From positions 1 through 64,000 of the forward strand of contig QKDN01000051.1 in NCBI GenBank assembly GCA_003252535.1: a stretch of 64,000 bases of DNA, given 5' to 3'. This DNA is from Campylobacterota bacterium. GTDB lineage: Bacteria > Campylobacterota > Campylobacteria > Campylobacterales > Sulfurovaceae. The notes below the pieces were generated by a model. It searched no databases. It was not told where the DNA came from and saw nothing but the letters and a program-made list of their open reading frames with translations. Both the position numbers and the translations under genes were made by a program. Below, in pieces: positions 1 to 64,000 of the stretch. Each line of letters opens with the position of its first letter. Position 1 is the first letter of the stretch.

Positions 1-132
1 GTGAAATTTCACGGAATGGATAAAGAGAACTTCAATTTACATCTTAAAGAGTGCGAGTTCAGGTTCAATAATAGAGGTGAAGATTTGTATAAACTGCTAC
101 TCAGAATCTTCAGGAATGAACCTCTAAACTAG
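1..132 (+). pseudogene. IS1595-family transposase, C-terminal fragment (cut by window edge)
   Basis: An open frame enters from the left edge and stops with TAG at 130-132. It ends in HLKECEFRFNNRGEDLYKLL followed by an R-I-F-R-N-E-P-L-N-like tail, the typical end of IS1595/ISXO2-like DDE transposases. Only 43 residues are visible, so catalytic residues and integrity cannot be judged. The stop codon lies a few bases from a candidate right terminal inverted repeat ending in CAAGCCCC near 133-141. The family is well supported by the C-terminal resemblance; whether the element is complete is unknown. Confidence 0.75.
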
Positions 133-370
133 TCAAGCCCCAAAAAAATAATACCCACACTTTCAACAGCAGTTTGATAAGTTTCGTTGTATTGATAAAT
201 ATCCGCAATATAAGTAAGATAAATAACAATGTTCCTGAAAGAACTAGCATTGAAAAGAGAAATAAAATATCTGAAGGAATTTCTGCTGCCCAGCCTGACT
301 CAGCAAAAACCAAAACTGAAAAGAGTAGAACCAACCAGATATATCTATGCATTACAGTCGAGTACCTCAT
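110..370 (-). pseudogene. small membrane protein gene with 3' end replaced by IS sequence
   Basis: I do not recognise a family. The frame encodes a signal-like hydrophobic segment (YIWLVLLFSVLVFAESGWAA), then a second long hydrophobic stretch and a basic segment. An ATG at 370 is chosen; a TTG at 397 would add nine residues, and no strong ribosome-binding site decides. The last dozen codons (F-W-G-L-T-S-L-E-V-H-S) are read from the reverse complement of the IS end and transposase tail, so the native C-terminus has been lost or swapped. It is a fusion remnant or a truncated gene of unknown function. Confidence 0.45.
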
Positions 371-506
371 TTTGGGGTGATGAGATAATACTATCAAAAA
401 GATTTACACTTTACCAAGGGTTCAGAGAGATATGATGAAAATAGCTTCTATCCAGTAATGGCAAGGTATTGACAGCCAACCTTCAAAACTCTCATCGCTT
501 TTTGGC

Positions 507-512
507 TACAAT
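507..512 (+). promoter_or_regulatory. -10 element for mqnD-murB
   Basis: TACAAT follows a T-rich run (GCTTTTTGGC), the usual Campylobacterota sigma-70 layout without a clear -35. It sits 32 bases before the chosen mqnD ATG, and so lies inside the extended upstream frame that starts with TTG at 469, arguing against that earlier start. Confidence 0.5.
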
Positions 513-543
513 AAGCCTCAAACTTCTACCACAAAGAGAAACC

Positions 544-1404
544 ATGAAAGTCGATCTAGCACACTCCCCCGATGCCGATGATATCTTTATGTACTATGCG
601 ATCAAGTTCGGATGGGTCGATACCAAAGATTACGAATTTGACAACATCGCACTCGATATCGAGACGCTCAACCAGGAAGCATTGAAGGGCACCTATGCCG
701 TCAGCGCCATCAGTTTCGGAGCCTACCCCTACCTCAAAGACGACTATGCGCTGCTCCGCACGGCGGTGAGCTTCGGCGAGGGGTACGGCCCCAAGCTCAT
801 CAAGCAGAAGGGGAAAAGGCTCCGCCCCAATTTCAAGGTCGCCCTCTCCGGTCAGTACACCACCAACGCGATGCTCTTCCGCATCTACTACCCCAGGGCG
901 CGTCCTGTCTATATGGACTTCCTCGAGATAGAGCAGGCAGTGCTCGACGGGACGGTCGACGCGGGCGTGCTGATCCACGAGTCGATCCTCTCTTTCGACG
1001 AGTCGCTCGAGGTGGAAAAAGAGGTCTGGGATATCTGGCAGGAGCTCGCAGGCGAGGGGCTCCCGCTGCCGCTGGGCGGTATGGCGATCCGCCGCTCGCT
1101 CCCGCTGACCCGTGCCCTTGATATCGAAAATATCCTCATCGACGGCGTCAAAGTAGCCAATGAGCGTAAAGAGGAGCTCTGCGCCAGGCTCGAGAGCGAA
1201 AATCTCGTCCGTATCTCCGACAAGATGCTCACCAAATACCTCGATATGTACGCCTCCGACGAATCGGTAGAGCTGAGTCCATTACAGCTCGAAGCCCTCG
1301 ACAAGCTCTACGAGATAGGGTACAGACACGGACTCTGGGAAGTGCCGATCAAAGCGGAGGATTATCTGCTGCCACGAGAGTATCAGGAATTGCGTAACAG
1401 CTGA
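544..1404 (+). CDS. mqnD: MqnA/MqnD-family protein, probable 1,4-dihydroxy-6-naphthoate synthase
   Basis: The 286-residue product resembles the periplasmic-binding-protein fold enzymes of the futalosine (alternative) menaquinone pathway. The N-terminal HSPDADDIFMYYA motif, the central AVSAISFGAYPYL stretch and SFGEGYGPKL match the MqnD-like branch more than MqnA, although the two are related. MqnD converts cyclic dehypoxanthine futalosine to 1,4-dihydroxy-6-naphthoate in the cytosol; Campylobacterota use this pathway for the quinone of their respiratory chains. The start at 544 is preceded by AAAGAGAAACC and by a -10 at 507. Its TGA overlaps the murB ATG (TGATG), indicating translational coupling. 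An unassigned MqnA/MqnD-like binding protein is the alternative. Confidence 0.72.
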   Translation: MKVDLAHSPDADDIFMYYAIKFGWVDTKDYEFDNIALDIETLNQEALKGTYAVSAISFGAYPYLKDDYALLRTAVSFGEGYGPKLIKQKGKRLRPNFKVALSGQYTTNAMLFRIYYPRARPVYMDFLEIEQAVLDGTVDAGVLIHESILSFDESLEVEKEVWDIWQELAGEGLPLPLGGMAIRRSLPLTRALDIENILIDGVKVANERKEELCARLESENLVRISDKMLTKYLDMYASDESVELSPLQLEALDKLYEIGYRHGLWEVPIKAEDYLLPREYQELRNS

Positions 1405-2180
1405 TGTACCTCAAGACCATAGATTTCTCCAAGTACTCCTCCATCAAGATCGGGCAGCCCGTCGAAGTGCTGATGATCGAGCGCGGCGATAGCATCCCCG
1501 CAGACCGTTTCCTCGTCGGCGGGGCGAACAACCTGCTGGTCACCCCGACCCCGCCGCCGCTGATGATGTTGAGCAAGGACTTTTCGTATATCGAAAGCGA
1601 CGGTGCGACGCTTACCATCGGTGCAGCGACCCCGACAGGGCGTATCGTCTCGTATGCCAGGAAGCACGATATCGGCGGGTTCGAGTTCCTCGCCAAGCTG
1701 CCGGGGACGCTCGGCGGCGTCCTCGCGATGAACGCGGGGGTCAAAGCCTACGAGGTGTTCAATATCCTGGACAGCATCGAGATCGACGGTGAGTGGAGAG
1801 AGAAGGGGAGTATCGAGCACGGCTACCGCTTCGCCCGTCTGGGCGGATGCGCCACGGCGGCGAAGTTCCCTATCGTCAAAGGGTTCGACAAAGCGCTCCA
1901 GGGTGAGCTGGCGAAGCTCCGATCCAACCAGCCGAGCGATCCCAGTGCCGGATCGGCGTTCAAGAACCCTCCGGGCGATGCAGCGGGACGGCTCATCGAT
2001 GCGGTGGGGCTCAAAGGGATGGAGCACGGCGGCATGGCATGGAGCAGCAAACACGCCAACTTCCTGGTCAACCTCGGCGGCGGGACATACGAGGATGCGA
2101 AGTATCTCATCGACCTCGCGAGGGAGAAGGTCAAAGCGGAGTTCGGGATAGAGCTGGAGCTTGAGGTGCAGATAGTTTAA
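1404..2180 (+). CDS. murB: UDP-N-acetylenolpyruvoylglucosamine reductase
   Basis: MurB is the FAD enzyme that reduces UDP-GlcNAc-enolpyruvate to UDP-MurNAc with NADPH, the second committed step of peptidoglycan synthesis in the cytosol. Visible motifs are GGANNLLV (residues 39-46) and LPGTLGGVLAMNAG (about 100-113) of the FAD domain, GSAFKNPPGDAAGRLI with the probable catalytic Ser near 185, and HANFLVNLGG near 218. At 258 residues it is the short form typical of Campylobacterota. It is translationally coupled to mqnD and followed at once by repeat hairpins that may end transcription. Confidence 0.95.
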   Translation: MYLKTIDFSKYSSIKIGQPVEVLMIERGDSIPADRFLVGGANNLLVTPTPPPLMMLSKDFSYIESDGATLTIGAATPTGRIVSYARKHDIGGFEFLAKLPGTLGGVLAMNAGVKAYEVFNILDSIEIDGEWREKGSIEHGYRFARLGGCATAAKFPIVKGFDKALQGELAKLRSNQPSDPSAGSAFKNPPGDAAGRLIDAVGLKGMEHGGMAWSSKHANFLVNLGGGTYEDAKYLIDLAREKVKAEFGIELELEVQIV

Positions 2181-2197
2181 CCGTCATGCGAAAACCC

Positions 2198-2281
2198 GTA
2201 GGTTCGATTTTATCGAACGAATATCACAAAAGTAGGAACGATTCCATTATGCGGAATAATGTTCGATAAAATCGAACCTAC
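2198..2281. repeat. 21-bp perfect inverted repeat, REP-like doublet
   Basis: The arms 2198-2218 and 2261-2281 are exact reverse complements, and each arm is itself a hairpin (GTTCGAT/ATCGAAC around TTT). They lie 17 bases after murB and could fold as one long cruciform or as two hairpins. The arm starts GTAGG, like the head of the other REP-like repeats in this window. It may double as the murB terminator. Confidence 0.75.
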
Positions 2282-2294
2282 AGAAATGTGATAG

Positions 2295-2376
2295 GGTGGA
2301 TGAAATCCACCGTCTGTTCCAATCGGTAGCAACGGTACAGATATCTGAAACAGATGGTGGGATTCTCCCACCCTAC
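2295..2376. repeat. inverted pair of REP-like hairpins
   Basis: Two hairpins face each other: GGTGGAT-GAA-ATCCACC (2295-2311) preceded by TAG, and GGTGGGA-TTC-TCCCACC (2356-2372) followed by CTACA. Sequence between them is partly palindromic as well (CGTCTGTTCC against GAAACAGATGG). This inverted pairing is the BIME-like layout of REP elements. Any reading frame through here is made of repeat DNA. Confidence 0.7.
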
Positions 2377-2406
2377 ACGACTTTAAAAGCCGAAGAAAAA
2401 TTTATC

Positions 2407-2577
2407 ATGCATAAAAAACAAATGATTTATCGAGATATGATCAACTTATATGAAAACTGTAGTAGTTCACTATCACCGAATTATCAGCGACAAATTCAAA
2501 ATATTAAGATATTGTTTTCACTGGTTCCCGAACACATGAAGCCGACGCTAAGGTGGAATCCCGATATAGAGAAATAG
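2407..2577 (+). CDS. possible small hypothetical protein
   Basis: A 56-residue frame starts with ATG at 2407, just downstream of the REP-like pair, and ends with a charged tail (W-N-P-D-I-E-K). A longer version from 2296 would be translated from repeat DNA and is unlikely. I recognise no family. Its base composition is AT-rich, like the neighbouring CPCC gene and unlike murB, so it may be a remnant of transferred DNA. Only a weak GAAGAA precedes the start, so it may not be expressed. Confidence 0.25.
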   Translation: MHKKQMIYRDMINLYENCSSSLSPNYQRQIQNIKILFSLVPEHMKPTLRWNPDIEK

Positions 2578-2605
2578 CGGGTAGCATAGAGACAAAAGAA
2601 AAATT

Positions 2606-2941
2606 TCAACCAAATACAACCCAATTATCTAAGCCGATTCTTTCGTTTTTCAAGGGTTTGCGTACTGACTTTAGAAAGCACTTGTCCATGGCACCAAAAA
2701 GTTTAAAGTTTTCTCTGGCTTCGTTCAAACTCAAACCATTTGCTCCCCCATGATAAGAGGGATCGAAATTTTGGACTCCATCATTTTCCCAAAAGCACAC
2801 GCGACATATATTACAATTCATGACCACATTATCTTCAAAAGTATAGTATCCGCAACAGATACATTTATACTTTTTCTTTTTAGGTTGAAAATCACGAATA
2901 TTTCGTTGAATAGAGGCTTTTTTGTATGTATAGATTTTCAT
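2606..2941 (-). CDS. cysteine-rich CPCC-type protein
   Basis: The 111-residue product carries the core of the CPCC family: a CxCCGY motif (CICCGYYTF, with Ile for the usual Pro), then CxxCxVCFWEND and the GGANGLSLNEARENFKLFGA segment. The clustered cysteines suggest a zinc or structural metal site. Members of this family are often found beside polymorphic toxins and have been proposed as immunity proteins; no toxin gene is visible here, so that role is only a possibility. The gene lies directly downstream of two tandem paralogues on the same strand and is AT-rich compared with them, consistent with acquisition. Confidence 0.7.
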   Translation of the reverse strand: MKIYTYKKASIQRNIRDFQPKKKKYKCICCGYYTFEDNVVMNCNICRVCFWENDGVQNFDPSYHGGANGLSLNEARENFKLFGAMDKCFLKSVRKPLKNERIGLDNWVVFG

Positions 2942-2944
2942 TTT

Positions 2945-3460
2945 TCACCCGCCCCACCCATGCATCTTCCGTGCTATGATGACGCTGTGGCCGCCTGAGA
3001 GGGGGATGGTGTTGGCGGCGACGAAGTAGCTGCTTTCGAGGCCGTGGCCCCAGCGCTGCCAGAGGTTCTCTTCGTTCTCCTCTTCGATGATGAGGATAAG
3101 CCCGCCGCTCTTGAGGCTTTCGTACGATCTGGACAGGAGGTTCTCCTGCATATCTTCCTGTATCTCTGCGGTGATGAAGAGATAGTCGTAGAGTTTCGCC
3201 TGGGAGGAGAATCGCGGCTGGGTGAGCCTGAGCTTTGAGACCGTGATCCCCTTGTGTGTGCCGAAATGTTTGAGCGACTCGGTGTAGTCACTCTCGCTGA
3301 GGCTCCTGATATCGAACTCGTACCCATGCTTTCCGGCAACTCCCGCAAGCTGTCTGTTGCACTCAAGGTCGCCGTCGCTCAGATGCATGATCCTGATGGA
3401 TGGCTCGACCTTGATGATCTTAAGCAGTTGGTCGATATCGGTGCTGTCGAGGTGTTTCAT
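2945..3460 (-). CDS. hypothetical protein, methyltransferase-like fold (paralogue B)
   Basis: This 171-residue protein is a tandem paralogue of the gene at 3497-4006. Shared blocks are S-x-x-I-M-H-L-x-x-G-D, S-x-x-D-Y-T-E-S-L-x-H-F, LRLTQPR, YDY-x-F-(I/V)-T, Y-E-S-L-K-x-G-G-L-(I/V)-L-I and G-H-S-V-I-I-A-(R/K)-K. The last third resembles the end of class I methyltransferases (a YDYLFI strand, then SLKSGGLILI), but no canonical glycine-rich SAM loop is seen, so activity is uncertain. A start at 3460 follows TGCACCT. It ends four bases before the CPCC gene and probably shares its transcript. Confidence 0.6.
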   Translation of the reverse strand: MKHLDSTDIDQLLKIIKVEPSIRIMHLSDGDLECNRQLAGVAGKHGYEFDIRSLSESDYTESLKHFGTHKGITVSKLRLTQPRFSSQAKLYDYLFITAEIQEDMQENLLSRSYESLKSGGLILIIEEENEENLWQRWGHGLESSYFVAANTIPLSGGHSVIIARKMHGWGG

Positions 3461-3496
3461 AGGTGCAGTCCTGTTTCCTGGTAGTTGTTCGTCGGA

Positions 3497-4006
3497 TCAG
3501 CCCCAGGCCTGTGCCTTCTTGGCAATGATGACGCTGTGGCCGCTCGCGAGGGGGATCGTCTTGATCGAGATAAAATAATTCGAGTCGAGGAGCCGACCCC
3601 ACTTGCGCCGCAGCGACTCTTCGGGGCCGTCCTCGGTGATGAGGACCAGTCCGCCGTTCTTGAGCGACTCGTATGTCTTGGCGAGGAAGAGGGACATCAT
3701 ATTGGCCGGTATTTCCACGGTCACGAAGACATAGTCGTAGAGCTTCGAAGTGGCGTATCTGGGCTGGGTGAGACGCAGGCGCGCCACGGTGATCCCCTCT
3801 TCCATCTCGAAATGTTCGAGCGATTCGGTGTAGTCGGCCTCGCCGAGGCATTTGATATCGAACTCATAACCGTAATCACGGCATATTCGTACAAGCCGTT
3901 TATTGAAATCGAAATCCCCATTCCCAAGATGCATGATCTTGACGGAGGAGTCGGGTTTGATGAGTTCAAGTAGTTGGCTGATATCAACGCTATCTAAGTG
4001 ATTCAT
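3497..4006 (-). CDS. hypothetical protein, methyltransferase-like fold (paralogue A)
   Basis: At 169 residues this is the upstream member of a tandem pair, diverged roughly by half from its neighbour. An I-M-H-L-G-N-G-D segment occupies the place of a SAM-binding loop, and Y-E-S-L-K-N-G-G-L-V-L-I resembles the strand and turn before the last helix of a Rossmann methyltransferase. I infer a catalytically uncertain or dead methyltransferase-like protein. It is divergent from nrdB with only about 97 bases between the starts; nothing else links it to nucleotide metabolism. Confidence 0.6.
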   Translation of the reverse strand: MNHLDSVDISQLLELIKPDSSVKIMHLGNGDFDFNKRLVRICRDYGYEFDIKCLGEADYTESLEHFEMEEGITVARLRLTQPRYATSKLYDYVFVTVEIPANMMSLFLAKTYESLKNGGLVLITEDGPEESLRRKWGRLLDSNYFISIKTIPLASGHSVIIAKKAQAWG

Positions 4007-4103
4007 AAGTACAATTCCCTTTATTATAGTGTATCGTACGATATATTTTTTTCTCCTTTTTTAGAGATGCCAGCCAATTTTTTCAGACCAGATGGAGCCA
4101 TAT

Positions 4104-5123
4104 ATGCACAGAAAAAAGATTTATAACCCGGACTCGACGGAAAAAACCCGCGACAGAAAGATATTCGGCGGCGATCCTACGGGGATATTTGAACTCAACG
4201 ACATCAAGTATCAGTGGGCTTATAATCTTTGGGAGATGATGCTCAACAATACATGGTTCCCAAAAGAGGTCGATATGACCCGCGACGTCAACGACTACAA
4301 GCACCTCACCGATGCCGAGAAATCGGCCTACGACAAGGTGCTCGCCCAGCTGATCTTCATGGACTCGCTCCAGACCAACAATATCATCGACAATATGAAC
4401 CCTTTCATCACCTCCCCGGAGATCAACCTCGTCCTCGTACGCCAGAGTTTCGAGGAGGCGCTCCACTCCCAGAGTTACGCGGTGATGGTCGATACTATCT
4501 CTACCAATACCAGCGAGATATACGAGCTCTGGCGCAGGGATATGAAGCTCAAGTCGAAGAACGACGCGATAGCGAAGGTCTACGAGGAGCTCGCCAAGAA
4601 CCCGACAGATACCAATATCGTCAAAGCGATGTTCGCCAACCAGATACTCGAGGGTATCTACTTTTACAGCGGTTTCACCTATCTCTATACGCTCGCACGC
4701 AGCGGCAAGATGCTGGGATCGGCGCAGATGATCCGATTCATCCAGCGCGATGAGGTGACCCACCTCCTCCTCTTCCAGAACATGATCAACGTGACCCGCA
4801 GGGAACGCCCCGATATCTTCACCAAAGAGTTCACCGACGAGATATACCAGATGTTCCGCGACGCGGTGGAGCTCGAAAGCATGTGGGGTCGCTATATCAC
4901 GCAGGGGCAGATACTGGGGCTGACCGATGATATCATCAGCCAGTATATCCAGTACCTCGCTGACGAGAGGCTCAAAGCGGTCGGGTTCAACAAGCTCTAC
5001 AATGTTGACCACCCGATCAAATGGGTCGACAATTTCTCGAAGTTCAACGAACAGAAGACCAACTTTTTCGAAGGGAACGTGACGAACTACTCCAAGGGTA
5101 GTCTGAATATGGATGATTTCTAA
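4104..5123 (+). CDS. nrdB: ribonucleoside-diphosphate reductase class Ia, beta subunit
   Basis: NrdB holds the diiron-tyrosyl radical cofactor that activates NrdA to make deoxyribonucleotides under aerobic conditions. The ligand pattern is complete: Asp in [18 protein letters not shown] with both ligands and the radical Tyr, Glu in [10 protein letters not shown], and E-x-x-H in [10 protein letters not shown]. The ATG at 4104 is preferred over 4092 because GGAG lies six bases upstream, giving 339 residues. nrdA is not in this window, which is usual in this group. The last codons overlap the nitrilase gene by 11 bases. Confidence 0.95.
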
Positions 5124-5841
5124 AAAACAACTCAAAGCCGTAACGCTTCAGCTCCCCACCAGGCCGCGCTACAAGGAGAATCTCGAGAGGCTTCTCGCAG
5201 AGATCGAGGCGCACAGCGACTGCGACATTATTGCAGCTCCCGAGGTCTACCTCACCGGCTTTGACTACGAACACATCTCCACCGCTGCGAAGTTCGGCGA
5301 AAGTGCCCTGAAAAAGCTCAAAAAACAGGTCGGCGACCAGATACTCATCCTCAGCCTCATCCTCAATACCGACAAAGGGTATGTTAACCAGGCGGTCGTC
5401 ATCCACAAACACAAGATCATCCACCGCCAGAACAAGGCCAAGCTCTTCAAGCTCGGAGACGAGCACAGCCATTTTGCCGCAGGGAAGAGCAAAAAGATCA
5501 AGCCTTTCGATATAGAGGGTCGCAAGTATGCCATACTCGTATGTTTCGAACTGCGTTTCAAAGAGCTGTGGCAGCAGATAGAGGGTGCTGACATCGTCGT
5601 CATCGTAGCCAAGTGGGGACTCCCGCGCAAATCGCACCTGGAGATACTCTCCCGCGCGCTCGCAGTGATGAACCAGACCTTCGTCATCGTCTCGGACAGC
5701 TCTGACAGCGATATGGCAAGCTCCTCGGCGCTCATCACCCCGTTCGGTGAGGTGACGATGGACGACTCCCTCGAAGCGATAGAGGGGATGCTCGATATGA
5801 AGCTGCTCAAGAAGATGAGGCGGTATATCGTCCTCGAATAG
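5113..5841 (+). CDS. carbon-nitrogen hydrolase (nitrilase superfamily)
   Basis: The 242-residue protein has the Glu-Lys-Cys triad of the nitrilase/amidase superfamily: Glu in APEVYLTGF (about 44), Lys in RQNKAKLF (about 110) and Cys in ILVCFELRF (about 144). Such enzymes hydrolyse amides or nitriles in the cytosol; the substrate cannot be read from sequence, and a damaged-metabolite amidase is one option. The start overlaps the end of nrdB, so the two are probably co-translated. It is followed by a REP-like hairpin and a convergent gene. Confidence 0.85.
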
Positions 5842-5878
5842 GAGGAGTCGCGATATACTGAAATTTCGAAATCTCAAG

Positions 5879-5898
5879 GGTGGATTTCGATATCCACC
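5879..5898. repeat. REP-like hairpin between convergent genes
   Basis: GGTGGAT-TTCGAT-ATCCACC is preceded by AAG and lies between the ends of the nitrilase and phosphodiesterase genes. It belongs to the same head-plus-variable-stem family seen elsewhere in the window and may serve as a bidirectional terminator. Confidence 0.6.
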
Positions 5899-6417
5899 TT
5901 ACCCCCTACGCGAAAAAGTGAACTCTTCTCTCTCCCACGCACCGCCGTTCGGATGGCGGGTGAAATGCTCTACGGTGTAGCGCTCCCCGTCGACGCTCAA
6001 TAGGACGCATTCGCTCCGCTCTTTCTCCCTGGCGCATACCTCTCCCGGATTGAGGAAAAGGGTGTCGCCGCGCATCGCACACTCGAACCTGTGGGTGTGC
6101 CCAAAGATCACGACATCGGTATCCGGGGTCATGTAGAACGGCAGGTGCATCATCTTGATCCTGAGCTCTTTGATCTTGAGATAGTAGGGCTCTTTGTAGA
6201 TATGGAACTCGCCGCTGAGCGGGCTGAGGTGGTGGTCGTTGTTGCCGAAGACGATACGGTAGGGGAGCCCGGTATCGGAGAGCTTCTCGATATGTTCGCG
6301 GGAGTGGATATCCCCGGCGTGGAGGAGGTACTGTGCTCCCCGCTCCAGCAGGTGGGAGAGGGCAGCGTCATGCAGGGTGCTCTTCGTATGCGAATCGGAG
6401 AGGATGCCGATCTTCAT
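5899..6417 (-). CDS. metallophosphoesterase, YfcE/MJ0936-type phosphodiesterase
   Basis: The 172-residue product has the calcineurin-like dimetal motifs in order: D8-x-H10 (ILSDSH), GD near 36 (LLHAGDIHS), GNND near 59 (VFGNNDH), a later His in MMHLPFY, and GHTH near 109. Small members of this family hydrolyse phosphodiesters such as cyclic nucleotides or model substrates; the natural substrate is unknown. It begins one base after the topA stop and so is probably read from the topA transcript. Confidence 0.88.
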   Translation of the reverse strand: MKIGILSDSHTKSTLHDAALSHLLERGAQYLLHAGDIHSREHIEKLSDTGLPYRIVFGNNDHHLSPLSGEFHIYKEPYYLKIKELRIKMMHLPFYMTPDTDVVIFGHTHRFECAMRGDTLFLNPGEVCAREKERSECVLLSVDGERYTVEHFTRHPNGGAWEREEFTFSRRG

Positions 6418-6418
6418 A

Positions 6419-8614
6419 CTACTTGATCTCTTCCTTGTGCTTGCACTTGAAGCATTCGTAGACCTCTTTGCCCCTGAGGGTCTTTTTGCCCATCAGGTAG
6501 TTGCACTCGGGGCATTTTTTGTCGACCGGCTCGAAGTTGGCGATGAACTTGCACTTGGGGTAGTTCGAACAGCCGAAGAACTTGCCGCGTCTCCCTTCCC
6601 TCTCGTGGAGCTTGCCGCCGCACTCGGGGCAGGGGACCGATATCTCTTTGGGCGGGGTGAGTGACTTGGCATTCTTGCACTTGGGATAGGCCGAACATGC
6701 GAGGAACGGCCCGCGCTTGGAGCTTTTGATCACCATCGGTGCGCCGCACTTGTCGCACTTCTCGTCACTCTGCTGGGGCTGTTCCTTGACCGTCCCGTCT
6801 GTGTTCTTGGTGTATTTGCACTCGGGGAAGTTGCTGCACGCGATGAACTCGCCGTACCTTCCCTTGCGCAGGAGCAGCTCCGCACCGCAGTCGGGGCACA
6901 TCTCACCCGTCGGGGTGGCGACCTTCTGGCTCTTGATCTTCGCTTTCCCCTCGTCCACCTTTTTGATGAACGGGTTGTAGAAGTCGCTGAGTATCTTCTG
7001 CCAGTCGGCTTCCCCCTCGCCGATACGGTCGAGCTCCTCTTCCATATTGGAGGTGAAGCTGCTGTCGACGATCTCCGGGAAATGTTCTTCGAGCATCTCG
7101 GTCACGGTGAAGGCGACTTCGGTAGGGTGGATACGCTTCTTCTCTATCTCGATATATTCACGTGTCTGCAATATGGTGATGGTCGGCGCATAGGTACTCG
7201 GACGGCCGATCCCGAGCTGCTCGAGCTTCTTGATGAGGCTCGCCTCGCTGTATCGCGGCGGCGGCTCGGTGAAGTGCTGGGTCGACGTGATGGAGTCGAG
7301 CGATACGCTCTGCCCCTCCTGGAGCTGCGGGAGGAGCTTGTCTTTCTCGCTGTATCCCGTGACCTTGTAGAAACCGTCGAAGAGGAGCTTTCTGCCGCTC
7401 GCTTTGAAGCTGCACTTTTTCCCCTCGAAGATGATCGTCTGCGACTCGAACTGCGCGTCTGTCATCTGGCAGCTGATGAAGCGGTTGTAGATGAGCGCGT
7501 AGAGCTTGAGCTCGTCACCGGCGAGATATCCTGCCGCCACCTGTGGCGTGAAGGATACCATCGTGGGGCGGATCGCTTCGTGGGCCTCCTGCGCCCCTTT
7601 GGACTTGGTGACATAGCTCTTCGGCTTGCCGGGGAGGTATTTCTCCCCGTAGACGTTTTTGATATGGTCTCTGGCGTTGTCGACCGCTTCTTTGGCGAGG
7701 TTGAGGCTGTCGGTACGCATATAGGTGATGACCCCCATGACCCCCTGATCGGTCTTGACACCTTCGTAGAGCTTCTGGGCGAGCATCATCGTCTTCTTGG
7801 GGGAATAGCCGAGCTGTGACGAGGCACTCTGCTGGAGGGTCGACGTCATGAACGGAGGAGGCGTTTTGGTCGTTTTCTGGGCTATCTCGATGGATGCGAC
7901 GACATACGAATCGTTCTTCGCGGCGGCGACCACTTCGCTGGCATAGGTTTCGTTGCCGATGGTGAGCTTCTCGATCTTTGTCTCGCCGAAGCTGTAGATA
8001 CCCGATTCGATATCCTTTTCGAAGAGCGCATCGATACTCCAGTATTCTACCGGCTTGAACTCATTGATCTCCCTCTCCCTGTCGACGACGATCTTGAGGG
8101 TAGAGCTCTGGACACGCCCGGCAGAGAGTCCCTTCTGTATCTTGCTGCCGAGGAGCGGGGAGAGCTTGTATCCGACGATACGGTCGAGGAGCCTTCGTGT
8201 CTGCTGGGCGTTGATACTGTCCATATCGAGGTGTCTCGGGTTGGCAAGGGCGTGGTTGATCGCGCTCTTGGTGATCTCGTGGAATACGATACGGGGGAGT
8301 ACTTCGGGGTCTTTCTTGATCGCCATGGCGATGTGGTAGCCTATCGCTTCACCCTCTCTATCCTCATCGGTCGCGATATAGACGGTCTCGGCATTCTTGG
8401 AGAGGTCCTTGAGCTCTTTGACGATGGCGTTGGAGTCCCTGGGGATGGAGTATTTGGGTATGAAGTGTCCTGCGTCGTCAATATCGATACCGAAGCTGCT
8501 TTTGGGCAGGTCCCTGATATGTCCCTTCGAGGCGACGACTTTGTAGTCCTTGCCCAGAAAGTTGCTGATGGTTCGTGCTTTTGCGGGTGATTCGACGATA
8601 ATCAAATTCTTCAT
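6419..8614 (-). CDS. topA: DNA topoisomerase I
   Basis: TopA relaxes negative supercoils by breaking one DNA strand through a phosphotyrosine. The Toprim domain is at the N-terminus (IIVESPAKARTI and ATDEDREGEAI, residues 5-90), and the active-site Tyr lies in ITYMRTDSL near residue 300. The C-terminus carries four Cys4 zinc ribbons in a row, three ending in an N/S-Y-P-K-C-K or N-F-P-E-C-K-like pattern and the last shorter. At 731 residues the length is normal. A TACAAT on this strand near 8656 is a likely -10 element. The phosphodiesterase gene follows immediately. Confidence 0.97.
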   Translation of the reverse strand: MKNLIIVESPAKARTISNFLGKDYKVVASKGHIRDLPKSSFGIDIDDAGHFIPKYSIPRDSNAIVKELKDLSKNAETVYIATDEDREGEAIGYHIAMAIKKDPEVLPRIVFHEITKSAINHALANPRHLDMDSINAQQTRRLLDRIVGYKLSPLLGSKIQKGLSAGRVQSSTLKIVVDREREINEFKPVEYWSIDALFEKDIESGIYSFGETKIEKLTIGNETYASEVVAAAKNDSYVVASIEIAQKTTKTPPPFMTSTLQQSASSQLGYSPKKTMMLAQKLYEGVKTDQGVMGVITYMRTDSLNLAKEAVDNARDHIKNVYGEKYLPGKPKSYVTKSKGAQEAHEAIRPTMVSFTPQVAAGYLAGDELKLYALIYNRFISCQMTDAQFESQTIIFEGKKCSFKASGRKLLFDGFYKVTGYSEKDKLLPQLQEGQSVSLDSITSTQHFTEPPPRYSEASLIKKLEQLGIGRPSTYAPTITILQTREYIEIEKKRIHPTEVAFTVTEMLEEHFPEIVDSSFTSNMEEELDRIGEGEADWQKILSDFYNPFIKKVDEGKAKIKSQKVATPTGEMCPDCGAELLLRKGRYGEFIACSNFPECKYTKNTDGTVKEQPQQSDEKCDKCGAPMVIKSSKRGPFLACSAYPKCKNAKSLTPPKEISVPCPECGGKLHEREGRRGKFFGCSNYPKCKFIANFEPVDKKCPECNYLMGKKTLRGKEVYECFKCKHKEEIK

Positions 8615-8643
8615 AATACTTCACTGCCTAAAAATTGTAATTT

Positions 8644-8691
8644 CGGCATTGTAACACAAAAGTAGCTAAAGTTATGAATTTCACAATGCCG
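8644..8691. repeat. 9-bp inverted repeat between topA and ppk2
   Basis: CGGCATTGT (8644-8652) and ACAATGCCG (8683-8691) are perfect complements around a 30-base spacer that also contains the presumed topA -10. It may be the ppk2 terminator or an operator for topA; the sequence does not decide between these. Confidence 0.4.
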
Positions 8692-8722
8692 CAAGCGAGC
8701 CGACCGGGTCAGAGAACCGTGA

Positions 8723-9574
8723 TCAGCCCAGGAATCTGCCGCTCGCTCTGAGGTCGGCTTCCATGATCTCGATCTCGTCCACACCGCTGTGGGCGATCTC
8801 GTTGTCGAGCTCGTAGTCGAGGTTGGGGTTTCTGTCGGGGTAGTCGACGCTGTTGAGGATCGCTTTGAGCGCGTTGAGTCTCGCTACGGGTTTGTTGTTG
8901 CTTCTGATCACCGTCCAGGGGGCTGCCTCGGTATGGGTCCGTTTGAGCATTTCGTATTTCATCTTGGTGAACTCGTCCCAGCGTTCCTGCATCTGGAGAT
9001 CGATCTCACTGAGCTTCCACTGCTTGAGGGGGTTGACCTCGCGCTCTTCGAAGCGGTTGGCCTGTTCGTCCTTGGTCACAGAGAAGTAGATCTTGACGAA
9101 GTGTATCCCGTGCGCTACGAGGTCCGCTTCGAACGAAGGGACCGACTTCATGAAGGTCTTGTACTCGGTCTCGGTACAGAAGCCGAATACCGGCTCGACC
9201 ATCGCGCGGTTGTACCAGCTGCGGTCGAAGAGGACGATCTCGCCGCCGTGCGGGAACTGCTCAACATAGCGCTGGAAGTACCACTGGGTGCGCTGGAAGT
9301 CAGAAGGCTTGCCCAGTGCCACGATGCGGTAGTGCTTTTCATTCATATAGCGGGTGATCCTTCGTATCGCACCCCCTTTGCCCGAGGCGTCGCGTCCTTC
9401 GACCAATACGATCATCTTCTCCCTGACGGTCTCAAGGTGCTCCTGGAGTTTGAGAAGCTCGACCTGGTAGGGCTTGAGCATATTCTCTTCAACAGCTTTT
9501 ATATATTTTTTATATACGTGGCGGCGCATCGCCTCATCATTGGTGAAACCTTCTACAAAACTCTCAAATGTCAT
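8723..9574 (-). CDS. ppk2: polyphosphate kinase 2 family protein
   Basis: PPK2 enzymes move phosphate between polyphosphate and nucleotides (GDP/ADP to GTP/ATP, or AMP to ADP in other classes). The 283-residue protein has the Walker A loop EGRDASGKGGAI (about 59-70), the lid-like segment KPSDFQRTQWYFQRY, and Walker B with the signature FDRSWYNRAMVEPVFGFC. One PPK2 domain and this length fit class I. It is a stand-alone cytosolic gene and a REP-free neighbour of topA. The preferred direction (polyphosphate use or synthesis) cannot be told. Confidence 0.92.
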   Translation of the reverse strand: MTFESFVEGFTNDEAMRRHVYKKYIKAVEENMLKPYQVELLKLQEHLETVREKMIVLVEGRDASGKGGAIRRITRYMNEKHYRIVALGKPSDFQRTQWYFQRYVEQFPHGGEIVLFDRSWYNRAMVEPVFGFCTETEYKTFMKSVPSFEADLVAHGIHFVKIYFSVTKDEQANRFEEREVNPLKQWKLSEIDLQMQERWDEFTKMKYEMLKRTHTEAAPWTVIRSNNKPVARLNALKAILNSVDYPDRNPNLDYELDNEIAHSGVDEIEIMEADLRASGRFLG

Positions 9575-9682
9575 TGTTATAATTTTCTCTTTTTATTAAA
9601 TTCAGCAAGCACTTATATCATAACTCTAATAAATTTCTTATTATAAGTAAGGGTGCAGTATACAAATCTGTCAAAGGTGTGT

Positions 9683-9688
9683 TACAAT
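9683..9688 (+). promoter_or_regulatory. -10 element for the MORN-repeat gene
   Basis: TACAAT follows GTGTGT and stands 74 bases before the chosen ATG at 9762. It is the best -10 match in the space after the divergent ppk2 gene. Confidence 0.35.
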
Positions 9689-9761
9689 AAAGGAGAAACT
9701 TCGGAAAGTGTCGGTAAAGACCGATCGGGATAGCTTACTCAGACTGAAAAAGGAGGCGATC

Positions 9762-10757
9762 ATGCTGCGGTATCTGTACATTGTGCTTATGCTCTTCACC
9801 ATGGCGAACGGTGAGGTCAAAAAGATTTACTTTACGGACGGCGGGCTCATGAGCGAGACCCCGTACGATGACAAAGGGAAAAAAGAGGGGCTCCAGAAGA
9901 GCTACTACAAAGAGGGGACTTTGCGTGAAGAGGTGGAGTATCACGGCGGCAAACGCGACGGCATCTCGAAGACCTACTACAAGAACGGGCAGCTGATGCA
10001 AGAGATGCTCTACAAAGAGGACAAAAAGAACGGTTTGCAGAAGCATTACAAGGAGAACGGCCAGCTCTACCTGGAGAGCACCTACAGGGACAACAAAAAG
10101 GACGGGATCGAAAAAGGGTACCACAAGAACGGGAAAGTGGAGTATGAAGCGCTCTACCGTGATGGTGTCAAGGAGGGAATCTACAGGCTCTACTATGACA
10201 GCGGCAAACTGTGGCGCGAGCGAAACTATAAAGAGGGGAAAATAGACGGTATCACCAGGGTCTTCTGGAAAGCGGGAGACTACGAGGAGCTGGAGTATCA
10301 CGGTGACAAACGCAACGGCATCTACAAAAAGTACTACCCAAGCGGCAACATCCGTGTCGAAGGGAACTACAAAGATGACAAAAAGGACGGTCTGCAAAAA
10401 AGCTACAACGATGACGGCAAGGTGCGTGACGAGACCACCTTCCTCGATGACAAAAGGGAAGGGGTGGCCAAAACCTACTATAAGAACGGCGAGCTCCACG
10501 ATACGATCACCTACAGGAACGGCATCAAGGACGGCAGCTACAAGCTCTACTACGACAACGGCCAGCTCTGGAGCGATATGTTCTACAAAGAGGGTGTACT
10601 TGACGGCACGGTGAAGAAATACTGGAAGGACGGTGCCCAGACCGACGAGATCGTCTACAAAGAGGGGAGGGTCATCAGCGGGACCCGATTCAAAAGCGAC
10701 GGTACGGGCGAGCCCTATGACGACGGCCGTATCTCCAAAATGAATAAGGATAAATAG
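9762..10757 (+). CDS. exported MORN-like (YwqK-type) repeat protein
   Basis: This 331-residue protein starts with a signal peptide (LRYLYIVLMLFTMANG). About a dozen repeats of roughly 23 residues follow, each built on G-x-x-x-x-Y-Y-x-x-G-x-L-x-x-E-x-x-Y-x-x-x-x-(K/R)-x-G. This is the MORN_2 pattern also found in proteins labelled YwqK-family antitoxins, but no toxin lies beside it and export argues against a classical antitoxin role. It may bind surface or envelope components. The ATG at 9762 has an excellent AAAGGAGG site; the longer frame from 9708 lacks one. It is monocistronic and convergent with the ABC genes. Confidence 0.8.
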   Translation: MLRYLYIVLMLFTMANGEVKKIYFTDGGLMSETPYDDKGKKEGLQKSYYKEGTLREEVEYHGGKRDGISKTYYKNGQLMQEMLYKEDKKNGLQKHYKENGQLYLESTYRDNKKDGIEKGYHKNGKVEYEALYRDGVKEGIYRLYYDSGKLWRERNYKEGKIDGITRVFWKAGDYEELEYHGDKRNGIYKKYYPSGNIRVEGNYKDDKKDGLQKSYNDDGKVRDETTFLDDKREGVAKTYYKNGELHDTITYRNGIKDGSYKLYYDNGQLWSDMFYKEGVLDGTVKKYWKDGAQTDEIVYKEGRVISGTRFKSDGTGEPYDDGRISKMNKDK

Positions 10758-10782
10758 CGTCCGGGAGCTTCAAAAGCTGCTC

Positions 10783-10867
10783 CTCCAAAGAGGTTGCTCC
10801 TGCGCCATGTGAACGCAGGCCCCTATTTCATGGGTTTGGTGCAGGGCTTGTCGCACCCTCTTTGGAG
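10783..10867. repeat. structured repeat element, copy 1
   Basis: The ends CTCCAAAGAGG and CCTCTTTGGAG pair over 11 bp. Inside, TGCGCCA (10801-10807) pairs with TGGTGCA (10837-10843), and a further small hairpin lies at its centre. The same core (GCTCCTGCGCCATG, GAACGCA, GGGTTTGG) returns at 29197-29280 with different but still complementary stems. It lies between convergent genes. Confidence 0.7.
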
Positions 10868-10896
10868 TAAGAGAACGAGTAAGCGGAGGTTCCTCT

Positions 10897-11571
10897 TTAC
10901 TTTTCGACGATCCTTCCGTGCTCCATCCGTACGATGCGGTGGGGGAAAGGGAGGGTGTCGAAGATGGGATCGTGGGTGGCGATGAGGATCGTCTTCCCCT
11001 CGGCATGGATAGAGGAGAGGAGCTCGATGAACTTCCGGGAGTTGGCAGTGTCGAGGTTAGCTGTGGGTTCGTCGCAGATGATGATCCCCGGTTCGTTGAC
11101 CAGTGCGCGGGCGATCGCGCAGCGCTGTTTCTCACCGCCGGAGAGCTCACGCACGGGGCTTTTGGCCTTGTGAAGGATGGAGGCGTGCTCCATGGCGCGC
11201 TGCACCCTGGCGGCGATATCGGCTCTGCCGAGCCGGCGGTTGGCCAGCGGGGCGGTGACATTCTCCTCTACGCTTAGCGATTCCAGCAGCCCGAAGTGCT
11301 GGAAGACGAAACCGATGCTCTTTGAGCGGTAGTGCGAGGCGTGGAGGTCGGGGAGCTTGGCGATCGCTTCGCCGCCTACGATCACCTTGCCGCTCGTGGG
11401 TTTCTCCAGCGCGGCGATGATCGAGAGGAGGGTGGACTTGCCGCTGCCGCTGACCCCCGAGAGTATCACACACTCGCCGCCGGCTACCGTGAGGCCTACG
11501 TCCCTGAGTGCATGGAGGGGCTCGCTGCTTTTGGGGTTATAGACCTTGTTGAGTCCTTCTATCTCTATCAT
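10897..11571 (-). CDS. ABC transporter ATP-binding protein (MacB/LolD type)
   Basis: The 224-residue ATPase has Walker A GVSGSGKST (39-47), Q-loop FQHFG (about 90), signature LSGGEKQR (143-150), Walker B IIICDEPTANLD (164-175) and the H-loop ATHD. Its ATG at 11571 overlaps the permease stop as ATGA, and the long upstream frame is a shadow of the permease gene. It is the last gene of an operon with a FtsX-like permease and NosL-like proteins, so it probably powers a periplasmic copper-handling step rather than lipoprotein sorting. The substrate is inferred from context only. Confidence 0.92.
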   Translation of the reverse strand: MIEIEGLNKVYNPKSSEPLHALRDVGLTVAGGECVILSGVSGSGKSTLLSIIAALEKPTSGKVIVGGEAIAKLPDLHASHYRSKSIGFVFQHFGLLESLSVEENVTAPLANRRLGRADIAARVQRAMEHASILHKAKSPVRELSGGEKQRCAIARALVNEPGIIICDEPTANLDTANSRKFIELLSSIHAEGKTILIATHDPIFDTLPFPHRIVRMEHGRIVEK

Positions 11572-12746
11572 CCCATAGCCTCCTTCGGTGCAGTGATCGC
11601 GACCCTCCATACAGGGATCAGTACCGACGCCAGGAATCCTACCGCGAAAAAGAGGAAGATCGAGCCGAGCGTCCCGAGATCGATATGGGGGACAAAGGAT
11701 ATATCGAAGGGGATATTGGCGCTGTCCAGGAATATCCCGACCAGCCCCGGGGCATCCAGCCAGAAGACATAGATATACCCCAGCAGCGAACCGGCCAGGA
11801 ACGATCCGAGAACGATAATGAACGCCTCGTAGAACTTCAGCCGCAACACATCCGCAATGCTCCATCCCATAGCACGCAATACGGCGATATCCCTCCGCTC
11901 GACACTGAAGATCAGCGAATACCTCTGGTAGAGGATCATCATAAAGGTGGAGAGCGAGATGATATAGAGGATGAGGAAGAGTCCCCCCTTGTAGTTGTAG
12001 AGGTTGGCATAGGCCCTGGCGATATCTCTTTTGTCAGTGACGGCGATATCGTAGTAGAGGAGGCTCAGCTTGGTGACGATAGTGTCCCACTCGGCGTCGT
12101 TGGGGACGTTGAAGCTGATATCGCTCACTTCATCCGCACCCATGCCAAATATCTCCCTCGCCGCCTCCATGGAGACGATGACCATGTCGTTGGCGATGAG
12201 GTCGCCTCCTTTGGGGAGTGTCGCAAAAAGCTGCATTTTTTTGAGCTTGCCGTCAGGGAGCTTGAAAGAGAAGTCATCCCTGTAGTAGTGTGACTCGAGG
12301 AACTTTCTGACCCCTTCCGAGACGATCAGGCTCTCCCCGCTGTAGAAGCTGCGCAGGTCGGTCGCACCGACGAGCTCTTTCAGATGTGCGTTGCTCTGCT
12401 CGTCGAAGAGGTCGATCCCCACCATGAGGAAGGACTCCTCCCGGGGATAGTACGAGTAGCGCCCGACGATGCGCGGTGTGATCGATGATATCCCCTCGAT
12501 CGCAGCGATCTTCTCTATCCACTCTTTTGGCGTGTTGACCGCCCTGCCTCCCTGCATACGGGTGACGACGAAATCAGGCTGGGCGCCGAGGAGCCCGGTG
12601 AGGCTCTGCTGTATCGAGGATGAGAGGAAGAGTACGGAGCTGAGGAGAAAGATCATCAGCGTGGAGATGAACACCACGCCGATATGTTTGCTCTTCTCTC
12701 TCGCGAGGGTCAGCAGGAGGAAATCGATGAAGGCACTACCTGGCAT
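11568..12746 (-). CDS. ABC transporter permease, FtsX/MacB type
   Basis: The 392-residue protein has one N-terminal membrane helix (about 20-45), a large periplasmic domain (about 50-250) and three C-terminal helices (about 260-390), the four-helix type VII ABC topology of MacB/LolCE. These act as mechanotransmitters on periplasmic partners rather than as classical importers. The order NosL-like, NosL-like, small protein, permease, ATPase suggests it works with copper-binding lipoprotein-like or periplasmic proteins. It overlaps the upstream small gene by 11 bases and the ATPase gene by 4. Confidence 0.9.
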   Translation of the reverse strand: MPGSAFIDFLLLTLAREKSKHIGVVFISTLMIFLLSSVLFLSSSIQQSLTGLLGAQPDFVVTRMQGGRAVNTPKEWIEKIAAIEGISSITPRIVGRYSYYPREESFLMVGIDLFDEQSNAHLKELVGATDLRSFYSGESLIVSEGVRKFLESHYYRDDFSFKLPDGKLKKMQLFATLPKGGDLIANDMVIVSMEAAREIFGMGADEVSDISFNVPNDAEWDTIVTKLSLLYYDIAVTDKRDIARAYANLYNYKGGLFLILYIISLSTFMMILYQRYSLIFSVERRDIAVLRAMGWSIADVLRLKFYEAFIIVLGSFLAGSLLGYIYVFWLDAPGLVGIFLDSANIPFDISFVPHIDLGTLGSIFLFFAVGFLASVLIPVWRVAITAPKEAMG

Positions 12747-12981
12747 AGAGGAAATCTCTCTTTTTTACGGGGATCATCTGGGGATAGGTCTCGTTGAAAT
12801 TCGCATGGCTGCACCTCTGCGCCGCTTCGATGTACGGGAGGCTGAGCGCCGGGAATGCGACCCCCGTGAGGGCAGCGACCTGTTGCATATCAGCGCTCTC
12901 CCGGCTTCTGTGGCAATAATCCGCGCTCACTGCCGCCAGCAGCGACAGCATGGCCGAACCCAAAATCAAACGTGTTCTCAT
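12736..12981 (-). CDS. small exported protein of the NosL-ABC operon
   Basis: An 81-residue protein with a signal peptide (L-I-L-G-S-A-M-L-S-L-L-A-A-V-S-A) and a short mature part containing two cysteines, two histidines and several methionines, all possible copper ligands. I know no family. Its ATG follows the TAG of the upstream NosL-like gene directly, and its end overlaps the permease, so expression is tightly coupled. A small periplasmic metal shuttle or a structural partner of the permease would fit, but this is inference. Confidence 0.7.
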   Translation of the reverse strand: MRTRLILGSAMLSLLAAVSADYCHRSRESADMQQVAALTGVAFPALSLPYIEAAQRCSHANFNETYPQMIPVKKRDFLYAR

Positions 12982-13656
12982 CTAATACTCCAGTCCGTCC
13001 AGCGCCATGACCTTGCCGGCGTTGATCTCGTCAAATCGCAGCACCCCCCTGCCGTGGTGTTCATTCTGGAAGCTCTCGGCCCTTCCGCGTGTCCTGAAGG
13101 CGATCAGCTCCCTCCCCATCGGCCCCGTCACATCGGAGTCGTAGACATACCAGGCTTTGGCGGCATCGAGCGGTTCGAGGGTGTAGTAGTCCACCACCAC
13201 CATCCGGGTGATACTTTTGCGTTCATAGGGGAAATCCCCGTCGAAGATATAGTACTTCATCATATCTTTGATCCCGTCGAAATAATAGCTTTTCCCACTG
13301 TGTTCCATCATGGATGCCCATTTTGGATACTTGTAGACGAACATACCGCAGACGGGACACTTGGCATCGCCGGGGACATGAAGGTGCTCTCTGGGATGGG
13401 AGGTGATATTGGAATCGAGGAAAGAGGCGATGCAGCGGAGGTGTTCCTGCGAGAGGCTGGTACATGCACCCGATTCTTCGATGAGGCGCATCGTTATCCC
13501 GATATCGTCGCTTGACTGGGGGAGTTTCGCTTTGTCGCAGAGGGCTTTGACGATACGCTCACCCTTTTGGGCGAGCATCGTACGGTATCTCTCCCCATCC
13601 CCCATCGCATGGGCGAAAAGGATGACGAGGAGGAGCAGGGGAGAGAGGAGGCGCAA
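12982..13656 (-). CDS. NosL-domain protein, probable periplasmic copper chaperone
   Basis: After a signal peptide (LLSPLLLLVILFAHAMG) and an N-terminal helical region comes a NosL-like domain from about residue 95: CPVCGMFVYKYPKW, then S-Y-Y-F-D-G-I-K-D and A-K-A-W-Y-V-Y-D-S-D-V-x-G-P-M. NosL binds Cu(I) and delivers copper to nitrous oxide reductase; the CxxCGM motif and distal Met fit metal binding. It appears to start with TTG, one base after the stop of the upstream gene. No nos genes are in the window, so the client may be elsewhere. Confidence 0.85.
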   Translation of the reverse strand: MRLLSPLLLLVILFAHAMGDGERYRTMLAQKGERIVKALCDKAKLPQSSDDIGITMRLIEESGACTSLSQEHLRCIASFLDSNITSHPREHLHVPGDAKCPVCGMFVYKYPKWASMMEHSGKSYYFDGIKDMMKYYIFDGDFPYERKSITRMVVVDYYTLEPLDAAKAWYVYDSDVTGPMGRELIAFRTRGRAESFQNEHHGRGVLRFDEINAGKVMALDGLEY

Positions 13657-13657
13657 A

Positions 13658-14254
13658 TCAGTGCTGCATCATCTTCTTTTTCTTCTCGGCGATCATCGCT
13701 TTGTCTTTTGCCATATCGTCTGTCGCCGCTTTGAGCGCCTCTTCGTAGGTCATGAGGGTACCGCCGTGCTCCTGTGCGAACATCTCGGCTCTTTTTTTGG
13801 AAGCGAAAGCGTATTTGCTTGACATGGTCATCGTACCTTTCACATCGCTTCCCACCACATAGGTAGCCTGGGCGACATCGATGAACTTGAGGCTGTTGAC
13901 ATCCACGACTTTGACATCGCTGACCTTGTGGCCCATTGCGATCTCGTCAGCGAGACAGTGGATCGAGCAGTACTGCTTCACCTGGCCGTCTACCGTAGCG
14001 GCATGGTTGGTCTTGAAGAACTTCGGAAGGTTCATATTGCACAGGGGACATGCCGCCTTGTTGGCACCCTGCTGGAGCAGTGTCGCTTCGCCTTCACTCA
14101 CGCTCTGGAACATCTTCGGCATTTTTTTGGGCATCTCTTTTGACATATCTTTCATCATAGCGCTGCCGCACTTGCCGGCTTCACATTTCATCTCTGCGTT
14201 TGCTGCTGATGCGAACGCCATGACCGCGATCAGTGTCAACCATACTTTTTTCAT
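13658..14254 (-). CDS. NosL-like protein, Met-rich, exported
   Basis: The 198-residue product has a signal peptide ending ASAANA, a Met/Lys-rich linker (MMKDMSKEMPKKMPKMF), a NosL-like domain beginning near residue 68 (CPLCNMNLPKF, then Y-C-S-I-H-C-L-A-D-E), and a Met/His tail. The extra CSIHC and Met motifs make copper binding likely. It heads the operon and has its own -10 at 14278-14283. Having two tandem NosL-like proteins suggests hand-over of copper within the periplasm. Confidence 0.85.
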   Translation of the reverse strand: MKKVWLTLIAVMAFASAANAEMKCEAGKCGSAMMKDMSKEMPKKMPKMFQSVSEGEATLLQQGANKAACPLCNMNLPKFFKTNHAATVDGQVKQYCSIHCLADEIAMGHKVSDVKVVDVNSLKFIDVAQATYVVGSDVKGTMTMSSKYAFASKKRAEMFAQEHGGTLMTYEEALKAATDDMAKDKAMIAEKKKKMMQH

Positions 14255-14277
14255 TGTTGCTCCTTATTGTTTGTGGC

Positions 14278-14283
14278 ATTATA
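14278..14283 (-). promoter_or_regulatory. -10 element of the NosL-ABC operon
   Basis: TATAAT on the minus strand, within GCTATAATGC, lies 24 bases before the ATG at 14254. The upstream sequence is T/A-rich with no clear -35. Confidence 0.5.
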
Positions 14284-14325
14284 GCTTTGTTTTGTTTAGC
14301 TTATTCAAACCGGTACATAGGGGTA

Positions 14326-14345
14326 GGGTACGTGGTAACGTACCC
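14326..14345. terminator. hairpin after the TonB-dependent receptor gene
   Basis: GGGTACGT-GGTA-ACGTACCC is a perfect 8-bp stem starting nine bases past the receptor stop. There is no U-tract in the receptor direction (TACCCC follows), so termination is plausible but unproven. Confidence 0.4.
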
Positions 14346-14353
14346 TTTGTTTT

Positions 14354-16411
14354 CTAGAACTTGTATCTCATATTGGCGTAGACATATCTGCCCGGCTCGT
14401 TGAGGAGCATGACATTACTGTCGACAGCCATAGGGTTGCTGAGGAGTGTAAGGTCCTGATAGGTATTGGAGATCGCATAGGTCTCATCGAGGACATTATC
14501 CACGCCTACAGTCAGCTCGATACCGTTGCTGAACTTCTTCTGCGCCTTGAGGTTGAGCACCGTATAGGCATCGATCTCCTGCTCGCCGTTCTCTGCATCG
14601 AAGTCGCTCCAGCTGTCGGTTGCGATCACTTCTGCACGGAGGCTTGTCGTAGAATCGTAGTCATAGTTGAGCGCGAGGTTGGCTTTGAGCGGTGGGATAT
14701 CCGGGAGGTTCGTACCTGTCTGGCCTGTGAGCGGATCGTTCTTCTCCCCTCTCTGGTAGGTCACACCATAGTCGAAGTAGATAGAATCTGTCGCTATATA
14801 GCTGCCGCTGAGCTCGAACCCGTAGACAGTCGCATCGACATTTTCGTATGCATTGAGAGGAAGCATTTTTTCTGTCCCCATCACCATGAACTTCGCTTTT
14901 TTGCTGGAATTGTAGGCGATATAGTTGTCTATCATGCTGTAGAAGGCCTTGAACTTGACCGTGCCATTCTCAAACTTCTTTTCCGCACCGAGGTCTATCT
15001 CGTAGTTGGTTACCGCTTCGAGGTCCGGTGTACCGACAGTGTTGCCCTCTTTGCTTACAAAGTAGAGCTCTTTTGCATCGGGAACCCTGGTCGATTTGCC
15101 CACACCTGCAAAGTATTTGGTCGAAGCATCCGCATTGTAAGTAGAAGTGATATAGCCGCTGACATCATCATAGTCGTTCGACTGTTGTGCAGGGTTGGAC
15201 GATACGACCTCCGTAGAGTCGACTCTCGCACCCATATCGATCACCCATGAGCCATACTTTGCCTTGTCTTTGACAAAAAGGGCATAGTTTGTCGTATCGA
15301 CATCCCAGATGCTGTGCGGCATTTTGGTCGGCATACCGTTCACAGAATAGAGACCGTCCCAGTTGCGGAGGGAGTAGTCGAACCCTACCGTGATCTCATG
15401 GTTGCTCATATCGAAAGTGTTCTTGATCTTGAGCCCGTCCATATCGGTGGTAAGTGCATGGGTCATCTCGTTGCCCATCATGATGACACTTTGTCTGTAG
15501 ATCGTCGACATCGGATGCTCTACTTCAGAGTGGTAGAGATTGACCGCGAGCTCTTTGGAGTAGCTGCCGAGATTTTTGGCGATATAGTCCACCGTATAGA
15601 TATCGGAGTCGTCATAGAGCGCATCCATAGGGGAGGATGGGTAGAGGACCCTGTCGCTTCTATTGGCAGTGTAGCCGAGTCTGAGCTCCTGGTTCTCGCT
15701 GATCTCCCAGAAGAGTTTCGCCATGACCGTCTGTTTGGCATAGGCCGCTTTATCGGCATAGATGTTCTGGTACTGGTTCGCCGGTACGGCAGAACCTTCA
15801 GCGATGTTTTTTGCTATCTGGCCCGTGAAGTCATTGCCGTCGCCGTCTTCGTACTGGTCGCTCTCTTCAGCCGAAGCGCTGAGGTAGTACTTGACGCTAC
15901 CTACGCCGCCTTCCATAGTGAAGGCTGTCTTCTTGTAGCCCCAGCTTCCGACATTGAGGTTGATATCGCCGTGGACATCATCGCTTGCAGGTTTCTTGGT
16001 AGTGATCGCCACTTCGGATGTAAGGGCACCGAAGGTCTCTACGTCGAACGGTCCCTGGTTGATCTCGATAAAGTCGATATTGTTGGAGAGGACATGGGAG
16101 ATAGGCGGGTCCATCCTGTTGGGGCATGCGCCGCATACTTTCGCTCCGTCGATCGTGACGGCGATATTGTCCTTTCTCTGACCGCGGACGAGGATATCGT
16201 TGGCGATGCCGCTTCTTCTTGATATATATACGTTCGCAAGGTTCTTGAAGAGTGCATCGGCCATATCGGCTGATTTGATCTCCTCACCGTGAACATCCTT
16301 GACCACATCCTGGGGGATCGTCGTCTCTACCTCGATATTTCCCAGATTTGCCTCTTCTGCATGGAGCAGACCGGCACAGATCAGGGACAGACTCACAATT
16401 CTTCTCATCAT
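14354..16411 (-). CDS. TonB-dependent outer-membrane receptor, NosA/OprC-like copper receptor
   Basis: The 685-residue protein has a signal peptide (IVSLSLICAGLLHA), a plug domain (residues about 25-150: NILVRGQ-type motif ANDILVRGQRKDNIAVTIDG, then CGACPNRMDPP) and a barrel ending in aromatic YANMRYKF. The CPNRMDPP region resembles the copper-binding plug of NosA/OprC receptors. Together with the downstream NosL-like genes and the upstream tonB this predicts uptake of copper or a copper complex across the outer membrane. A direct repeat and TACAAT lie just upstream at 16444-16472. Confidence 0.85.
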   Translation of the reverse strand: MMRRIVSLSLICAGLLHAEEANLGNIEVETTIPQDVVKDVHGEEIKSADMADALFKNLANVYISRRSGIANDILVRGQRKDNIAVTIDGAKVCGACPNRMDPPISHVLSNNIDFIEINQGPFDVETFGALTSEVAITTKKPASDDVHGDINLNVGSWGYKKTAFTMEGGVGSVKYYLSASAEESDQYEDGDGNDFTGQIAKNIAEGSAVPANQYQNIYADKAAYAKQTVMAKLFWEISENQELRLGYTANRSDRVLYPSSPMDALYDDSDIYTVDYIAKNLGSYSKELAVNLYHSEVEHPMSTIYRQSVIMMGNEMTHALTTDMDGLKIKNTFDMSNHEITVGFDYSLRNWDGLYSVNGMPTKMPHSIWDVDTTNYALFVKDKAKYGSWVIDMGARVDSTEVVSSNPAQQSNDYDDVSGYITSTYNADASTKYFAGVGKSTRVPDAKELYFVSKEGNTVGTPDLEAVTNYEIDLGAEKKFENGTVKFKAFYSMIDNYIAYNSSKKAKFMVMGTEKMLPLNAYENVDATVYGFELSGSYIATDSIYFDYGVTYQRGEKNDPLTGQTGTNLPDIPPLKANLALNYDYDSTTSLRAEVIATDSWSDFDAENGEQEIDAYTVLNLKAQKKFSNGIELTVGVDNVLDETYAISNTYQDLTLLSNPMAVDSNVMLLNEPGRYVYANMRYKF

Positions 16412-16443
16412 TTTCTCCGTATCTCTAAAGTAAGGGAGGTATT

Positions 16444-16472
16444 ATTGTAAAAGTTTGTTAATTTTCTGTTAA
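16444..16472 (-). promoter_or_regulatory. receptor promoter with 11-bp-spaced direct repeat
   Basis: On the minus strand TTAACA-GAAAA-TTAACA (16456-16472 region) is followed six bases later by TACAAT (16444-16449). An 11-bp-spaced direct repeat abutting the -10 is the layout used by OmpR-family response regulators. The repeat can also be read as an imperfect palindrome. Confidence 0.35.
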
Positions 16473-17257
16473 TTGTTTATTGTATAGTTGAGGGTGAAGC
16501 TGATCTGTAACGGCAGGTCGACCCCCTGCGTCGAGATCGGGAAAGCTCCGAGCACGGCGCTTTTGGCAGATGCGAGGAAGATACGGGGACCGCTCACCTG
16601 GATATTGCCCGGTTGTCCGTTGGCGCCGACGGTGAAATTGACGCTCACGATACCGGTCATTCCTCTCCTCTGGGCTATCAGCGGATAGCTCTTCGCCCTG
16701 TCGATCTTCCGCTTGAGCGTCGACAGGAAGAGGTTCTTCTGTTTCGAGGAGGCTCTTCCCCCCTTCGGAGCATTGGGGGCTTTCGTGGCGACAGCCGTTT
16801 TTTTGCTGTTTTTTACCTCTTTTTTGGTCGGGTTCTTGGTCCTTTTGGACTCTTTGGGCAGGGGATCCGTTTTTTTGACGGATGGTTTGGGGGCTTGTAC
16901 GATCGGTTTGGGCGCAGGGAGTGTCTCACTCTTCTCTTCTAGGGGCTGCGGTACCTCGAGGGGTTTCGGCTGTTCGGGCTGTTTTGCCTCTTCCTTCGCT
17001 TTCTCTGGTTCTTTCTCTTCGGGCTTTTCTGGAGCCTTGGATATTTCGACCGGTTCTTCGGCCCCCTGCGACGGGGCCGAGTCTGCGGTACTCTCTTTGA
17101 AAGAGTTGATATCGAGGGTGATCGTGCGGCTCAGGGGCTCGGAGACGAAACCTACCGTATCGTTTTTTGCCCATAGCAGTATCAGCGGTGTATAGAGGAG
17201 CAGGGAAAGGATAAATGCTTTGATATCTCGCCGGAATTGGCCGGGGTTGTTGCTCAC
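16469..17257 (-). CDS. tonB: TonB-family energy-transducing protein
   Basis: The 262-residue protein has an N-terminal membrane anchor (about residues 14-30), a long Pro/Glu/Lys linker (about 60-170: E-K-P-E-E-K-E-P-E-K and P-K-P-S-V-K-K repeats) and a C-terminal TonB domain (KSYPLIAQRRGMTGIVSVNF, ending in a Y-T-I-N-N tail). TonB couples the inner-membrane proton gradient to outer-membrane receptors. It lies directly upstream of the receptor gene and is probably its dedicated partner. exbB and exbD are not nearby. The start is GTG at 17257 with GGAG eight bases ahead. Confidence 0.88.
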   Translation of the reverse strand: MSNNPGQFRRDIKAFILSLLLYTPLILLWAKNDTVGFVSEPLSRTITLDINSFKESTADSAPSQGAEEPVEISKAPEKPEEKEPEKAKEEAKQPEQPKPLEVPQPLEEKSETLPAPKPIVQAPKPSVKKTDPLPKESKRTKNPTKKEVKNSKKTAVATKAPNAPKGGRASSKQKNLFLSTLKRKIDRAKSYPLIAQRRGMTGIVSVNFTVGANGQPGNIQVSGPRIFLASAKSAVLGAFPISTQGVDLPLQISFTLNYTINN

Positions 17258-17421
17258 GCTTGCACTCCGCAGTTTTTATGGGGGACATCTCTGACGGATC
17301 GACTCAATAATTGGGGGTATTGCATGGATACAGGTCGGAGATGGTTTATCAGGGGGTATGTGAAAGTATAGAATGTTTGTGTTAAACGAGTGTTAAGCCG
17401 CAGAACATTTTCCGTCAATCT

Positions 17422-18438
17422 TCAAAGTTCCATGTTCGCACTCAGTTTTTTCGTCGGTTCTATATCGATGGTGAGAGGATCGGCGAACTCCCCTTTCCTG
17501 TAGGCTTCCTGTGCATACCTGCCGACCATCGCGGCATTGTCGGCACAGAACTCGAGCGGGGCGACGTGCATCCGCTTGCGGTATTTTTTACACAGCTGCT
17601 CGTAGGCGCTGCGGATGTAGAGATTGGCGCTTGCTCCCCCTACGATCGCAAAATCGGCGATCTTCTCTTTGTCGAAGATCTTTTTGCTCTTCTGGATCAG
17701 GTGGAGCTTGACGCTCTTCTGGAAACCCGCGGCGATATCGCACATATCGCGGTGCGAGAGGTTCCCCTCGCTGTCCCGGCACTCCTCTATCAGCAGTCTT
17801 ACCGCGTTCTTGAGCCCCGAGAGGGAGAAGGCCAGCTGCGGGGAGTTGCGCAGGGGGACAGGGAGATCGAACCGCTCTTCGTCCCCTTCCCGTGCCAGTT
17901 TCTCTATGATCGGTCCGCCCGGGTAGCCGAGCCCCATCATCTTGGCGCATTTGTCGTAGCTCTCCCCCACGCTGTCGTCGATGCTCGTAGCCAGCACCTC
18001 CATCTTCTCATGGGAGCTTACCCGTATGATCTGCGTATGGCCGCCCGAGATCAGCAGTACCAGCAGCGGCATCACGACCTCTTTTTCGATGAAGAGCGAA
18101 TAGATGTGGGCCTTGAGATGGTGTACGGCGATAATGGGGATATGCTGTAATTGCGCGACCGTCTTGGCCATGGCGATCCCTTCGAGGAGGGTGACACCCA
18201 GACCCGGGCGGTTGGTCACCGCTACCGCTTTGAGACCGGGGAGGTACTCCTTCGCGCTCTCGAGGAGCACGGGGAGGGCGACGGCATGGAGACGGCTGGC
18301 GAGCTCGGGCACGACACCGCCGTATGCTGCGTGCTCTTTCTCCTGTGATATCTTCCTGTGAAAGAGGAGTTTGCCGGTAGCGATATCGGTGATGGCCAGT
18401 GAGCTGTCGTCGCAGCTTGATTCGATACTAAGAATCAT
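17422..18438 (-). CDS. tsaD: tRNA N6-adenosine threonylcarbamoyltransferase
   Basis: TsaD transfers the threonylcarbamoyl group to A37 of ANN-decoding tRNAs, with TsaB and TsaE, in the cytosol. The 338-residue ASKHA-fold protein shows IESSCDDSS (4-12), NRPGLGVTLLEG near 86, the metal-binding HHLKAH near 106, LLISGGHTQI near 135 and GGASAN near 276. It is the last gene of the cdsA-dxr-kinase-hydrolase operon, with its start inside the end of the hydrolase gene (11-base overlap). Confidence 0.96.
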   Translation of the reverse strand: MILSIESSCDDSSLAITDIATGKLLFHRKISQEKEHAAYGGVVPELASRLHAVALPVLLESAKEYLPGLKAVAVTNRPGLGVTLLEGIAMAKTVAQLQHIPIIAVHHLKAHIYSLFIEKEVVMPLLVLLISGGHTQIIRVSSHEKMEVLATSIDDSVGESYDKCAKMMGLGYPGGPIIEKLAREGDEERFDLPVPLRNSPQLAFSLSGLKNAVRLLIEECRDSEGNLSHRDMCDIAAGFQKSVKLHLIQKSKKIFDKEKIADFAIVGGASANLYIRSAYEQLCKKYRKRMHVAPLEFCADNAAMVGRYAQEAYRKGEFADPLTIDIEPTKKLSANMEL

Positions 18439-18982
18439 CTCTTCTCCTCAGCAGCTCCTGCTCTATCCACTCCCACCGTCCGTATCCCCCGGCGGTATTG
18501 ATATGTCCCGCCTCGTGGAGGGTTTTGAGCTCTATGCCGTAGTGTCCTGCTATCTTCTGCGCCTCTTCGATGCTCATGTAGGGATCGTTGTCGGAGGCCA
18601 CCATGATCGCCTCATCCGCACAGAGCGACGGAGGGAATGGGGCGGGGAAGAAGCCTTTGATCGTTTCTATCGTACAGGTCATCGACGGGGGTGCGACGAG
18701 GTAGAGCTTCTCGACGTTTTCCACTCCCCCCTCTTCACAGAGCCAGAACCACAGGGTATTGGCCAGGGAGTGGCATACGACGTGGGTAGGGCGGAACTCC
18801 TCCAGGATGGTGCGCAGCTGCCTGACCCAGCGGTTCTTGCTCGGGAAGTGGCAGTTGTCCAGCAGGGGGAACGAGACCGTACCGTAGTCACCCGCCAGCT
18901 TCGCAGCCAGCTCTGCCTGCCAGTGGGGATGGTCGCTCCCGCCCCATCCGTGAAGTATCAGTGTCCGCTGTGTTTTACCCAT
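18428..18982 (-). CDS. RBBP9/YdeN-type serine hydrolase
   Basis: A small alpha/beta hydrolase of 184 residues. The triad appears as Ser in CHSLAN, Asp in ASDNDPY and His in EAGHIN, with the N-terminal oxyanion strand LILHGWGGSDHPHW. Relatives are single-domain esterases of unknown substrate. The ATG at 18982 is preferred over 18988 because AAGGA then stands six bases upstream. It sits between a histidine kinase and tsaD in one operon with no clear functional link to either. Confidence 0.82.
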   Translation of the reverse strand: MGKTQRTLILHGWGGSDHPHWQAELAAKLAGDYGTVSFPLLDNCHFPSKNRWVRQLRTILEEFRPTHVVCHSLANTLWFWLCEEGGVENVEKLYLVAPPSMTCTIETIKGFFPAPFPPSLCADEAIMVASDNDPYMSIEEAQKIAGHYGIELKTLHEAGHINTAGGYGRWEWIEQELLRRRDDS

Positions 18983-18991
18983 ATCCATTCC

Positions 18992-20446
18992 TTAGCTGTT
19001 CTCATCCGATCTGTGGCTTTTGGGAAGCCTGATCTTGAATGCGGCGCCGTCGCGCTGGTTCTCCACGGTCAGCTCGCCGCCGCAGTGCTCCTCGATAATG
19101 CTCCTGCTCATATAGAGCCCTATCCCCGTGCCGTTCTTGTTGTCCTTGGTGGAGAAGTAGGGATCGAATATCTTCCGGATGATCTCCACCGGGACGCCGC
19201 CTGCGTTGTCCCTGACGATGAGGTTGAGATGGTCCGGCTCGTTGTAGGTGAGGATCATGATCGTAGGATTCTCCACCCGTTTGAGGACGAGGGCGTCCTC
19301 AGCGTTCTTGAGGAGGTTGAGGAGCACCTGCTTGACCTCGTTGGCGAAGGTCATGAACTCCACTTCATCATCGAGCTTCTGGATCACCGTGATGTTATTC
19401 TTTTTCAGTGACGAGTCGATCATCGCCAGGGTTGCGTTGATAAGGGTGTTGAAGGAAACGAGCTCCTTGGCCTTGTCGGGCTTGAAGAAATCCCTGAAGT
19501 CGTTGATCGTGGTACTGAGATAGTTGATATAGCTGGCGATCTTGCGGGTCTGCTCGATGATCTGTTCGTTGTTGCTCCGTCCGAGCTCGGCGTTGATCTC
19601 CATCGAAGCGCTCACTGTGGCGATGGCGGAGAGGGGCTGTCTCCACTGGTGGGCGATCATCGAGATCATTTCACCCATCTGCGCGAGTCTCGACTGCTTC
19701 TGGAGGAGCAGTTCCTTGGTCTTGAGCATCTCTTTCTGCCGCTCGAGGAAGAAGAAAAGGGCGCTGTTGCTGAGGACGAAAAGGATGATCAGTGCGAACA
19801 TCACCTTGTTGTTGTTGGTGATCTTTTCGCGGATATCCTTCGCTTCGTTGCCGAGGCGCTCTTCGAGAAGCATCAGGAACTTGTCGAGGGGTTCGGCGAT
19901 GAGCCGCATCTTGTCGTTATACTCTTTTGAGTGGAGCATCGAGATGGCTTTTTGCTGCCCCTCCCTCGTACCCATCAGGCTGAAGGCATCGATCTCCATC
20001 CCCACCAGGGAGTCCGAGTGGTCTTTGGCCTCGAGGAGGAGTCCCCGCTCCTCTTTGGTATACGGGAGGAAAGTGATGATATCCTTGATAGAGTTCCTGT
20101 AGGTCTGTGGGTGACGGTCAGAGCGGTCTTTGCTCCCCAGCAGCCAGTAGAGGTCGTTGTAGTTCTTGGGTCTTGCCTCTTTCCCCTGCCTGATCTTGAG
20201 TATCTCGAGATAGTCTTTTTTGTACTCCGGTTCGTTGGTGACGACGAACAGCCGTGAAAAATGGGTGAGCATGTGGGAGCTTTGCTTGAGGAGGTTGGCC
20301 GCTTCGGTCATCTCGAACCGGTTCTTCTCCTGCTGCTGGAGGCTTCCCGAATAGTGAAGCACGATCAGCTCAACGATGATCATCAGGGCCATCATCCCGA
20401 GCTCGAACGCCACGATCCAGAGGTTGATGTTCTTTTTGTATCTCAC
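18992..20446 (-). CDS. sensor histidine kinase without a partner regulator
   Basis: The 484-residue kinase has two membrane helices (about 10-30 and 215-235) flanking a helical periplasmic sensor region. The H box is MIAHQWRQPL (His near 266), a variant common in Campylobacterota and deltaproteobacterial kinases; the N box is LLNLLKNAEDAL, then DNAGGVP, FDPYFSTK and GTGIGLYM. The GTG start overlaps the dxr stop as GTGA. No response regulator lies next to it, so the phosphorylation target and signal are unknown. Confidence 0.92.
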   Translation of the reverse strand: MRYKKNINLWIVAFELGMMALMIIVELIVLHYSGSLQQQEKNRFEMTEAANLLKQSSHMLTHFSRLFVVTNEPEYKKDYLEILKIRQGKEARPKNYNDLYWLLGSKDRSDRHPQTYRNSIKDIITFLPYTKEERGLLLEAKDHSDSLVGMEIDAFSLMGTREGQQKAISMLHSKEYNDKMRLIAEPLDKFLMLLEERLGNEAKDIREKITNNNKVMFALIILFVLSNSALFFFLERQKEMLKTKELLLQKQSRLAQMGEMISMIAHQWRQPLSAIATVSASMEINAELGRSNNEQIIEQTRKIASYINYLSTTINDFRDFFKPDKAKELVSFNTLINATLAMIDSSLKKNNITVIQKLDDEVEFMTFANEVKQVLLNLLKNAEDALVLKRVENPTIMILTYNEPDHLNLIVRDNAGGVPVEIIRKIFDPYFSTKDNKNGTGIGLYMSRSIIEEHCGGELTVENQRDGAAFKIRLPKSHRSDENS

Positions 20447-21540
20447 CTGTTGCCTGCCCTGAGAGTATGGAGGTATCTTCTGACCTCCAGGTCTATCTCT
20501 ATGATATCATCGATACTGCCGGCCCGGACATCCCCGAACTCGCGGTATGCATCGAGTACCCGTTCGCCCATCTGCATAAAACCGATCTCCCCTTTGCCGA
20601 ATGCATCGATAGCCTCTTCGTTGGCGGCATTGACCACGACGCCGAGGTGTGGGTTGCGGAGCAGGTGGTCTTTGATCTGCCAGATGGGGTAGCGCTCCTC
20701 CCTGATCTCTTCGAACTCTATCGCGCCGATCTCGAGGAGGTCGAGCGGCGGGAGTATCGGTTCATCCACTTCGCCAAGGAGCGCGAAAGCTATGGGGAGC
20801 TTCATGTCGACCCCCGCATAGTGTGCCGTGGTCGATCCGTCGGCGAACTGCGCAAGGGCATGGATGATGGAGCGTCTCTCGATGACCGCATCGATCGCAA
20901 CGGTGTCAAAAAGCCATTTGGCCTCCAGCAGTTCGAAGAGCTTGTTGGTCATGGTGGCCGAATCGATCGTGATCTTGTTGCCCATCGACCAGTTGGGGTG
21001 CTTGAGGGCATCGCTGAAGGTCGCATTGCGGATATCTTCGAGCGGCCAGTCCCTGAAAGCTCCCCCGCTGGCGGTGATATAGAGCTTCTCTACAGGCCTC
21101 TCTCCCATGAGGTACCACAGACCGAAATGTTCGCTGTCGATAGGGGAGATACGGCTGGTGTCGATGAACTCGCCGGCGACGACGAGAGACTCCTTGTTGG
21201 CGAGGGCGACCTTGCGCCCGAGCTCCACGGAGCGCAGTGTCGGCATCATCCCGGCATAGCCCACCATCGCATTGACCACCGTGGGGCTTTGGGTCAGTCC
21301 GAGCATCTCCAGGATCCCTTCGGGGCCGCAGTAGACGTTCGGGTGGCTTACCCTCCCTCTGTCGGCACAGTTGGCGATCGCTACGAACCTGGGATGGAAC
21401 TGGGCGATCTGTTCGTTGAGGAGGTCGATATTGTTCCCTGCGACGAGGGCTTCTACCGTGATATTGTAGCGTTCGGCAATATGGAGGGTATTGACCCCTA
21501 TCGAACCGGTGGAGCCAAGAAGTACGATCGAACTACACAT
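20443..21540 (-). CDS. dxr: 1-deoxy-D-xylulose 5-phosphate reductoisomerase
   Basis: Dxr (IspC) converts DXP to MEP with NADPH, the first committed step of the non-mevalonate isoprenoid pathway. The NADPH-binding LLGSTGSIG (7-15), the ALANKESLVVAG stretch, SEHFGLW and the metal/substrate block with MGNKITIDSATMTNK are all present. The 365-residue length is usual for the group. It begins seven bases after cdsA and overlaps the kinase gene, forming the classical cdsA-dxr pair. Confidence 0.97.
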   Translation of the reverse strand: MCSSIVLLGSTGSIGVNTLHIAERYNITVEALVAGNNIDLLNEQIAQFHPRFVAIANCADRGRVSHPNVYCGPEGILEMLGLTQSPTVVNAMVGYAGMMPTLRSVELGRKVALANKESLVVAGEFIDTSRISPIDSEHFGLWYLMGERPVEKLYITASGGAFRDWPLEDIRNATFSDALKHPNWSMGNKITIDSATMTNKLFELLEAKWLFDTVAIDAVIERRSIIHALAQFADGSTTAHYAGVDMKLPIAFALLGEVDEPILPPLDLLEIGAIEFEEIREERYPIWQIKDHLLRNPHLGVVVNAANEEAIDAFGKGEIGFMQMGERVLDAYREFGDVRAGSIDDIIEIDLEVRRYLHTLRAGNR

Positions 21541-21547
21541 CAGGAGC

Positions 21548-22300
21548 CTACATTATCCTGAGGATGAGCACCATGATGACGCTGCCGAAAAGGTAGCCGT
21601 CGACCCGATCGAGCACGCCGCCGTGTCCGGGGAGTATCGTACCGCTGTCCTTGACCCCCGCTTCTCTTTTGAGATAGCTCTCGAAGAGGTCACCGAAGAC
21701 CGAGGCGACCGATGTGACGAAAGAGACGAATATGGCGCTGAGCATCCCGTGGGTGATCTCATCCCCTGCAAAAGAGCCGAGCACCGTAGCGATCAGTACC
21801 CCGCCGACGACACCCTCAAGTGTCTTTTTGGGCGAAGTGGGACTGAAAGGGGTCTTGCCGATGCTCTTGCCGGTGAAATAGGCACCGATATCGGTCAAGG
21901 CGACGACAACGAGGAGCCAGATAAGGGCATCGAGTTTGTACTCGAGGTAGAGGACCCATATGAAGAGCATACCGATAGTAGGGTAGAGGAACGGGAGGAA
22001 GTTCTTTTTGGGGAGCTCCCTGTTGTAGGCGAGTGTCCCTCCGAAGAGGACCATGATCACGAAGAAGAGGTTCTGGGGATCGGGGTAGAAATAGGCAGCA
22101 ATCCAGAGTATCGCGGCCCAGAAGTATGATCCCTTGTTCTCCAGCTTGAAAAGGCTCATCGACTCATGGTAGGCAAAGAGGTAGACCATTCCGAAAAATG
22201 CCCACATCAGGAAAGGGGCGTCGATCCAGCCGACCACCCCTACAAGGGCAAGCAGCCCGACCCCCGTGAGCACTCTCTTCTGAAAATCCGACGATGCCAT
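21548..22300 (-). CDS. cdsA: phosphatidate cytidylyltransferase
   Basis: CdsA makes CDP-diacylglycerol from phosphatidate and CTP at the inner membrane, feeding all phospholipid synthesis. The 250-residue protein has about seven membrane helices and the family signature near the C-terminus, S-Y-L-K-R-E-A-G-V-K-D-S-G then LPGHGGVLDRVDG. The ATG at 22300 has AAAGGG five bases upstream, better than the GTG six bases earlier. It heads the operon with dxr, the histidine kinase, the hydrolase and tsaD. Confidence 0.93.
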   Translation of the reverse strand: MASSDFQKRVLTGVGLLALVGVVGWIDAPFLMWAFFGMVYLFAYHESMSLFKLENKGSYFWAAILWIAAYFYPDPQNLFFVIMVLFGGTLAYNRELPKKNFLPFLYPTIGMLFIWVLYLEYKLDALIWLLVVVALTDIGAYFTGKSIGKTPFSPTSPKKTLEGVVGGVLIATVLGSFAGDEITHGMLSAIFVSFVTSVASVFGDLFESYLKREAGVKDSGTILPGHGGVLDRVDGYLFGSVIMVLILRIM

Positions 22301-22348
22301 GTACACCCTTTATCTTTTTGGACAATTATATCAAAAGTTTCTGTGGCT

Positions 22349-23254
22349 TTAAGCCTCCCGGCGGTGGGCAGGATAATATCTCTTCTGGTGGGCCATGATC
22401 GCCTTGTAGACCTCCGGGAGTCTTCCTGTGTCGCGGGGGACGGCGATGGAGTAGATATCGAGGCTGTGTGCCATCTTCGAAAGGAACTCGAAGTTGGTCC
22501 GTTCGAGGAAGCGGAACTTGACAAAGGCATTCGTCCCGAACCTGCGGAACTTTTCGATCCCCTTGAGCTTCCTGATCCTCACATCGGCATCTGCGGGCAC
22601 TTCGGTGAGGCTATAGACGGCTTTGATCTTCTCTTTGTGGGTGACAAAATCGTAGCAATACTCCCCAAGCGATTCAGGCTGTCTGTAGGGTCTGTGGAAG
22701 GGGTAGGAGGAAATGGCATAATAGTTGTCGTCCTCCACTTCGACCCCCAGTGAATCGTCGCAGATCAGTGGGTGGGAACGCTGCAGGAAATAATCGACGA
22801 GTGTCGATTTGCCTCCATATGACGGTGCACAGAAAAGTACCGCAGAGCCGTCTATATCGACACACCCCGCATGGATGAGATGGTATCGGCTCTCCAGCTG
22901 GAGGAGCAGGGGGAGGAATGTATGCAGTACCCAGTAGCGGAGATACTCCGGGGTATAGCCGGCACTTTTTTCGTAGGTGATGAGTCTCTTTTTGCCGTCC
23001 CAGAAGAGGCGGAGCCTCCCCGTCACCTCCATCGCCCAGGAATCGCCGCTTTTGATCGCATTGAACGCGACCAGCGAAAAGAATCTCACCTCCTGCTCTG
23101 CAAGGTTGATAGGGGGTGTGGTGTAGATGGCGCGCTCGGTGAAAGAGGTATTCGAGGCATGGATGACCGGGATGAGAGGGAATGATGTATCGCTCCTTCC
23201 GTCATCGATCTGTGGCTCGTCTGCGAAGTGGACATTGTATCCGAATGAGATCAT
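22349..23254 (-). CDS. HPr-kinase-like (HprK-related) ATP-binding protein
   Basis: The 301-residue protein matches the C-terminal half of HPr kinase/phosphorylase-like proteins: LIHAGCVDIDG, the P-loop APSYGGKST (143-151) and LICDDS (about 163-168). The N-terminal 110 residues are unlike HPr kinase itself. Relatives occur in peptide-modification loci, where one such kinase phosphorylates the lasso peptide paeninodin. There is no phosphotransferase system gene nearby. The ATG at 23254 has AAGGAGG properly spaced; the upstream GTG would overlap that site. It is divergent from the small Tat-type peptide gene, with a shared promoter palindrome between. Confidence 0.75.
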   Translation of the reverse strand: MISFGYNVHFADEPQIDDGRSDTSFPLIPVIHASNTSFTERAIYTTPPINLAEQEVRFFSLVAFNAIKSGDSWAMEVTGRLRLFWDGKKRLITYEKSAGYTPEYLRYWVLHTFLPLLLQLESRYHLIHAGCVDIDGSAVLFCAPSYGGKSTLVDYFLQRSHPLICDDSLGVEVEDDNYYAISSYPFHRPYRQPESLGEYCYDFVTHKEKIKAVYSLTEVPADADVRIRKLKGIEKFRRFGTNAFVKFRFLERTNFEFLSKMAHSLDIYSIAVPRDTGRLPEVYKAIMAHQKRYYPAHRREA

Positions 23255-23269
23255 AGGCACCTCCTTTTT

Positions 23270-23284
23270 GTGCTATAATAGCAC
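23270..23284. promoter_or_regulatory. palindromic divergent promoter core
   Basis: GTGCTATAATAGCAC is a perfect palindrome around a central A. It provides TATAAT (23274-23279) on the plus strand for the peptide gene and TATTAT on the minus strand for the HprK-like gene. Both starts and ribosome-binding sites (GGAGGTG and AAGGAGG) lie at sensible distances. Confidence 0.6.
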
Positions 23285-23322
23285 AGAGGGGTAAACAAAC
23301 AGAACCCATGGAGGTGCAGACG

Positions 23323-23541
23323 ATGAAAGAAATATCCAACGAGCAGGAGAAAAGAAGGAAATTTCTCAAAAAGGCATGGGTGGTTCCCACCCTCTTTGCC
23401 CTCGGTACGCTCGAAGCGAAAGCGGCAGGGAATAAGACTGCGAGCGAGCTGTGCGAGCAGACGGGGCCGAACTCAGTCTTTTGCGAGTGCGTGAAGGACC
23501 CGAACTCAAGTCCTGCCTGTAATATATTTCTTAATCGGTGA
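23323..23541 (+). CDS. small cysteine-containing peptide with Tat-type leader
   Basis: A 72-residue product. Residues 10-17 (KRRKFLKK) match the twin-arginine consensus, followed by a hydrophobic segment (AWVVPTLFALG) and an EAKA-A cleavage-like site near 34. The predicted mature peptide of about 37 residues has four cysteines (44, 54, 56, 66) and many Ser/Thr/Asn. GGAGGTG six bases before the ATG at 23323 fixes the start. It faces away from the HprK-like gene and could be its substrate, which is inference. Its last 11 bases overlap the end of the convergent DUF1566 gene. I know no characterised homologue. Confidence 0.65.
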   Translation: MKEISNEQEKRRKFLKKAWVVPTLFALGTLEAKAAGNKTASELCEQTGPNSVFCECVKDPNSSPACNIFLNR

Positions 23542-23953
23542 CACCGCCCCGCACGCAGCGGACGTAGTGAGTCTGGTCTTTTTCTGTGGGTTGGGCATAC
23601 CCGGCGTAGAAATTGACCGTCCATGCCTGCCCCAGGTATCCTGCCCGTGTGGTCGATGTCCAGTAGGAATCGGGGAGGGTGTCGCCAAAAGTGGTATCGA
23701 TACTCGGGTTGGAGTGTTCGTATGATACGATAGTCTCAAGCTCTTTTCTGTTGGGGAGGCGCCAGTCGCTTTGTCCATCGAGACCGAGCGATGAACAATA
23801 CTGCAAAGCGCCCTCCCATGACATCGCTTCGACCGAAGAGGCCTCTTCCCAGACCAGTGTCGTCTGCTGGTCATATACCATCTGGTTCTTGACGGTGTAT
23901 GATGCATCGAGCACAAGCGGCACGGTGCAGAGTGCCAGTAACATTTTCATCAT
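23531..23953 (-). CDS. small exported DUF1566 (Lcl C-terminal) protein, copy 1
   Basis: 140 residues: a short signal sequence (MKMLLALCTVPLVLDA) and one DUF1566 domain. The domain is marked by V-Y-D-Q-Q-T-T-L-V-W-E-E, Y-C-S-S-L-G-L-D-G-Q-S-D-W-R-L-P-N-R-K-E-L, S-Y-W-T-S-T-T and the final Y-V-R-C-V-R-G-G. This C-type-lectin-like fold is found on surface proteins of many bacteria, function unknown. The start at 23953 has GGAGAAAGA. It pairs with the large lipoprotein just upstream, and the pair is duplicated at 25705-27617. Confidence 0.82.
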   Translation of the reverse strand: MMKMLLALCTVPLVLDASYTVKNQMVYDQQTTLVWEEASSVEAMSWEGALQYCSSLGLDGQSDWRLPNRKELETIVSYEHSNPSIDTTFGDTLPDSYWTSTTRAGYLGQAWTVNFYAGYAQPTEKDQTHYVRCVRGGVTD

Positions 23954-23966
23954 TCTTTCTCCTTTA

Positions 23967-25523
23967 TCACTCGATCTCCCTGACACATCGTATCAGGACA
24001 TTGTTCTGTTCTTTGTTGATGGTATTCGTATTGCCGTAGAGGAAGTTCACGACCCACGCATAGTAGGGATTGCTCTCCAGTGTCGTCGATGACCAGTAGT
24101 GATCGTTCGCGTTCGTATAGTTCTTGAAGATCGTATAATCGAGCGCCGGGTTGAGCTTGTCACTGCTGACGATGCTCTGGAGCTCCTCTATCGTAGGGAG
24201 TCTCCAGTCGCTGTAGCCGCCGAGCACAAGGTCTTCGCAGTAGGTCGTGGCCGTATCGCCTGCGGTCATGTTCCACATATTCGACCCGTAGGCTTCTTTG
24301 GTCAGCCATGCCTTGTAGTTCTTTTTGACGTTGTTGTCGTCCTGCCACATCAGCTTTTTGTTCTCATCGATGACGACATCCCTGGAGTCGTCCCTGCTTA
24401 AAGTGATATCGATCCCCGATTGATAATACCCGTCATCATACGAAGAGTAGCTTGTTTTCTGTCCGGTTTTGACAACGAGGTTCTTGGTCGATGTCGGCTC
24501 GGTACTGCCGAAATCGGTAGGGGGGACGGAGACTACCTCTTCCTGTACGGTCGTCTCCTCCTGGATAGTTTCCGCCGGCTCAATGGTCTGGGTCTGTATC
24601 GTCGTGGTCGCCACGCCTGCTGGAATCGTATCATAGAGGACGATCTCATCAGCACTCGCCAGAAGCGATGTGTCGATGTTTAGAAACTGCGATATCATCC
24701 CCTCGGTACTTACCGTCGATTCACCAAGCAGCAGAAGGAGCGTCGCGGCTCTCTGGCCGGCATCGAGTTTCATCTTGCTGCCATAATTGACAAGGGCATC
24801 GCTCAGATAGGCAAGGTCGTCATGAAGCATCTTGGAGAGTGTCGTGATGTCATCACCTGAGTTCATCGTGGTGATATAGGTGGTCATCATCAGTACCTGT
24901 GCCCCTTTGGTGAGGGTGATACTGCTCGTCGCACCGCCGATCGCCATCAAGAGATAGGCAGTTTTGTATTCGGTGAGGTCGGCCTTGTTACTTTCATAGT
25001 AGGCAAGGAGGGTCTGTGCGACACCGCTGATCTCATAGTTGGCGACCACTTCGCCGTTCTGGATCTTGGTGATCTCGTATCCCGCTTCGGTATACGTCAG
25101 GGCAACTTCGTAGATCAGTGTGGCAGTCTCGTCATAAACGCCTATCGTGAGTCCGTCACCGTTCTCCTGATAGGTATATGTCAGGTGGGAAAAGTTGCCG
25201 TAGATCGATGAGAGCTCACCGCTGTTGTAAAAGAGCGTCATATCTTCAACGGAGTCACGATAGCGTGCCTGGGAAATACTCCCTGAACTGAACCAGACCT
25301 GGAGTGTCGTCTCGTTCGCCGAGATGAGCAGCGGGGTGTCGCTGCCGGACGTTTTGTCCGAGATGATACTCAGATCGGTCGTTTTGAAGCTGGTGTTCGT
25401 TTCGGATGTGCTCTCTGTTGTAGCCTGAACACTTTCCGTTGCGGCACCTGGTGTATAGAGCTCGCATCCCGTGGATACAAACAGGAACAGCACTATTGCT
25501 GTCAGATTGAGATAACTGGACAT
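23967..25523 (-). CDS. large DUF1566 lipoprotein, copy 1
   Basis: 518 residues with a lipoprotein signal ending in the lipobox VSTGC, an approximately 330-residue N-terminal region of unknown fold (with repeated Q-T-x-E-P-A-E/T-V-Q-E-E linker), a Y-D-D-G-Y-Y-Q-S-G motif, and a C-terminal DUF1566 domain (K-K-L-M-W-Q-D-D, Y-S-D-W-R-L-P-T-I-E-E-L, Y-W-S-S-T-T, L-I-R-C-V-R). It is probably anchored to the outer membrane and displays the lectin-like domain. AAGG precedes the ATG at 25523. It lies 13 bases ahead of the small copy and resembles the protein at 26139-27617 along its full length. Confidence 0.82.
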   Translation of the reverse strand: MSSYLNLTAIVLFLFVSTGCELYTPGAATESVQATTESTSETNTSFKTTDLSIISDKTSGSDTPLLISANETTLQVWFSSGSISQARYRDSVEDMTLFYNSGELSSIYGNFSHLTYTYQENGDGLTIGVYDETATLIYEVALTYTEAGYEITKIQNGEVVANYEISGVAQTLLAYYESNKADLTEYKTAYLLMAIGGATSSITLTKGAQVLMMTTYITTMNSGDDITTLSKMLHDDLAYLSDALVNYGSKMKLDAGQRAATLLLLLGESTVSTEGMISQFLNIDTSLLASADEIVLYDTIPAGVATTTIQTQTIEPAETIQEETTVQEEVVSVPPTDFGSTEPTSTKNLVVKTGQKTSYSSYDDGYYQSGIDITLSRDDSRDVVIDENKKLMWQDDNNVKKNYKAWLTKEAYGSNMWNMTAGDTATTYCEDLVLGGYSDWRLPTIEELQSIVSSDKLNPALDYTIFKNYTNANDHYWSSTTLESNPYYAWVVNFLYGNTNTINKEQNNVLIRCVREIE

Positions 25524-25704
25524 ATTGTACCTTGCCAAAATGGAATAGTTAAAAAAAAGATAGAGGATTATATCTATCGATAACTTAATAAAATACTAAA
25601 ACAGGTAGAAATTGTTGAGGAAAGTATCATTTAATGGTTTTTTAATTGTTTAAGATGCCTCCGGTAACAGGAGGCAAGGGGGAAGAAACGGCGGGTATTT
25701 CCGG

Positions 25705-26139
25705 CTATTCTACGCCGCCTCTGACGCAGCGTACAGAGCGGTTTTGCGTCTTGTCTGCGTACTGGACGTAGCCGGAGTAGAAGTTCACCGTCCACGCCTG
25801 CCCGTCGTATCCGGTCCTGGTGGTCGAAGTCCAGTACTCTTCGGAAGATGTATTCTGGAAGGTGGTATCGATGCTCGGTGCTTCGCGTCCGTAGTCGATG
25901 ATACTTTCGAGCTCTTTTTTGTTGGGGAGTCTCCAGTCGTTCATGTCCCCAAGGCTCAGCGCGGCACAGTAGGTGACGGCGCTCTCCCACGCCATAGGGC
26001 TCGGAGAGGCGGTATCCTGCCATAGCAGTGCCGTCCTGTGGTCGAGGACCATCTGGCCCTGCGCGGCGAAAGAGGCCTCTGCCGAGATCGTCGCGGCAAA
26101 GAGCGGCAGCAGAATTTTGATCATAGTTTCTTGTTTCAT
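25705..26139 (-). CDS. small exported DUF1566 protein, copy 2
   Basis: 144 residues, paralogue of the gene at 23531. It has a signal sequence (IKILLPLFAATISAEA) and a DUF1566 domain with the same landmarks (LDHRTALLWQD, DMNDWRLPNKKELESI, EYWTSTTRTGYDGQAWTVNF, V-R-C-V-R-G-G). The start TAATG overlaps the stop of the large partner, so the two are co-translated. The conserved W-T-S-T-T-R-x-G-Y-x-G-Q-A-W-T-V-N-F-Y core is nearly identical in both small copies. Confidence 0.82.
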   Translation of the reverse strand: MKQETMIKILLPLFAATISAEASFAAQGQMVLDHRTALLWQDTASPSPMAWESAVTYCAALSLGDMNDWRLPNKKELESIIDYGREAPSIDTTFQNTSSEEYWTSTTRTGYDGQAWTVNFYSGYVQYADKTQNRSVRCVRGGVE

Positions 26140-27617
26140 TACATATCCCTTACACATCGAATATAGGCATTGACATGGTCTTTGCTGTAGATATTGGTAT
26201 TGCCGTACATGAAATTGACCACCCATGCATCAAAAAGGTCGCTGCTGGAGGTGGTAGATGACCAGTAGACAAACTGTGTGTTGTAGTTGACGAAGATGTC
26301 GTAGTCCATGGCAGGGTTGATCTTGTCGTCTTTTACGATGCTCTGCAGCTCCTGTACGCTCGGAAGTCTCCAGTCGTCGTAGCCGCCAAGCTCCAGGTCC
26401 TTGCAGTAGTTTGTTGCCGTCTCACCGCTCGTATCGTTCCATGCGCCGTTGTCGTAGTTCTCCTTGATGAGCCACTGTCTGCTGTTGCTCTTGACGGCAG
26501 CGTCATCCTGCCACATCAGCTTCTTGTTGTTGTCCGTGACGATCTCTTTGGTATCGTCACGCACGAGCGAGCTGGCGAGACCGCTCTGGTAGTATCCGTC
26601 GTCATAGAGGACGAAGCTTTTTGTCTGTCCCGTTTTGAGCACTGCCGTAGCGTCGCTCAGCTCCAGGGCGACGAAGAAGTTCGCACTGTCCGAATGGGAT
26701 GAGATATCCTTGATCTCTTTTGCTATCTCCGGCTGTGATGAGAGGCTTACCACTTCTTTGGGGAGCGTTTCGTAGAGCACTATGGAGGCACTCTCGTCCA
26801 GCCCGACGGTACCGTTCAGATACTCGCTGATGACCGGATCGGCACCGGCTGTATCGGCGCCTATATTCAGGAGTGCTGCCGCACCTTTCCGGGCAAAGCT
26901 CAGGGTACCCTCTGCCGTATTCTTGAGGGCGGCATAGGAGAGCTGCAGCTGGTTCTGGAGGTTTTTGGCGAGGGCATACGAATCATTCTGCGAATCGAGC
27001 GAATAGACAAAGCTGCTCATGGAAGCAGCAAGAGCGGCATTGACAAGGATATCGCTCCCGATGGAACTTCCCGTTGCCATGAGCATGGTGATCATCTGTC
27101 CGTTCTGCGTGTCGCTGCTTCCCTCTGCAAGTATGATTTTGGCAGTATCGCTGAGAGGATACTCCTCTTCGATCTCCCCATCGACCACCCTGTAAAGCTT
27201 TGAGCCTGTCAGGACGATATCGTAGAGATGTTTGTTCTGCGCATCATAGCAGGAGATGCTCACCCCGGAAGAACTTTTTGCGAGGGTATAGAAGCTCTGA
27301 TCGGCGTTGTTGTATATCCACACCAGTTCGCCTCCTTCGAAGAAGAGACTCAGATCGTTCACCCCTTTCTCGAATCTGGCCTGGTTGATCTCGCTGTTGC
27401 TGTTCCACAGCTGAATCCTGTTACCTTTTGAGACAATGATGATAGAGGCCTCGGAGTCGGAAATGACATTGGAGATGATACTGATATCTGTACTTTTGTA
27501 GCTCTCTGTCTGTGCTGTCGGAGTGCTGCCTGATACTGTATCGGAGCTTCCGCCACCACAGGCAGAGAAGAACAGTAGCCCGAGTATCGGGAGAATGATC
27601 CTGAATATACGCTGCAT
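26139..27617 (-). CDS. large DUF1566 lipoprotein, copy 2
   Basis: 492 residues with lipobox FSACG, a low-complexity Gly/Ser start, a long N-terminal region similar in layout to copy 1 (ST-D-(I/L)-S-I-I-S, then a T-G-Q-K/T-S-x-x-x-Y-D-D-G-Y-Y-Q-S-G linker) and a C-terminal DUF1566 domain (K-K-L-M-W-Q-D-D, Y-D-D-W-R-L-P-S-V-Q-E-L, Y-I-R-C-V-R). AAGGATC precedes the ATG. It is the first gene of the four-gene array, so the likely promoter is in the AT-rich stretch before it (27618-27700). Confidence 0.82.
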   Translation of the reverse strand: MQRIFRIILPILGLLFFSACGGGSSDTVSGSTPTAQTESYKSTDISIISNVISDSEASIIIVSKGNRIQLWNSNSEINQARFEKGVNDLSLFFEGGELVWIYNNADQSFYTLAKSSSGVSISCYDAQNKHLYDIVLTGSKLYRVVDGEIEEEYPLSDTAKIILAEGSSDTQNGQMITMLMATGSSIGSDILVNAALAASMSSFVYSLDSQNDSYALAKNLQNQLQLSYAALKNTAEGTLSFARKGAAALLNIGADTAGADPVISEYLNGTVGLDESASIVLYETLPKEVVSLSSQPEIAKEIKDISSHSDSANFFVALELSDATAVLKTGQTKSFVLYDDGYYQSGLASSLVRDDTKEIVTDNNKKLMWQDDAAVKSNSRQWLIKENYDNGAWNDTSGETATNYCKDLELGGYDDWRLPSVQELQSIVKDDKINPAMDYDIFVNYNTQFVYWSSTTSSSDLFDAWVVNFMYGNTNIYSKDHVNAYIRCVRDM

Positions 27618-27755
27618 GAAGATGATCCTTGATGAAAAATAGATGGATTATATCAGCAGGATACTTTATGGATTGCTATAAGATTAGAAAATAATTGATG
27701 AATAATTAAACAATTGTTACTATTTGTAAAATATGATTTTGGATTAAGTGTTTGA

Positions 27756-29102
27756 TCAGACCCTTATCTCGACCCCCTCTTTGGTGATACGGATCGTATC
27801 ATATTTGTTGTAGAGGACGCTGGAGCCCTCCTGCACCTTGACGAACTTCCGTTTGGTGTAGTCCACTTCGTACTCGCCGGCATTCCGGGTGGAGAAGTCG
27901 ACACAGAGCTTGGCGGCCGACTCGATGAGGCTCTGGGGGATGTTCTGCTTGTCGGTGCGGATGATGACATGGGAGGAGGGCATATCGCGGACATGCATCC
28001 AGATATCGTTGGCCTTGGCGCTGGCGAGGAGCTTCTGGTTCTCGGTGGAGTTGCGCCCGACGAGCACCTTGTACCCTTCGACCCAGAAGAGCTCGCACTC
28101 CCTGAGCTTCTCTTTCTTGCGCTGCATCTTGGCCCGCTTGGGGACGAGGAGCTCCAGCTCGTAGGCGTCTTTGGCAGTGGCGATGGCATGGGCGAGGTTG
28201 CGGTAGAAGCCAAGCTTACTCTCGAGGTTCTCCCTCTCTATATGGATGTTCTTCGCCTTGCTCTTGGCGCGTTTGGCGAGGTTGAAGTAGTGCTCGCTAT
28301 ATCTCCCCTTCGGCATACCGCCGGGGAGGGGGATGCTCACTTCGTTCCCCTCGAAATCCCATGTATTGAGCTCCTTGTCGTAGGGGTTGACGGTGTGGAG
28401 ATTGGCGAGGATGATATTGCCGTAGTTGGCGCAGTTCGCCGCCTCTTGGGCGAGTTTCTCTTCATTGGGGAGGGCATCGAGGTTGTTGCGGAGCGTCGTG
28501 ATCTTCTTCTCGACCGAAGCGAGCTTCTGCCTGCGCTGGCTCTCGATCTTCCCCTCTTCGTGGAGGCGGTAGTTGGCTTCGAGGATGGCGTCGATATCCT
28601 CTATCTTCTCCTCTTCCTTCCGTTTCCCCTCGTATGGAGGGATCGCGGCGAGCTCGACACCCGGGCGCACGACGCGGTACGACCTCCCGGCATCGACATG
28701 GCGCAGCGCTTCGAGCACCACTTCGTTCTCGTCGACGAGGATGGCGTTGGTGTTCTTGCCGGTGAACTCGAGGTAGAGGGTGACGGTCTTGTCCTTGTAG
28801 CTGCTTTTTGGGGCGAGTTTGAGGGCGATGATGCGGTCGTTGTTATACAGCTCCGCGCCGAGGAGTCTGCTGTGGGCGAGGTTGGCGTGCAGCAGGTTGT
28901 CGAAGGGTGCCTGGTAGTTCTGCATCAGCTTCTGGCTCCTGGCCTTGTAGACTAGACCGTGGCCGCGGGTCATATCGAAAAAGTAGCTGTTCTCCCGATC
29001 GAAAACGATCTCGATGGTATTGTCCTCCACCCTCCTGGCGAGTTTGATGAAGTCAAATTGTGAGAGTCGTTCTGTGATGGCCTGGAGCTGGTTGAATTTC
29101 AT
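27756..29102 (-). CDS. NFACT/RqcH-like protein (fibronectin-binding A family, DUF814)
   Basis: 448 residues. The N-terminal domain begins MKFNQLQAITERL and contains HANLAHSRLLG; a coiled-coil middle follows (about 175-240 and 290-330); the C-terminal NFACT-R domain has LVGRNSTENQKLLASAKAND, WMHVRDMPSSHVII and an FSTRNAGEYEVDYTKRKFVK-like end. Bacterial RqcH members bind stalled 50S subunits and add alanine tails; whether this shorter form does so is unknown. The ATG at 29102 fits the family; the longer frame to 29267 reads through the promoter and repeat. Confidence 0.85.
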   Translation of the reverse strand: MKFNQLQAITERLSQFDFIKLARRVEDNTIEIVFDRENSYFFDMTRGHGLVYKARSQKLMQNYQAPFDNLLHANLAHSRLLGAELYNNDRIIALKLAPKSSYKDKTVTLYLEFTGKNTNAILVDENEVVLEALRHVDAGRSYRVVRPGVELAAIPPYEGKRKEEEKIEDIDAILEANYRLHEEGKIESQRRQKLASVEKKITTLRNNLDALPNEEKLAQEAANCANYGNIILANLHTVNPYDKELNTWDFEGNEVSIPLPGGMPKGRYSEHYFNLAKRAKSKAKNIHIERENLESKLGFYRNLAHAIATAKDAYELELLVPKRAKMQRKKEKLRECELFWVEGYKVLVGRNSTENQKLLASAKANDIWMHVRDMPSSHVIIRTDKQNIPQSLIESAAKLCVDFSTRNAGEYEVDYTKRKFVKVQEGSSVLYNKYDTIRITKEGVEIRV

Positions 29103-29150
29103 GGTGATCTTTCCGCGTTGTAGTATCGGAATTCTACCATAAAATTTTTT

Positions 29151-29163
29151 CGCTATAATAGCG
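29151..29163. promoter_or_regulatory. palindromic divergent promoter core (leuC and NFACT gene)
   Basis: CGCTATAATAGCG is palindromic. TATAAT (29154-29159) faces leuC and TATTAT on the other strand faces the NFACT gene. A T-rich run (AAAATTTTTT) stands before it on the leuC side. It places the leuC start of transcription near 29166, upstream of a long structured leader. Confidence 0.55.
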
Positions 29164-29176
29164 GCAATTATTATCT

Positions 29177-29305
29177 GGGCACCTCTAAAAACTATACTCC
29201 ATGAGAGCGCTCCTGCGCCATGCGAACGCAAGCGCCCGTTGTACGGGTTTGGCGCATCGCTTCTCACTCTCTCATCGGAGGATGATCCAGTTTTTAGAGG
29301 TGCCC
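29177..29305. repeat. structured repeat element, copy 2, within a 17-bp inverted repeat
   Basis: Perfect 17-bp arms (29177-29193 and 29289-29305) enclose a copy of the element at 10783. Its stems are CTCCATGAGAG (29197-29207) with CTCTCAT-C-GGAG (29269-29280), TGCGCCA (29214-29220) with TGGCGCA (29250-29256), and CCCG-TTGTA-CGGG (29235-29247). If the promoter at 29151 is used, this is the leader of the leuC mRNA. Confidence 0.75.
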
Positions 29306-29322
29306 ATCTTTAAGGATATTCA

Positions 29323-30603
29323 ATGGGACAAACTATTACCGAGAAAATATTCTCACACCACGCAGGGCGCGAGGTCAAAGCGGGTGAGATCGTCCGTGTC
29401 GATATCGATATGATCATCGGGAACGACATCACCACCCCTATCTCGATCCGTGCGTTCGAAGAGAGCGGCGCGACGAAGCTCGCACGCCCCGACAACTTCT
29501 GCATCGTCATGGACCACTACATCCCCGCCAAGGACATCGGCTCTGCCAACCAGGCGAAGATCAGCAGGGATTTTGCGTACAAGCATGACCTCAAATACTT
29601 CTTCGACGAGAAGGATATGGGTATCGAGCACGCATTGCTCCCCGAAAAGGGTCTCGTGATCCCCGGCGATGTCATCATCGGCGCAGACAGCCACACCTGT
29701 ACCCACGGCGCGCTCGGCGCGTTTGCTACCGGTATGGGGAGTACCGACCTTGCCTTCGGTATGATCACAGGGGGCAACTGGTTCAAAGTACCTGAGACGA
29801 TCAAGGTCGTCCTCCACGGCGAGCCTGCGCCCCACATCTACGGCAAGGATATCATCCTCGAAGTGATCCGTATGATCGGCGTCGACGGCGCGCTCTACAA
29901 GGCGCTCGAGTTCACGGGAGATACGATCAGGTACCTCGGAATGGCCGACAGGTTCTCTATCTGCAACATGGCTATCGAAGCGGGGGCGAAGAACGGTATC
30001 ATCGCATATGATGAGGTGACAGAAACCTACCTCAACGAGCGTATCACGGTCAATGACGGCCTCAGGGCAGAGCCTGTGATCCACCACTCCGACGCGGATG
30101 CGGAATACTGTCAGGTGATCGAGATCGATGTATCGAAGCTCTCTCCGGTCATCGCCTATCCGTTCCTCCCGTCAAACGGCAAACCTGTCGAGCAGGCGGT
30201 AGCGGACGATCTCAAAGTAGACCAGGTGATGATCGGCTCATGTACCAACGGCCGCATCGAAGACCTTCGTATCGCAGCAGAGATCGTGAAGGGGAAAAGG
30301 GTCGCGAGACACACCCGCATGATCGTCACCCCTGCGACGCAGAAGATCCTCCTCCAGGCGCAGCACGAAGGGCTTCTCGATATCCTCATCGAAGCGGGTG
30401 CAGTCGTCTCCAACCCGACCTGCGGCGCGTGCCTCGGCGGTTACATGGGTATCCTCGGTGACGGCGAGCGCTGTGTCGCTACGACCAACCGTAACTTCGT
30501 AGGCCGTATGGGCGCAAGAAGCTCCGAGATATACCTCGCCAACTCCGCCGTAGCGGCAGCCTCCGCGATAGCCGGCAAGATCGCCGACCCGAGAGACCTC
30601 TAG
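29323..30603 (+). CDS. leuC: 3-isopropylmalate dehydratase, large subunit
   Basis: LeuC with LeuD isomerises 2-isopropylmalate to 3-isopropylmalate in leucine synthesis, using a [4Fe-4S] cluster. The 426-residue aconitase-family protein carries the cluster cysteines in IGSCTNGRIEDL (about 306) and PTCGACLGGYMG (about 367-370), plus GADSHTCTHGALGAFATGMG. It is the shorter archaeal/Campylobacterota-type subunit. AAGGA lies seven bases before the ATG. leuD is not adjacent. Transcription probably starts near 29166, leaving a leader of about 155 bases. Confidence 0.95.
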   Translation: MGQTITEKIFSHHAGREVKAGEIVRVDIDMIIGNDITTPISIRAFEESGATKLARPDNFCIVMDHYIPAKDIGSANQAKISRDFAYKHDLKYFFDEKDMGIEHALLPEKGLVIPGDVIIGADSHTCTHGALGAFATGMGSTDLAFGMITGGNWFKVPETIKVVLHGEPAPHIYGKDIILEVIRMIGVDGALYKALEFTGDTIRYLGMADRFSICNMAIEAGAKNGIIAYDEVTETYLNERITVNDGLRAEPVIHHSDADAEYCQVIEIDVSKLSPVIAYPFLPSNGKPVEQAVADDLKVDQVMIGSCTNGRIEDLRIAAEIVKGKRVARHTRMIVTPATQKILLQAQHEGLLDILIEAGAVVSNPTCGACLGGYMGILGDGERCVATTNRNFVGRMGARSSEIYLANSAVAAASAIAGKIADPRDL

Positions 30604-30615
30604 CCTCACACAGCC

Positions 30616-30632
30616 GGTGGGTTTCACCCACC
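30616..30632. repeat. REP-like hairpin at the end of a convergent pair
   Basis: GGTGGGT-TTC-ACCCACC, followed by CTGTGAAA. It lies 12 bases after leuC and contains the last codons and TGA of the convergent small gene. Confidence 0.65.
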
Positions 30633-30893
30633 CTGTGAAATCTCCGCATTCAATACAAAATCTATCACCTTTTTTTCCTCCATCTCACAGGGTTTGAGCA
30701 TCCCGTTCCTGATACTCACGTAATAGTTCCCGCTGACGATATTGTTGCCTCCGAGCTCCTCTGCATAGAGCTTGATGAGCTTGCCGTCCAGCAGCGTCGA
30801 TTTGGTGCAGAGGTATCTCCGTCCGTTGTAGATCACATCATCCGCCCCTTCAGGAAGCGCTTTGAGTTTGGGGTAGAAGTCTGTGTCGTTCAA
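30624..30893 (-). CDS. hypothetical 89-residue protein
   Basis: A small soluble protein with no motif I can name; the recognisable core is E-G-A-D-D-V-I-Y-N-G-R-R-Y-L-C-T-K-S-T and L-I-K-L-Y-A-E-E-L-G-G-N-N. It contains two cysteines and one CE-M-E-E-K-K segment. Codon use is like the surrounding core genome, not like the AT-rich island beginning just upstream. The final S-Q-G-G and stop codon are supplied by the REP-like hairpin, so the original C-terminus may have been changed by repeat insertion. Confidence 0.6.
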   Translation of the reverse strand: MNDTDFYPKLKALPEGADDVIYNGRRYLCTKSTLLDGKLIKLYAEELGGNNIVSGNYYVSIRNGMLKPCEMEEKKVIDFVLNAEISQGG

Positions 30894-30908
30894 GAGAATT
30901 GGTGTTAT

Positions 30909-31334
30909 TTATTTACCAAAAATCGACTTTATTACAGTTGCTAGTTCTTTTCCAACATTCAATAACAAAGTTGGTTGAGGATCATCTTTTTTCTTCCCAT
31001 CGTAAACATATCTCATCAAAGCAAGTATTGAAATAATGGGTGCAGTTATTAATATACCCAAAATAATAGTTGCCTGAGGGGTTATCTCATTTGCAAGTTG
31101 CTTAAAAGCCTCGAGCATTACCCACACAATCATTATCGCCGAGCCTCCAAGAATACTATAAAACAATACATTTTGTTGTCTGTGCTTCTGCGCATTATTT
31201 TCTAACTCATGCTGACGGAACTTAGCTTCTAATGGGTCGAGAATACTCGTAGTTGTTAAATTCTGTGATTCAGACGGGCTTGCTCCACTCAAATCTTCGG
31301 TAACATCAACATTTTGCGGCGAATTGGTCTCCAT
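30909..31334 (-). CDS. hypothetical two-helix membrane protein of an AT-rich island
   Basis: 141 residues: a Ser/Thr-rich N-terminus, a charged helical segment (K-F-R-Q-H-E-L-E-N-N-A-Q-K-H-R-Q-Q), two membrane helices (about 60-80 and 90-108) and a basic tail. No family recognised. It begins two bases after the ImmA/IrrE gene and so is probably co-expressed with it. The DNA is clearly AT-richer than flanking genes, a sign of transfer. A membrane-acting partner of the peptidase is possible but unsupported. Confidence 0.6.
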   Translation of the reverse strand: METNSPQNVDVTEDLSGASPSESQNLTTTSILDPLEAKFRQHELENNAQKHRQQNVLFYSILGGSAIMIVWVMLEAFKQLANEITPQATIILGILITAPIISILALMRYVYDGKKKDDPQPTLLLNVGKELATVIKSIFGK

Positions 31335-31336
31335 AT

Positions 31337-31795
31337 TTATTTAATCCATCCTAAATTTTTGAGTCTATATGTCATAGCAACTTCTGAGACTTTAAAGATT
31401 TTAGCAAGAGTTTGTATATCATAAATACTTTCTGTTTCAATAAGAAAAGAAATTTTATCATCAGGCATTAAGAGTCTGGCTGCATAGTCATTTGCTTCTT
31501 GTTCATATATATCATAAGTCGATAATGAATAATTTTTTGTAGTATCTCTAAACATTTTCTTATGACCGTCAAGATGACCAAGAAAAAAATGTCCTAATTC
31601 ATGCGCAATTGTAAAACGCTGCCTGTTAGGATGGTCAGTGATTTTATAATAAATCACAACACTACCATCATCTCTTTTTTCTATCATTCCACTTTCATCA
31701 GCCTGTAACACTGGATTAAAAGGTGTATCTTCAATGACATTAATATTATATTTTCGAGCAATTAATTTTGGCTCAATATAGAATGTATTACTCAT
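31337..31795 (-). CDS. ImmA/IrrE-family metallopeptidase
   Basis: 152 residues with the zinc-peptidase motif HELGHFFLGH (about 65-74) and a downstream EANDYAARLLMP that supplies the third ligand. Family members cleave repressors (ImmR, DdrO) or act as the protease half of toxin-antitoxin-like pairs, usually beside an XRE regulator. No XRE gene is visible on either side. The C-terminal I-Q-T-L-A-K-I-F-K-V-S-E-V-A-M-T-Y-R-L segment resembles the helical tail common in this family. Located in a small AT-rich island with a membrane-protein gene. Confidence 0.85.
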   Translation of the reverse strand: MSNTFYIEPKLIARKYNINVIEDTPFNPVLQADESGMIEKRDDGSVVIYYKITDHPNRQRFTIAHELGHFFLGHLDGHKKMFRDTTKNYSLSTYDIYEQEANDYAARLLMPDDKISFLIETESIYDIQTLAKIFKVSEVAMTYRLKNLGWIK

Positions 31796-31883
31796 GACTC
31801 TACTCCTCCTTTACCTTATTTGGCTATTGAGTAATTATAACAAATAACTCTTTGATCAACAATCAATTTCATATGTTATATTA

Positions 31884-32126
31884 TCAATTTTTCTCCTCCA
31901 TCCTCTCCACCGCTTCCTTCGCCTCTCTGAGCCCCACCTGATGCAGGTCTCTGTACCACTTGATCGCCTGGAGCTTTTTCCCCTCTTTGACGAGCGCCCT
32001 GATATCTTTGTCATTTGCACCCTTGGGGAGGTCGAGGAGCTGTGCCGAACTGCTGGAGCCCAGTACGAGCGCTACGAGTGCCAGTACCACAACGATACCG
32101 ATCACGATATAGAGAAGTGTCATCAT
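31884..32126 (-). CDS. membrane-anchored protein with L7/L12 C-terminal-like domain
   Basis: 80 residues: one N-terminal membrane helix (about 4-24, I-V-I-G-I-V-V-V-L-A-L-V-A-L-V-L), a short linker with K-D-I-R-A-L-V-K-E-G-K-K, and I-K-W-Y-R-D-L-H-Q-V-G-L-R-E-A-K-E-A-V-E, which resembles the helix-turn of the ribosomal L7/L12 C-terminal domain. Such proteins are conserved but uncharacterised; a role in recruiting translation factors to the membrane would be guesswork. Return to normal base composition marks the end of the AT-rich island. Confidence 0.65.
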   Translation of the reverse strand: MMTLLYIVIGIVVVLALVALVLGSSSSAQLLDLPKGANDKDIRALVKEGKKLQAIKWYRDLHQVGLREAKEAVERMEEKN

Positions 32127-32244
32127 AAGATAGCCTTTGTTTCGATTTCAAAAATTATCCAATATGGTTACTATATCGGAGCTTAGCGCATCACCCGGCG
32201 ATCCCTGCTCTCGCCTCCGGGCTCTATGCTCTAAGCATTTATGC

Positions 32245-32250
32245 TATAAT
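32245..32250 (+). promoter_or_regulatory. -10 element for rimO-tilS
   Basis: TATAAT in ATTTATGCTATAATCCC lies 26 bases before the rimO ATG at 32276, with a T-containing run upstream. Confidence 0.5.
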
Positions 32251-32275
32251 CCCAAAAAACAAAAAGCGAAATACC

Positions 32276-33589
32276 ATGTCCAAAAAACTCCATCTCGTCT
32301 CCCTCGGATGCACCAAGAACCTCGTCGATAGCGAAGTGATGCTGGGTCGGCTCAGCGACTACGAAGTGATCGACGATCCGACGATCGCAGATGTCATCAT
32401 CGTCAATACCTGCGGCTTCATCGAAGCGGCAAAGTCTGAGAGTATCAATACCGTCCTCTCCCTCCACGAAGAGCGCAAGGAGGGATCGCTGCTGGTGATG
32501 AGCGGCTGCCTCTCCGAGCGCTACCAGAAGGAGCTCGCCGAGCAGATGCCCGAGATCGATATCTTCACCGGGGTCGGCGACTACGAGCAGATCGACAAGC
32601 TCATCAATGCGAAGAAGAGCAGCTTCACCCCCGAGGTCTACCTCGCCAATGAGAATTCGCCGAGGGTCATTACGGGCTCCAACTACCACGCCTATATCAA
32701 GATCGCCGAGGGGTGCAACCAGCACTGCTCTTTCTGCGCCATCCCGCAGTTCAAAGGGAAGCTCCACTCCCGCACCCTCGCTTCGATAGTCAAAGAGGTG
32801 GAGCGGCTCGTCGAGCAGGGCTTCTACGACTTCTCGTTCATCTCGCAGGACAGCTCAAGCTACGGCAGGGATATGGGGATGAAGGATGGGCTGATCGAGC
32901 TCATCGCGGCAGTGGAGCAGATCGGGGGAGTGGTGAGTGCACGCATCCTCTACCTCTACCCCTCCACGACCACCTTCGAGCTCATCGATGCCATCGCCGA
33001 TTCCAGCGTATTCCACACCTACTACGATATGCCTATCCAACACATCGACGATGGGATGCTGAAGATCATGAAGCGGGGCTTTGGTGAGGAGAAGACCATC
33101 GCGCTCCTCGAGCATATGAAGAGCAAGGAGGGGGCGTTCATCCGTACATCGGTGATAGCGGGGCACCCGGGGGAGACGGAAGAGAGCTTCGAGAGACTCT
33201 GCGGGTTCATGGAGGAGTTCGGCTTTGACAGGTTCAATACCTTCGCCTACTCCAACGAAGAGGATACTACCGCCTATGAGATGGAGCAGGTGGACGACGA
33301 GACCATCGAAGAACACACCGAGGTACTTTCGCAGATAGCCGAGGCCTCTACGGCAGCGTCGCTCGAAGCCATGGTAGGGAAGAAGGTGGAGCTCGTCATC
33401 GACGGTGTGAGCGAGGAGCACGAGTACCTCCTCTCGGCGCGTCCGCTCATCTGGGCGGTCGAGATCGACGGTGAGATACTCATCAACGACACCTCCGACC
33501 TCCCCATAGAGTACGGCAGACGCTACAGCGTACAGGTGACGGAGCTCGCAGGATCACAGCTGCTCGCTACCCTCATCGAGCCTCTATGA
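32276..33589 (+). CDS. rimO: ribosomal protein S12 methylthiotransferase
   Basis: RimO adds a methylthio group to a conserved Asp of ribosomal protein S12. The N-terminal UPF0004 domain has its cluster cysteines (SLGCTKNLVDSE, VNTCGFI, MSGCLSERY); the radical-SAM motif is EGCNQHCSFCAIP near 145-157; a TRAM domain forms the C-terminus. The 437-residue length is usual. It overlaps tilS by four bases (ATGA). Confidence 0.95.
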   Translation: MSKKLHLVSLGCTKNLVDSEVMLGRLSDYEVIDDPTIADVIIVNTCGFIEAAKSESINTVLSLHEERKEGSLLVMSGCLSERYQKELAEQMPEIDIFTGVGDYEQIDKLINAKKSSFTPEVYLANENSPRVITGSNYHAYIKIAEGCNQHCSFCAIPQFKGKLHSRTLASIVKEVERLVEQGFYDFSFISQDSSSYGRDMGMKDGLIELIAAVEQIGGVVSARILYLYPSTTTFELIDAIADSSVFHTYYDMPIQHIDDGMLKIMKRGFGEEKTIALLEHMKSKEGAFIRTSVIAGHPGETEESFERLCGFMEEFGFDRFNTFAYSNEEDTTAYEMEQVDDETIEEHTEVLSQIAEASTAASLEAMVGKKVELVIDGVSEEHEYLLSARPLIWAVEIDGEILINDTSDLPIEYGRRYSVQVTELAGSQLLATLIEPL

Positions 33590-34572
33590 TCGATACCGCA
33601 CCTCTGCAGGAAGGGAAGAACCTCCTTGCATTCTCCGCCGGGGTCGACTCCTCGGCACTTTTTTTCCTCCTGCTCGAACACAATATCACCTTCGACATCG
33701 CCCTGGTCAATTACGGTACAAGAGAGAGCTCCAACGCCGAGGAGAGCTATGCGAAGAAACTTGCGAGCCTGTACGGTCTGCGGGTACATACTGTCAGAGC
33801 GCCGAGGTTCGAGAGCCGTTTCGAGGAGCAGGCACGCGCTTTTCGCTATCGATATTTCGAGAGTCTCATCGAGGAGCACGGCTATGGGAACCTCCTCACC
33901 GCCCACCAGCTCAACGACCGCCTCGAATGGTTCCTGATGCGGCTTGTACGCGGGGCCGGAGTGTCGGAGCTGCTGGGGATGGAGAGTGTCACGGAGCGCA
34001 CTGCTCCAACAGGTACCCATTACCGTCTGATCCGTCCGCTGCTGGGGTATACCAAGGAGGAGCTGCTGCACTATCTCGACAGCAACCACCACAGGTATTT
34101 CTTCGATGAGAGCAACAAGAACATGAAATACGAGCGCAACCTCTTCCGTCACCGATGGAGCGATTCGCTGATCGAAGCCTACAGCGGCGGGATCAAACGG
34201 AGCTTCTCCTATCTCGAGCGGGACAAAAGGCGGCTCACCGGTGATATCGAACTGCTCCATGCCGGCGAACAGCTCCGTATCGTCAGGGTCGTCCCATCAC
34301 AGAGGCTCTATGCTGCCGACCGATATCTCAAGGAGCTCGGCTACCTCCTCTCGGGGGCGCAGCGGGGCGACCTCTCAACGCACACTTCGACAGTTATCGG
34401 GGGGATATGGGCCGTAGAGTACAGCGGCGGGATACTCTATATCGCCCCCTACCTCAAAGAACCTATGCCAAAAGTATACAAAGAACGCTGCCGCATAGCG
34501 GGGATACCGCCTAAAATCCGACCTTACTGCTATGTTTCCGGACTTTCACCTGAGGAGATCTTGCACGGCTGA
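33586..34572 (+). CDS. tilS: tRNA(Ile)-lysidine synthase
   Basis: TilS converts C34 of the AUA-decoding tRNA-Ile to lysidine using ATP and lysine. The PP-loop is LLAFSAGVDSSAL (13-25), with Ala for the usual second Gly of SGGxDS, and the HQLNDRLEWFLMRLVRG segment follows near 106-122. At 328 residues it lacks the large C-terminal domains of the E. coli enzyme, as in other Campylobacterota. It is translationally coupled to rimO. Confidence 0.92.
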   Translation: MIDTAPLQEGKNLLAFSAGVDSSALFFLLLEHNITFDIALVNYGTRESSNAEESYAKKLASLYGLRVHTVRAPRFESRFEEQARAFRYRYFESLIEEHGYGNLLTAHQLNDRLEWFLMRLVRGAGVSELLGMESVTERTAPTGTHYRLIRPLLGYTKEELLHYLDSNHHRYFFDESNKNMKYERNLFRHRWSDSLIEAYSGGIKRSFSYLERDKRRLTGDIELLHAGEQLRIVRVVPSQRLYAADRYLKELGYLLSGAQRGDLSTHTSTVIGGIWAVEYSGGILYIAPYLKEPMPKVYKERCRIAGIPPKIRPYCYVSGLSPEEILHG

Positions 34573-34576
34573 CAAT

Positions 34577-34648
34577 GTTTCCATTGTGTTATCATTGTTA
34601 CCGTTTTGTGGTTTTTGTTACCACTTTGTAACCAAAACAAAATACAAT
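34577..34648 (+). promoter_or_regulatory. three tandem Pho boxes and -10 of the phosphate porin gene
   Basis: Six half-sites occur in pairs 11 bases apart: GTTTCC/GTTATC (34577, 34588), GTTACC/GTGGTT (34597, 34608), GTTACC/GTAACC (34617, 34628). The pairs are nine bases apart, and the last ends nine bases before TACAAT (34643-34648). The unit matches the GTTTC-N6-GTTTC box known for the phosphate regulator of Campylobacter. Confidence 0.75.
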
Positions 34649-34676
34649 CCCCTCAACAAAAACAAAGGGAAACACA

Positions 34677-35795
34677 ATGAAAAGAACACTACTTTCACTT
34701 ACTGCAATCGCTGCGATCGTTCCAAGCATGGCATTCGCTGCCAGCAACTCTGAGATCGCTACGCTCAAGGCCCAGGTCAATGAAATGAACGAGAAGATCG
34801 AAGCGCTTGAGAAGAAAGACGAAAAGACGCCAACTGTCAAAGCCAAAGCTGAGAAGCTTGAGTTCGAAGGTCTCCATTACCTTGGATTCGTCTCCAACAG
34901 CGTAGACGGCGGTGACACTACCAACAAGTTCGAGACAAGAAGAAACTACCTCCAGGTCAAAGGATACTTCAGTGAAGATTCAAAAGACTACTTCAGGATC
35001 ACGCTCGATACTTTCCAGAATACAGGTGAAACTGACGGTAAAGATGCCGGAAGCTGGGAAGTCAGGGTCAAGTACGCGTACCTTTACCTCGATAACATCC
35101 TTCCATATACTGGTGTAGAGATCGGTCAGGCGCACAGATCATGGATCGACTACGAGGAGCACGGCGGATGGAACTACAGATCGATCTCAAAAGTACTCGT
35201 AGAGGACGATAACGCTGCCCACCTTACCAACTCGGCAGACCTCGGTGTCAACTTCAAGACCAAAACGGAGTACTTCTCAAGCGAAGTGGGTATCTTCAAC
35301 GGTGCAGGATACCACGGTGTAGAGGACGGCGAAGGGATGAGCGCCGAGTGGAGAGCGACAGGACATATCCTCGGGACAGGTAAAGAGAAGAGAAAGAAAG
35401 ATGTTACTTATGCTGATGTATCGTTCTTCGGTCAGATGAACTCCAAGAGAGACGGTGTCGATGATCTCAACTGGTACGGTGTCCACGCGGTATACAACCA
35501 GCCGGAATTCCTCGTAGCAGCTCAGTATGTTTCGGTCGATACTGATTCTATCGCCAAGTATGTCGGAGACGGTTACTCTGTCAACGGTGAATACAGAGCA
35601 ACAGACACGATCAACCTTATCGCAAGATACGACAACTGGGAACTTGACTCTGGTGAGAAGAGAGAAAGAACGATCGCCGGTGTAGGTTACAAGTACAACA
35701 AAGAGGTCGAATTCATCGTCAACTACCAGGGGACAGAGATCACCGGTAAAGATAAAGAAGATGCGATCATGCTTACTGCACAGGTCGAGTGGTAA
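34677..35795 (+). CDS. outer-membrane porin of the phosphate-selective (OprP/O) type
   Basis: 372 residues: a signal peptide (LLSLTAIAAIVPSMAFA), a short coiled-coil stem (EIATLKAQVNEMNEKIEALE), a beta barrel with many alternating aromatic strands, and a C-terminal Trp (AQVEW) as in outer-membrane porins. The R-R-N-Y-L-Q-V-K-G-Y-F and Y-L-Y-L-D-N-I-L-P segments resemble OprP/OprO porins. A triple Pho-box promoter just upstream strongly implies phosphate uptake under starvation. The codons are those of a highly expressed gene. No terminator is obvious, but a second Pho promoter follows 74 bases later. Confidence 0.8.
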   Translation: MKRTLLSLTAIAAIVPSMAFAASNSEIATLKAQVNEMNEKIEALEKKDEKTPTVKAKAEKLEFEGLHYLGFVSNSVDGGDTTNKFETRRNYLQVKGYFSEDSKDYFRITLDTFQNTGETDGKDAGSWEVRVKYAYLYLDNILPYTGVEIGQAHRSWIDYEEHGGWNYRSISKVLVEDDNAAHLTNSADLGVNFKTKTEYFSSEVGIFNGAGYHGVEDGEGMSAEWRATGHILGTGKEKRKKDVTYADVSFFGQMNSKRDGVDDLNWYGVHAVYNQPEFLVAAQYVSVDTDSIAKYVGDGYSVNGEYRATDTINLIARYDNWELDSGEKRERTIAGVGYKYNKEVEFIVNYQGTEITGKDKEDAIMLTAQVEW

Positions 35796-35868
35796 GAAAC
35801 CTTTTTTGTCCTCCTTGTTTTCACCGCTCCCCCTGCGGAGTGGTTCCCCGACGCCTGGTCTCGATATG

Positions 35869-35900
35869 GTAATCACTTTGTAACCAAAACAGACTACAAT
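35869..35900 (+). promoter_or_regulatory. Pho box and -10 of the PhoB-like regulator gene
   Basis: GTAATC (35869) and GTAACC (35880) are 11 bases apart and end nine bases before TACAAT (35895-35900), the same geometry as the porin promoter. It predicts autoregulation. Confidence 0.7.
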
Positions 35901-36029
35901 CCCTCCGAACATATAAACCTCCTGTGAGTGATCGGCCAGCAATGCCGTATTCATGGTAGAAAAAATAAAAAAGTTGATCGAAATATTATGGTACAATACT
36001 CAAAACCCAAGTTTAGAAAGGGAAAGAGG

Positions 36030-36713
36030 ATGACCCAGAAAGATATCGAGATCGTCGTAATAGAGGATGAAGAGGATATTCTCGATCTCATAGAGTATCA
36101 CCTCACAAAGGACGGATATCTGGTCACCGGTTTCCTCTCCACACAGAATGTAGAGAAGTTCATCGAAGAAGAGATGCCCGATCTCATGATCGTCGACCGT
36201 AACCTCCCGGGCGTAGAGGGGAGTCTCTTCGTCGAACACCTGCGTAAACAGGGATTCGACATCCCCGTCATCTTCCTGACAGCCAAAGACAAAGAGAGCG
36301 ATCTCGAAGAGGGATTCGACCGGGGCGGGGACGATTATATGACCAAACCCTTCAGCTACAAGGAACTGCTGCTGCGTATCAAGGCGCTTCTGCGCCGGAG
36401 CGGCAAGGAGCAGAAAGAACTGGTCAAGTTCAGGGATATCACCCTCAATCTCCAGCTCCGCGAGGCCCATGTGGGTAATGATCCCATCGAGCTGACCAAC
36501 CTGGAGTTCCAGCTCCTCTATACCTTCGTCAAGAACCCCAATATGACGCTCGAGCGTGAATACCTCAGGGAAGAAGTGTGGGGTGATGAGAGCGAGAACT
36601 TCCACGACAAGACCATCAATGTCGCGATCAACAGGCTCAAGAAGAAGATCGACCCTTCGGGAGCCAAGAACTATATCGTCCCCGTATGGGGTGTGGGCTA
36701 TAAGATACAGTAG
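36030..36713 (+). CDS. PhoB-like OmpR-family response regulator
   Basis: 227 residues. The receiver domain has acidic residues E-D-E-E-D near 12-16, the phospho-acceptor Asp in LMIVDRNLPG (about 57), Thr in IFLTAKDKE and Lys in MTKPFSYKEL. The winged helix has the LTNLEFQLL and NVAINRLKKKID signatures. Pho boxes before this gene, the neighbouring porin and pstS suggest it is the phosphate regulator of the strain. The ATG at 36030 has AAAGAGG; an upstream frame to 35928 would extend the N-terminus with unrelated basic sequence. No histidine kinase is adjacent. Confidence 0.88.
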   Translation: MTQKDIEIVVIEDEEDILDLIEYHLTKDGYLVTGFLSTQNVEKFIEEEMPDLMIVDRNLPGVEGSLFVEHLRKQGFDIPVIFLTAKDKESDLEEGFDRGGDDYMTKPFSYKELLLRIKALLRRSGKEQKELVKFRDITLNLQLREAHVGNDPIELTNLEFQLLYTFVKNPNMTLEREYLREEVWGDESENFHDKTINVAINRLKKKIDPSGAKNYIVPVWGVGYKIQ

Positions 36714-36816
36714 CCGTCTCGATTGTAGTGTTATTTTTATCGAAATAATCGGTGAATTCTTCTACCCTACGAGAAGTTTGCATATCTTTCCGAGCCCACG
36801 ATCACGGGAGTTTCTC

Positions 36817-38112
36817 TCAACCCTGCATTCCCATCCCCAAATCGAACTTTTCCCCTTTGAGTTTCGTATCCTCATAGAGTTTCCCTGCACTGAGGATATG
36901 CCAGGCGATCACTCCGAACGACAGGATCAATAGGATACCCCCGAGCCTGAAGAGAGCGGGCAGTGCGAACGAGAGCAACAGTGTCGTGAGGGTAACGAGA
37001 TGGAGCCAGAAGTGCCGCCTGGCATTCGACGGGGCGATCACTTCGTGCATCATCGGCGCACTGAAGTACCCCTCTGCATTGAGGTGGAACCATGTCAGGA
37101 ACGGTACGATCTTGTAGAACATCGCAAAAACGATACTGAGAGCGAAAAACACGAAGGAGATATAGAGTACACCGAGCATCCAACCAAAGCTGCCGAGCTT
37201 CAGGAGAAGCGCTGAGACCACTACGGCGATGAGGTTCCCCATACCGAGCCTCCAGAACCACAGCGACGCATCCGTTACCGAGCGTTTGCGCTGAGAGAGG
37301 CGACGCAGGGTAATGAGGGCAAAGAGAAGCAGCAGTATCCCGATGACTGTATCGACGGCTGCCGCGCTGCTCTCGCTGCCGTAAAGCAGCAACGGTACTT
37401 TGAGGATCAGGAGTGAGAGGACGAGCGTCGTAAAGTACTTCGCTACAAGGGGAGGGTAGGGGGGAGTGACATAGAACATCTCGATCACCTGGAAAGAAAT
37501 GGAGACGATCAGCAGCGCTATCCATCCCTCCAGACCGAATCCGTAATGGATCGCCCTGATAATGGTATAGTTACTCCCGTCGAAGAATCCTCCCAGTATC
37601 CCGGTCATATAGAGTCCAGGGATGAAGGTAAAAGCAAAAGCAGTGAGAGCGATGGTCATCCCCTTGGATGAGGGGGTATGGTGGGTGACGGAGAGAAGTC
37701 CGGGGAGCATGATCACGATCAGCAGGAACAGAGCAAATCCCAGGAGGATGAACGCGACAGTATACAGCAGCTCTTCCTGATACCCTCCGAATACCGCAAC
37801 GAGGCTCATCGTACCCGGTACGAAAGCAAGTGTGAAGACCAGTGATTTTGGCAGAGGACTTCTGATCACCACACCGGCGATGACCGGGAGCATCTGGAAG
37901 AGCGCACCGATCATGAACGAGGCCATGATACCGAGGGTGAAGATATGGGTCAATGCCAGCAGCGCAGAGCGTTCGGTCATGATATCCCCTGCAAATACAG
38001 CAAGCCATATTCCACCCCCCATCCCGAAGAGCGATGCTATGAGAAAGAACCGGAATATCACCCTGATCGGCGGTGCCTGGTCGAGCGAAAGGCCGTTTTG
38101 CTGTCCGAACAT
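36817..38112 (-). CDS. polytopic membrane protein, oxidase-subunit-I or NnrS-like
   Basis: 431 residues with about twelve membrane helices. Conserved-looking histidines sit in LTHIFTLGIM, AIHYGFGLEGW and LTWFHLNAEG, and LFQMLPVIAGV is the clearest block. The pattern is reminiscent of haem-copper oxidase subunit I relatives and of NnrS, but I cannot place it in either. It is the last gene of an operon with hemerythrin and DUF2249 genes, a set that often responds to nitric oxide or oxygen. A haem or copper membrane protein in nitrosative stress is the best guess. Confidence 0.6.
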   Translation of the reverse strand: MFGQQNGLSLDQAPPIRVIFRFFLIASLFGMGGGIWLAVFAGDIMTERSALLALTHIFTLGIMASFMIGALFQMLPVIAGVVIRSPLPKSLVFTLAFVPGTMSLVAVFGGYQEELLYTVAFILLGFALFLLIVIMLPGLLSVTHHTPSSKGMTIALTAFAFTFIPGLYMTGILGGFFDGSNYTIIRAIHYGFGLEGWIALLIVSISFQVIEMFYVTPPYPPLVAKYFTTLVLSLLILKVPLLLYGSESSAAAVDTVIGILLLLFALITLRRLSQRKRSVTDASLWFWRLGMGNLIAVVVSALLLKLGSFGWMLGVLYISFVFFALSIVFAMFYKIVPFLTWFHLNAEGYFSAPMMHEVIAPSNARRHFWLHLVTLTTLLLSFALPALFRLGGILLILSFGVIAWHILSAGKLYEDTKLKGEKFDLGMGMQG

Positions 38113-38116
38113 CGTG

Positions 38117-38374
38117 CTAACCGAGCCTTTCTACGAGTTTTTCGAGATCGATATCGTGATCGACAGCGATAAGGATGTGCCAGAGATCTTCATGCTCCTG
38201 CTCGGTGATATAGGAGAGTCCCTGTTTTTGTACCATTGCGATGAGGGGGACCGGGTTTTTGCGGTGGAGCATATAAAAGTAGCTCTCATTGTCGAGCTCG
38301 CGGAGGGCTTCGATAGACTTCTCGAGCGGGACCGGATGCTCCATGTTCCTGGCATCGAGATAGAGCCTTCTCAT
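38117..38374 (-). CDS. DUF2249 protein
   Basis: 85 residues matching the DUF2249 pattern: LYLDARNMEHPVPLEKSIEAL, then YFYMLHRKNPVPLIAMVQKQG and a final D-L-W-H-I-L-I. The family has a TusA-like fold and is commonly found with hemerythrin-like and NO-related genes; the biochemical role is unknown. The ATG overlaps the hemerythrin stop as ATGA, and the gene is followed four bases later by the membrane-protein gene. Confidence 0.8.
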   Translation of the reverse strand: MRRLYLDARNMEHPVPLEKSIEALRELDNESYFYMLHRKNPVPLIAMVQKQGLSYITEQEHEDLWHILIAVDHDIDLEKLVERLG

Positions 38375-38811
38375 AGCGAAACTTTCTCCATCACTGCAAG
38401 GAGCTGCTCTTTGGTATCGACGGGGATGAGCCTGTCGCACATTGCGTAGAGCATCTGCTCCTCTTTCATATTGTGCTGCTGCAAAAGGATCATCAGCGAT
38501 TCTGCAAGTGAGAGAAAGGCATCTTTGTTCTTCGTACTGACGGCATCGTTCATCCTCTCGATAAGTCCCCTGACCTGGCTGTGTTCATAACGCATCACCA
38601 TCGTAGGGCCCTGGGTATTGCCGGTCTGCGCTTCGAAGGCAGGGAAGAGCTGTTCCTCCTCTTTTTTGAAGTGGAGGAGGGTCTCGTCGGCAAACTCCCT
38701 GAAGTGTACCCCGGCTGTATCCCAGTCCGCTTTGGAGGCTGCCTCTTCGGCTTTGGCGAATAGCGTGTCGCACTCTCTGTGTTCTTCCCTGAGATAGGCT
38801 GTGATTATCAT
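38371..38811 (-). CDS. hemerythrin-like HHE-domain protein
   Basis: 146 residues forming a four-helix bundle with candidate diiron ligands: H11 (REEHREC), H52 and E56 (LLHFKKEEEQLF), H81 (YEHSQV), H115 and E118-119 (QHNMKEEQML). Such cytosolic proteins sense or scavenge oxygen or nitric oxide, or help repair iron centres. GGGAG precedes the ATG at 38811. It is the first gene of a three-gene operon with a class II CRP/FNR-type site upstream. Confidence 0.85.
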   Translation of the reverse strand: MIITAYLREEHRECDTLFAKAEEAASKADWDTAGVHFREFADETLLHFKKEEEQLFPAFEAQTGNTQGPTMVMRYEHSQVRGLIERMNDAVSTKNKDAFLSLAESLMILLQQHNMKEEQMLYAMCDRLIPVDTKEQLLAVMEKVSL

Positions 38812-38935
38812 GGTGACTCCCTGTTGATTGAGATAAAACCTTCTGCATGATCTTCCCGGATGCCCTGCCGACAGGCGAGGGGACATCTTATGAAGTAACG
38901 TATTCGTGCAAGAAGTCTGTTACGGAATTTTAGAA

Positions 38936-38977
38936 ATTATATCTTTTCACAAAAACTAATTCGTTGACACGGGTCAA
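38936..38977 (-). promoter_or_regulatory. CRP/FNR-family site and -10 of the hemerythrin operon
   Basis: TTGAC-ACGG-GTCAA (38964-38977) is a perfect palindrome of the FNR/DNR type. On the minus strand TATAAT occupies 38936-38941. Its centre is 32 bases from the palindrome centre, which puts the regulator at -41.5, the class II activator position. Confidence 0.6.
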
Positions 38978-39054
38978 GCTAAAGGTTTTTCTGTTAAAAT
39001 TGCATGAAATAGGAGTAAATTACTCTTAATTAGAACTTCAAACAAGGAATCAAT

Positions 39055-39432
39055 ATGATGACAGGAATACCGCAACCAGCCTTTTATATCTTCAAGTGTC
39101 AGCAAAGTGCACCTCCGGGTATGCCAAAACCAAGCTGCGTAAGCCAGCACAACCCGGAATCTGCCCAGCTTTTCCAGCACCTTGCACAAACGCTCATGCA
39201 AAAAGGGATCATCGCTACCGTACAGCCGATCCAGACCAGCTGTCTCAACAGATGCCAGCAGGGACCGGTCATGCTCGTCGAGCCGGGTCACACTATGTAT
39301 GTGGGTCTGACCAAAGAGAAGATCGACCGTATCATCGATGAACACATCATCGGCGGTAACATTGTGAGTGAATATGTAATACCGGAGCAGGTATGGGGTG
39401 AGCCTATCGCCCCTTCTGCGATGGTAAGATAA
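39055..39432 (+). CDS. thioredoxin-like [2Fe-2S] ferredoxin
   Basis: 125 residues. The four cluster ligands are C15, C28, C63 and C67 (FKC, KPSC, T-S-C-L-N-R-C), the spacing of Shethna/NuoE-like thioredoxin-fold ferredoxins. G-P-V-M-L-V-E-P near 71 and Y-V-G-L-T follow as usual. Its redox partner is unknown. AAGGA stands before the ATG. It is divergent from the hemerythrin operon and the palindrome at 38964 could influence it too. Confidence 0.85.
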   Translation: MMTGIPQPAFYIFKCQQSAPPGMPKPSCVSQHNPESAQLFQHLAQTLMQKGIIATVQPIQTSCLNRCQQGPVMLVEPGHTMYVGLTKEKIDRIIDEHIIGGNIVSEYVIPEQVWGEPIAPSAMVR

Positions 39433-39491
39433 ACTAAAATATAGTATAATAATAGTTTGCAACGATTATAATTGAAACAAAGGGTTATACA

Positions 39492-39860
39492 GTGACTATT
39501 ACTATGCTCCAGAGCAAGATACATCGAGCTACGGTGACCGATGCGAATCTCCATTATGTCGGTTCTATAACAATAGACAGAGATTTGCTTGATGTTGTAG
39601 CTATGCGTGTGGGACAGAAGATAGATATTGTCAATATCAACAACGGTGAACGGTTCTCTACCTATATCATCCCGGGTGAAAGAGGCAAAGGTGACATCTG
39701 CCTCAACGGTGCCGCGGCACGGAAGGTGCAGGTGGGAGACAAGATCATCATCATTGCCTATGCATCGATGACACCGGAGGAGGCGGACAACCATGTGCCG
39801 AAGATCCTCATACTTGAAGATGACAATACCATAGCGCAGAGCTTTGAAGGACTCGAATAA
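39492..39860 (+). CDS. panD: aspartate 1-decarboxylase proenzyme
   Basis: PanD makes beta-alanine for pantothenate. It is processed at Gly24-Ser25 (YVGSIT) to form the pyruvoyl cofactor. The GTG start at 39492 gives exactly the same cleavage position as in E. coli and is chosen over the in-frame ATG at 39504. Lys9 (SKIH), Y22 and the N-G-A-A-A-R motif near 72-77 are present. The 122-residue length is normal. TAATG overlap couples it to ebfC. Confidence 0.95.
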
Positions 39861-40171
39861 TGTTCGAAGGGCTCAATCTCGGTGATCTTGGAAAAATGCT
39901 CGATCAGGTTCAGGAAAAAGCAAAGCAGATGCAGGAAGACTCAAAAAAGCTTGAGTTCACTGCCAAGACAGGTGGCGGTCTGGTCAAAGTGACCGCCAAC
40001 GGAGCGGGTGAAGTGATCGATCTTGGTATCGACGATTCGCTGCTCACCGACAAAGAGTCGCTGGAGATCCTTCTCATAGCGGCTATCAACGATGTCAACA
40101 AAATGGTTGAAGACAATAGAAAATCACAGGCTTTGGGAATGATGGGCGGTATGAATCCGTTCGCATCATAG
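39860..40171 (+). CDS. YbaB/EbfC-family nucleoid-associated protein
   Basis: 103 residues: N-terminal helix with L-G-K-M-L-D-Q-V-Q-E-K-A-K-Q-M-Q, the AKTGGGLVKVTANGAGEVIDL core and a Met/Gly-rich tail. Family members bind DNA as tweezer-shaped dimers with little specificity. It is usually near dnaX-recR; in Campylobacterota it is found after panD, as here. It starts within the panD stop codon. Confidence 0.9.
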   Translation: MFEGLNLGDLGKMLDQVQEKAKQMQEDSKKLEFTAKTGGGLVKVTANGAGEVIDLGIDDSLLTDKESLEILLIAAINDVNKMVEDNRKSQALGMMGGMNPFAS

Positions 40172-40404
40172 TCTTCCACCATATCCGGCCTCATTCGGGG
40201 CCAATCTCTCATAATACGTTCTCTTTATACGATGGCCGAAGATGTCACTGCACTATTCTATGGGTTGCATGGATGGCTTCCTGGACTCTTGCCGGATGGT
40301 GTATTTGGTTGTGAGAGATACTTTTATACTAATCTCACCTTGTAAGCATAACAATAATTAAATCGGATATAATCACTCCTAATTACATCATCAAAGGAGA
40401 TAAG
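40172..40404. other. intergenic region before the ankyrin gene
   Basis: No convincing gene is seen. TATAAT at 40368-40373, preceded by AT-rich DNA, is a likely -10 for the ankyrin-repeat gene; AAAGGAG follows at 40395. The rest has no hairpin or repeat I can support. Confidence 0.4.
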
Positions 40405-40935
40405 ATGGAAGAGCTGCTTGAAGCGCTGCATCGTGACAATCTGGTCAAGCTCAAAAAGATCCTCGAATCAGGTATCGATCTGAATACCCCGGTATTGATA
40501 GGGGAGGAGTATGAGCTCAGTGAACCTGATGAGACCAATATACTCTTCTATGCGATCCGTACAGACGGAAGTATCGAAGCGATAGAGATGCTGCTTGAGT
40601 ACGGTATGGATATAGCGATGTTCGATGAGAACGGGATCAGCGCACTGGATACTGCCATCAAGTTCAAGCGTTATGATGTCGTGGCACTCTGTATAGAAAA
40701 GGGTATCGATCTTGGCGGATCGAAGAGAAAAAGCGGTATCACTCCGCTGATGCTCGCTGCATGCTTCGGGGATACCAGGAGTGCCCAGATGCTCATTGAC
40801 AACGGTGTCGATATGGATTCGAGCGATATGAACGGTATGAAGGCAAGGGATTATGCGAGAAAGCTCGGACAGAAAAAGTTCGAAGAGTTTCTCAAAGAGA
40901 AAGGGGCTTCGTACGGTATATATAAGGATGTGTAG
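40405..40935 (+). CDS. ankyrin-repeat protein
   Basis: 176 residues with about four ankyrin-like repeats: L-H-R-D-N-L-V-K-L-K-K-I-L-E-S-G-I-D, A-I-R-T-D-G-S-I-E-A-I-E-M-L-L-E-Y-G, the A-L-D-T-A-I-K-F-K-R-Y-D-V-V-A-L-C-I-E-K-G unit, and G-I-T-P-L-M-L-A-A-C-F-G-D-T. There is no signal peptide, so it is a cytosolic protein-binding scaffold with unknown partner. GGAG precedes the ATG. Its TAG stop coincides with the conserved TAGGG head of a REP-like hairpin. Confidence 0.85.
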   Translation: MEELLEALHRDNLVKLKKILESGIDLNTPVLIGEEYELSEPDETNILFYAIRTDGSIEAIEMLLEYGMDIAMFDENGISALDTAIKFKRYDVVALCIEKGIDLGGSKRKSGITPLMLAACFGDTRSAQMLIDNGVDMDSSDMNGMKARDYARKLGQKKFEEFLKEKGASYGIYKDV

Positions 40936-41036
40936 GGTGTGCTTGTCAGCACACCGTTTACTACATCTGCAACAACCATACAATATGAAAATTGAATGTT
41001 GATGTGATATTGGTGGGCTGGGGAAGCCCACCCTAC
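40933..41036. repeat. inverted pair of REP-like hairpins
   Basis: TAG-GGTGTGC-TTGTCA-GCACACC (40933-40955) is followed 57 bases later by the facing copy GGTGGGCT-GGGGA-AGCCCACC-CTAC (41012-41036). Both share the head TAGGGTG, while stems differ yet remain complementary. They separate the convergent ankyrin and pstS genes. Confidence 0.7.
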
Positions 41037-41070
41037 GCGGTCAAGATACCGCGATGATGGGAGGAAAAGA

Positions 41071-42072
41071 TTACTTGATCTTCTTCGCTTCCCAGTAAGC
41101 TCTGATCTTCTCTTTTGTTTCAGCAGGAAGAGGTACATATCCAAGGTCACTCGCAAGCTTGTCACCGTTGGTGTAGGCCCAGTCTATAAACTTCGTTACT
41201 TCTTTATTGTTCTCCACTTTCTCAGAAGGGACGAGGATGAATGTTGCAGCTACGATAGGGTACGATGTAGCACCTGCCGGGTCAGCGATAATAGCGTAGA
41301 AGTCATTGTCAGCGCTCCATGTAGCGTACTTGGCAGCATCCTGGAACGACTCGAGCGTCGGGTTGATAAATTTACCCTCTTTGTTCTCTACCTGTGCAGC
41401 AGGGAGACCAAGCTTGATCTTGTATGAGTATTCGATATATCCGATAGAGTTCTTGATCTGCTGGATGTTCGCAGATACACCAGAGTTTGATTTACCCGCT
41501 ACGACTTTCGGAGCTTTCCATGTCGGCTTCTTGCTCACTTCGATCGTAGGGTCAACCTGATTGAGGAAATAAGTGAAGTTATAGGTCGTACCAGACTTGT
41601 CGGCTCTTACTGCTACAGTGATAGGCTCGTGCGGGAGCTTGAGGGTCGGGTTCTGCTCAGTGATCGCTTTGTCATCCCACATTGTGATCTTGCCGTCGAA
41701 GATACCTGCGATCGCAGCACGGCTTAGCTTGAGCTCGCCATCTTTGACACCGTCGATATTGTAAGAGAGGACGATAGAACCGATAACTGAAGGGAACATA
41801 TAGAGTTTGTCTTCAGCGAGTTTCTCAGGTTTGAGTGGCTCGTCGGAACCTGCGAAGTCTACCATTCTCTTGGTGATCGACTTGATACCATCACCTGAAC
41901 CTGTCGGTGTATAGTTGACCTGGTTCTGTGTAGTCTTGTAGTACTCAGATGTCCATGAAGAGTAGATCGGTCCGGGGAACGATGCGCCTCTCCCTTTTAG
42001 TTCTGCTGCGTTGAGTGCCGTAAGGCTCAAAGCTGTTACGAGCGTAGCGCTAACAAGCTTTTTGAAATTCAT
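41071..42072 (-). CDS. pstS: phosphate ABC transporter substrate-binding protein
   Basis: 333 residues: a signal peptide (LVSATLVTALSLTALNA), then the PstS motifs GRGASFPGPIYSSW, PTGSGDGIKSI, DFAGSDEPL, VRADKSGTTYNFTYFL and NSIGYIEYSYK. PstS binds phosphate in the periplasm for PstCAB. pstCAB are not in the window, so pstS is separated from them here. A Pho box with the same geometry as those of the porin and regulator lies upstream. Confidence 0.95.
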   Translation of the reverse strand: MNFKKLVSATLVTALSLTALNAAELKGRGASFPGPIYSSWTSEYYKTTQNQVNYTPTGSGDGIKSITKRMVDFAGSDEPLKPEKLAEDKLYMFPSVIGSIVLSYNIDGVKDGELKLSRAAIAGIFDGKITMWDDKAITEQNPTLKLPHEPITVAVRADKSGTTYNFTYFLNQVDPTIEVSKKPTWKAPKVVAGKSNSGVSANIQQIKNSIGYIEYSYKIKLGLPAAQVENKEGKFINPTLESFQDAAKYATWSADNDFYAIIADPAGATSYPIVAATFILVPSEKVENNKEVTKFIDWAYTNGDKLASDLGYVPLPAETKEKIRAYWEAKKIK

Positions 42073-42122
42073 TGTATTTCCTTTGAAATATTGTTATTTC
42101 CCTGCTACAGGGAATCGGCGCA

Positions 42123-42154
42123 AGTTTATTGAAATTTGGAAACAAATTGATAAC
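42123..42154 (-). promoter_or_regulatory. Pho box and -10 of pstS
   Basis: On the minus strand GTTATC-AATTT-GTTTCC (42138-42154) ends nine bases before TAAACT (42123-42128). Half-site spacing (11) and distance to the -10 (9) are identical to the other two Pho promoters. Confidence 0.7.
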
Positions 42155-42190
42155 ATGGGTCTGGTATCATATCATGATAAAGGAGTCAAA

Positions 42191-42766
42191 ATGATCATCT
42201 ATATACACGGTTTCGGCGGCAGTGGTGAGGGGAGCAAAGCCCGGGCTTTCAGGGAATATTTCAGGAGTATCGGTATTCCTTTTATTGCCCCTTCACTTTC
42301 GTATGTACCTGACCTTGCCATCGCAACGCTTGAAGAGCTGATACGATCATACGATCACAATGTCATGCTCATAGGATCGTCACTTGGAGGTTACTACTCG
42401 ATATATCTTGCTCACAAATACGATGTTCGTTCAGTTTTATTGAACCCATCAATCTATCCATTTGATACACTTCGCAGATCGCTTGGTGATGCACCGAATT
42501 TTTATGACAACAGCAGTTTCGAATGGAACGATGCTCACATCGAAATGCTGACAAAGTATCGTATAGAAAATCCATCTCCTAAGAACTTCCTGCTTCTGCT
42601 CCAAAAAGGGGACGAACTCCTTGATTACCGCGAAGCACTGGCTTATCTCGAAGGTGCGGAGACGGTCATGGATGAGGGAGGGAATCATTCATTTGAAGGG
42701 ATAGAGAGGTATTTCGTCTATATTTCCAAGAAGTTTGCCGCCGGTGATCAGAGAAGCGAAAGATAA
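42191..42766 (+). CDS. YqiA/YcfP-type alpha/beta hydrolase
   Basis: 191 residues starting MIIYIHGFGGSGEGSKA, with the nucleophile elbow LIGSSLGGYYS (Ser near 67), an acidic L-Q-K-G-D-E-L-L and His in GGNHSFEG. These small esterases (UPF0227-like) have no firmly known substrate. AAGGAG lies six bases before the ATG at 42191; the longer frame from 42011 reads back through the pstS promoter and is rejected. The gene is divergent from pstS. Confidence 0.85.
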   Translation: MIIYIHGFGGSGEGSKARAFREYFRSIGIPFIAPSLSYVPDLAIATLEELIRSYDHNVMLIGSSLGGYYSIYLAHKYDVRSVLLNPSIYPFDTLRRSLGDAPNFYDNSSFEWNDAHIEMLTKYRIENPSPKNFLLLLQKGDELLDYREALAYLEGAETVMDEGGNHSFEGIERYFVYISKKFAAGDQRSER

Positions 42767-42832
42767 TCGTGGTATCAGAGGAAATGGCTATTAAGCTTTG
42801 TATTAAGTTGGCTTATTTATAATTTAATCCAC

Positions 42833-42838
42833 TATAAT
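42833..42838 (+). promoter_or_regulatory. -10 element with near-leaderless start
   Basis: TATAAT ends 14 bases before the TTG start at 42853, so the transcript would begin about eight bases before the start codon, inside the AAAGGG that would act as ribosome-binding site. Confidence 0.4.
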
Positions 42839-42852
42839 GCAAAGGGTAACAG

Positions 42853-43485
42853 TTGAGTAAGACAATCCGTGTCGGGGCTTCCTATACTATCGGTTCCCAT
42901 ATCCTCCCGGGAGACCCGGTCATACAACTTAGCAATGCGATGCAGAGTACTATCAAGATCGTTATCGACAGTTGTGACAAGATCGTAGGCGGTGTCAAAA
43001 GAGGTGAACTCGAGATAGGGCTGATAGAGACCCCGGTTTTCGACGAGAGTCTGAACTACAAAAAATGGATGGAAGATGAACTGGTCATCTGCTCCAAAAC
43101 ACCTCTCGGGGAAAGCCTGGGATATGAGGAGCTCAGTCACTGTCAGCTTCTCTGCCGCAATGAGAACTCCCCGACACGAATGTTTATCAGCGAATTCTTT
43201 CACAAACATGGGCTGTCATACGGCGACTTCCATTCATTGATGGAAGTGAACAATACCACCTCAGCCATACAGGGGATCAAATGGTCCAGGCCCAACCGCA
43301 CCCATCCTACGATCACGATAGTATCACAGTTGGCTATAGAGGAAGAGCTTAACAGAAAAGAGCTTTATGTTTCAAGAATAGGGAATGAACGTTTGCGGAG
43401 AAACTTTTACCTTATATATAGAAAGCAGGATGATGTCGATCAGATGGATGGGATCATCAAAATACTCAGTCAGTGGCGCGAATAG
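42853..43485 (+). CDS. stand-alone LysR-type effector-binding domain
   Basis: 210 residues beginning directly at the usual start of the LysR substrate-binding fold (T-I-R-V-G-A-S-Y-T-I-G-S-H-I-L-P-G-D-P), with no helix-turn-helix before it. Later landmarks are G-G-V-K-R-G-E-L-E-I-G-L-I-E-T-P, then D-E-L-V-I-C and T-I-V-S-Q-L-A-I-E-E-E-L. The start is TTG; no ATG or HTH-coding frame exists in the 86 bases upstream. It could sense a metabolite as a protein partner or be a truncated regulator. The full-length domain and clean promoter favour a functional gene. Confidence 0.7.
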   Translation: MSKTIRVGASYTIGSHILPGDPVIQLSNAMQSTIKIVIDSCDKIVGGVKRGELEIGLIETPVFDESLNYKKWMEDELVICSKTPLGESLGYEELSHCQLLCRNENSPTRMFISEFFHKHGLSYGDFHSLMEVNNTTSAIQGIKWSRPNRTHPTITIVSQLAIEEELNRKELYVSRIGNERLRRNFYLIYRKQDDVDQMDGIIKILSQWRE

Positions 43486-43688
43486 GGATCGTCCGTAGAA
43501 CACTGTTATATTTGTACTTACATTAAACATTGTATTTGAGAACAAATAAACTGGGCATGCCATTTTATCTACCGATAATTGTTTAGTTAGCATAGTTTTT
43601 AGTGATACGGTATAAGGCAGGAAAAGTCTATACGTGTCGCGTTTTAGGGGTTTAAAAGGATTTTATGGGATTGAGTGAGATCGTAAGA
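43486..43688. other. intergenic region after the LysR-domain gene
   Basis: AT-rich sequence with no supported gene, no clear hairpin and no strong promoter. The tRNA-Ala gene ends here on the opposite strand. Confidence 0.4.
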
Positions 43689-43764
43689 TGGTGGAGCATA
43701 GCGGGATCGAACCGCTGACCTCTTCGCTGCCAGCGAAGCGCTCTCCCAGCTGAGCTAATGCCCC
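43689..43764 (-). tRNA. tRNA-Ala (GGC)
   Basis: The minus strand folds as a cloverleaf: acceptor GGGGCAT/ATGCTCC, D arm GCTCAGCTGGGAGAGC, anticodon stem CTTCG with loop CTGGCAG, T arm with GTTCGATC, discriminator A and an encoded CCA. The anticodon is GGC, decoding GCC/GCU. Confidence 0.95.
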
Positions 43765-43783
43765 ATCTTGCTTGAAGTGCGAA

Positions 43784-43812
43784 ATGATACCAAAAAATAA
43801 TCAAAAAATCAA
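43784..43812 (-). promoter_or_regulatory. promoter of tRNA-Ala
   Basis: On the minus strand TTGATT (43807-43812) and TATCAT (43784-43789) are 17 bases apart, placing the start of transcription about a dozen bases before the tRNA. Confidence 0.55.
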
Positions 43813-43886
43813 CCCTTTTTTATGTTAATTTTTGAGAATTTTATTAATAAGTTGTTAACTATTTGTTTATTTTTGTTCAAAAATGC

Positions 43887-43915
43887 TTGACATCTTAGGT
43901 AACTTGTGCTATAGT
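43887..43915 (+). promoter_or_regulatory. sigma-70 promoter of the major porin
   Basis: TTGACA (43887-43892) and TATAGT (43910-43915) are separated by exactly 17 bases, an unusually complete consensus promoter for this window. The 5' leader is about 27 bases. Confidence 0.7.
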
Positions 43916-43948
43916 TCACTTGAAAACAAACAAAACAAGGAGTTTCAA

Positions 43949-45217
43949 ATGAAAAAAGGTCTATTGCTATCTGTAATAGCTTCGTCTTTCGTATTTGCAG
44001 GTGGTGTTGTAGTTCCACCACCAGCTGAGCCAGCACCAGAAATGTGGACATTCAGTGGTCAACTTGCTGCTTACATCCAAACAGGTGATAACTGGGGTAC
44101 TGGTGATCTATTCGATGCAGAAACTGGTTATATGAACGGTGACTTCGGTGTTCAACTAAGAGCTAACGGTAACCTCGGTTATGGTTTTGGCGCTGGTTTT
44201 GAAGTTTCTGGTCTTACAACTTTTGGTCTTGAGCACGAAGAAAACCCATGGGGTGCTATCCAGTTCCCAAGCAACCCAGTACAACTCAATGCAGCTACTG
44301 CTGGTTACACAGCTATTTCTGCTACAGGTGGTTGGATTTCTCAAGCTTACTTGACTTACACAATAGATAACACAACTGTAAAAGTTGGTAGACAAGAGCT
44401 TCCAAAAGCACTTTCTCCATTTGCATTCTCAGAAAGCTGGGCAGTATTCAAAAACACTTTTGAAGGTGCTGTAATCGTCAATACTGACCTTCCTGATACT
44501 ACATTGGTAGCAGCTTATGTAACAAGAGCAAACGTAACTACTGGTCCAATGGATGAGTTTAGAGAAATCAACCCAGACAATGATGTAATGATGCTTACTG
44601 CTCAGAACAAGTCTATTGAGAACTTGACTCTTACTGGTACAGTTTACTATGCACCTGAAATGGTTGGTGGTGAAGACGTAATGGTACTATGGGGTGATGC
44701 TGCTTACACAATGGGTGATTACTATGCGGCAGTTCAAGGTGGTACAATCACTGGTGATGGCCTACCAACAGAAACTACAGGTTTCGGTGGTAAAATCGGT
44801 GGTACATTCGGTATGTTCGGTGCAGAAGTTGCTTACTCAAGTGTTGATGAAGGTACAGTTGCTATCCACAACCTTGGTACAGGTATCAAAACTCCACTCT
44901 ACACTCAGATGATTCTTAACCAAGGTTGGATCAAAACTGATGCAGATACAGTTGTAGGTAGAGTATCAGCGGATACTGAGTATGGTAAATTTGCTATCGC
45001 TTATGACTTCACTACATACAATGTATTCAGTGGTGCAGACAATGAGTATACTGAGCTAGATGTTACTTACAGCACAAAAGTTGGTGAGAATACTGAGCTT
45101 TTCGCTGCTTACATTATGCAAACAGATGATGGTGCGGGTTCAAAAACATTCGGCGCACAAACTGCTGATGATGACACTCAGTCAACTGTTCGTGTATGGG
45201 CTAGATACAACTTCTAA
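43949..45217 (+). CDS. major outer-membrane porin
   Basis: 422 residues: signal peptide (GLLLSVIASSFVFAGG), Pro-rich mature start (VVVPPPAEPAPEMW), then a beta barrel with Gly/Tyr-rich strands, the K-V-G-R-Q-E-L-P-K-A-L-S-P-F block typical of OprD/Campylobacterota porins, and a terminal Phe (RVWARYNF). It forms a general or specific channel; the substrate is unknown. AAGGAG precedes the ATG at 43949. Codon use is strongly biased to GGT, GCT, ACT and AAC and the DNA is AT-richer than most neighbours, as in tuf, so it is probably among the most abundant proteins. Confidence 0.85.
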   Translation: MKKGLLLSVIASSFVFAGGVVVPPPAEPAPEMWTFSGQLAAYIQTGDNWGTGDLFDAETGYMNGDFGVQLRANGNLGYGFGAGFEVSGLTTFGLEHEENPWGAIQFPSNPVQLNAATAGYTAISATGGWISQAYLTYTIDNTTVKVGRQELPKALSPFAFSESWAVFKNTFEGAVIVNTDLPDTTLVAAYVTRANVTTGPMDEFREINPDNDVMMLTAQNKSIENLTLTGTVYYAPEMVGGEDVMVLWGDAAYTMGDYYAAVQGGTITGDGLPTETTGFGGKIGGTFGMFGAEVAYSSVDEGTVAIHNLGTGIKTPLYTQMILNQGWIKTDADTVVGRVSADTEYGKFAIAYDFTTYNVFSGADNEYTELDVTYSTKVGENTELFAAYIMQTDDGAGSKTFGAQTADDDTQSTVRVWARYNF

Positions 45218-45244
45218 GAATTACTCTTAAAGTTGCTCCATACT

Positions 45245-45264
45245 CCTTGGGCTTCGGCCTGAGG
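45245..45264 (+). terminator. possible terminator of the porin gene
   Basis: CCTTGGGC-TTCG-GCCTGAGG forms a stem with a two-base internal mismatch and a stable TTCG loop, followed by a T-rich run ending in TTTCTTTTTT about 20 bases later. Confidence 0.4.
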
Positions 45265-45324
45265 GTTCTTCTCAATTATTCTTTCTTTTTTATTCACATT
45301 TTTCAATAATATCTTTTGGGTTTC

Positions 45325-45414
45325 GCGTAGGGTTCGTAACACACACCAATCATTTTCAATGGGTATATCATGTTGTATTCGTGATAAACGGTGCGTGTTA
45401 CGAATCCTGCATGG
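45325..45414. repeat. inverted pair of REP-like repeats upstream of the RAYT remnant
   Basis: CGCGTAGGGTTCGTAACACACACC (first 20 bases shown by head CGCGTAGGGTTCGTAACACA, 45325-45348) faces ATAAACGGTGCGTGTTACGA at 45384-45414. They are relatives of the copies after the RAYT remnant. Confidence 0.7.
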
Positions 45415-45471
45415 GATATGAGAATTTGAAATATATTTGCAAGATGCAATATGATAGCGATATGATCGTGT

Positions 45472-45693
45472 ATGGCAAATTACAGACGAATATTCCTTGA
45501 CGGATACAGCTATTACATTACTATAGTAACTCATGGACACAATCAATTGTTGATTGAAAATATAAGATATTATGAGCATACCATACGAAATGAGCGGGAT
45601 ATGGATGAAAAAATGGAATATATCAGGAATAATACGCTGAAACATGGACTGGTAGATGTCTGGAGCGACTGGAAATATTCCTCATTCGCGTAG
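45472..45693 (+). pseudogene. internally deleted RAYT (REP-associated tyrosine transposase)
   Basis: 73 residues join the start of a RAYT (MANYRRIFLDGYSYYITIVT) directly to its end (YYEHTIRNERDMDEKMEYIR, then K-H-G-L-V-D-V-W-S-D-W-K-Y-S-S-F). The middle of about 80 residues, which would hold the HUH metal motif and the substrate-strand region, is missing, so the protein cannot be active. REP-like inverted pairs sit on both sides, and the TAG stop is the head of the next repeat. RAYTs are the family thought to move REP elements. Confidence 0.8.
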
Positions 45694-45798
45694 GGTGCGT
45701 AACACGCACCGTTTATTACGCATACGAAATGATGTGTCCATCGCGCTGCGACATGTAACGATCGATGGAATATTTGGTGCGTGATTACGCATCCTACG
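45687..45798. repeat. inverted pair of REP-like repeats after the RAYT remnant
   Basis: The first copy (45687-45715) reads CGCGTAGGGTGCGTAACACG then CACCGTTTAT. The facing copy (45771-45798) reads TTTGGTGCGTGATTACGCAT then CCTACG. The stem bases differ between copies yet stay complementary. Confidence 0.75.
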
Positions 45799-45808
45799 TG
45801 GAAATCGA

Positions 45809-46534
45809 CTACTCCCTTACAATAAATCCGCCACAAGGTTTGTATTGGTTCATGAAGTCTCTCGCTTCATCTTCGGAGTCGAAGCCCATTACCCAAACGC
45901 GGTAGAGTGGCGCACCCCCTTCATCGAATGTTTTGATGATAGTATTATATTTACTGCCGGCTATACTATACTTTTCCTGGTATATCTGCGCACCGGCATA
46001 GCGTCTGAATGCTCCGACCTGCACACCGAAATTGCTGAGTCTGATTGTTTCAGGTTGTGCTTTGGGTGCCTGGATCTCGCCGTGGAAGCCGATGACTTCG
46101 ATCTCGACAGGTGCGGTACCTACCTGGTCTATACCGATGGTTTTCCCCACAGTGTAGCTACAGTCTACAATCCGGCCGGTGACGAAAGGACCTCTGTCAT
46201 TGATCCTGGCGACAGTGGATTTGTTGGTACGAAGATTGGTGATCTTGAGCATCGTGTTCATTGGCCATGTTTTGTGGGCGACGGTTTTATCGTACATACT
46301 GTACTGTTCGCCGTTACTGGTCATCTTCCCATGGAAGTTCGGGCCATACCAGCTGGCAACCCCTTTCATTTTTTGTCCGGTCGAAACATAAGTAGGGTGG
46401 TAGGTCTTGCCCAGTACATGGTAGGTACGCATAGTAGCCGGGTTATATCTGGCATTTTTTTGTGTCGTGCTGCCGCAGCCGGAGAAGAGAAAAAATAAAA
46501 TGAATAATACAATAAAGCTCATCGCTGATCGCAT
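45809..46534 (-). CDS. rlpA: RlpA-like septal lytic transglycosylase lipoprotein
   Basis: 241 residues: lipoprotein signal ending FSGCG, a double-psi beta-barrel RlpA domain (GVASWYGPNFHGKMTSNGE, then ARINDRGPFV with the catalytic Asp), and a C-terminal SPOR domain (V-Q-V-G-A-F-R-R-Y-A-G-A, ending G-G-F-I-V-R-E) that binds denuded glycan at division sites. RlpA cleaves such glycans during cell separation. It lies downstream of a second murein hydrolase gene on the same strand. Confidence 0.92.
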   Translation of the reverse strand: MRSAMSFIVLFILFFLFSGCGSTTQKNARYNPATMRTYHVLGKTYHPTYVSTGQKMKGVASWYGPNFHGKMTSNGEQYSMYDKTVAHKTWPMNTMLKITNLRTNKSTVARINDRGPFVTGRIVDCSYTVGKTIGIDQVGTAPVEIEVIGFHGEIQAPKAQPETIRLSNFGVQVGAFRRYAGAQIYQEKYSIAGSKYNTIIKTFDEGGAPLYRVWVMGFDSEDEARDFMNQYKPCGGFIVRE

Positions 46535-46593
46535 AGTAGTCCTGTCAAGTCAAATAGTGGATTATCGCTTTATTTTTCTTTGGTGCAGTTGAC

Positions 46594-47703
46594 TTATTCC
46601 GAAAATCGGGTAAAAACCTTGCCAGTGACCGGAATGATAAGCATCTGCTGGGGTTGGATAGATTTGCCAGTGAGAGAATTGGTGAGGATCAGTTCCTTGA
46701 TGCTCGATTCATACTTATCGGCTATAAGTGCGAGGGTGTCGCCCTTTTTGACCTCATAGGAGATAAAGTGTGATTTGGGTTTGTTGTCAAGCTCCTTTTT
46801 GAGACGGTACTTGGTATAGAAGTCTATGATCTTATCACTGGGGATATTCATCATGTAGCTCGGGAGCTTTACAGGCACGATACCGTTCTTGAAATGATGG
46901 TTGTAACGAAGGAGGTTTTTGGGTTTCATCCCGATGAGGCTGGCGACATACTCGAGGTTTTCACCGGCATCGACCTCTACCTGTGTTGCTCCGCTGCCGT
47001 AGAGCTCTCCGACCGCCTCAAGGTCTGCACTGAATCCAAGAGCAATATTCTCGCCTATCATCGAGACAAGAAGTATCTTGTGGATATAGTCATGGGTCTC
47101 TTTGGGGACATATTGCATGACAGATTCGATGTCATTACTGCCTGCTTTGGCGATCGCCTGTCTGAGTCTCCCTTCGCCGCAGTTGTATGCCATCATGACC
47201 AGGTACCACTTGCCGAAATCCTTGTAGAGTTTATGGATATAGGATATGGCGGCATTGGTTGAGAGGATGGGATCAAGCCGTTCGTCGAAATCGCGGTAGA
47301 CACTCAGATTGTACTGTTTTGCAGTCGCTTCCATGAACTGCCACATACCGGTAGCGCTTTTTGGAGAGACGGCATTGCTCTGGAATCCTGATTCTACCAT
47401 CGACATATAGACGAAAAGGTCACTTAGGTCATCATTGAGCAGCATGCTTTTGAATACCGGGATATAGTGGCCGCCTCGTTTGAGCGATTTGGCATAAAAT
47501 CTTTTGTAGCTCTCCTCGTAGGCATCGACAAAATCATTGAAGTCGTCATCGAACAGATAGCTCTCGTCGATATCGAATTCATCAAATACATAACTGTAGC
47601 TTGGGTATTTGTCGCTTACAGGCATAGCATGGGAAGAGACGGAGATGAGTACTATCAGTGATACGCTGCGCAGAAAACGCAGCGCAGAAGAGCAGATTTT
47701 CAT
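46594..47703 (-). CDS. MltD-like lytic transglycosylase with LysM domain
   Basis: 369 residues: signal peptide (LIVLISVSSHA), a 70-residue leader domain, an SLT domain (catalytic Glu in M-S-M-V-E-S-G-F near 115, then SPKSATGMWQFMEATAKQY and MMAYNCGEGRLRQAI), and a C-terminal LysM (Y-E-V-K-K-G-D-T-L-A-L-I-A-D-K-Y, near 318). It cuts glycan strands in the periplasm and is probably envelope-anchored only by LysM. With rlpA downstream this forms a small cell-wall-remodelling pair. Confidence 0.9.
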   Translation of the reverse strand: MKICSSALRFLRSVSLIVLISVSSHAMPVSDKYPSYSYVFDEFDIDESYLFDDDFNDFVDAYEESYKRFYAKSLKRGGHYIPVFKSMLLNDDLSDLFVYMSMVESGFQSNAVSPKSATGMWQFMEATAKQYNLSVYRDFDERLDPILSTNAAISYIHKLYKDFGKWYLVMMAYNCGEGRLRQAIAKAGSNDIESVMQYVPKETHDYIHKILLVSMIGENIALGFSADLEAVGELYGSGATQVEVDAGENLEYVASLIGMKPKNLLRYNHHFKNGIVPVKLPSYMMNIPSDKIIDFYTKYRLKKELDNKPKSHFISYEVKKGDTLALIADKYESSIKELILTNSLTGKSIQPQQMLIIPVTGKVFTRFSE

Positions 47704-47718
47704 GAGCAGCGATAACCC

Positions 47719-48579
47719 TTACTTGGCTGTCACTCTGCCGAGCAGACCTTTGATGGCCCCCTGGAGATCGGCTGGATAGACTACGAACTTGGAATTTTCG
47801 CTTTTACTGAGCTTTTCGAGCGAAGAGATGTACTTGTCACCAAGGAGGAACATCGCCGGCAGCTGTTTGTCACCAACTGATTCGGAGATCAGTCTGATCG
47901 CCTCGGCGGAAGCGGTGGCCAGCGCGACCTGGGCTTTTGCCTCTCTTTCTGCTGCTGCGAGCTTACCGTCGGCTTCGAGGATAGCAGCGTTCTTGTTACC
48001 TTCAGCGGTGGTCTCGATAGCCCTGCGCTCTCTTTCTGCTGCTGCCTGGCGCTCCATGGACTGCTGCATAGACGGGCTTGGTGTGATGTCCTGGATCTCT
48101 ACAGACTTGATGGTCACCCCCCAGTCGGCTACATCGTCGATGATCTGCTCTTTGAGCTTGGACTTGATCAGCTCTCTACTCGAGAGCGCTTCATCGAGCT
48201 TCATCTCACCGAGGATCGATCTGAGCGTTGTCATGACAAGCTGTTGGATAGCGTTACGGAAGTCTTCGACCCCGTAGATCGCATCCTGGGGTTTTGTGAT
48301 GCGGACGAAAGCGATGGCATTGGTAATGATGACGGCATTGTCGGAGGTGATCACCTCCTGCTGCGGCACGTCGAGGATGATATCACGGGTCGAGACTCGC
48401 ATACGTATATAATCAAGGTAGGGGATAATGATATTGAGCCCCGGTGTGATGGTCTTGTGGAATTTGCCAAGTCTCTCTATGACCCACTCCTCACCCTGGG
48501 GGACAACATTGATACCTTTATAGATTGTAGTGATCACAATCGCAATGAGCAACAATACAACAACGAGCGTCTCTTCCAT
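47719..48579 (-). CDS. SPFH/band-7 membrane protein (QmcA/stomatin type)
   Basis: 286 residues: one N-terminal helix (about 5-22), the band-7 domain (V-V-P-Q-G-E-E-W-V-I-E-R-L-G-K, then PYLDYIRMRVSTRDIILDVP), and a long Ala/Glu-rich coiled coil (M-E-R-Q-A-A-A-E-R-E-R-R-A-I-E, about 175-225). These proteins form large membrane rings and microdomains. The adjacent upstream nfeD gene is the classical partner and the two are separated by only 11 bases. Confidence 0.93.
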   Translation of the reverse strand: MEETLVVVLLLIAIVITTIYKGINVVPQGEEWVIERLGKFHKTITPGLNIIIPYLDYIRMRVSTRDIILDVPQQEVITSDNAVIITNAIAFVRITKPQDAIYGVEDFRNAIQQLVMTTLRSILGEMKLDEALSSRELIKSKLKEQIIDDVADWGVTIKSVEIQDITPSPSMQQSMERQAAAERERRAIETTAEGNKNAAILEADGKLAAAEREAKAQVALATASAEAIRLISESVGDKQLPAMFLLGDKYISSLEKLSKSENSKFVVYPADLQGAIKGLLGRVTAK

Positions 48580-48590
48580 AATATCTCCTT

Positions 48591-49055
48591 TTATTTTGGT
48601 TGGATGGGGGCGACATTGATAAGTTGCCCGTTGACCTCAAGGATCCTGACCCTTGAGCCCTCAGCGATAGATTCTGATGCGGTAGCAGACCAGCTGGTAC
48701 TACCAAGAACCGGCGTATCGAAGACCACGGTACCCCTGCGATGCGGTGCGATCTCTTTGGAAACCGTGCCAATGATATCAAGATTGAGATTCGATTGTCC
48801 TGATGCAGTGACATCTTTTTGCTTCTGGAACCATTTGAAAGAGAACCAGACAAGAAGCATGGAGAGAGTGATCCACAGGAGCAGCTGTATCACTATATTG
48901 ATCGGAGCGATAAGCACTACGATACCTACAGCTATGGCTGCGACGCCAAGACCAAGCATAATAAGCGAACCTGTCATCAGCTCAAGCAATATCATCCCGA
49001 CTCCGGCCAGCAGCCAGACCCACCACACCATAAGATCATTCAGCAGTTCTACCAT
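48591..49055 (-). CDS. NfeD-family membrane protein
   Basis: 154 residues with three to four membrane helices in the first 75 residues and a C-terminal OB-fold domain (I-G-T-V-S-K-E-I-A-P-H-R-R-G-T-V, then S-R-V-R-I-L-E-V-N-G). It is the short, protease-less NfeD type that partners SPFH proteins. AAGGAG precedes the ATG, and a palindromic -10 lies at 49075-49085. Confidence 0.9.
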   Translation of the reverse strand: MVELLNDLMVWWVWLLAGVGMILLELMTGSLIMLGLGVAAIAVGIVVLIAPINIVIQLLLWITLSMLLVWFSFKWFQKQKDVTASGQSNLNLDIIGTVSKEIAPHRRGTVVFDTPVLGSTSWSATASESIAEGSRVRILEVNGQLINVAPIQPK

Positions 49056-49074
49056 TGTTTCTCCTTATAGAAAG

Positions 49075-49085
49075 GCTATTATAGC
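49075..49085 (-). promoter_or_regulatory. -10 palindrome for nfeD-SPFH
   Basis: GCTATAATAGC on the minus strand contains TATAAT 23 bases before the nfeD ATG. Read on the plus strand it gives TATTAT, but ilvC has its own -10 further on. Confidence 0.5.
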
Positions 49086-49117
49086 ATACCAAAATGCAAT
49101 AGTAAGAAAAGATTGGC

Positions 49118-49123
49118 TATAAT
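49118..49123 (+). promoter_or_regulatory. -10 element for ilvC
   Basis: TATAAT within GATTGGCTATAATCGC lies 32 bases before the ilvC ATG. Confidence 0.5.
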
Positions 49124-49152
49124 CGCATCAATTTTTATTTTTTCAAGGATAG

Positions 49153-50178
<1,026 letters not shown>

Positions 50179-50204
50179 TCTTTTCGATTCTTTGCATTCT
50201 CGTT

Positions 50205-50274
50205 ATTCCCGACTCGATCGGGAATCTCATACTGTTGTAGAATGAGATCCCCGGGTCAAGCCCGGGGATGACGG
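50205..50274. repeat. paired palindromes after ilvC
   Basis: TTCCCGACTCGATCGGGAA (about 50206-50224) and ATCCCCGGGTCAAGCCCGGG (about 50249-50268) are strong hairpins, with TCTCA and TGAGA facing each other between them. The second resembles a GC-rich palindrome common in many bacterial intergenic regions. They may terminate ilvC and the convergent sui1 operon. Confidence 0.55.
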
Positions 50275-50293
50275 ATATATACTGACATGAACC

Positions 50294-50626
50294 CTACTTT
50301 TTCATCCCAAACCCCTCTTTTTCCAATACCTCTTTTAGTTTAGGCTGAATATCCCCCTGAAACTCCAGAGTATCCTCTTTGGCTGCAGCACCAGTACCGA
50401 GTGACGATTTCAGCTTTTTGAGCAGTTGTTGCATAGTTTCCTTGTCGAGAGAGAACGGTTTGACAATCGTGACCACTTTGCCCCTTCGTTTCTCTTTTGC
50501 GAAATGCAGTCTGTGTTTATCGGGTGCTACTGGTTCTACTTCTTTTTTGGTCGTTGGTTTGTCTTTATTATCAGAGCTCCAGCTATCATCGAATTTCGCT
50601 CCCATCTCGAAGAGGTTCTTTTTCAT
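50294..50626 (-). CDS. SUI1/YciH-family translation factor
   Basis: 110 residues with an N-terminal charged extension and a SUI1 domain: K-R-R-G-K-V-V-T-I-V, then L-L-K-K-L-K-S-S-L-G-T-G-A-A-A and L-E-F-Q-G-D-I-Q. Bacterial SUI1 proteins resemble eIF1 and may affect start-codon choice; the role is not settled. It is the last gene of the yaaA-smORF-sui1 operon. Confidence 0.88.
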   Translation of the reverse strand: MKKNLFEMGAKFDDSWSSDNKDKPTTKKEVEPVAPDKHRLHFAKEKRRGKVVTIVKPFSLDKETMQQLLKKLKSSLGTGAAAKEDTLEFQGDIQPKLKEVLEKEGFGMKK

Positions 50627-50635
50627 AGTATTCCT

Positions 50636-50734
50636 TTAGTTGTAGTTTGTATCGAAGATCAGCCCAAGGATCACTGTAAGGACCAGAAGGGCAACCATGA
50701 TCCTGTAAAGTGTCTCTTCGCTGATATTGTTCAT
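50636..50734 (-). CDS. 32-residue single-helix membrane protein
   Basis: A small frame begins with ATG at 50734 overlapping the yaaA stop as ATGA and ends with TAA nine bases before the sui1 ATG. The product has one hydrophobic helix (I-M-V-A-L-L-V-L-T-V-I-L-G-L-I-F) after a polar start (NNISEETLYR). AGGA for sui1 lies just after its stop. The tight packing argues that it is translated; the function is unknown. Confidence 0.6.
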   Translation of the reverse strand: MNNISEETLYRIMVALLVLTVILGLIFDTNYN

Positions 50735-51471
50735 AGTGCACCTATATCGTAGATGATCTCTGTTTTATTCTTCCTGGTCTGCATTTCGATGATTGAGAGC
50801 CCTTCTATGTCCATTTTGATAAAATCATCGATGTTTCTGATCTGAGCTCTGGCCACCTCTCTTGCCACGATCCCCCTGTAGGCCTTTGCCCAGTGGCTGA
50901 CTACTTTGCCGTCCTTGATGAACTTGAGGGTAGTATAGGGCTTATGAGGCATATAGAACTTATCGTAGAAGCCTGCCCTCAGATCGAGGATATCCTCACC
51001 TGCGAGATATTCGTCGAGAATGCCTGTAGTGATCTCGTTGTAGAACTTCTCTGTCCTGATATCACCTATAGGGGCACCCTGCTTGAGCCTGTAGTCCGGG
51101 ATCATGTCTCCTGCCCTGATCGGTCCGAAGAGATTGGAAAAAATAATAACATGATGCTCTATGTATTCCTGTGCATCTGTTCCAAGTGAACCATGATCCA
51201 GATGATCGAATGCGACACCGCCGTATCGTTCGACAGCTTTCATGACAGGATTTTTCATAATGTCTGCTCTGTAGCGGATGATATCCGTATCCTTTTTGAG
51301 TCCGAAGATATCTTTGAGCGAATCATCATCACTATCGGTAATTATATTCATATAGAGATTTACCAGGTCGGTTCTTTGTTCGCTTAACTGTGGAAACAAT
51401 AGTTTGCCAGTATGAAACTCGCCGCTCCCTCCCTCGTTTTTGGTCTCACTCGGTGCCAAAAGTATCTTCAT
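50731..51471 (-). CDS. yaaA: peroxide stress protein YaaA (DUF328/UPF0246)
   Basis: 246 residues that match YaaA: MKILLAPSETK at the start, Y-G-G-V-A-F-D-H-L-D, FSNLFGPIRAGDMIPDYRLK and DLRAGFYDKFY. In E. coli YaaA lowers intracellular free iron during hydrogen-peroxide stress and binds DNA through a helix-hairpin-helix motif. Here it heads an operon with a tiny membrane protein and a SUI1 factor. No OxyR- or PerR-like site is obvious upstream. Confidence 0.9.
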   Translation of the reverse strand: MKILLAPSETKNEGGSGEFHTGKLLFPQLSEQRTDLVNLYMNIITDSDDDSLKDIFGLKKDTDIIRYRADIMKNPVMKAVERYGGVAFDHLDHGSLGTDAQEYIEHHVIIFSNLFGPIRAGDMIPDYRLKQGAPIGDIRTEKFYNEITTGILDEYLAGEDILDLRAGFYDKFYMPHKPYTTLKFIKDGKVVSHWAKAYRGIVAREVARAQIRNIDDFIKMDIEGLSIIEMQTRKNKTEIIYDIGAL

Positions 51472-51600
51472 GTGTTTCCTTTATGCTTCTGTTGAATTAT
51501 GCACAAAAAGCACTTATAAAGCGGAATCGCCCATTTTCAGGGGATTTGAGAGGGGAAAACATAAAAAATTGAGAAATTTGCATTTTTTTTCAAAAAACCC

Positions 51601-51629
51601 TTGACAAAGGAAATATTAGTGGCTATAAT
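51601..51629 (+). promoter_or_regulatory. promoter of the tRNA-tuf cluster
   Basis: TTGACA (51601-51606) and TATAAT (51624-51629) are exactly 17 bases apart, a full consensus promoter. It reads into four tRNA genes. Confidence 0.8.
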
Positions 51630-51666
51630 TGCAGTCCATTTTGAGTCGAAAGACTTCAAAAGCGGC

Positions 51667-51742
51667 GCTGGTGTAGCTCAGTTGGTAGAGCAGCTGATTT
51701 GTAATCAGCAGGTCGGGGGTTCAAGTCCCTTTACCAGCTCCA
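51667..51742 (+). tRNA. tRNA-Thr (TGT)
   Basis: Cloverleaf with acceptor GCTGGTG/TACCAGC, D arm GCTCAGTTGGTAGAGC, anticodon arm GCTGA-TTTGTAA-TCAGC, T loop TTCAAGT and encoded CCA. The anticodon TGT reads ACA and relatives. Confidence 0.95.
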
Positions 51743-51777
51743 TAATAATTTTCAGTGTTTGACCAGTTTCAACATAC

Positions 51778-51862
51778 GGTGAGTTAGTCAAGTGGCCAAC
51801 GACGGCAGACTGTAAATCTGCTCCCTATGGGTTCGGTGGTTCGAATCCACCACTCACCACCA
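51778..51862 (+). tRNA. tRNA-Tyr (GTA)
   Basis: 85-base tRNA with a long variable arm (CTCCCTATGGGTTCG), acceptor GGTGAGT/ACTCACC, anticodon loop CTGTAAA and encoded CCA. The anticodon is GTA. Confidence 0.95.
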
Positions 51863-51880
51863 TGTTAAGTCACATAAGAT

Positions 51881-51957
<77 letters not shown>

Positions 51958-52039
51958 TAAACTGGGAGCTGTGTGAATTAGCATCACTTTCGATATAAAC
52001 TTCACATACAAGCTTTCCAACATTCAATTTTGCAATTAA

Positions 52040-52114
52040 GCCCAGATAGCTCAGTGGCAGAGCACTTCCTTGGTAAGGAAGAGGTCGGCGGTTCAATCCC
52101 GCTTCTGGGCTCCA
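52040..52114 (+). tRNA. tRNA-Thr (GGT)
   Basis: Cloverleaf with acceptor GCCCAGA/TCTGGGC, D arm GCTCAGTGGCAGAGC, anticodon loop TTGGTAA, T loop TTCAATC and encoded CCA. The anticodon GGT reads ACC/ACU. Confidence 0.95.
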
Positions 52115-52232
52115 CTCGTATATGGACAGAAGTGTTACTTCATTATCTATGAGAGTGACAGTTGTGTCCATATAGCGGTATGGGGTCCAAAATGATTTTT
52201 GAGAATTCCCTCAAGCAATTTTGAGAAAAATC

Positions 52233-52247
52233 TGATATAATATCAGC
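52233..52247 (+). promoter_or_regulatory. -10 palindrome before tuf
   Basis: CTGATATAATATCAG is a perfect palindrome with TATAAT at 52236-52241, 36 bases before the tuf ATG. tuf can therefore be transcribed apart from the tRNA cluster. Confidence 0.5.
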
Positions 52248-52276
52248 CGTATTTTAAACAAAGCTAGGAGAAAAGA

Positions 52277-53485
52277 ATGGCTAAAGAAAAATTCGAACGT
52301 ACCAAACCACACGTTAACATCGGTACTATCGGTCACGTCGACCACGGTAAAACTACGCTCACTGCTGCGATCACTATGTGTCTTTCACTTAAAAACGGTC
52401 AAAAAGCAATGGACTATGATCAAATCGACAACGCTCCTGAAGAGAGAGAAAGAGGTATCACAATTGCTACTTCTCACGTCGAATATGAAACTGAAAAAAG
52501 ACACTACGCTCACGTAGACTGTCCAGGTCACGCCGACTACGTTAAGAACATGATTACAGGTGCTGCTCAAATGGACGGCGCTATCCTTGTTATCGCTGCA
52601 ACTGACGGTCCAATGGCACAAACTAGAGAGCACATCCTTCTTTCAAGACAGGTTGGTGTACCTTACATCGTTGTATTCCTTAACAAAGAAGATCAACTTG
52701 ATGATGAAGACAAAGAAGAGATGCTTGAGCTCGTTGAGATGGAAGTAAGAGAACTTCTTTCTGAGTACGAATTCCCAGGTGATGATACTCCAATCGTTGC
52801 AGGTTCTGCATTCCAGGCTCTTGAAGAAGCTAAAGCTGGTGCAGCTGGTGAGTGGTCAGAGAAGATCTACGCACTTATGGACGCAGTTGATGAGTACATC
52901 CCTGAGCCAATCAGAGAGACTGACAAAGACTTCCTTATGCCAATCGAAGATATCTTCTCTATCCAGGGACGTGGTACGGTTGTTACAGGTAAGATCGACA
53001 GAGGTACTGTATGTGTTGGTAACGTTATCGAGATCGTTGGTATCAAAGACACTCAAACAACAACTGTAACAGGTGTTGAGATGTTCAGAAAAGAGATGGA
53101 GTGCGGCCAGGCTGGTGACAACTGTGGTGTACTTATCCGTGGTATCGATAAAAATGCCGTTCAAAGAGGTATGGTTCTTTGTAAGCCAAAATCAATCACA
53201 CCACACACTAAGTTCGAAGCAGAAGTTTACGTACTTACAAAAGAGGAAGGTGGTAGACACACTCCATTCTTCAACAACTACAGACCACAGTTCTACGTAA
53301 GAACTACTGACGTAACAGGTTCAGTACAGCTTCAAGAAGGTACTGAGATGGTTATGCCAGGTGACAATGTTAAGATCAACGTTGAACTTATCGCACCTAT
53401 CGCTCTTGAAGACGGTACAAGATTCGCTATCCGTGAGGGTGGTAGAACAGTCGGCGCTGGTGTTGTAACTAAGATCATCGCTTAA
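52277..53485 (+). CDS. tuf: elongation factor Tu
   Basis: EF-Tu brings aminoacyl-tRNA to the ribosome as a GTP complex. The G-domain motifs are GHVDHGKTT (19-27), DCPGHADYV (about 81-89) and NKEDQ (about 136-140; consensus NKxD), followed by the two beta-barrel domains. The 402-residue length includes the short insertions seen in Campylobacterota. AGGAG precedes the ATG. Codon use is extremely biased (GGT, GTT, AAC, ACT), as expected for an abundant protein. Confidence 0.98.
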
Positions 53486-53492
53486 TTTCATT

Positions 53493-53510
53493 CACCGGGT
53501 CTTCCCGGTG
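53493..53510 (+). terminator. hairpin after tuf
   Basis: CACCGGGTCTTCCCGGTG forms a 7-bp stem with a TCTT loop directly after the stop. There is no U-tract, so it may attenuate or stabilise rather than end transcription. The same GGGTCTTCCC core recurs after rplL. Confidence 0.45.
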
Positions 53511-53533
53511 ACTGAGCCGTAAGAAGGACTAAA

Positions 53534-53686
53534 ATGAGAGAAAATATTCACCTTGGTTGTGAAAAGTGCACAAGACGTAACTATCACACTCAAAAAAACA
53601 AAAAAAACACAACTGCTAAACTTGAGCTCAAGAAATACTGCAAGTGGTGTAAAGAACACACAACACACAAAGAGATGAAACTCTAA
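53534..53686 (+). CDS. rpmG: 50S ribosomal protein L33
   Basis: 50 residues ([20 protein letters not shown]...) with paired CxxC motifs (CEKC and CKWC) of the zinc-binding L33 form. It lies in the standard order tuf-rpmG-tRNA-Trp-secE-nusG. GAAGGA precedes the ATG by eight bases. Confidence 0.95.
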
Positions 53687-53726
53687 TCTCTTTGAGTGTG
53701 TTCATTCACATCCAAAGTTCAAATTT

Positions 53727-53802
53727 AGGCCAATAGCTCCAATGGTAGAGCATCGGTCTCCAAAACCGAGTGTTGGGGGTTCGAGTCCCTCTTGGCCTGC
53801 CA
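53727..53802 (+). tRNA. tRNA-Trp (CCA)
   Basis: Cloverleaf with acceptor AGGCCAA/TTGGCCT, D arm GCTCCAATGGTAGAGC, anticodon loop CTCCAAA, T loop TTCGAGT and encoded CCA. It stands between rpmG and secE, the usual place in this phylum. Confidence 0.95.
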
Positions 53803-53820
53803 GAAAACAAGGTAAACGTA

Positions 53821-54000
53821 ATGGGAAAACTTTCAACATTTATTGCACATGCTAGAGAAGAGATACATAAAGTTATATTTCCGACGAAAGTACAAGTAAG
53901 ACAAGCATTTATTGCAGTCATCCTCGTAGTGACTGTCATTTCGATATTTTTGACCCTGGTCGACCTCATGATGTCAACCATAGTCTCATCAGTATTGTAG
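53821..54000 (+). CDS. secE: preprotein translocase subunit SecE
   Basis: 59 residues: a short amphipathic N-terminus with E-I-H-K-V-I-F-P-T (the conserved V-x-W/F-P-T-like block), then one membrane helix (I-A-V-I-L-V-V-T-V-I-S-I-F-L-T). SecE clamps SecY in the translocon. The ATG at 53821 follows AAGGTAA; the frame extending back to 53770 lies inside tRNA-Trp and is rejected. Confidence 0.95.
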   Translation: MGKLSTFIAHAREEIHKVIFPTKVQVRQAFIAVILVVTVISIFLTLVDLMMSTIVSSVL

Positions 54001-54002
54001 GT

Positions 54003-54539
54003 ATGAAGATGGAATATCAGTGGTACGCAATACAGACATATGCCGGTAGTGAGCAATCTGTAAAGAGAGCGATCGAGCAGCTGGCAGTAGACTACGGCAT
54101 TGAAGAGAAGATCAACCGTATCGTTGTTCCGACCGAAGAGGTAATCGAAGTAAAGAACGGTGCAAAGAAGATCACTGAGAGGTCACTCTATCCAGGATAC
54201 GCATTTGCAAATATCGCACTTGATACCGATCTTTGGCACAAGATACAGAGACTTCCAAGGGTATCACGATTCATCGGTGAACAAAAAACTCCAACACCGT
54301 TGAGCGAAGCGGATATTAAAGTGATACTCAACAAAATGGAGAAGAAGGGCGCTCCACGTCCTAAAGTTGATTTTGAGACAGGCGAAATGGTACGTATTAT
54401 CGACGGTCCTTTTGCCAACTTTACCGGTATGGTCGAAGAATACGATCTTGACCACGGAAAACTTAAACTCAACGTCTCAATATTCGGTCGTAATACACCT
54501 GTTGAAATCGACTACACCCAGGTAGAAAAAATAATCTAA
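54003..54539 (+). CDS. nusG: transcription termination/antitermination protein NusG
   Basis: 178 residues with the NGN domain (W-Y-A-I-Q-T-Y-A-G-S-E, then S-L-Y-P-G-Y-A-F, R-V-S-R-F-I-G) and a KOW domain (V-R-I-I-D-G-P-F-A-N-F-T-G). NusG links RNA polymerase with ribosomes or Rho. It begins two bases after secE; an ATG six bases further on is equally possible. Confidence 0.96.
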   Translation: MKMEYQWYAIQTYAGSEQSVKRAIEQLAVDYGIEEKINRIVVPTEEVIEVKNGAKKITERSLYPGYAFANIALDTDLWHKIQRLPRVSRFIGEQKTPTPLSEADIKVILNKMEKKGAPRPKVDFETGEMVRIIDGPFANFTGMVEEYDLDHGKLKLNVSIFGRNTPVEIDYTQVEKII

Positions 54540-54552
54540 ATTTATCGCAAGA

Positions 54553-54596
54553 TAAACCCTGATGAAGGGTTTACTAAGGTCATCGCTTTAGTAAAC
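54553..54596 (+). promoter_or_regulatory. mutually exclusive hairpins in the rplK leader
   Basis: TAAACCC-TGATGAA-GGGTTTA (54553-54573) and GTTTACTAA...TTAGTAAAC (54569-54596) share bases 54569-54573, so only one can form at a time. They lie 30-75 bases before rplK, where L1 represses the L11-L1 operon in other bacteria. Confidence 0.45.
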
Positions 54597-54628
54597 TCTT
54601 CATATCAACTCAATAAAGGAAAAAGAAG

Positions 54629-55054
54629 ATGGCAAAAAAAATAGCTGGTAAGTTAAAACTTATGATCCCGGCCGGTGCTGCGAACCCATCACCTCCGGTA
54701 GGTCCTGCACTAGGTCAAAGAGGTGTCAACATCATGGAATTCTGTAAAGCGTTCAATGAGAAGACAAAAGACAAAGCAGGTTTCAAAATCCCTGTAGAGC
54801 TTACGATCTACACAGACAAGAGCTTTACATTTGTGACAAAACAACCGCCTGCGACTGACCTTATCATGAAGGCTGCCGGTATCAAAAAAGGTACTGACAA
54901 CCCGAACACTACAAAAGTAGGCCAGATCACAAGAGCGAAACTTGATGAGATCGTTGAGCAGAAGATCGCAGACCTTAACACTACTGACAAAGAGATGGCA
55001 GCAAGAATTATTGCCGGTTCATGCAGAAGTATGGGCGTTGAGATCGTAGACTAA
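54629..55054 (+). CDS. rplK: 50S ribosomal protein L11
   Basis: 141 residues with the L11 signatures [18 protein letters not shown] and [12 protein letters not shown], and the C-terminal rRNA-binding [12 protein letters not shown]. Strong GGAAAAAGAAG precedes the ATG. Forms the GTPase-associated centre with L10-L12. Confidence 0.97.
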
Positions 55055-55103
55055 TTATCAAATAACCACTATTGAAAGTGGGAGCAAATAAGCGGAGAAA
55101 GAA

Positions 55104-55808
55104 ATGGCAAAGAAAGTAAGCAAAAGAACACAAAAACTATTAGAGAAAATCGATAATACAAAAAAATATACGGTAGACGAAGCTTTCGATCTTCTACCGG
55201 AGATCAAGTCTGCGAAGTTCGATGAGACTGTAGAAGTCGCACTCAACCTCAACGTAGACCCAAGACATGCTGATCAGATGATCAGAGGTTCGGTAGTACT
55301 TCCGAACGGTACAGGTAAAACTGTAAGAGTAGCGGTATTTGCAAAAGGTGCAAAAGCCGATGAAGCAAAAGAAGCAGGTGCTGACCACGTCAATGCTGAT
55401 GAACTTCTTGAGAACATCCAGGCAGGAAAAATCGAATTCGATATCGTTATCGCTACACCGGACATGATGGGTGTGCTTGGTAAAGTTGCAAGAATCCTCG
55501 GGCCAAAAGGTCTTATGCCGAACCCGAAAACAGGTACAGTTACAATGGACGTAACACAGGCTGTCAACAATGCCAAAGGTGGACAGGTTAACTTCAGAGT
55601 TGATAAAAAAGGTAACATCCACGCTGGTATCGGTAAAGCAAGCTTCCCAAAAGAGAAACTTGTTGAGAACTTCAGAACATTTGTAGAGAAGATCAACAAA
55701 TCAAAACCGGCTTCAGCAAAAGGTAGATACATCAAGAATGCAGCTGTATCTCTCACAATGAGCCCGTCTGTAACACTCGATACTACTCCACTTATGGATA
55801 TCAGATAA
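55104..55808 (+). CDS. rplA: 50S ribosomal protein L1
   Basis: 234 residues: N-terminal [12 protein letters not shown] and the conserved [14 protein letters not shown], then [17 protein letters not shown]1 forms the stalk that helps E-site tRNA leave and represses its own operon in many bacteria. GGAG lies ahead of the ATG. The CCACT-ATTGAA-AGTGG hairpin before it may be part of that control. Confidence 0.97.
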
Positions 55809-55815
55809 CAAGAGC

Positions 55816-55914
55816 CCCGGCGCTCAATCTTGGCTGAAGAAAACAGGGGCGGAAGCTTAATACTCTATGAGTCTGCCACCGGCAGTAACCCTGTTAGAGG
55901 TCGAAAGGAGAAAA
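55816..55914 (+). ncRNA. L10 leader (autoregulatory ribosomal protein leader)
   Basis: The sequence between rplA and rplJ has the landmarks of the L10 leader RNA: a first strand GCCCCGGCGC, an internal kink-turn-like region around GGAAGCTTAATACTCTATGA, the hairpin CTGCCACCGGCAG and a closing CCTGTT. The L10-L12 complex binds it to repress rplJL. Assigned by position and resemblance. Confidence 0.75.
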
Positions 55915-55915
55915 A

Positions 55916-56401
55916 ATGACAAGAACCGAAAAAGTAGAACTTGTAAACTTTATGACGGAATCTTTTACCGGTACAGATGCTATCGTTGTATGTGAATACA
56001 AAGGTATGACAGTACATGGTCTCGAGGCTATCAGAAATGCAGCCAGAGAAAAAGAAGTAAAAGTCAAAGTTGTAAAGAACACACTGGCAACTATCGCATT
56101 GAAAAATGCTGGTTTCGAAGTAGCTGATCTTTCTGATACAAACTTGATCATCTGGGGCGATGACCAGATAGCAACTTGTAAGATCGCAGATACTGCGGCC
56201 GGTGACAACAAAGATAAGTTCGTTATCAAGTCGGGTCTTCTTGAAGGCAAAGCTGTCAATGCACAAACTGTTGTTGCTATGGCGAAACTTCCTGGTAGAG
56301 AAGAACTTCTTGGTATGCTACTTAACGTCTGGAATGGTCCTGCAAGAAGCTTTGCGATCGGCCTTCAGGCTTTGGCAACCAAGAGACAAGAAGAGGCATA
56401 A
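55916..56401 (+). CDS. rplJ: 50S ribosomal protein L10
   Basis: 161 residues with E-Y-K-G-M-T-V, then K-V-V-K-N-T-L-A and the C-terminal helix that binds L7/L12 dimers. Together with L11 it recruits translation factors. It is controlled by the leader just upstream (AAAGGAG before the ATG). Confidence 0.96.
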   Translation: MTRTEKVELVNFMTESFTGTDAIVVCEYKGMTVHGLEAIRNAAREKEVKVKVVKNTLATIALKNAGFEVADLSDTNLIIWGDDQIATCKIADTAAGDNKDKFVIKSGLLEGKAVNAQTVVAMAKLPGREELLGMLLNVWNGPARSFAIGLQALATKRQEEA

Positions 56402-56423
56402 TCCTGGTTTTAGAAAACCGGAT
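56401..56423 (+). terminator. hairpin between rplJ and rplL
   Basis: ATCC-T-GGTTTT-AGA-AAAACC-GGAT folds as a 10-bp stem with one bulged T, directly at the rplJ stop. It is followed by its own promoter for rplL, so it may tune the L10:L12 ratio. Confidence 0.45.
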
Positions 56424-56444
56424 TTAGTTCATATATTTTAGTGT

Positions 56445-56450
56445 TATAAT
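56445..56450 (+). promoter_or_regulatory. -10 element for rplL
   Basis: TATAAT lies 18 bases before the rplL ATG, after AT-rich DNA. A separate promoter would help supply the four copies of L7/L12 needed per ribosome. Confidence 0.4.
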
Positions 56451-56467
56451 AAACAAAAGGAAATAAA

Positions 56468-56839
56468 ATGGCAACAACAAAAGAAGATGTTATTGAATTT
56501 ATCTCTAACCTTACTGTTCTTGAACTCTCTGAGCTAGTTAAAGAGTTCGAAGAAAAATTCGGCGTATCTGCTCAGGCTACTGTAGTAGCTGGCGGTGGTG
56601 CAGTAGCTGCTGAAGCTGCTGAAGAGCAAACTGAGTTCAACGTAGTTCTTACATCTGCTGGTGAGAAGAAAATCAACGTTATCAAAGTAGTTAGAGAGCT
56701 TACAGGTCTAGGCCTCAAAGAAGCTAAAACTGCTGTTGAAGAGACACCATCAGTACTTAAAGAAGGTGTTTCAAAAGACGAAGCAGCTGCAATGAAAGCT
56801 AAGATCGAAGAAGCTGGCGGAGCTTGCGAACTTAAATAA
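56468..56839 (+). CDS. rplL: 50S ribosomal protein L7/L12
   Basis: 123 residues: N-terminal dimer helix region ([11 protein letters not shown]), an Ala/Gly hinge ([14 protein letters not shown]), and the C-terminal domain [28 protein letters not shown] precedes the ATG. Confidence 0.97.
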
Positions 56840-56843
56840 TATT

Positions 56844-56859
56844 CGCGGGTCTTCCCGCG
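56844..56859 (+). terminator. hairpin after rplL
   Basis: CGCGGGTCTTCCCGCG lies four bases past the rplL stop, without a U-tract. It matches the usual rplL-rpoB attenuator position and shares its core GGGTCTTCCC with the post-tuf hairpin. Confidence 0.5.
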
Positions 56860-56981
56860 ATATCCTTCTCTCCGGATACAGTGACAAACTATTAAGGGTT
56901 AATACTTACGCTCTGTCAATAGTTTTTTTGTGTATCCGTCATATTAACTTAAAACAATCACATCATACCCTAAAAGGTTAG

Positions 56982-64000
<7,019 letters not shown>

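Follow-up and report, generated by a model that had tools for sequence, protein, structure and literature searches.

A divergent HprK-like kinase and twin-arginine peptide gene pair in Sulfurovaceae: a candidate phosphopeptide cassette with an RRE-docking motif inside the export signal

Phosphorylated RiPPs are known from few cases. Paeninodin is phosphorylated at its C-terminal Ser, and a His-Lys-Asp-Asp set is essential in the lasso-peptide kinases (PMC9266682). The Linear Polyphosphorylated Peptides (LPP; LppA/K/B/S/D/N) of Bacillota, reported in 2026, are phosphorylated at core Ser3, and LPPs and paeninodins have been called restricted to Bacillota (PMC13381572). Lasso, PQQ and LPP precursors carry a [Y/W]xxPx[L/V/I/A/F/Y] motif, which is bound by PqqD-type RREs (PMC13381572).

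Here, we describe a gene pair from a member of the Sulfurovaceae that is best explained, in our view, as a related system. The window, namely the whole 64 kb stretch of DNA that was analysed, contains the following features.

22349 to 23254, minus strand: predicted HprK/PEPCK-fold peptide kinase, 301 aa.
23269 to 23285: palindrome TGTGCTATAATAGCACA, made up of TGTGCTAT-A-ATAGCACA, between both start codons.
23323 to 23541, plus strand: precursor peptide, 72 aa, with a Tat-type leader and a four-Cys core.
23353 to 23424, plus strand: leader segment RRKFLKKAWVVPTLFALGTLEAKA, a twin-arginine signal by consensus reading, with a predicted signal-peptidase site after AKA.
23377 to 23394, plus strand: WVVPTL, a candidate [Y/W]xxPx[L/V/I] RRE-docking motif within the hydrophobic core.
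23425 to 23538, plus strand: predicted core AGNKTASELCEQTGPNSVFCECVKDPNSSPACNIFLNR, 38 aa, with 4 Ser, 2 Thr and 4 Cys.

The kinase ORF was listed as 22349 to 23260 on the minus strand, starting from an alternative GTG at 23260. The ATG at 23254, with AGGAGG ahead of it, is the better start and gives the 301 aa protein. The match to Pfam Hpr_kinase_C (PF07475) is weak (18.8 bits, cut-off 33.3). Scores were also below the cut-offs for the HPr kinase/phosphorylase model TIGR00679 (18.6 of 240 bits) and for TIGR04352, the HprK-related kinase A system model (22.2 of 200 bits). With these scores and a different N-terminus, a canonical HPr kinase role was rejected. An AlphaFold2 model (m215e0075c4fb, built from 27 sequences, pLDDT 91.8) matches HprK/P over residues ~123-300 (Z 14.3, rmsd 3.6, 135 aligned) and PEP carboxykinase (PEPCK) over nearly the full chain (Z about 14, rmsd 5-6, about 248 aligned). 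The original prediction, that an HprK-like domain is joined to an N-terminus not found in HprK, agrees with this model, which aligns to HprK only over residues 123-300. Residues 1-120 of the model align with PEPCK and not with HprK, hinting that peptide kinases of this kind keep a fuller PEPCK-like architecture. His130, Lys151 (in the P-loop), Asp168 and Asp169, numbered from the GTG start, are invariant in an eight-member kinase alignment and correspond in residue type to the His-Lys-Asp-Asp set of the lasso-peptide kinases.

The peptide gene has a GGAGG ribosome-binding site, its own frame scores best of the six for codon usage, and its product is ordered MKEISNEQEK-RRKFLKKAWVVPTLFALGTLEAKA-AGNKTASELCEQTGPNSVFCECVKDPNSSPACNIFLNR. 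A (S/T)RRxFLK consensus (KRRKFLKK in the window), a hydrophobic core and an A-x-A site are all found in the leader, which is therefore assigned, by consensus only, as a putative Tat signal. Reading of the ORFs thus agrees with the original description of a 72-residue gene, divergent from the kinase, that encodes a twin-arginine leader and a four-cysteine mature peptide. That description also noted that no protease gene is visible; a dedicated protease would not be needed, because the leader is a predicted signal peptide with an AxA-type cleavage site. If cleavage is after AKA, the W of WVVPTL is at position -16 and the P at -13. A match of the peptide to FXa_inhibition (E 0.01, 16 of 33 bits) was set aside as a chance likeness of the cysteine pattern.

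In the 68 bp gap between the divergent genes, the predicted palindrome is exact, with 8 bp arms. Only three palindromes with arms of at least 8 bp and a loop of 0-1 occur in the 64 kb, this one among them, and the number expected by chance in a 68 bp gap is about 0.003. Within it is an extended -10 (TGCTATAAT), and it could serve as a divergent promoter, as an operator, or in both roles. The palindrome sequence is absent from every other locus fetched, and the idea that it is an operator common with the PqqD locus was dropped, as it was not found in the fetched PqqD locus. Beyond the peptide gene, four Lcl_C-domain genes (23531 to 27617) consist of a two-gene unit duplicated in tandem (173+492 aa and 151+523 aa), and the end of one of them overlaps the end of the convergent peptide gene by 11 bases. 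The Lcl_C proteins were considered as a missing secreted partner and rejected, as there were no relatives among the fetched ORFs of other loci.

Single-sequence searches with the kinase across genome contigs and with the peptide across viral contigs found no relatives, and profiles were needed. The kinase is present in 7 of 10 genomes of the window's genus, often beside an Asn synthase, a Transglut_core3 B2 or a PqqD, i.e. in lasso-like clusters. Among 175 genomes of the same family, Sulfurovaceae, a kinase profile search found 57 carriers. In L014, a neighbour gene of another kind stood out, encoding a 54 aa twin-arginine peptide. A peptide profile was made from 18 twin-arginine peptides found in kinase neighbourhoods, leaving out that of the window, and run on the 175 genomes. 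Strong matches (E about 2e-14 or better, or, for the window's own peptide, E 5e-8 and 34.4 bits) were found in 35 genomes, all 35 of which have the kinase (Fisher p=4e-22), and PqqD was found in 52 of the 57 kinase carriers versus 17 of the 118 other genomes (p=1e-23), though these p-values overstate the evidence because the genomes are related by descent and not independent, and the peptide profiles were seeded from kinase neighbourhoods. None of the 118 genomes that lack the kinase has the peptide. The five kinase carriers without PqqD include four incomplete genomes (74-88 % complete). Lasso genes are present in many of the 22 kinase carriers without the peptide, and the weaker matches to the peptide profile were for the most part ordinary Tat proteins, several hundred residues long or longer. 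The link between peptide and kinase also holds when the two are on different contigs (e.g. in G001, G002, G048 and G057). Hence, the original concern that the peptide might be absent wherever the kinase occurs does not apply. The pairing is not a coincidence, and comparison of these sequences supports the earlier idea of a kinase-modified exported peptide system.

A kinase tree (IQ-TREE, 64 rows) splits with support of 100/99 into one half in which 26 of 29 contexts are of the lasso type and another in which 26 of 35 are Tat-peptide contexts. The window kinase falls in the Tat-peptide half as sister to that of L094 (support 96/74). Among the listed peptides, only those of L094 and the window have WxxP rather than YxxP. 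The exact placement of the window kinase is unsure because its branch is long (1.25).

The docking motif was found, 9-10 residues after RR, in 36 of 37 short twin-arginine ORFs that were gathered near kinases without requiring it, versus 0.7 % after shuffling of the same segments and none of 18 ordinary Tat signals from the same search. The leader profile also weakly cross-matches true lasso precursors in neighbouring clusters. The G062 genome is a single contig and gave one PqqD match. One of its loci holds a Tat-peptide-kinase pair together with a lasso set that has a kinase of its own, so both leader types probably use that one RRE. The c-region includes K or R in 43 of 51 peptides, and 50 of 51 cores contain Ser or Thr, which in many of them falls among the first three residues or in PPSxP. 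Apart from a 1-Cys core in L213, all cores have 0, 2 or 4 Cys, and these counts fit disulfides that would form after export. The window core has no motif in common with the usual Gly/Pro/Trp cores.

These distributions bear on whether the kinase has another target or is a sensor, the peptide being an unmodified small secreted protein that merely has the same locus and promoter. HprK relatives do phosphorylate a protein, HPr, the divergent order with a common promoter would suit such an arrangement, and modification of the peptide is something that we infer. Yet in the 175 genomes the peptide never occurs without the kinase, even unlinked, the kinases are split by peptide type in the tree, the leader carries an RRE-docking motif, and PqqD co-occurs with the kinase. 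We consider this explanation unlikely.

In many loci of the family, a short twin-arginine peptide gene is directly beside the kinase gene, often directly upstream, and the divergent order is also found in L121. The named loci are mostly from Sulfurovum, Nitratifractor and other Campylobacterota MAGs. In another family of the same order (L211, L212 and L215), the peptide, kinase and PqqD genes are three neighbours on one strand, and the cores have two Cys, e.g. ...TSSA-ASCTAANPCSQPTDTGSSNSGNNDEGGFKGAF. A locus from a third family (L213) includes two peptides, the kinase and PqqD. One Tat-leader peptide there (L213:3188-3643), near the kinase and PqqD, has a repetitive, Asn/Gly-rich core of ~110 residues, and Tat-peptide cores are thus not always short. 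L214, L216 and L217 are of the lasso type. Whole modules are also present in a Thermodesulfobacteriota MAG (L155) and a Methyloprofundus MAG (L168), for which binning error is possible. In G134 (L218, C25:33000-44500), a broken peptide gene (RRAFLKKSVYSAS, then off frame) is near a weak kinase match and PqqD, and this is a clearly degraded, decaying cassette. Many genomes of the family have lasso-type clusters, made up of ABC, B2, kinase, Asn synthase, PqqD and a YxxP precursor (L019, L067, L068, L214 and others); the ABC transporter gene is located with the lasso genes. The L019 cluster additionally includes an FAD oxidoreductase and a 439 aa protein without a Pfam match.

Lipoproteins of ~240 aa (L058:2201-2920 and relatives, alignment A4) adjoin the peptides, and their C-terminal tails vary with the neighbouring peptide core. 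The tail FG[LY]PP goes with the core FGxPPSxP in 9 of 10 cases and FD[LI]xKPP with GPxGPP in 13 of 16 (tail-core association, p about 9e-6 with kinship ignored). In the two-cassette loci L112 and L120, each lipoprotein tail fits its own peptide. No structure matched a model of the lipoprotein with confidence (best Foldseek E 0.03, best VIA Z 5.5). Large secreted proteins (LamG, FG-GAP, P-domain; L058:41-2200, L067:2777-4972 and others) often end like GFWxxLHGPTKxKTVKLLIPxE. To judge from these sequences, the three products (peptide, lipoprotein and surface protein) seem to form a single exported group.

The window pair has neither of these usual neighbours, lipoprotein or large secreted protein, next to it, and a search of the window genome did not find the partner lipoprotein. 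The genome contains exactly one PqqD match, of 102 aa, on another contig (G000:C67:119797-120105), upstream of a gene for a 929 aa AddA-like protein. The original statement that no PqqD-like gene is visible therefore holds for the window and not for the genome, and many relatives have PqqD in the same locus. For the PqqD of the window genome, the nearest matches are the lasso RRE TbiB1 (E 2.6e-9) and lasso PqqD models, and its score is below the curated cut-off for the HprK-related kinase A system model TIGR04353 (24.7 of 35 bits). TatC is also present (E 3e-61).

The location of PqqD on another contig, the lack of the partner lipoprotein from the genome, the atypical core and the long kinase branch raise the question of whether the cassette of this family survives in the window only as a remnant in decay; G134 provides a clearly degraded copy. 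We think this improbable, as both frames are intact with ribosome-binding sites, all invariant kinase residues are retained, and RR, WxxPxL, an even number of Cys and a compact promoter have been kept; moreover, operons without the lipoprotein exist in another family.

As the kinase family and the docking motif are common to lasso clusters, a lasso or other cyclic product, made via enzymes encoded elsewhere, was also considered. A search of the window genome found no Transglut_core3 (lasso B2) over the cut-off, the best weak match being a 659 aa protein. Three clear Asn synthases are encoded in this genome; they start with MCGI or MCAI, like glutamine-dependent enzymes, at least two of them sit among glycosyltransferase-like genes, and no lasso cyclase was detectable. 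The core is also without the usual lasso Gly1 plus Asp or Glu at positions 7-9. A lasso product was therefore rejected, and a cyclic product of any kind is very unlikely; without a B2 over the cut-off and with Asn synthases of the ordinary type, a linear product is the simplest reading.

We regard it as probable that the pair is a phospho-RiPP cassette with a linear product. For binding, phosphorylation and its acceptor residue, export, cleavage and the order of the steps, we infer the following. The leader would have two roles, as Tat signal and as docking site for the RRE. PqqD, supplied from elsewhere in the genome, would bind the W/YxxPxL of the leader and present the core to the HprK-like kinase, which would phosphorylate a core Ser or Thr. 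Release of PqqD would uncover the Tat signal, TatC would export the peptide, signal peptidase I would cleave after A-x-A, and the four cysteines may then pair as disulfides in the periplasm. Because the docking site is inside the Tat hydrophobic core, binding of PqqD could hold back export until the core has been modified. Against the phospho-RiPP reading, the window PqqD is non-adjacent, the partner lipoprotein is missing, and the window kinase and peptide are both long-branch. Against export via Tat, cores of 8-38 residues would be very small cargo for a pathway that is known for folded proteins.

More tentatively, these loci may belong to an undescribed RiPP branch in which, with the docking motif inside the Tat core, PqqD brings in the kinase while masking the export signal, phosphorylation is a checkpoint, and the phosphopeptide then acts outside the cytoplasm with matched surface proteins. 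The kinase-RRE-peptide logic spans a lineage of sulfur-oxidising, vent-type bacteria, with the export signal fused to the docking site and operons of as few as three genes. Its small size makes it well suited to studying what an RRE contributes to kinase action, and also how cells keep an unmodified precursor from being exported, which for the Sec-exported bufferins is still an open question (PMC12452194).

In a literature search, which left most subscription journals and preprints outside its scope, no paper coupling Tat signals with RRE-guided RiPPs was found. The redox chaperones TorD and DmsD (REMPs; PMC3316669 and PMC3712460), which bind Tat signals, offer a likeness, namely the idea of a maturation chaperone that binds a Tat hydrophobic core and delays export until maturation is complete; in the present proposal, a PqqD-type RRE would take the place of the chaperone, and phosphorylation would be the maturation step. 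A precursor leader that is an export signal is also found in MNIO-modified RiPPs with Sec signal peptides, bufferins among them (PMC12452194). However, the signal is Sec and not Tat, the enzymes are MNIO oxidases and not a kinase, and no PqqD docking motif is described. The paeninodin-type kinases PadeK, ThcoK and PsmK (PMC9266682) are similar in being HprK-like with the His-Lys-Asp-Asp set and, as proposed here, in acting on a linear precursor with an RRE-docked leader, and the same kinase family is found in lasso clusters of Sulfurovaceae. The differences are that no cyclase C or B2 peptidase was detected in the window genome and that the window core does not end in Ser.

The LPPs are similar in having a linear precursor, an HprK-like kinase, a discrete PqqD-type RRE, no cyclase and, by prediction here, a signal-peptidase-type cut. 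The RRE corresponds here to the one, non-adjacent PqqD of the window genome, and to an adjacent one in many relatives. The [Y/W]xxPx[LVI] leader motif is at W-16/P-13 in the window versus Y-16/P-13 in LPPs, and many Tat peptides have S or T in the first three core residues, where LPPs are phosphorylated at Ser3. In contrast, the leader here is a twin-arginine signal and that of LPPs is YxxPxVLxHQxIxFETxxS, with only the [Y/W]xxPx[L/V/I] part in common, and no LPP-type SpI peptidase, MsbA-like exporter or NTP transferase was recognised among the inspected neighbours of the peptide loci. The host is Campylobacterota and not Bacillota, and the genes that usually accompany the cassette encode a lipoprotein and a large secreted protein. 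Differing from LPPs in leader consensus and in the SpI, exporter and NTP transferase set, the cassette is therefore to be seen as a variant of LPP logic rather than an LPP.
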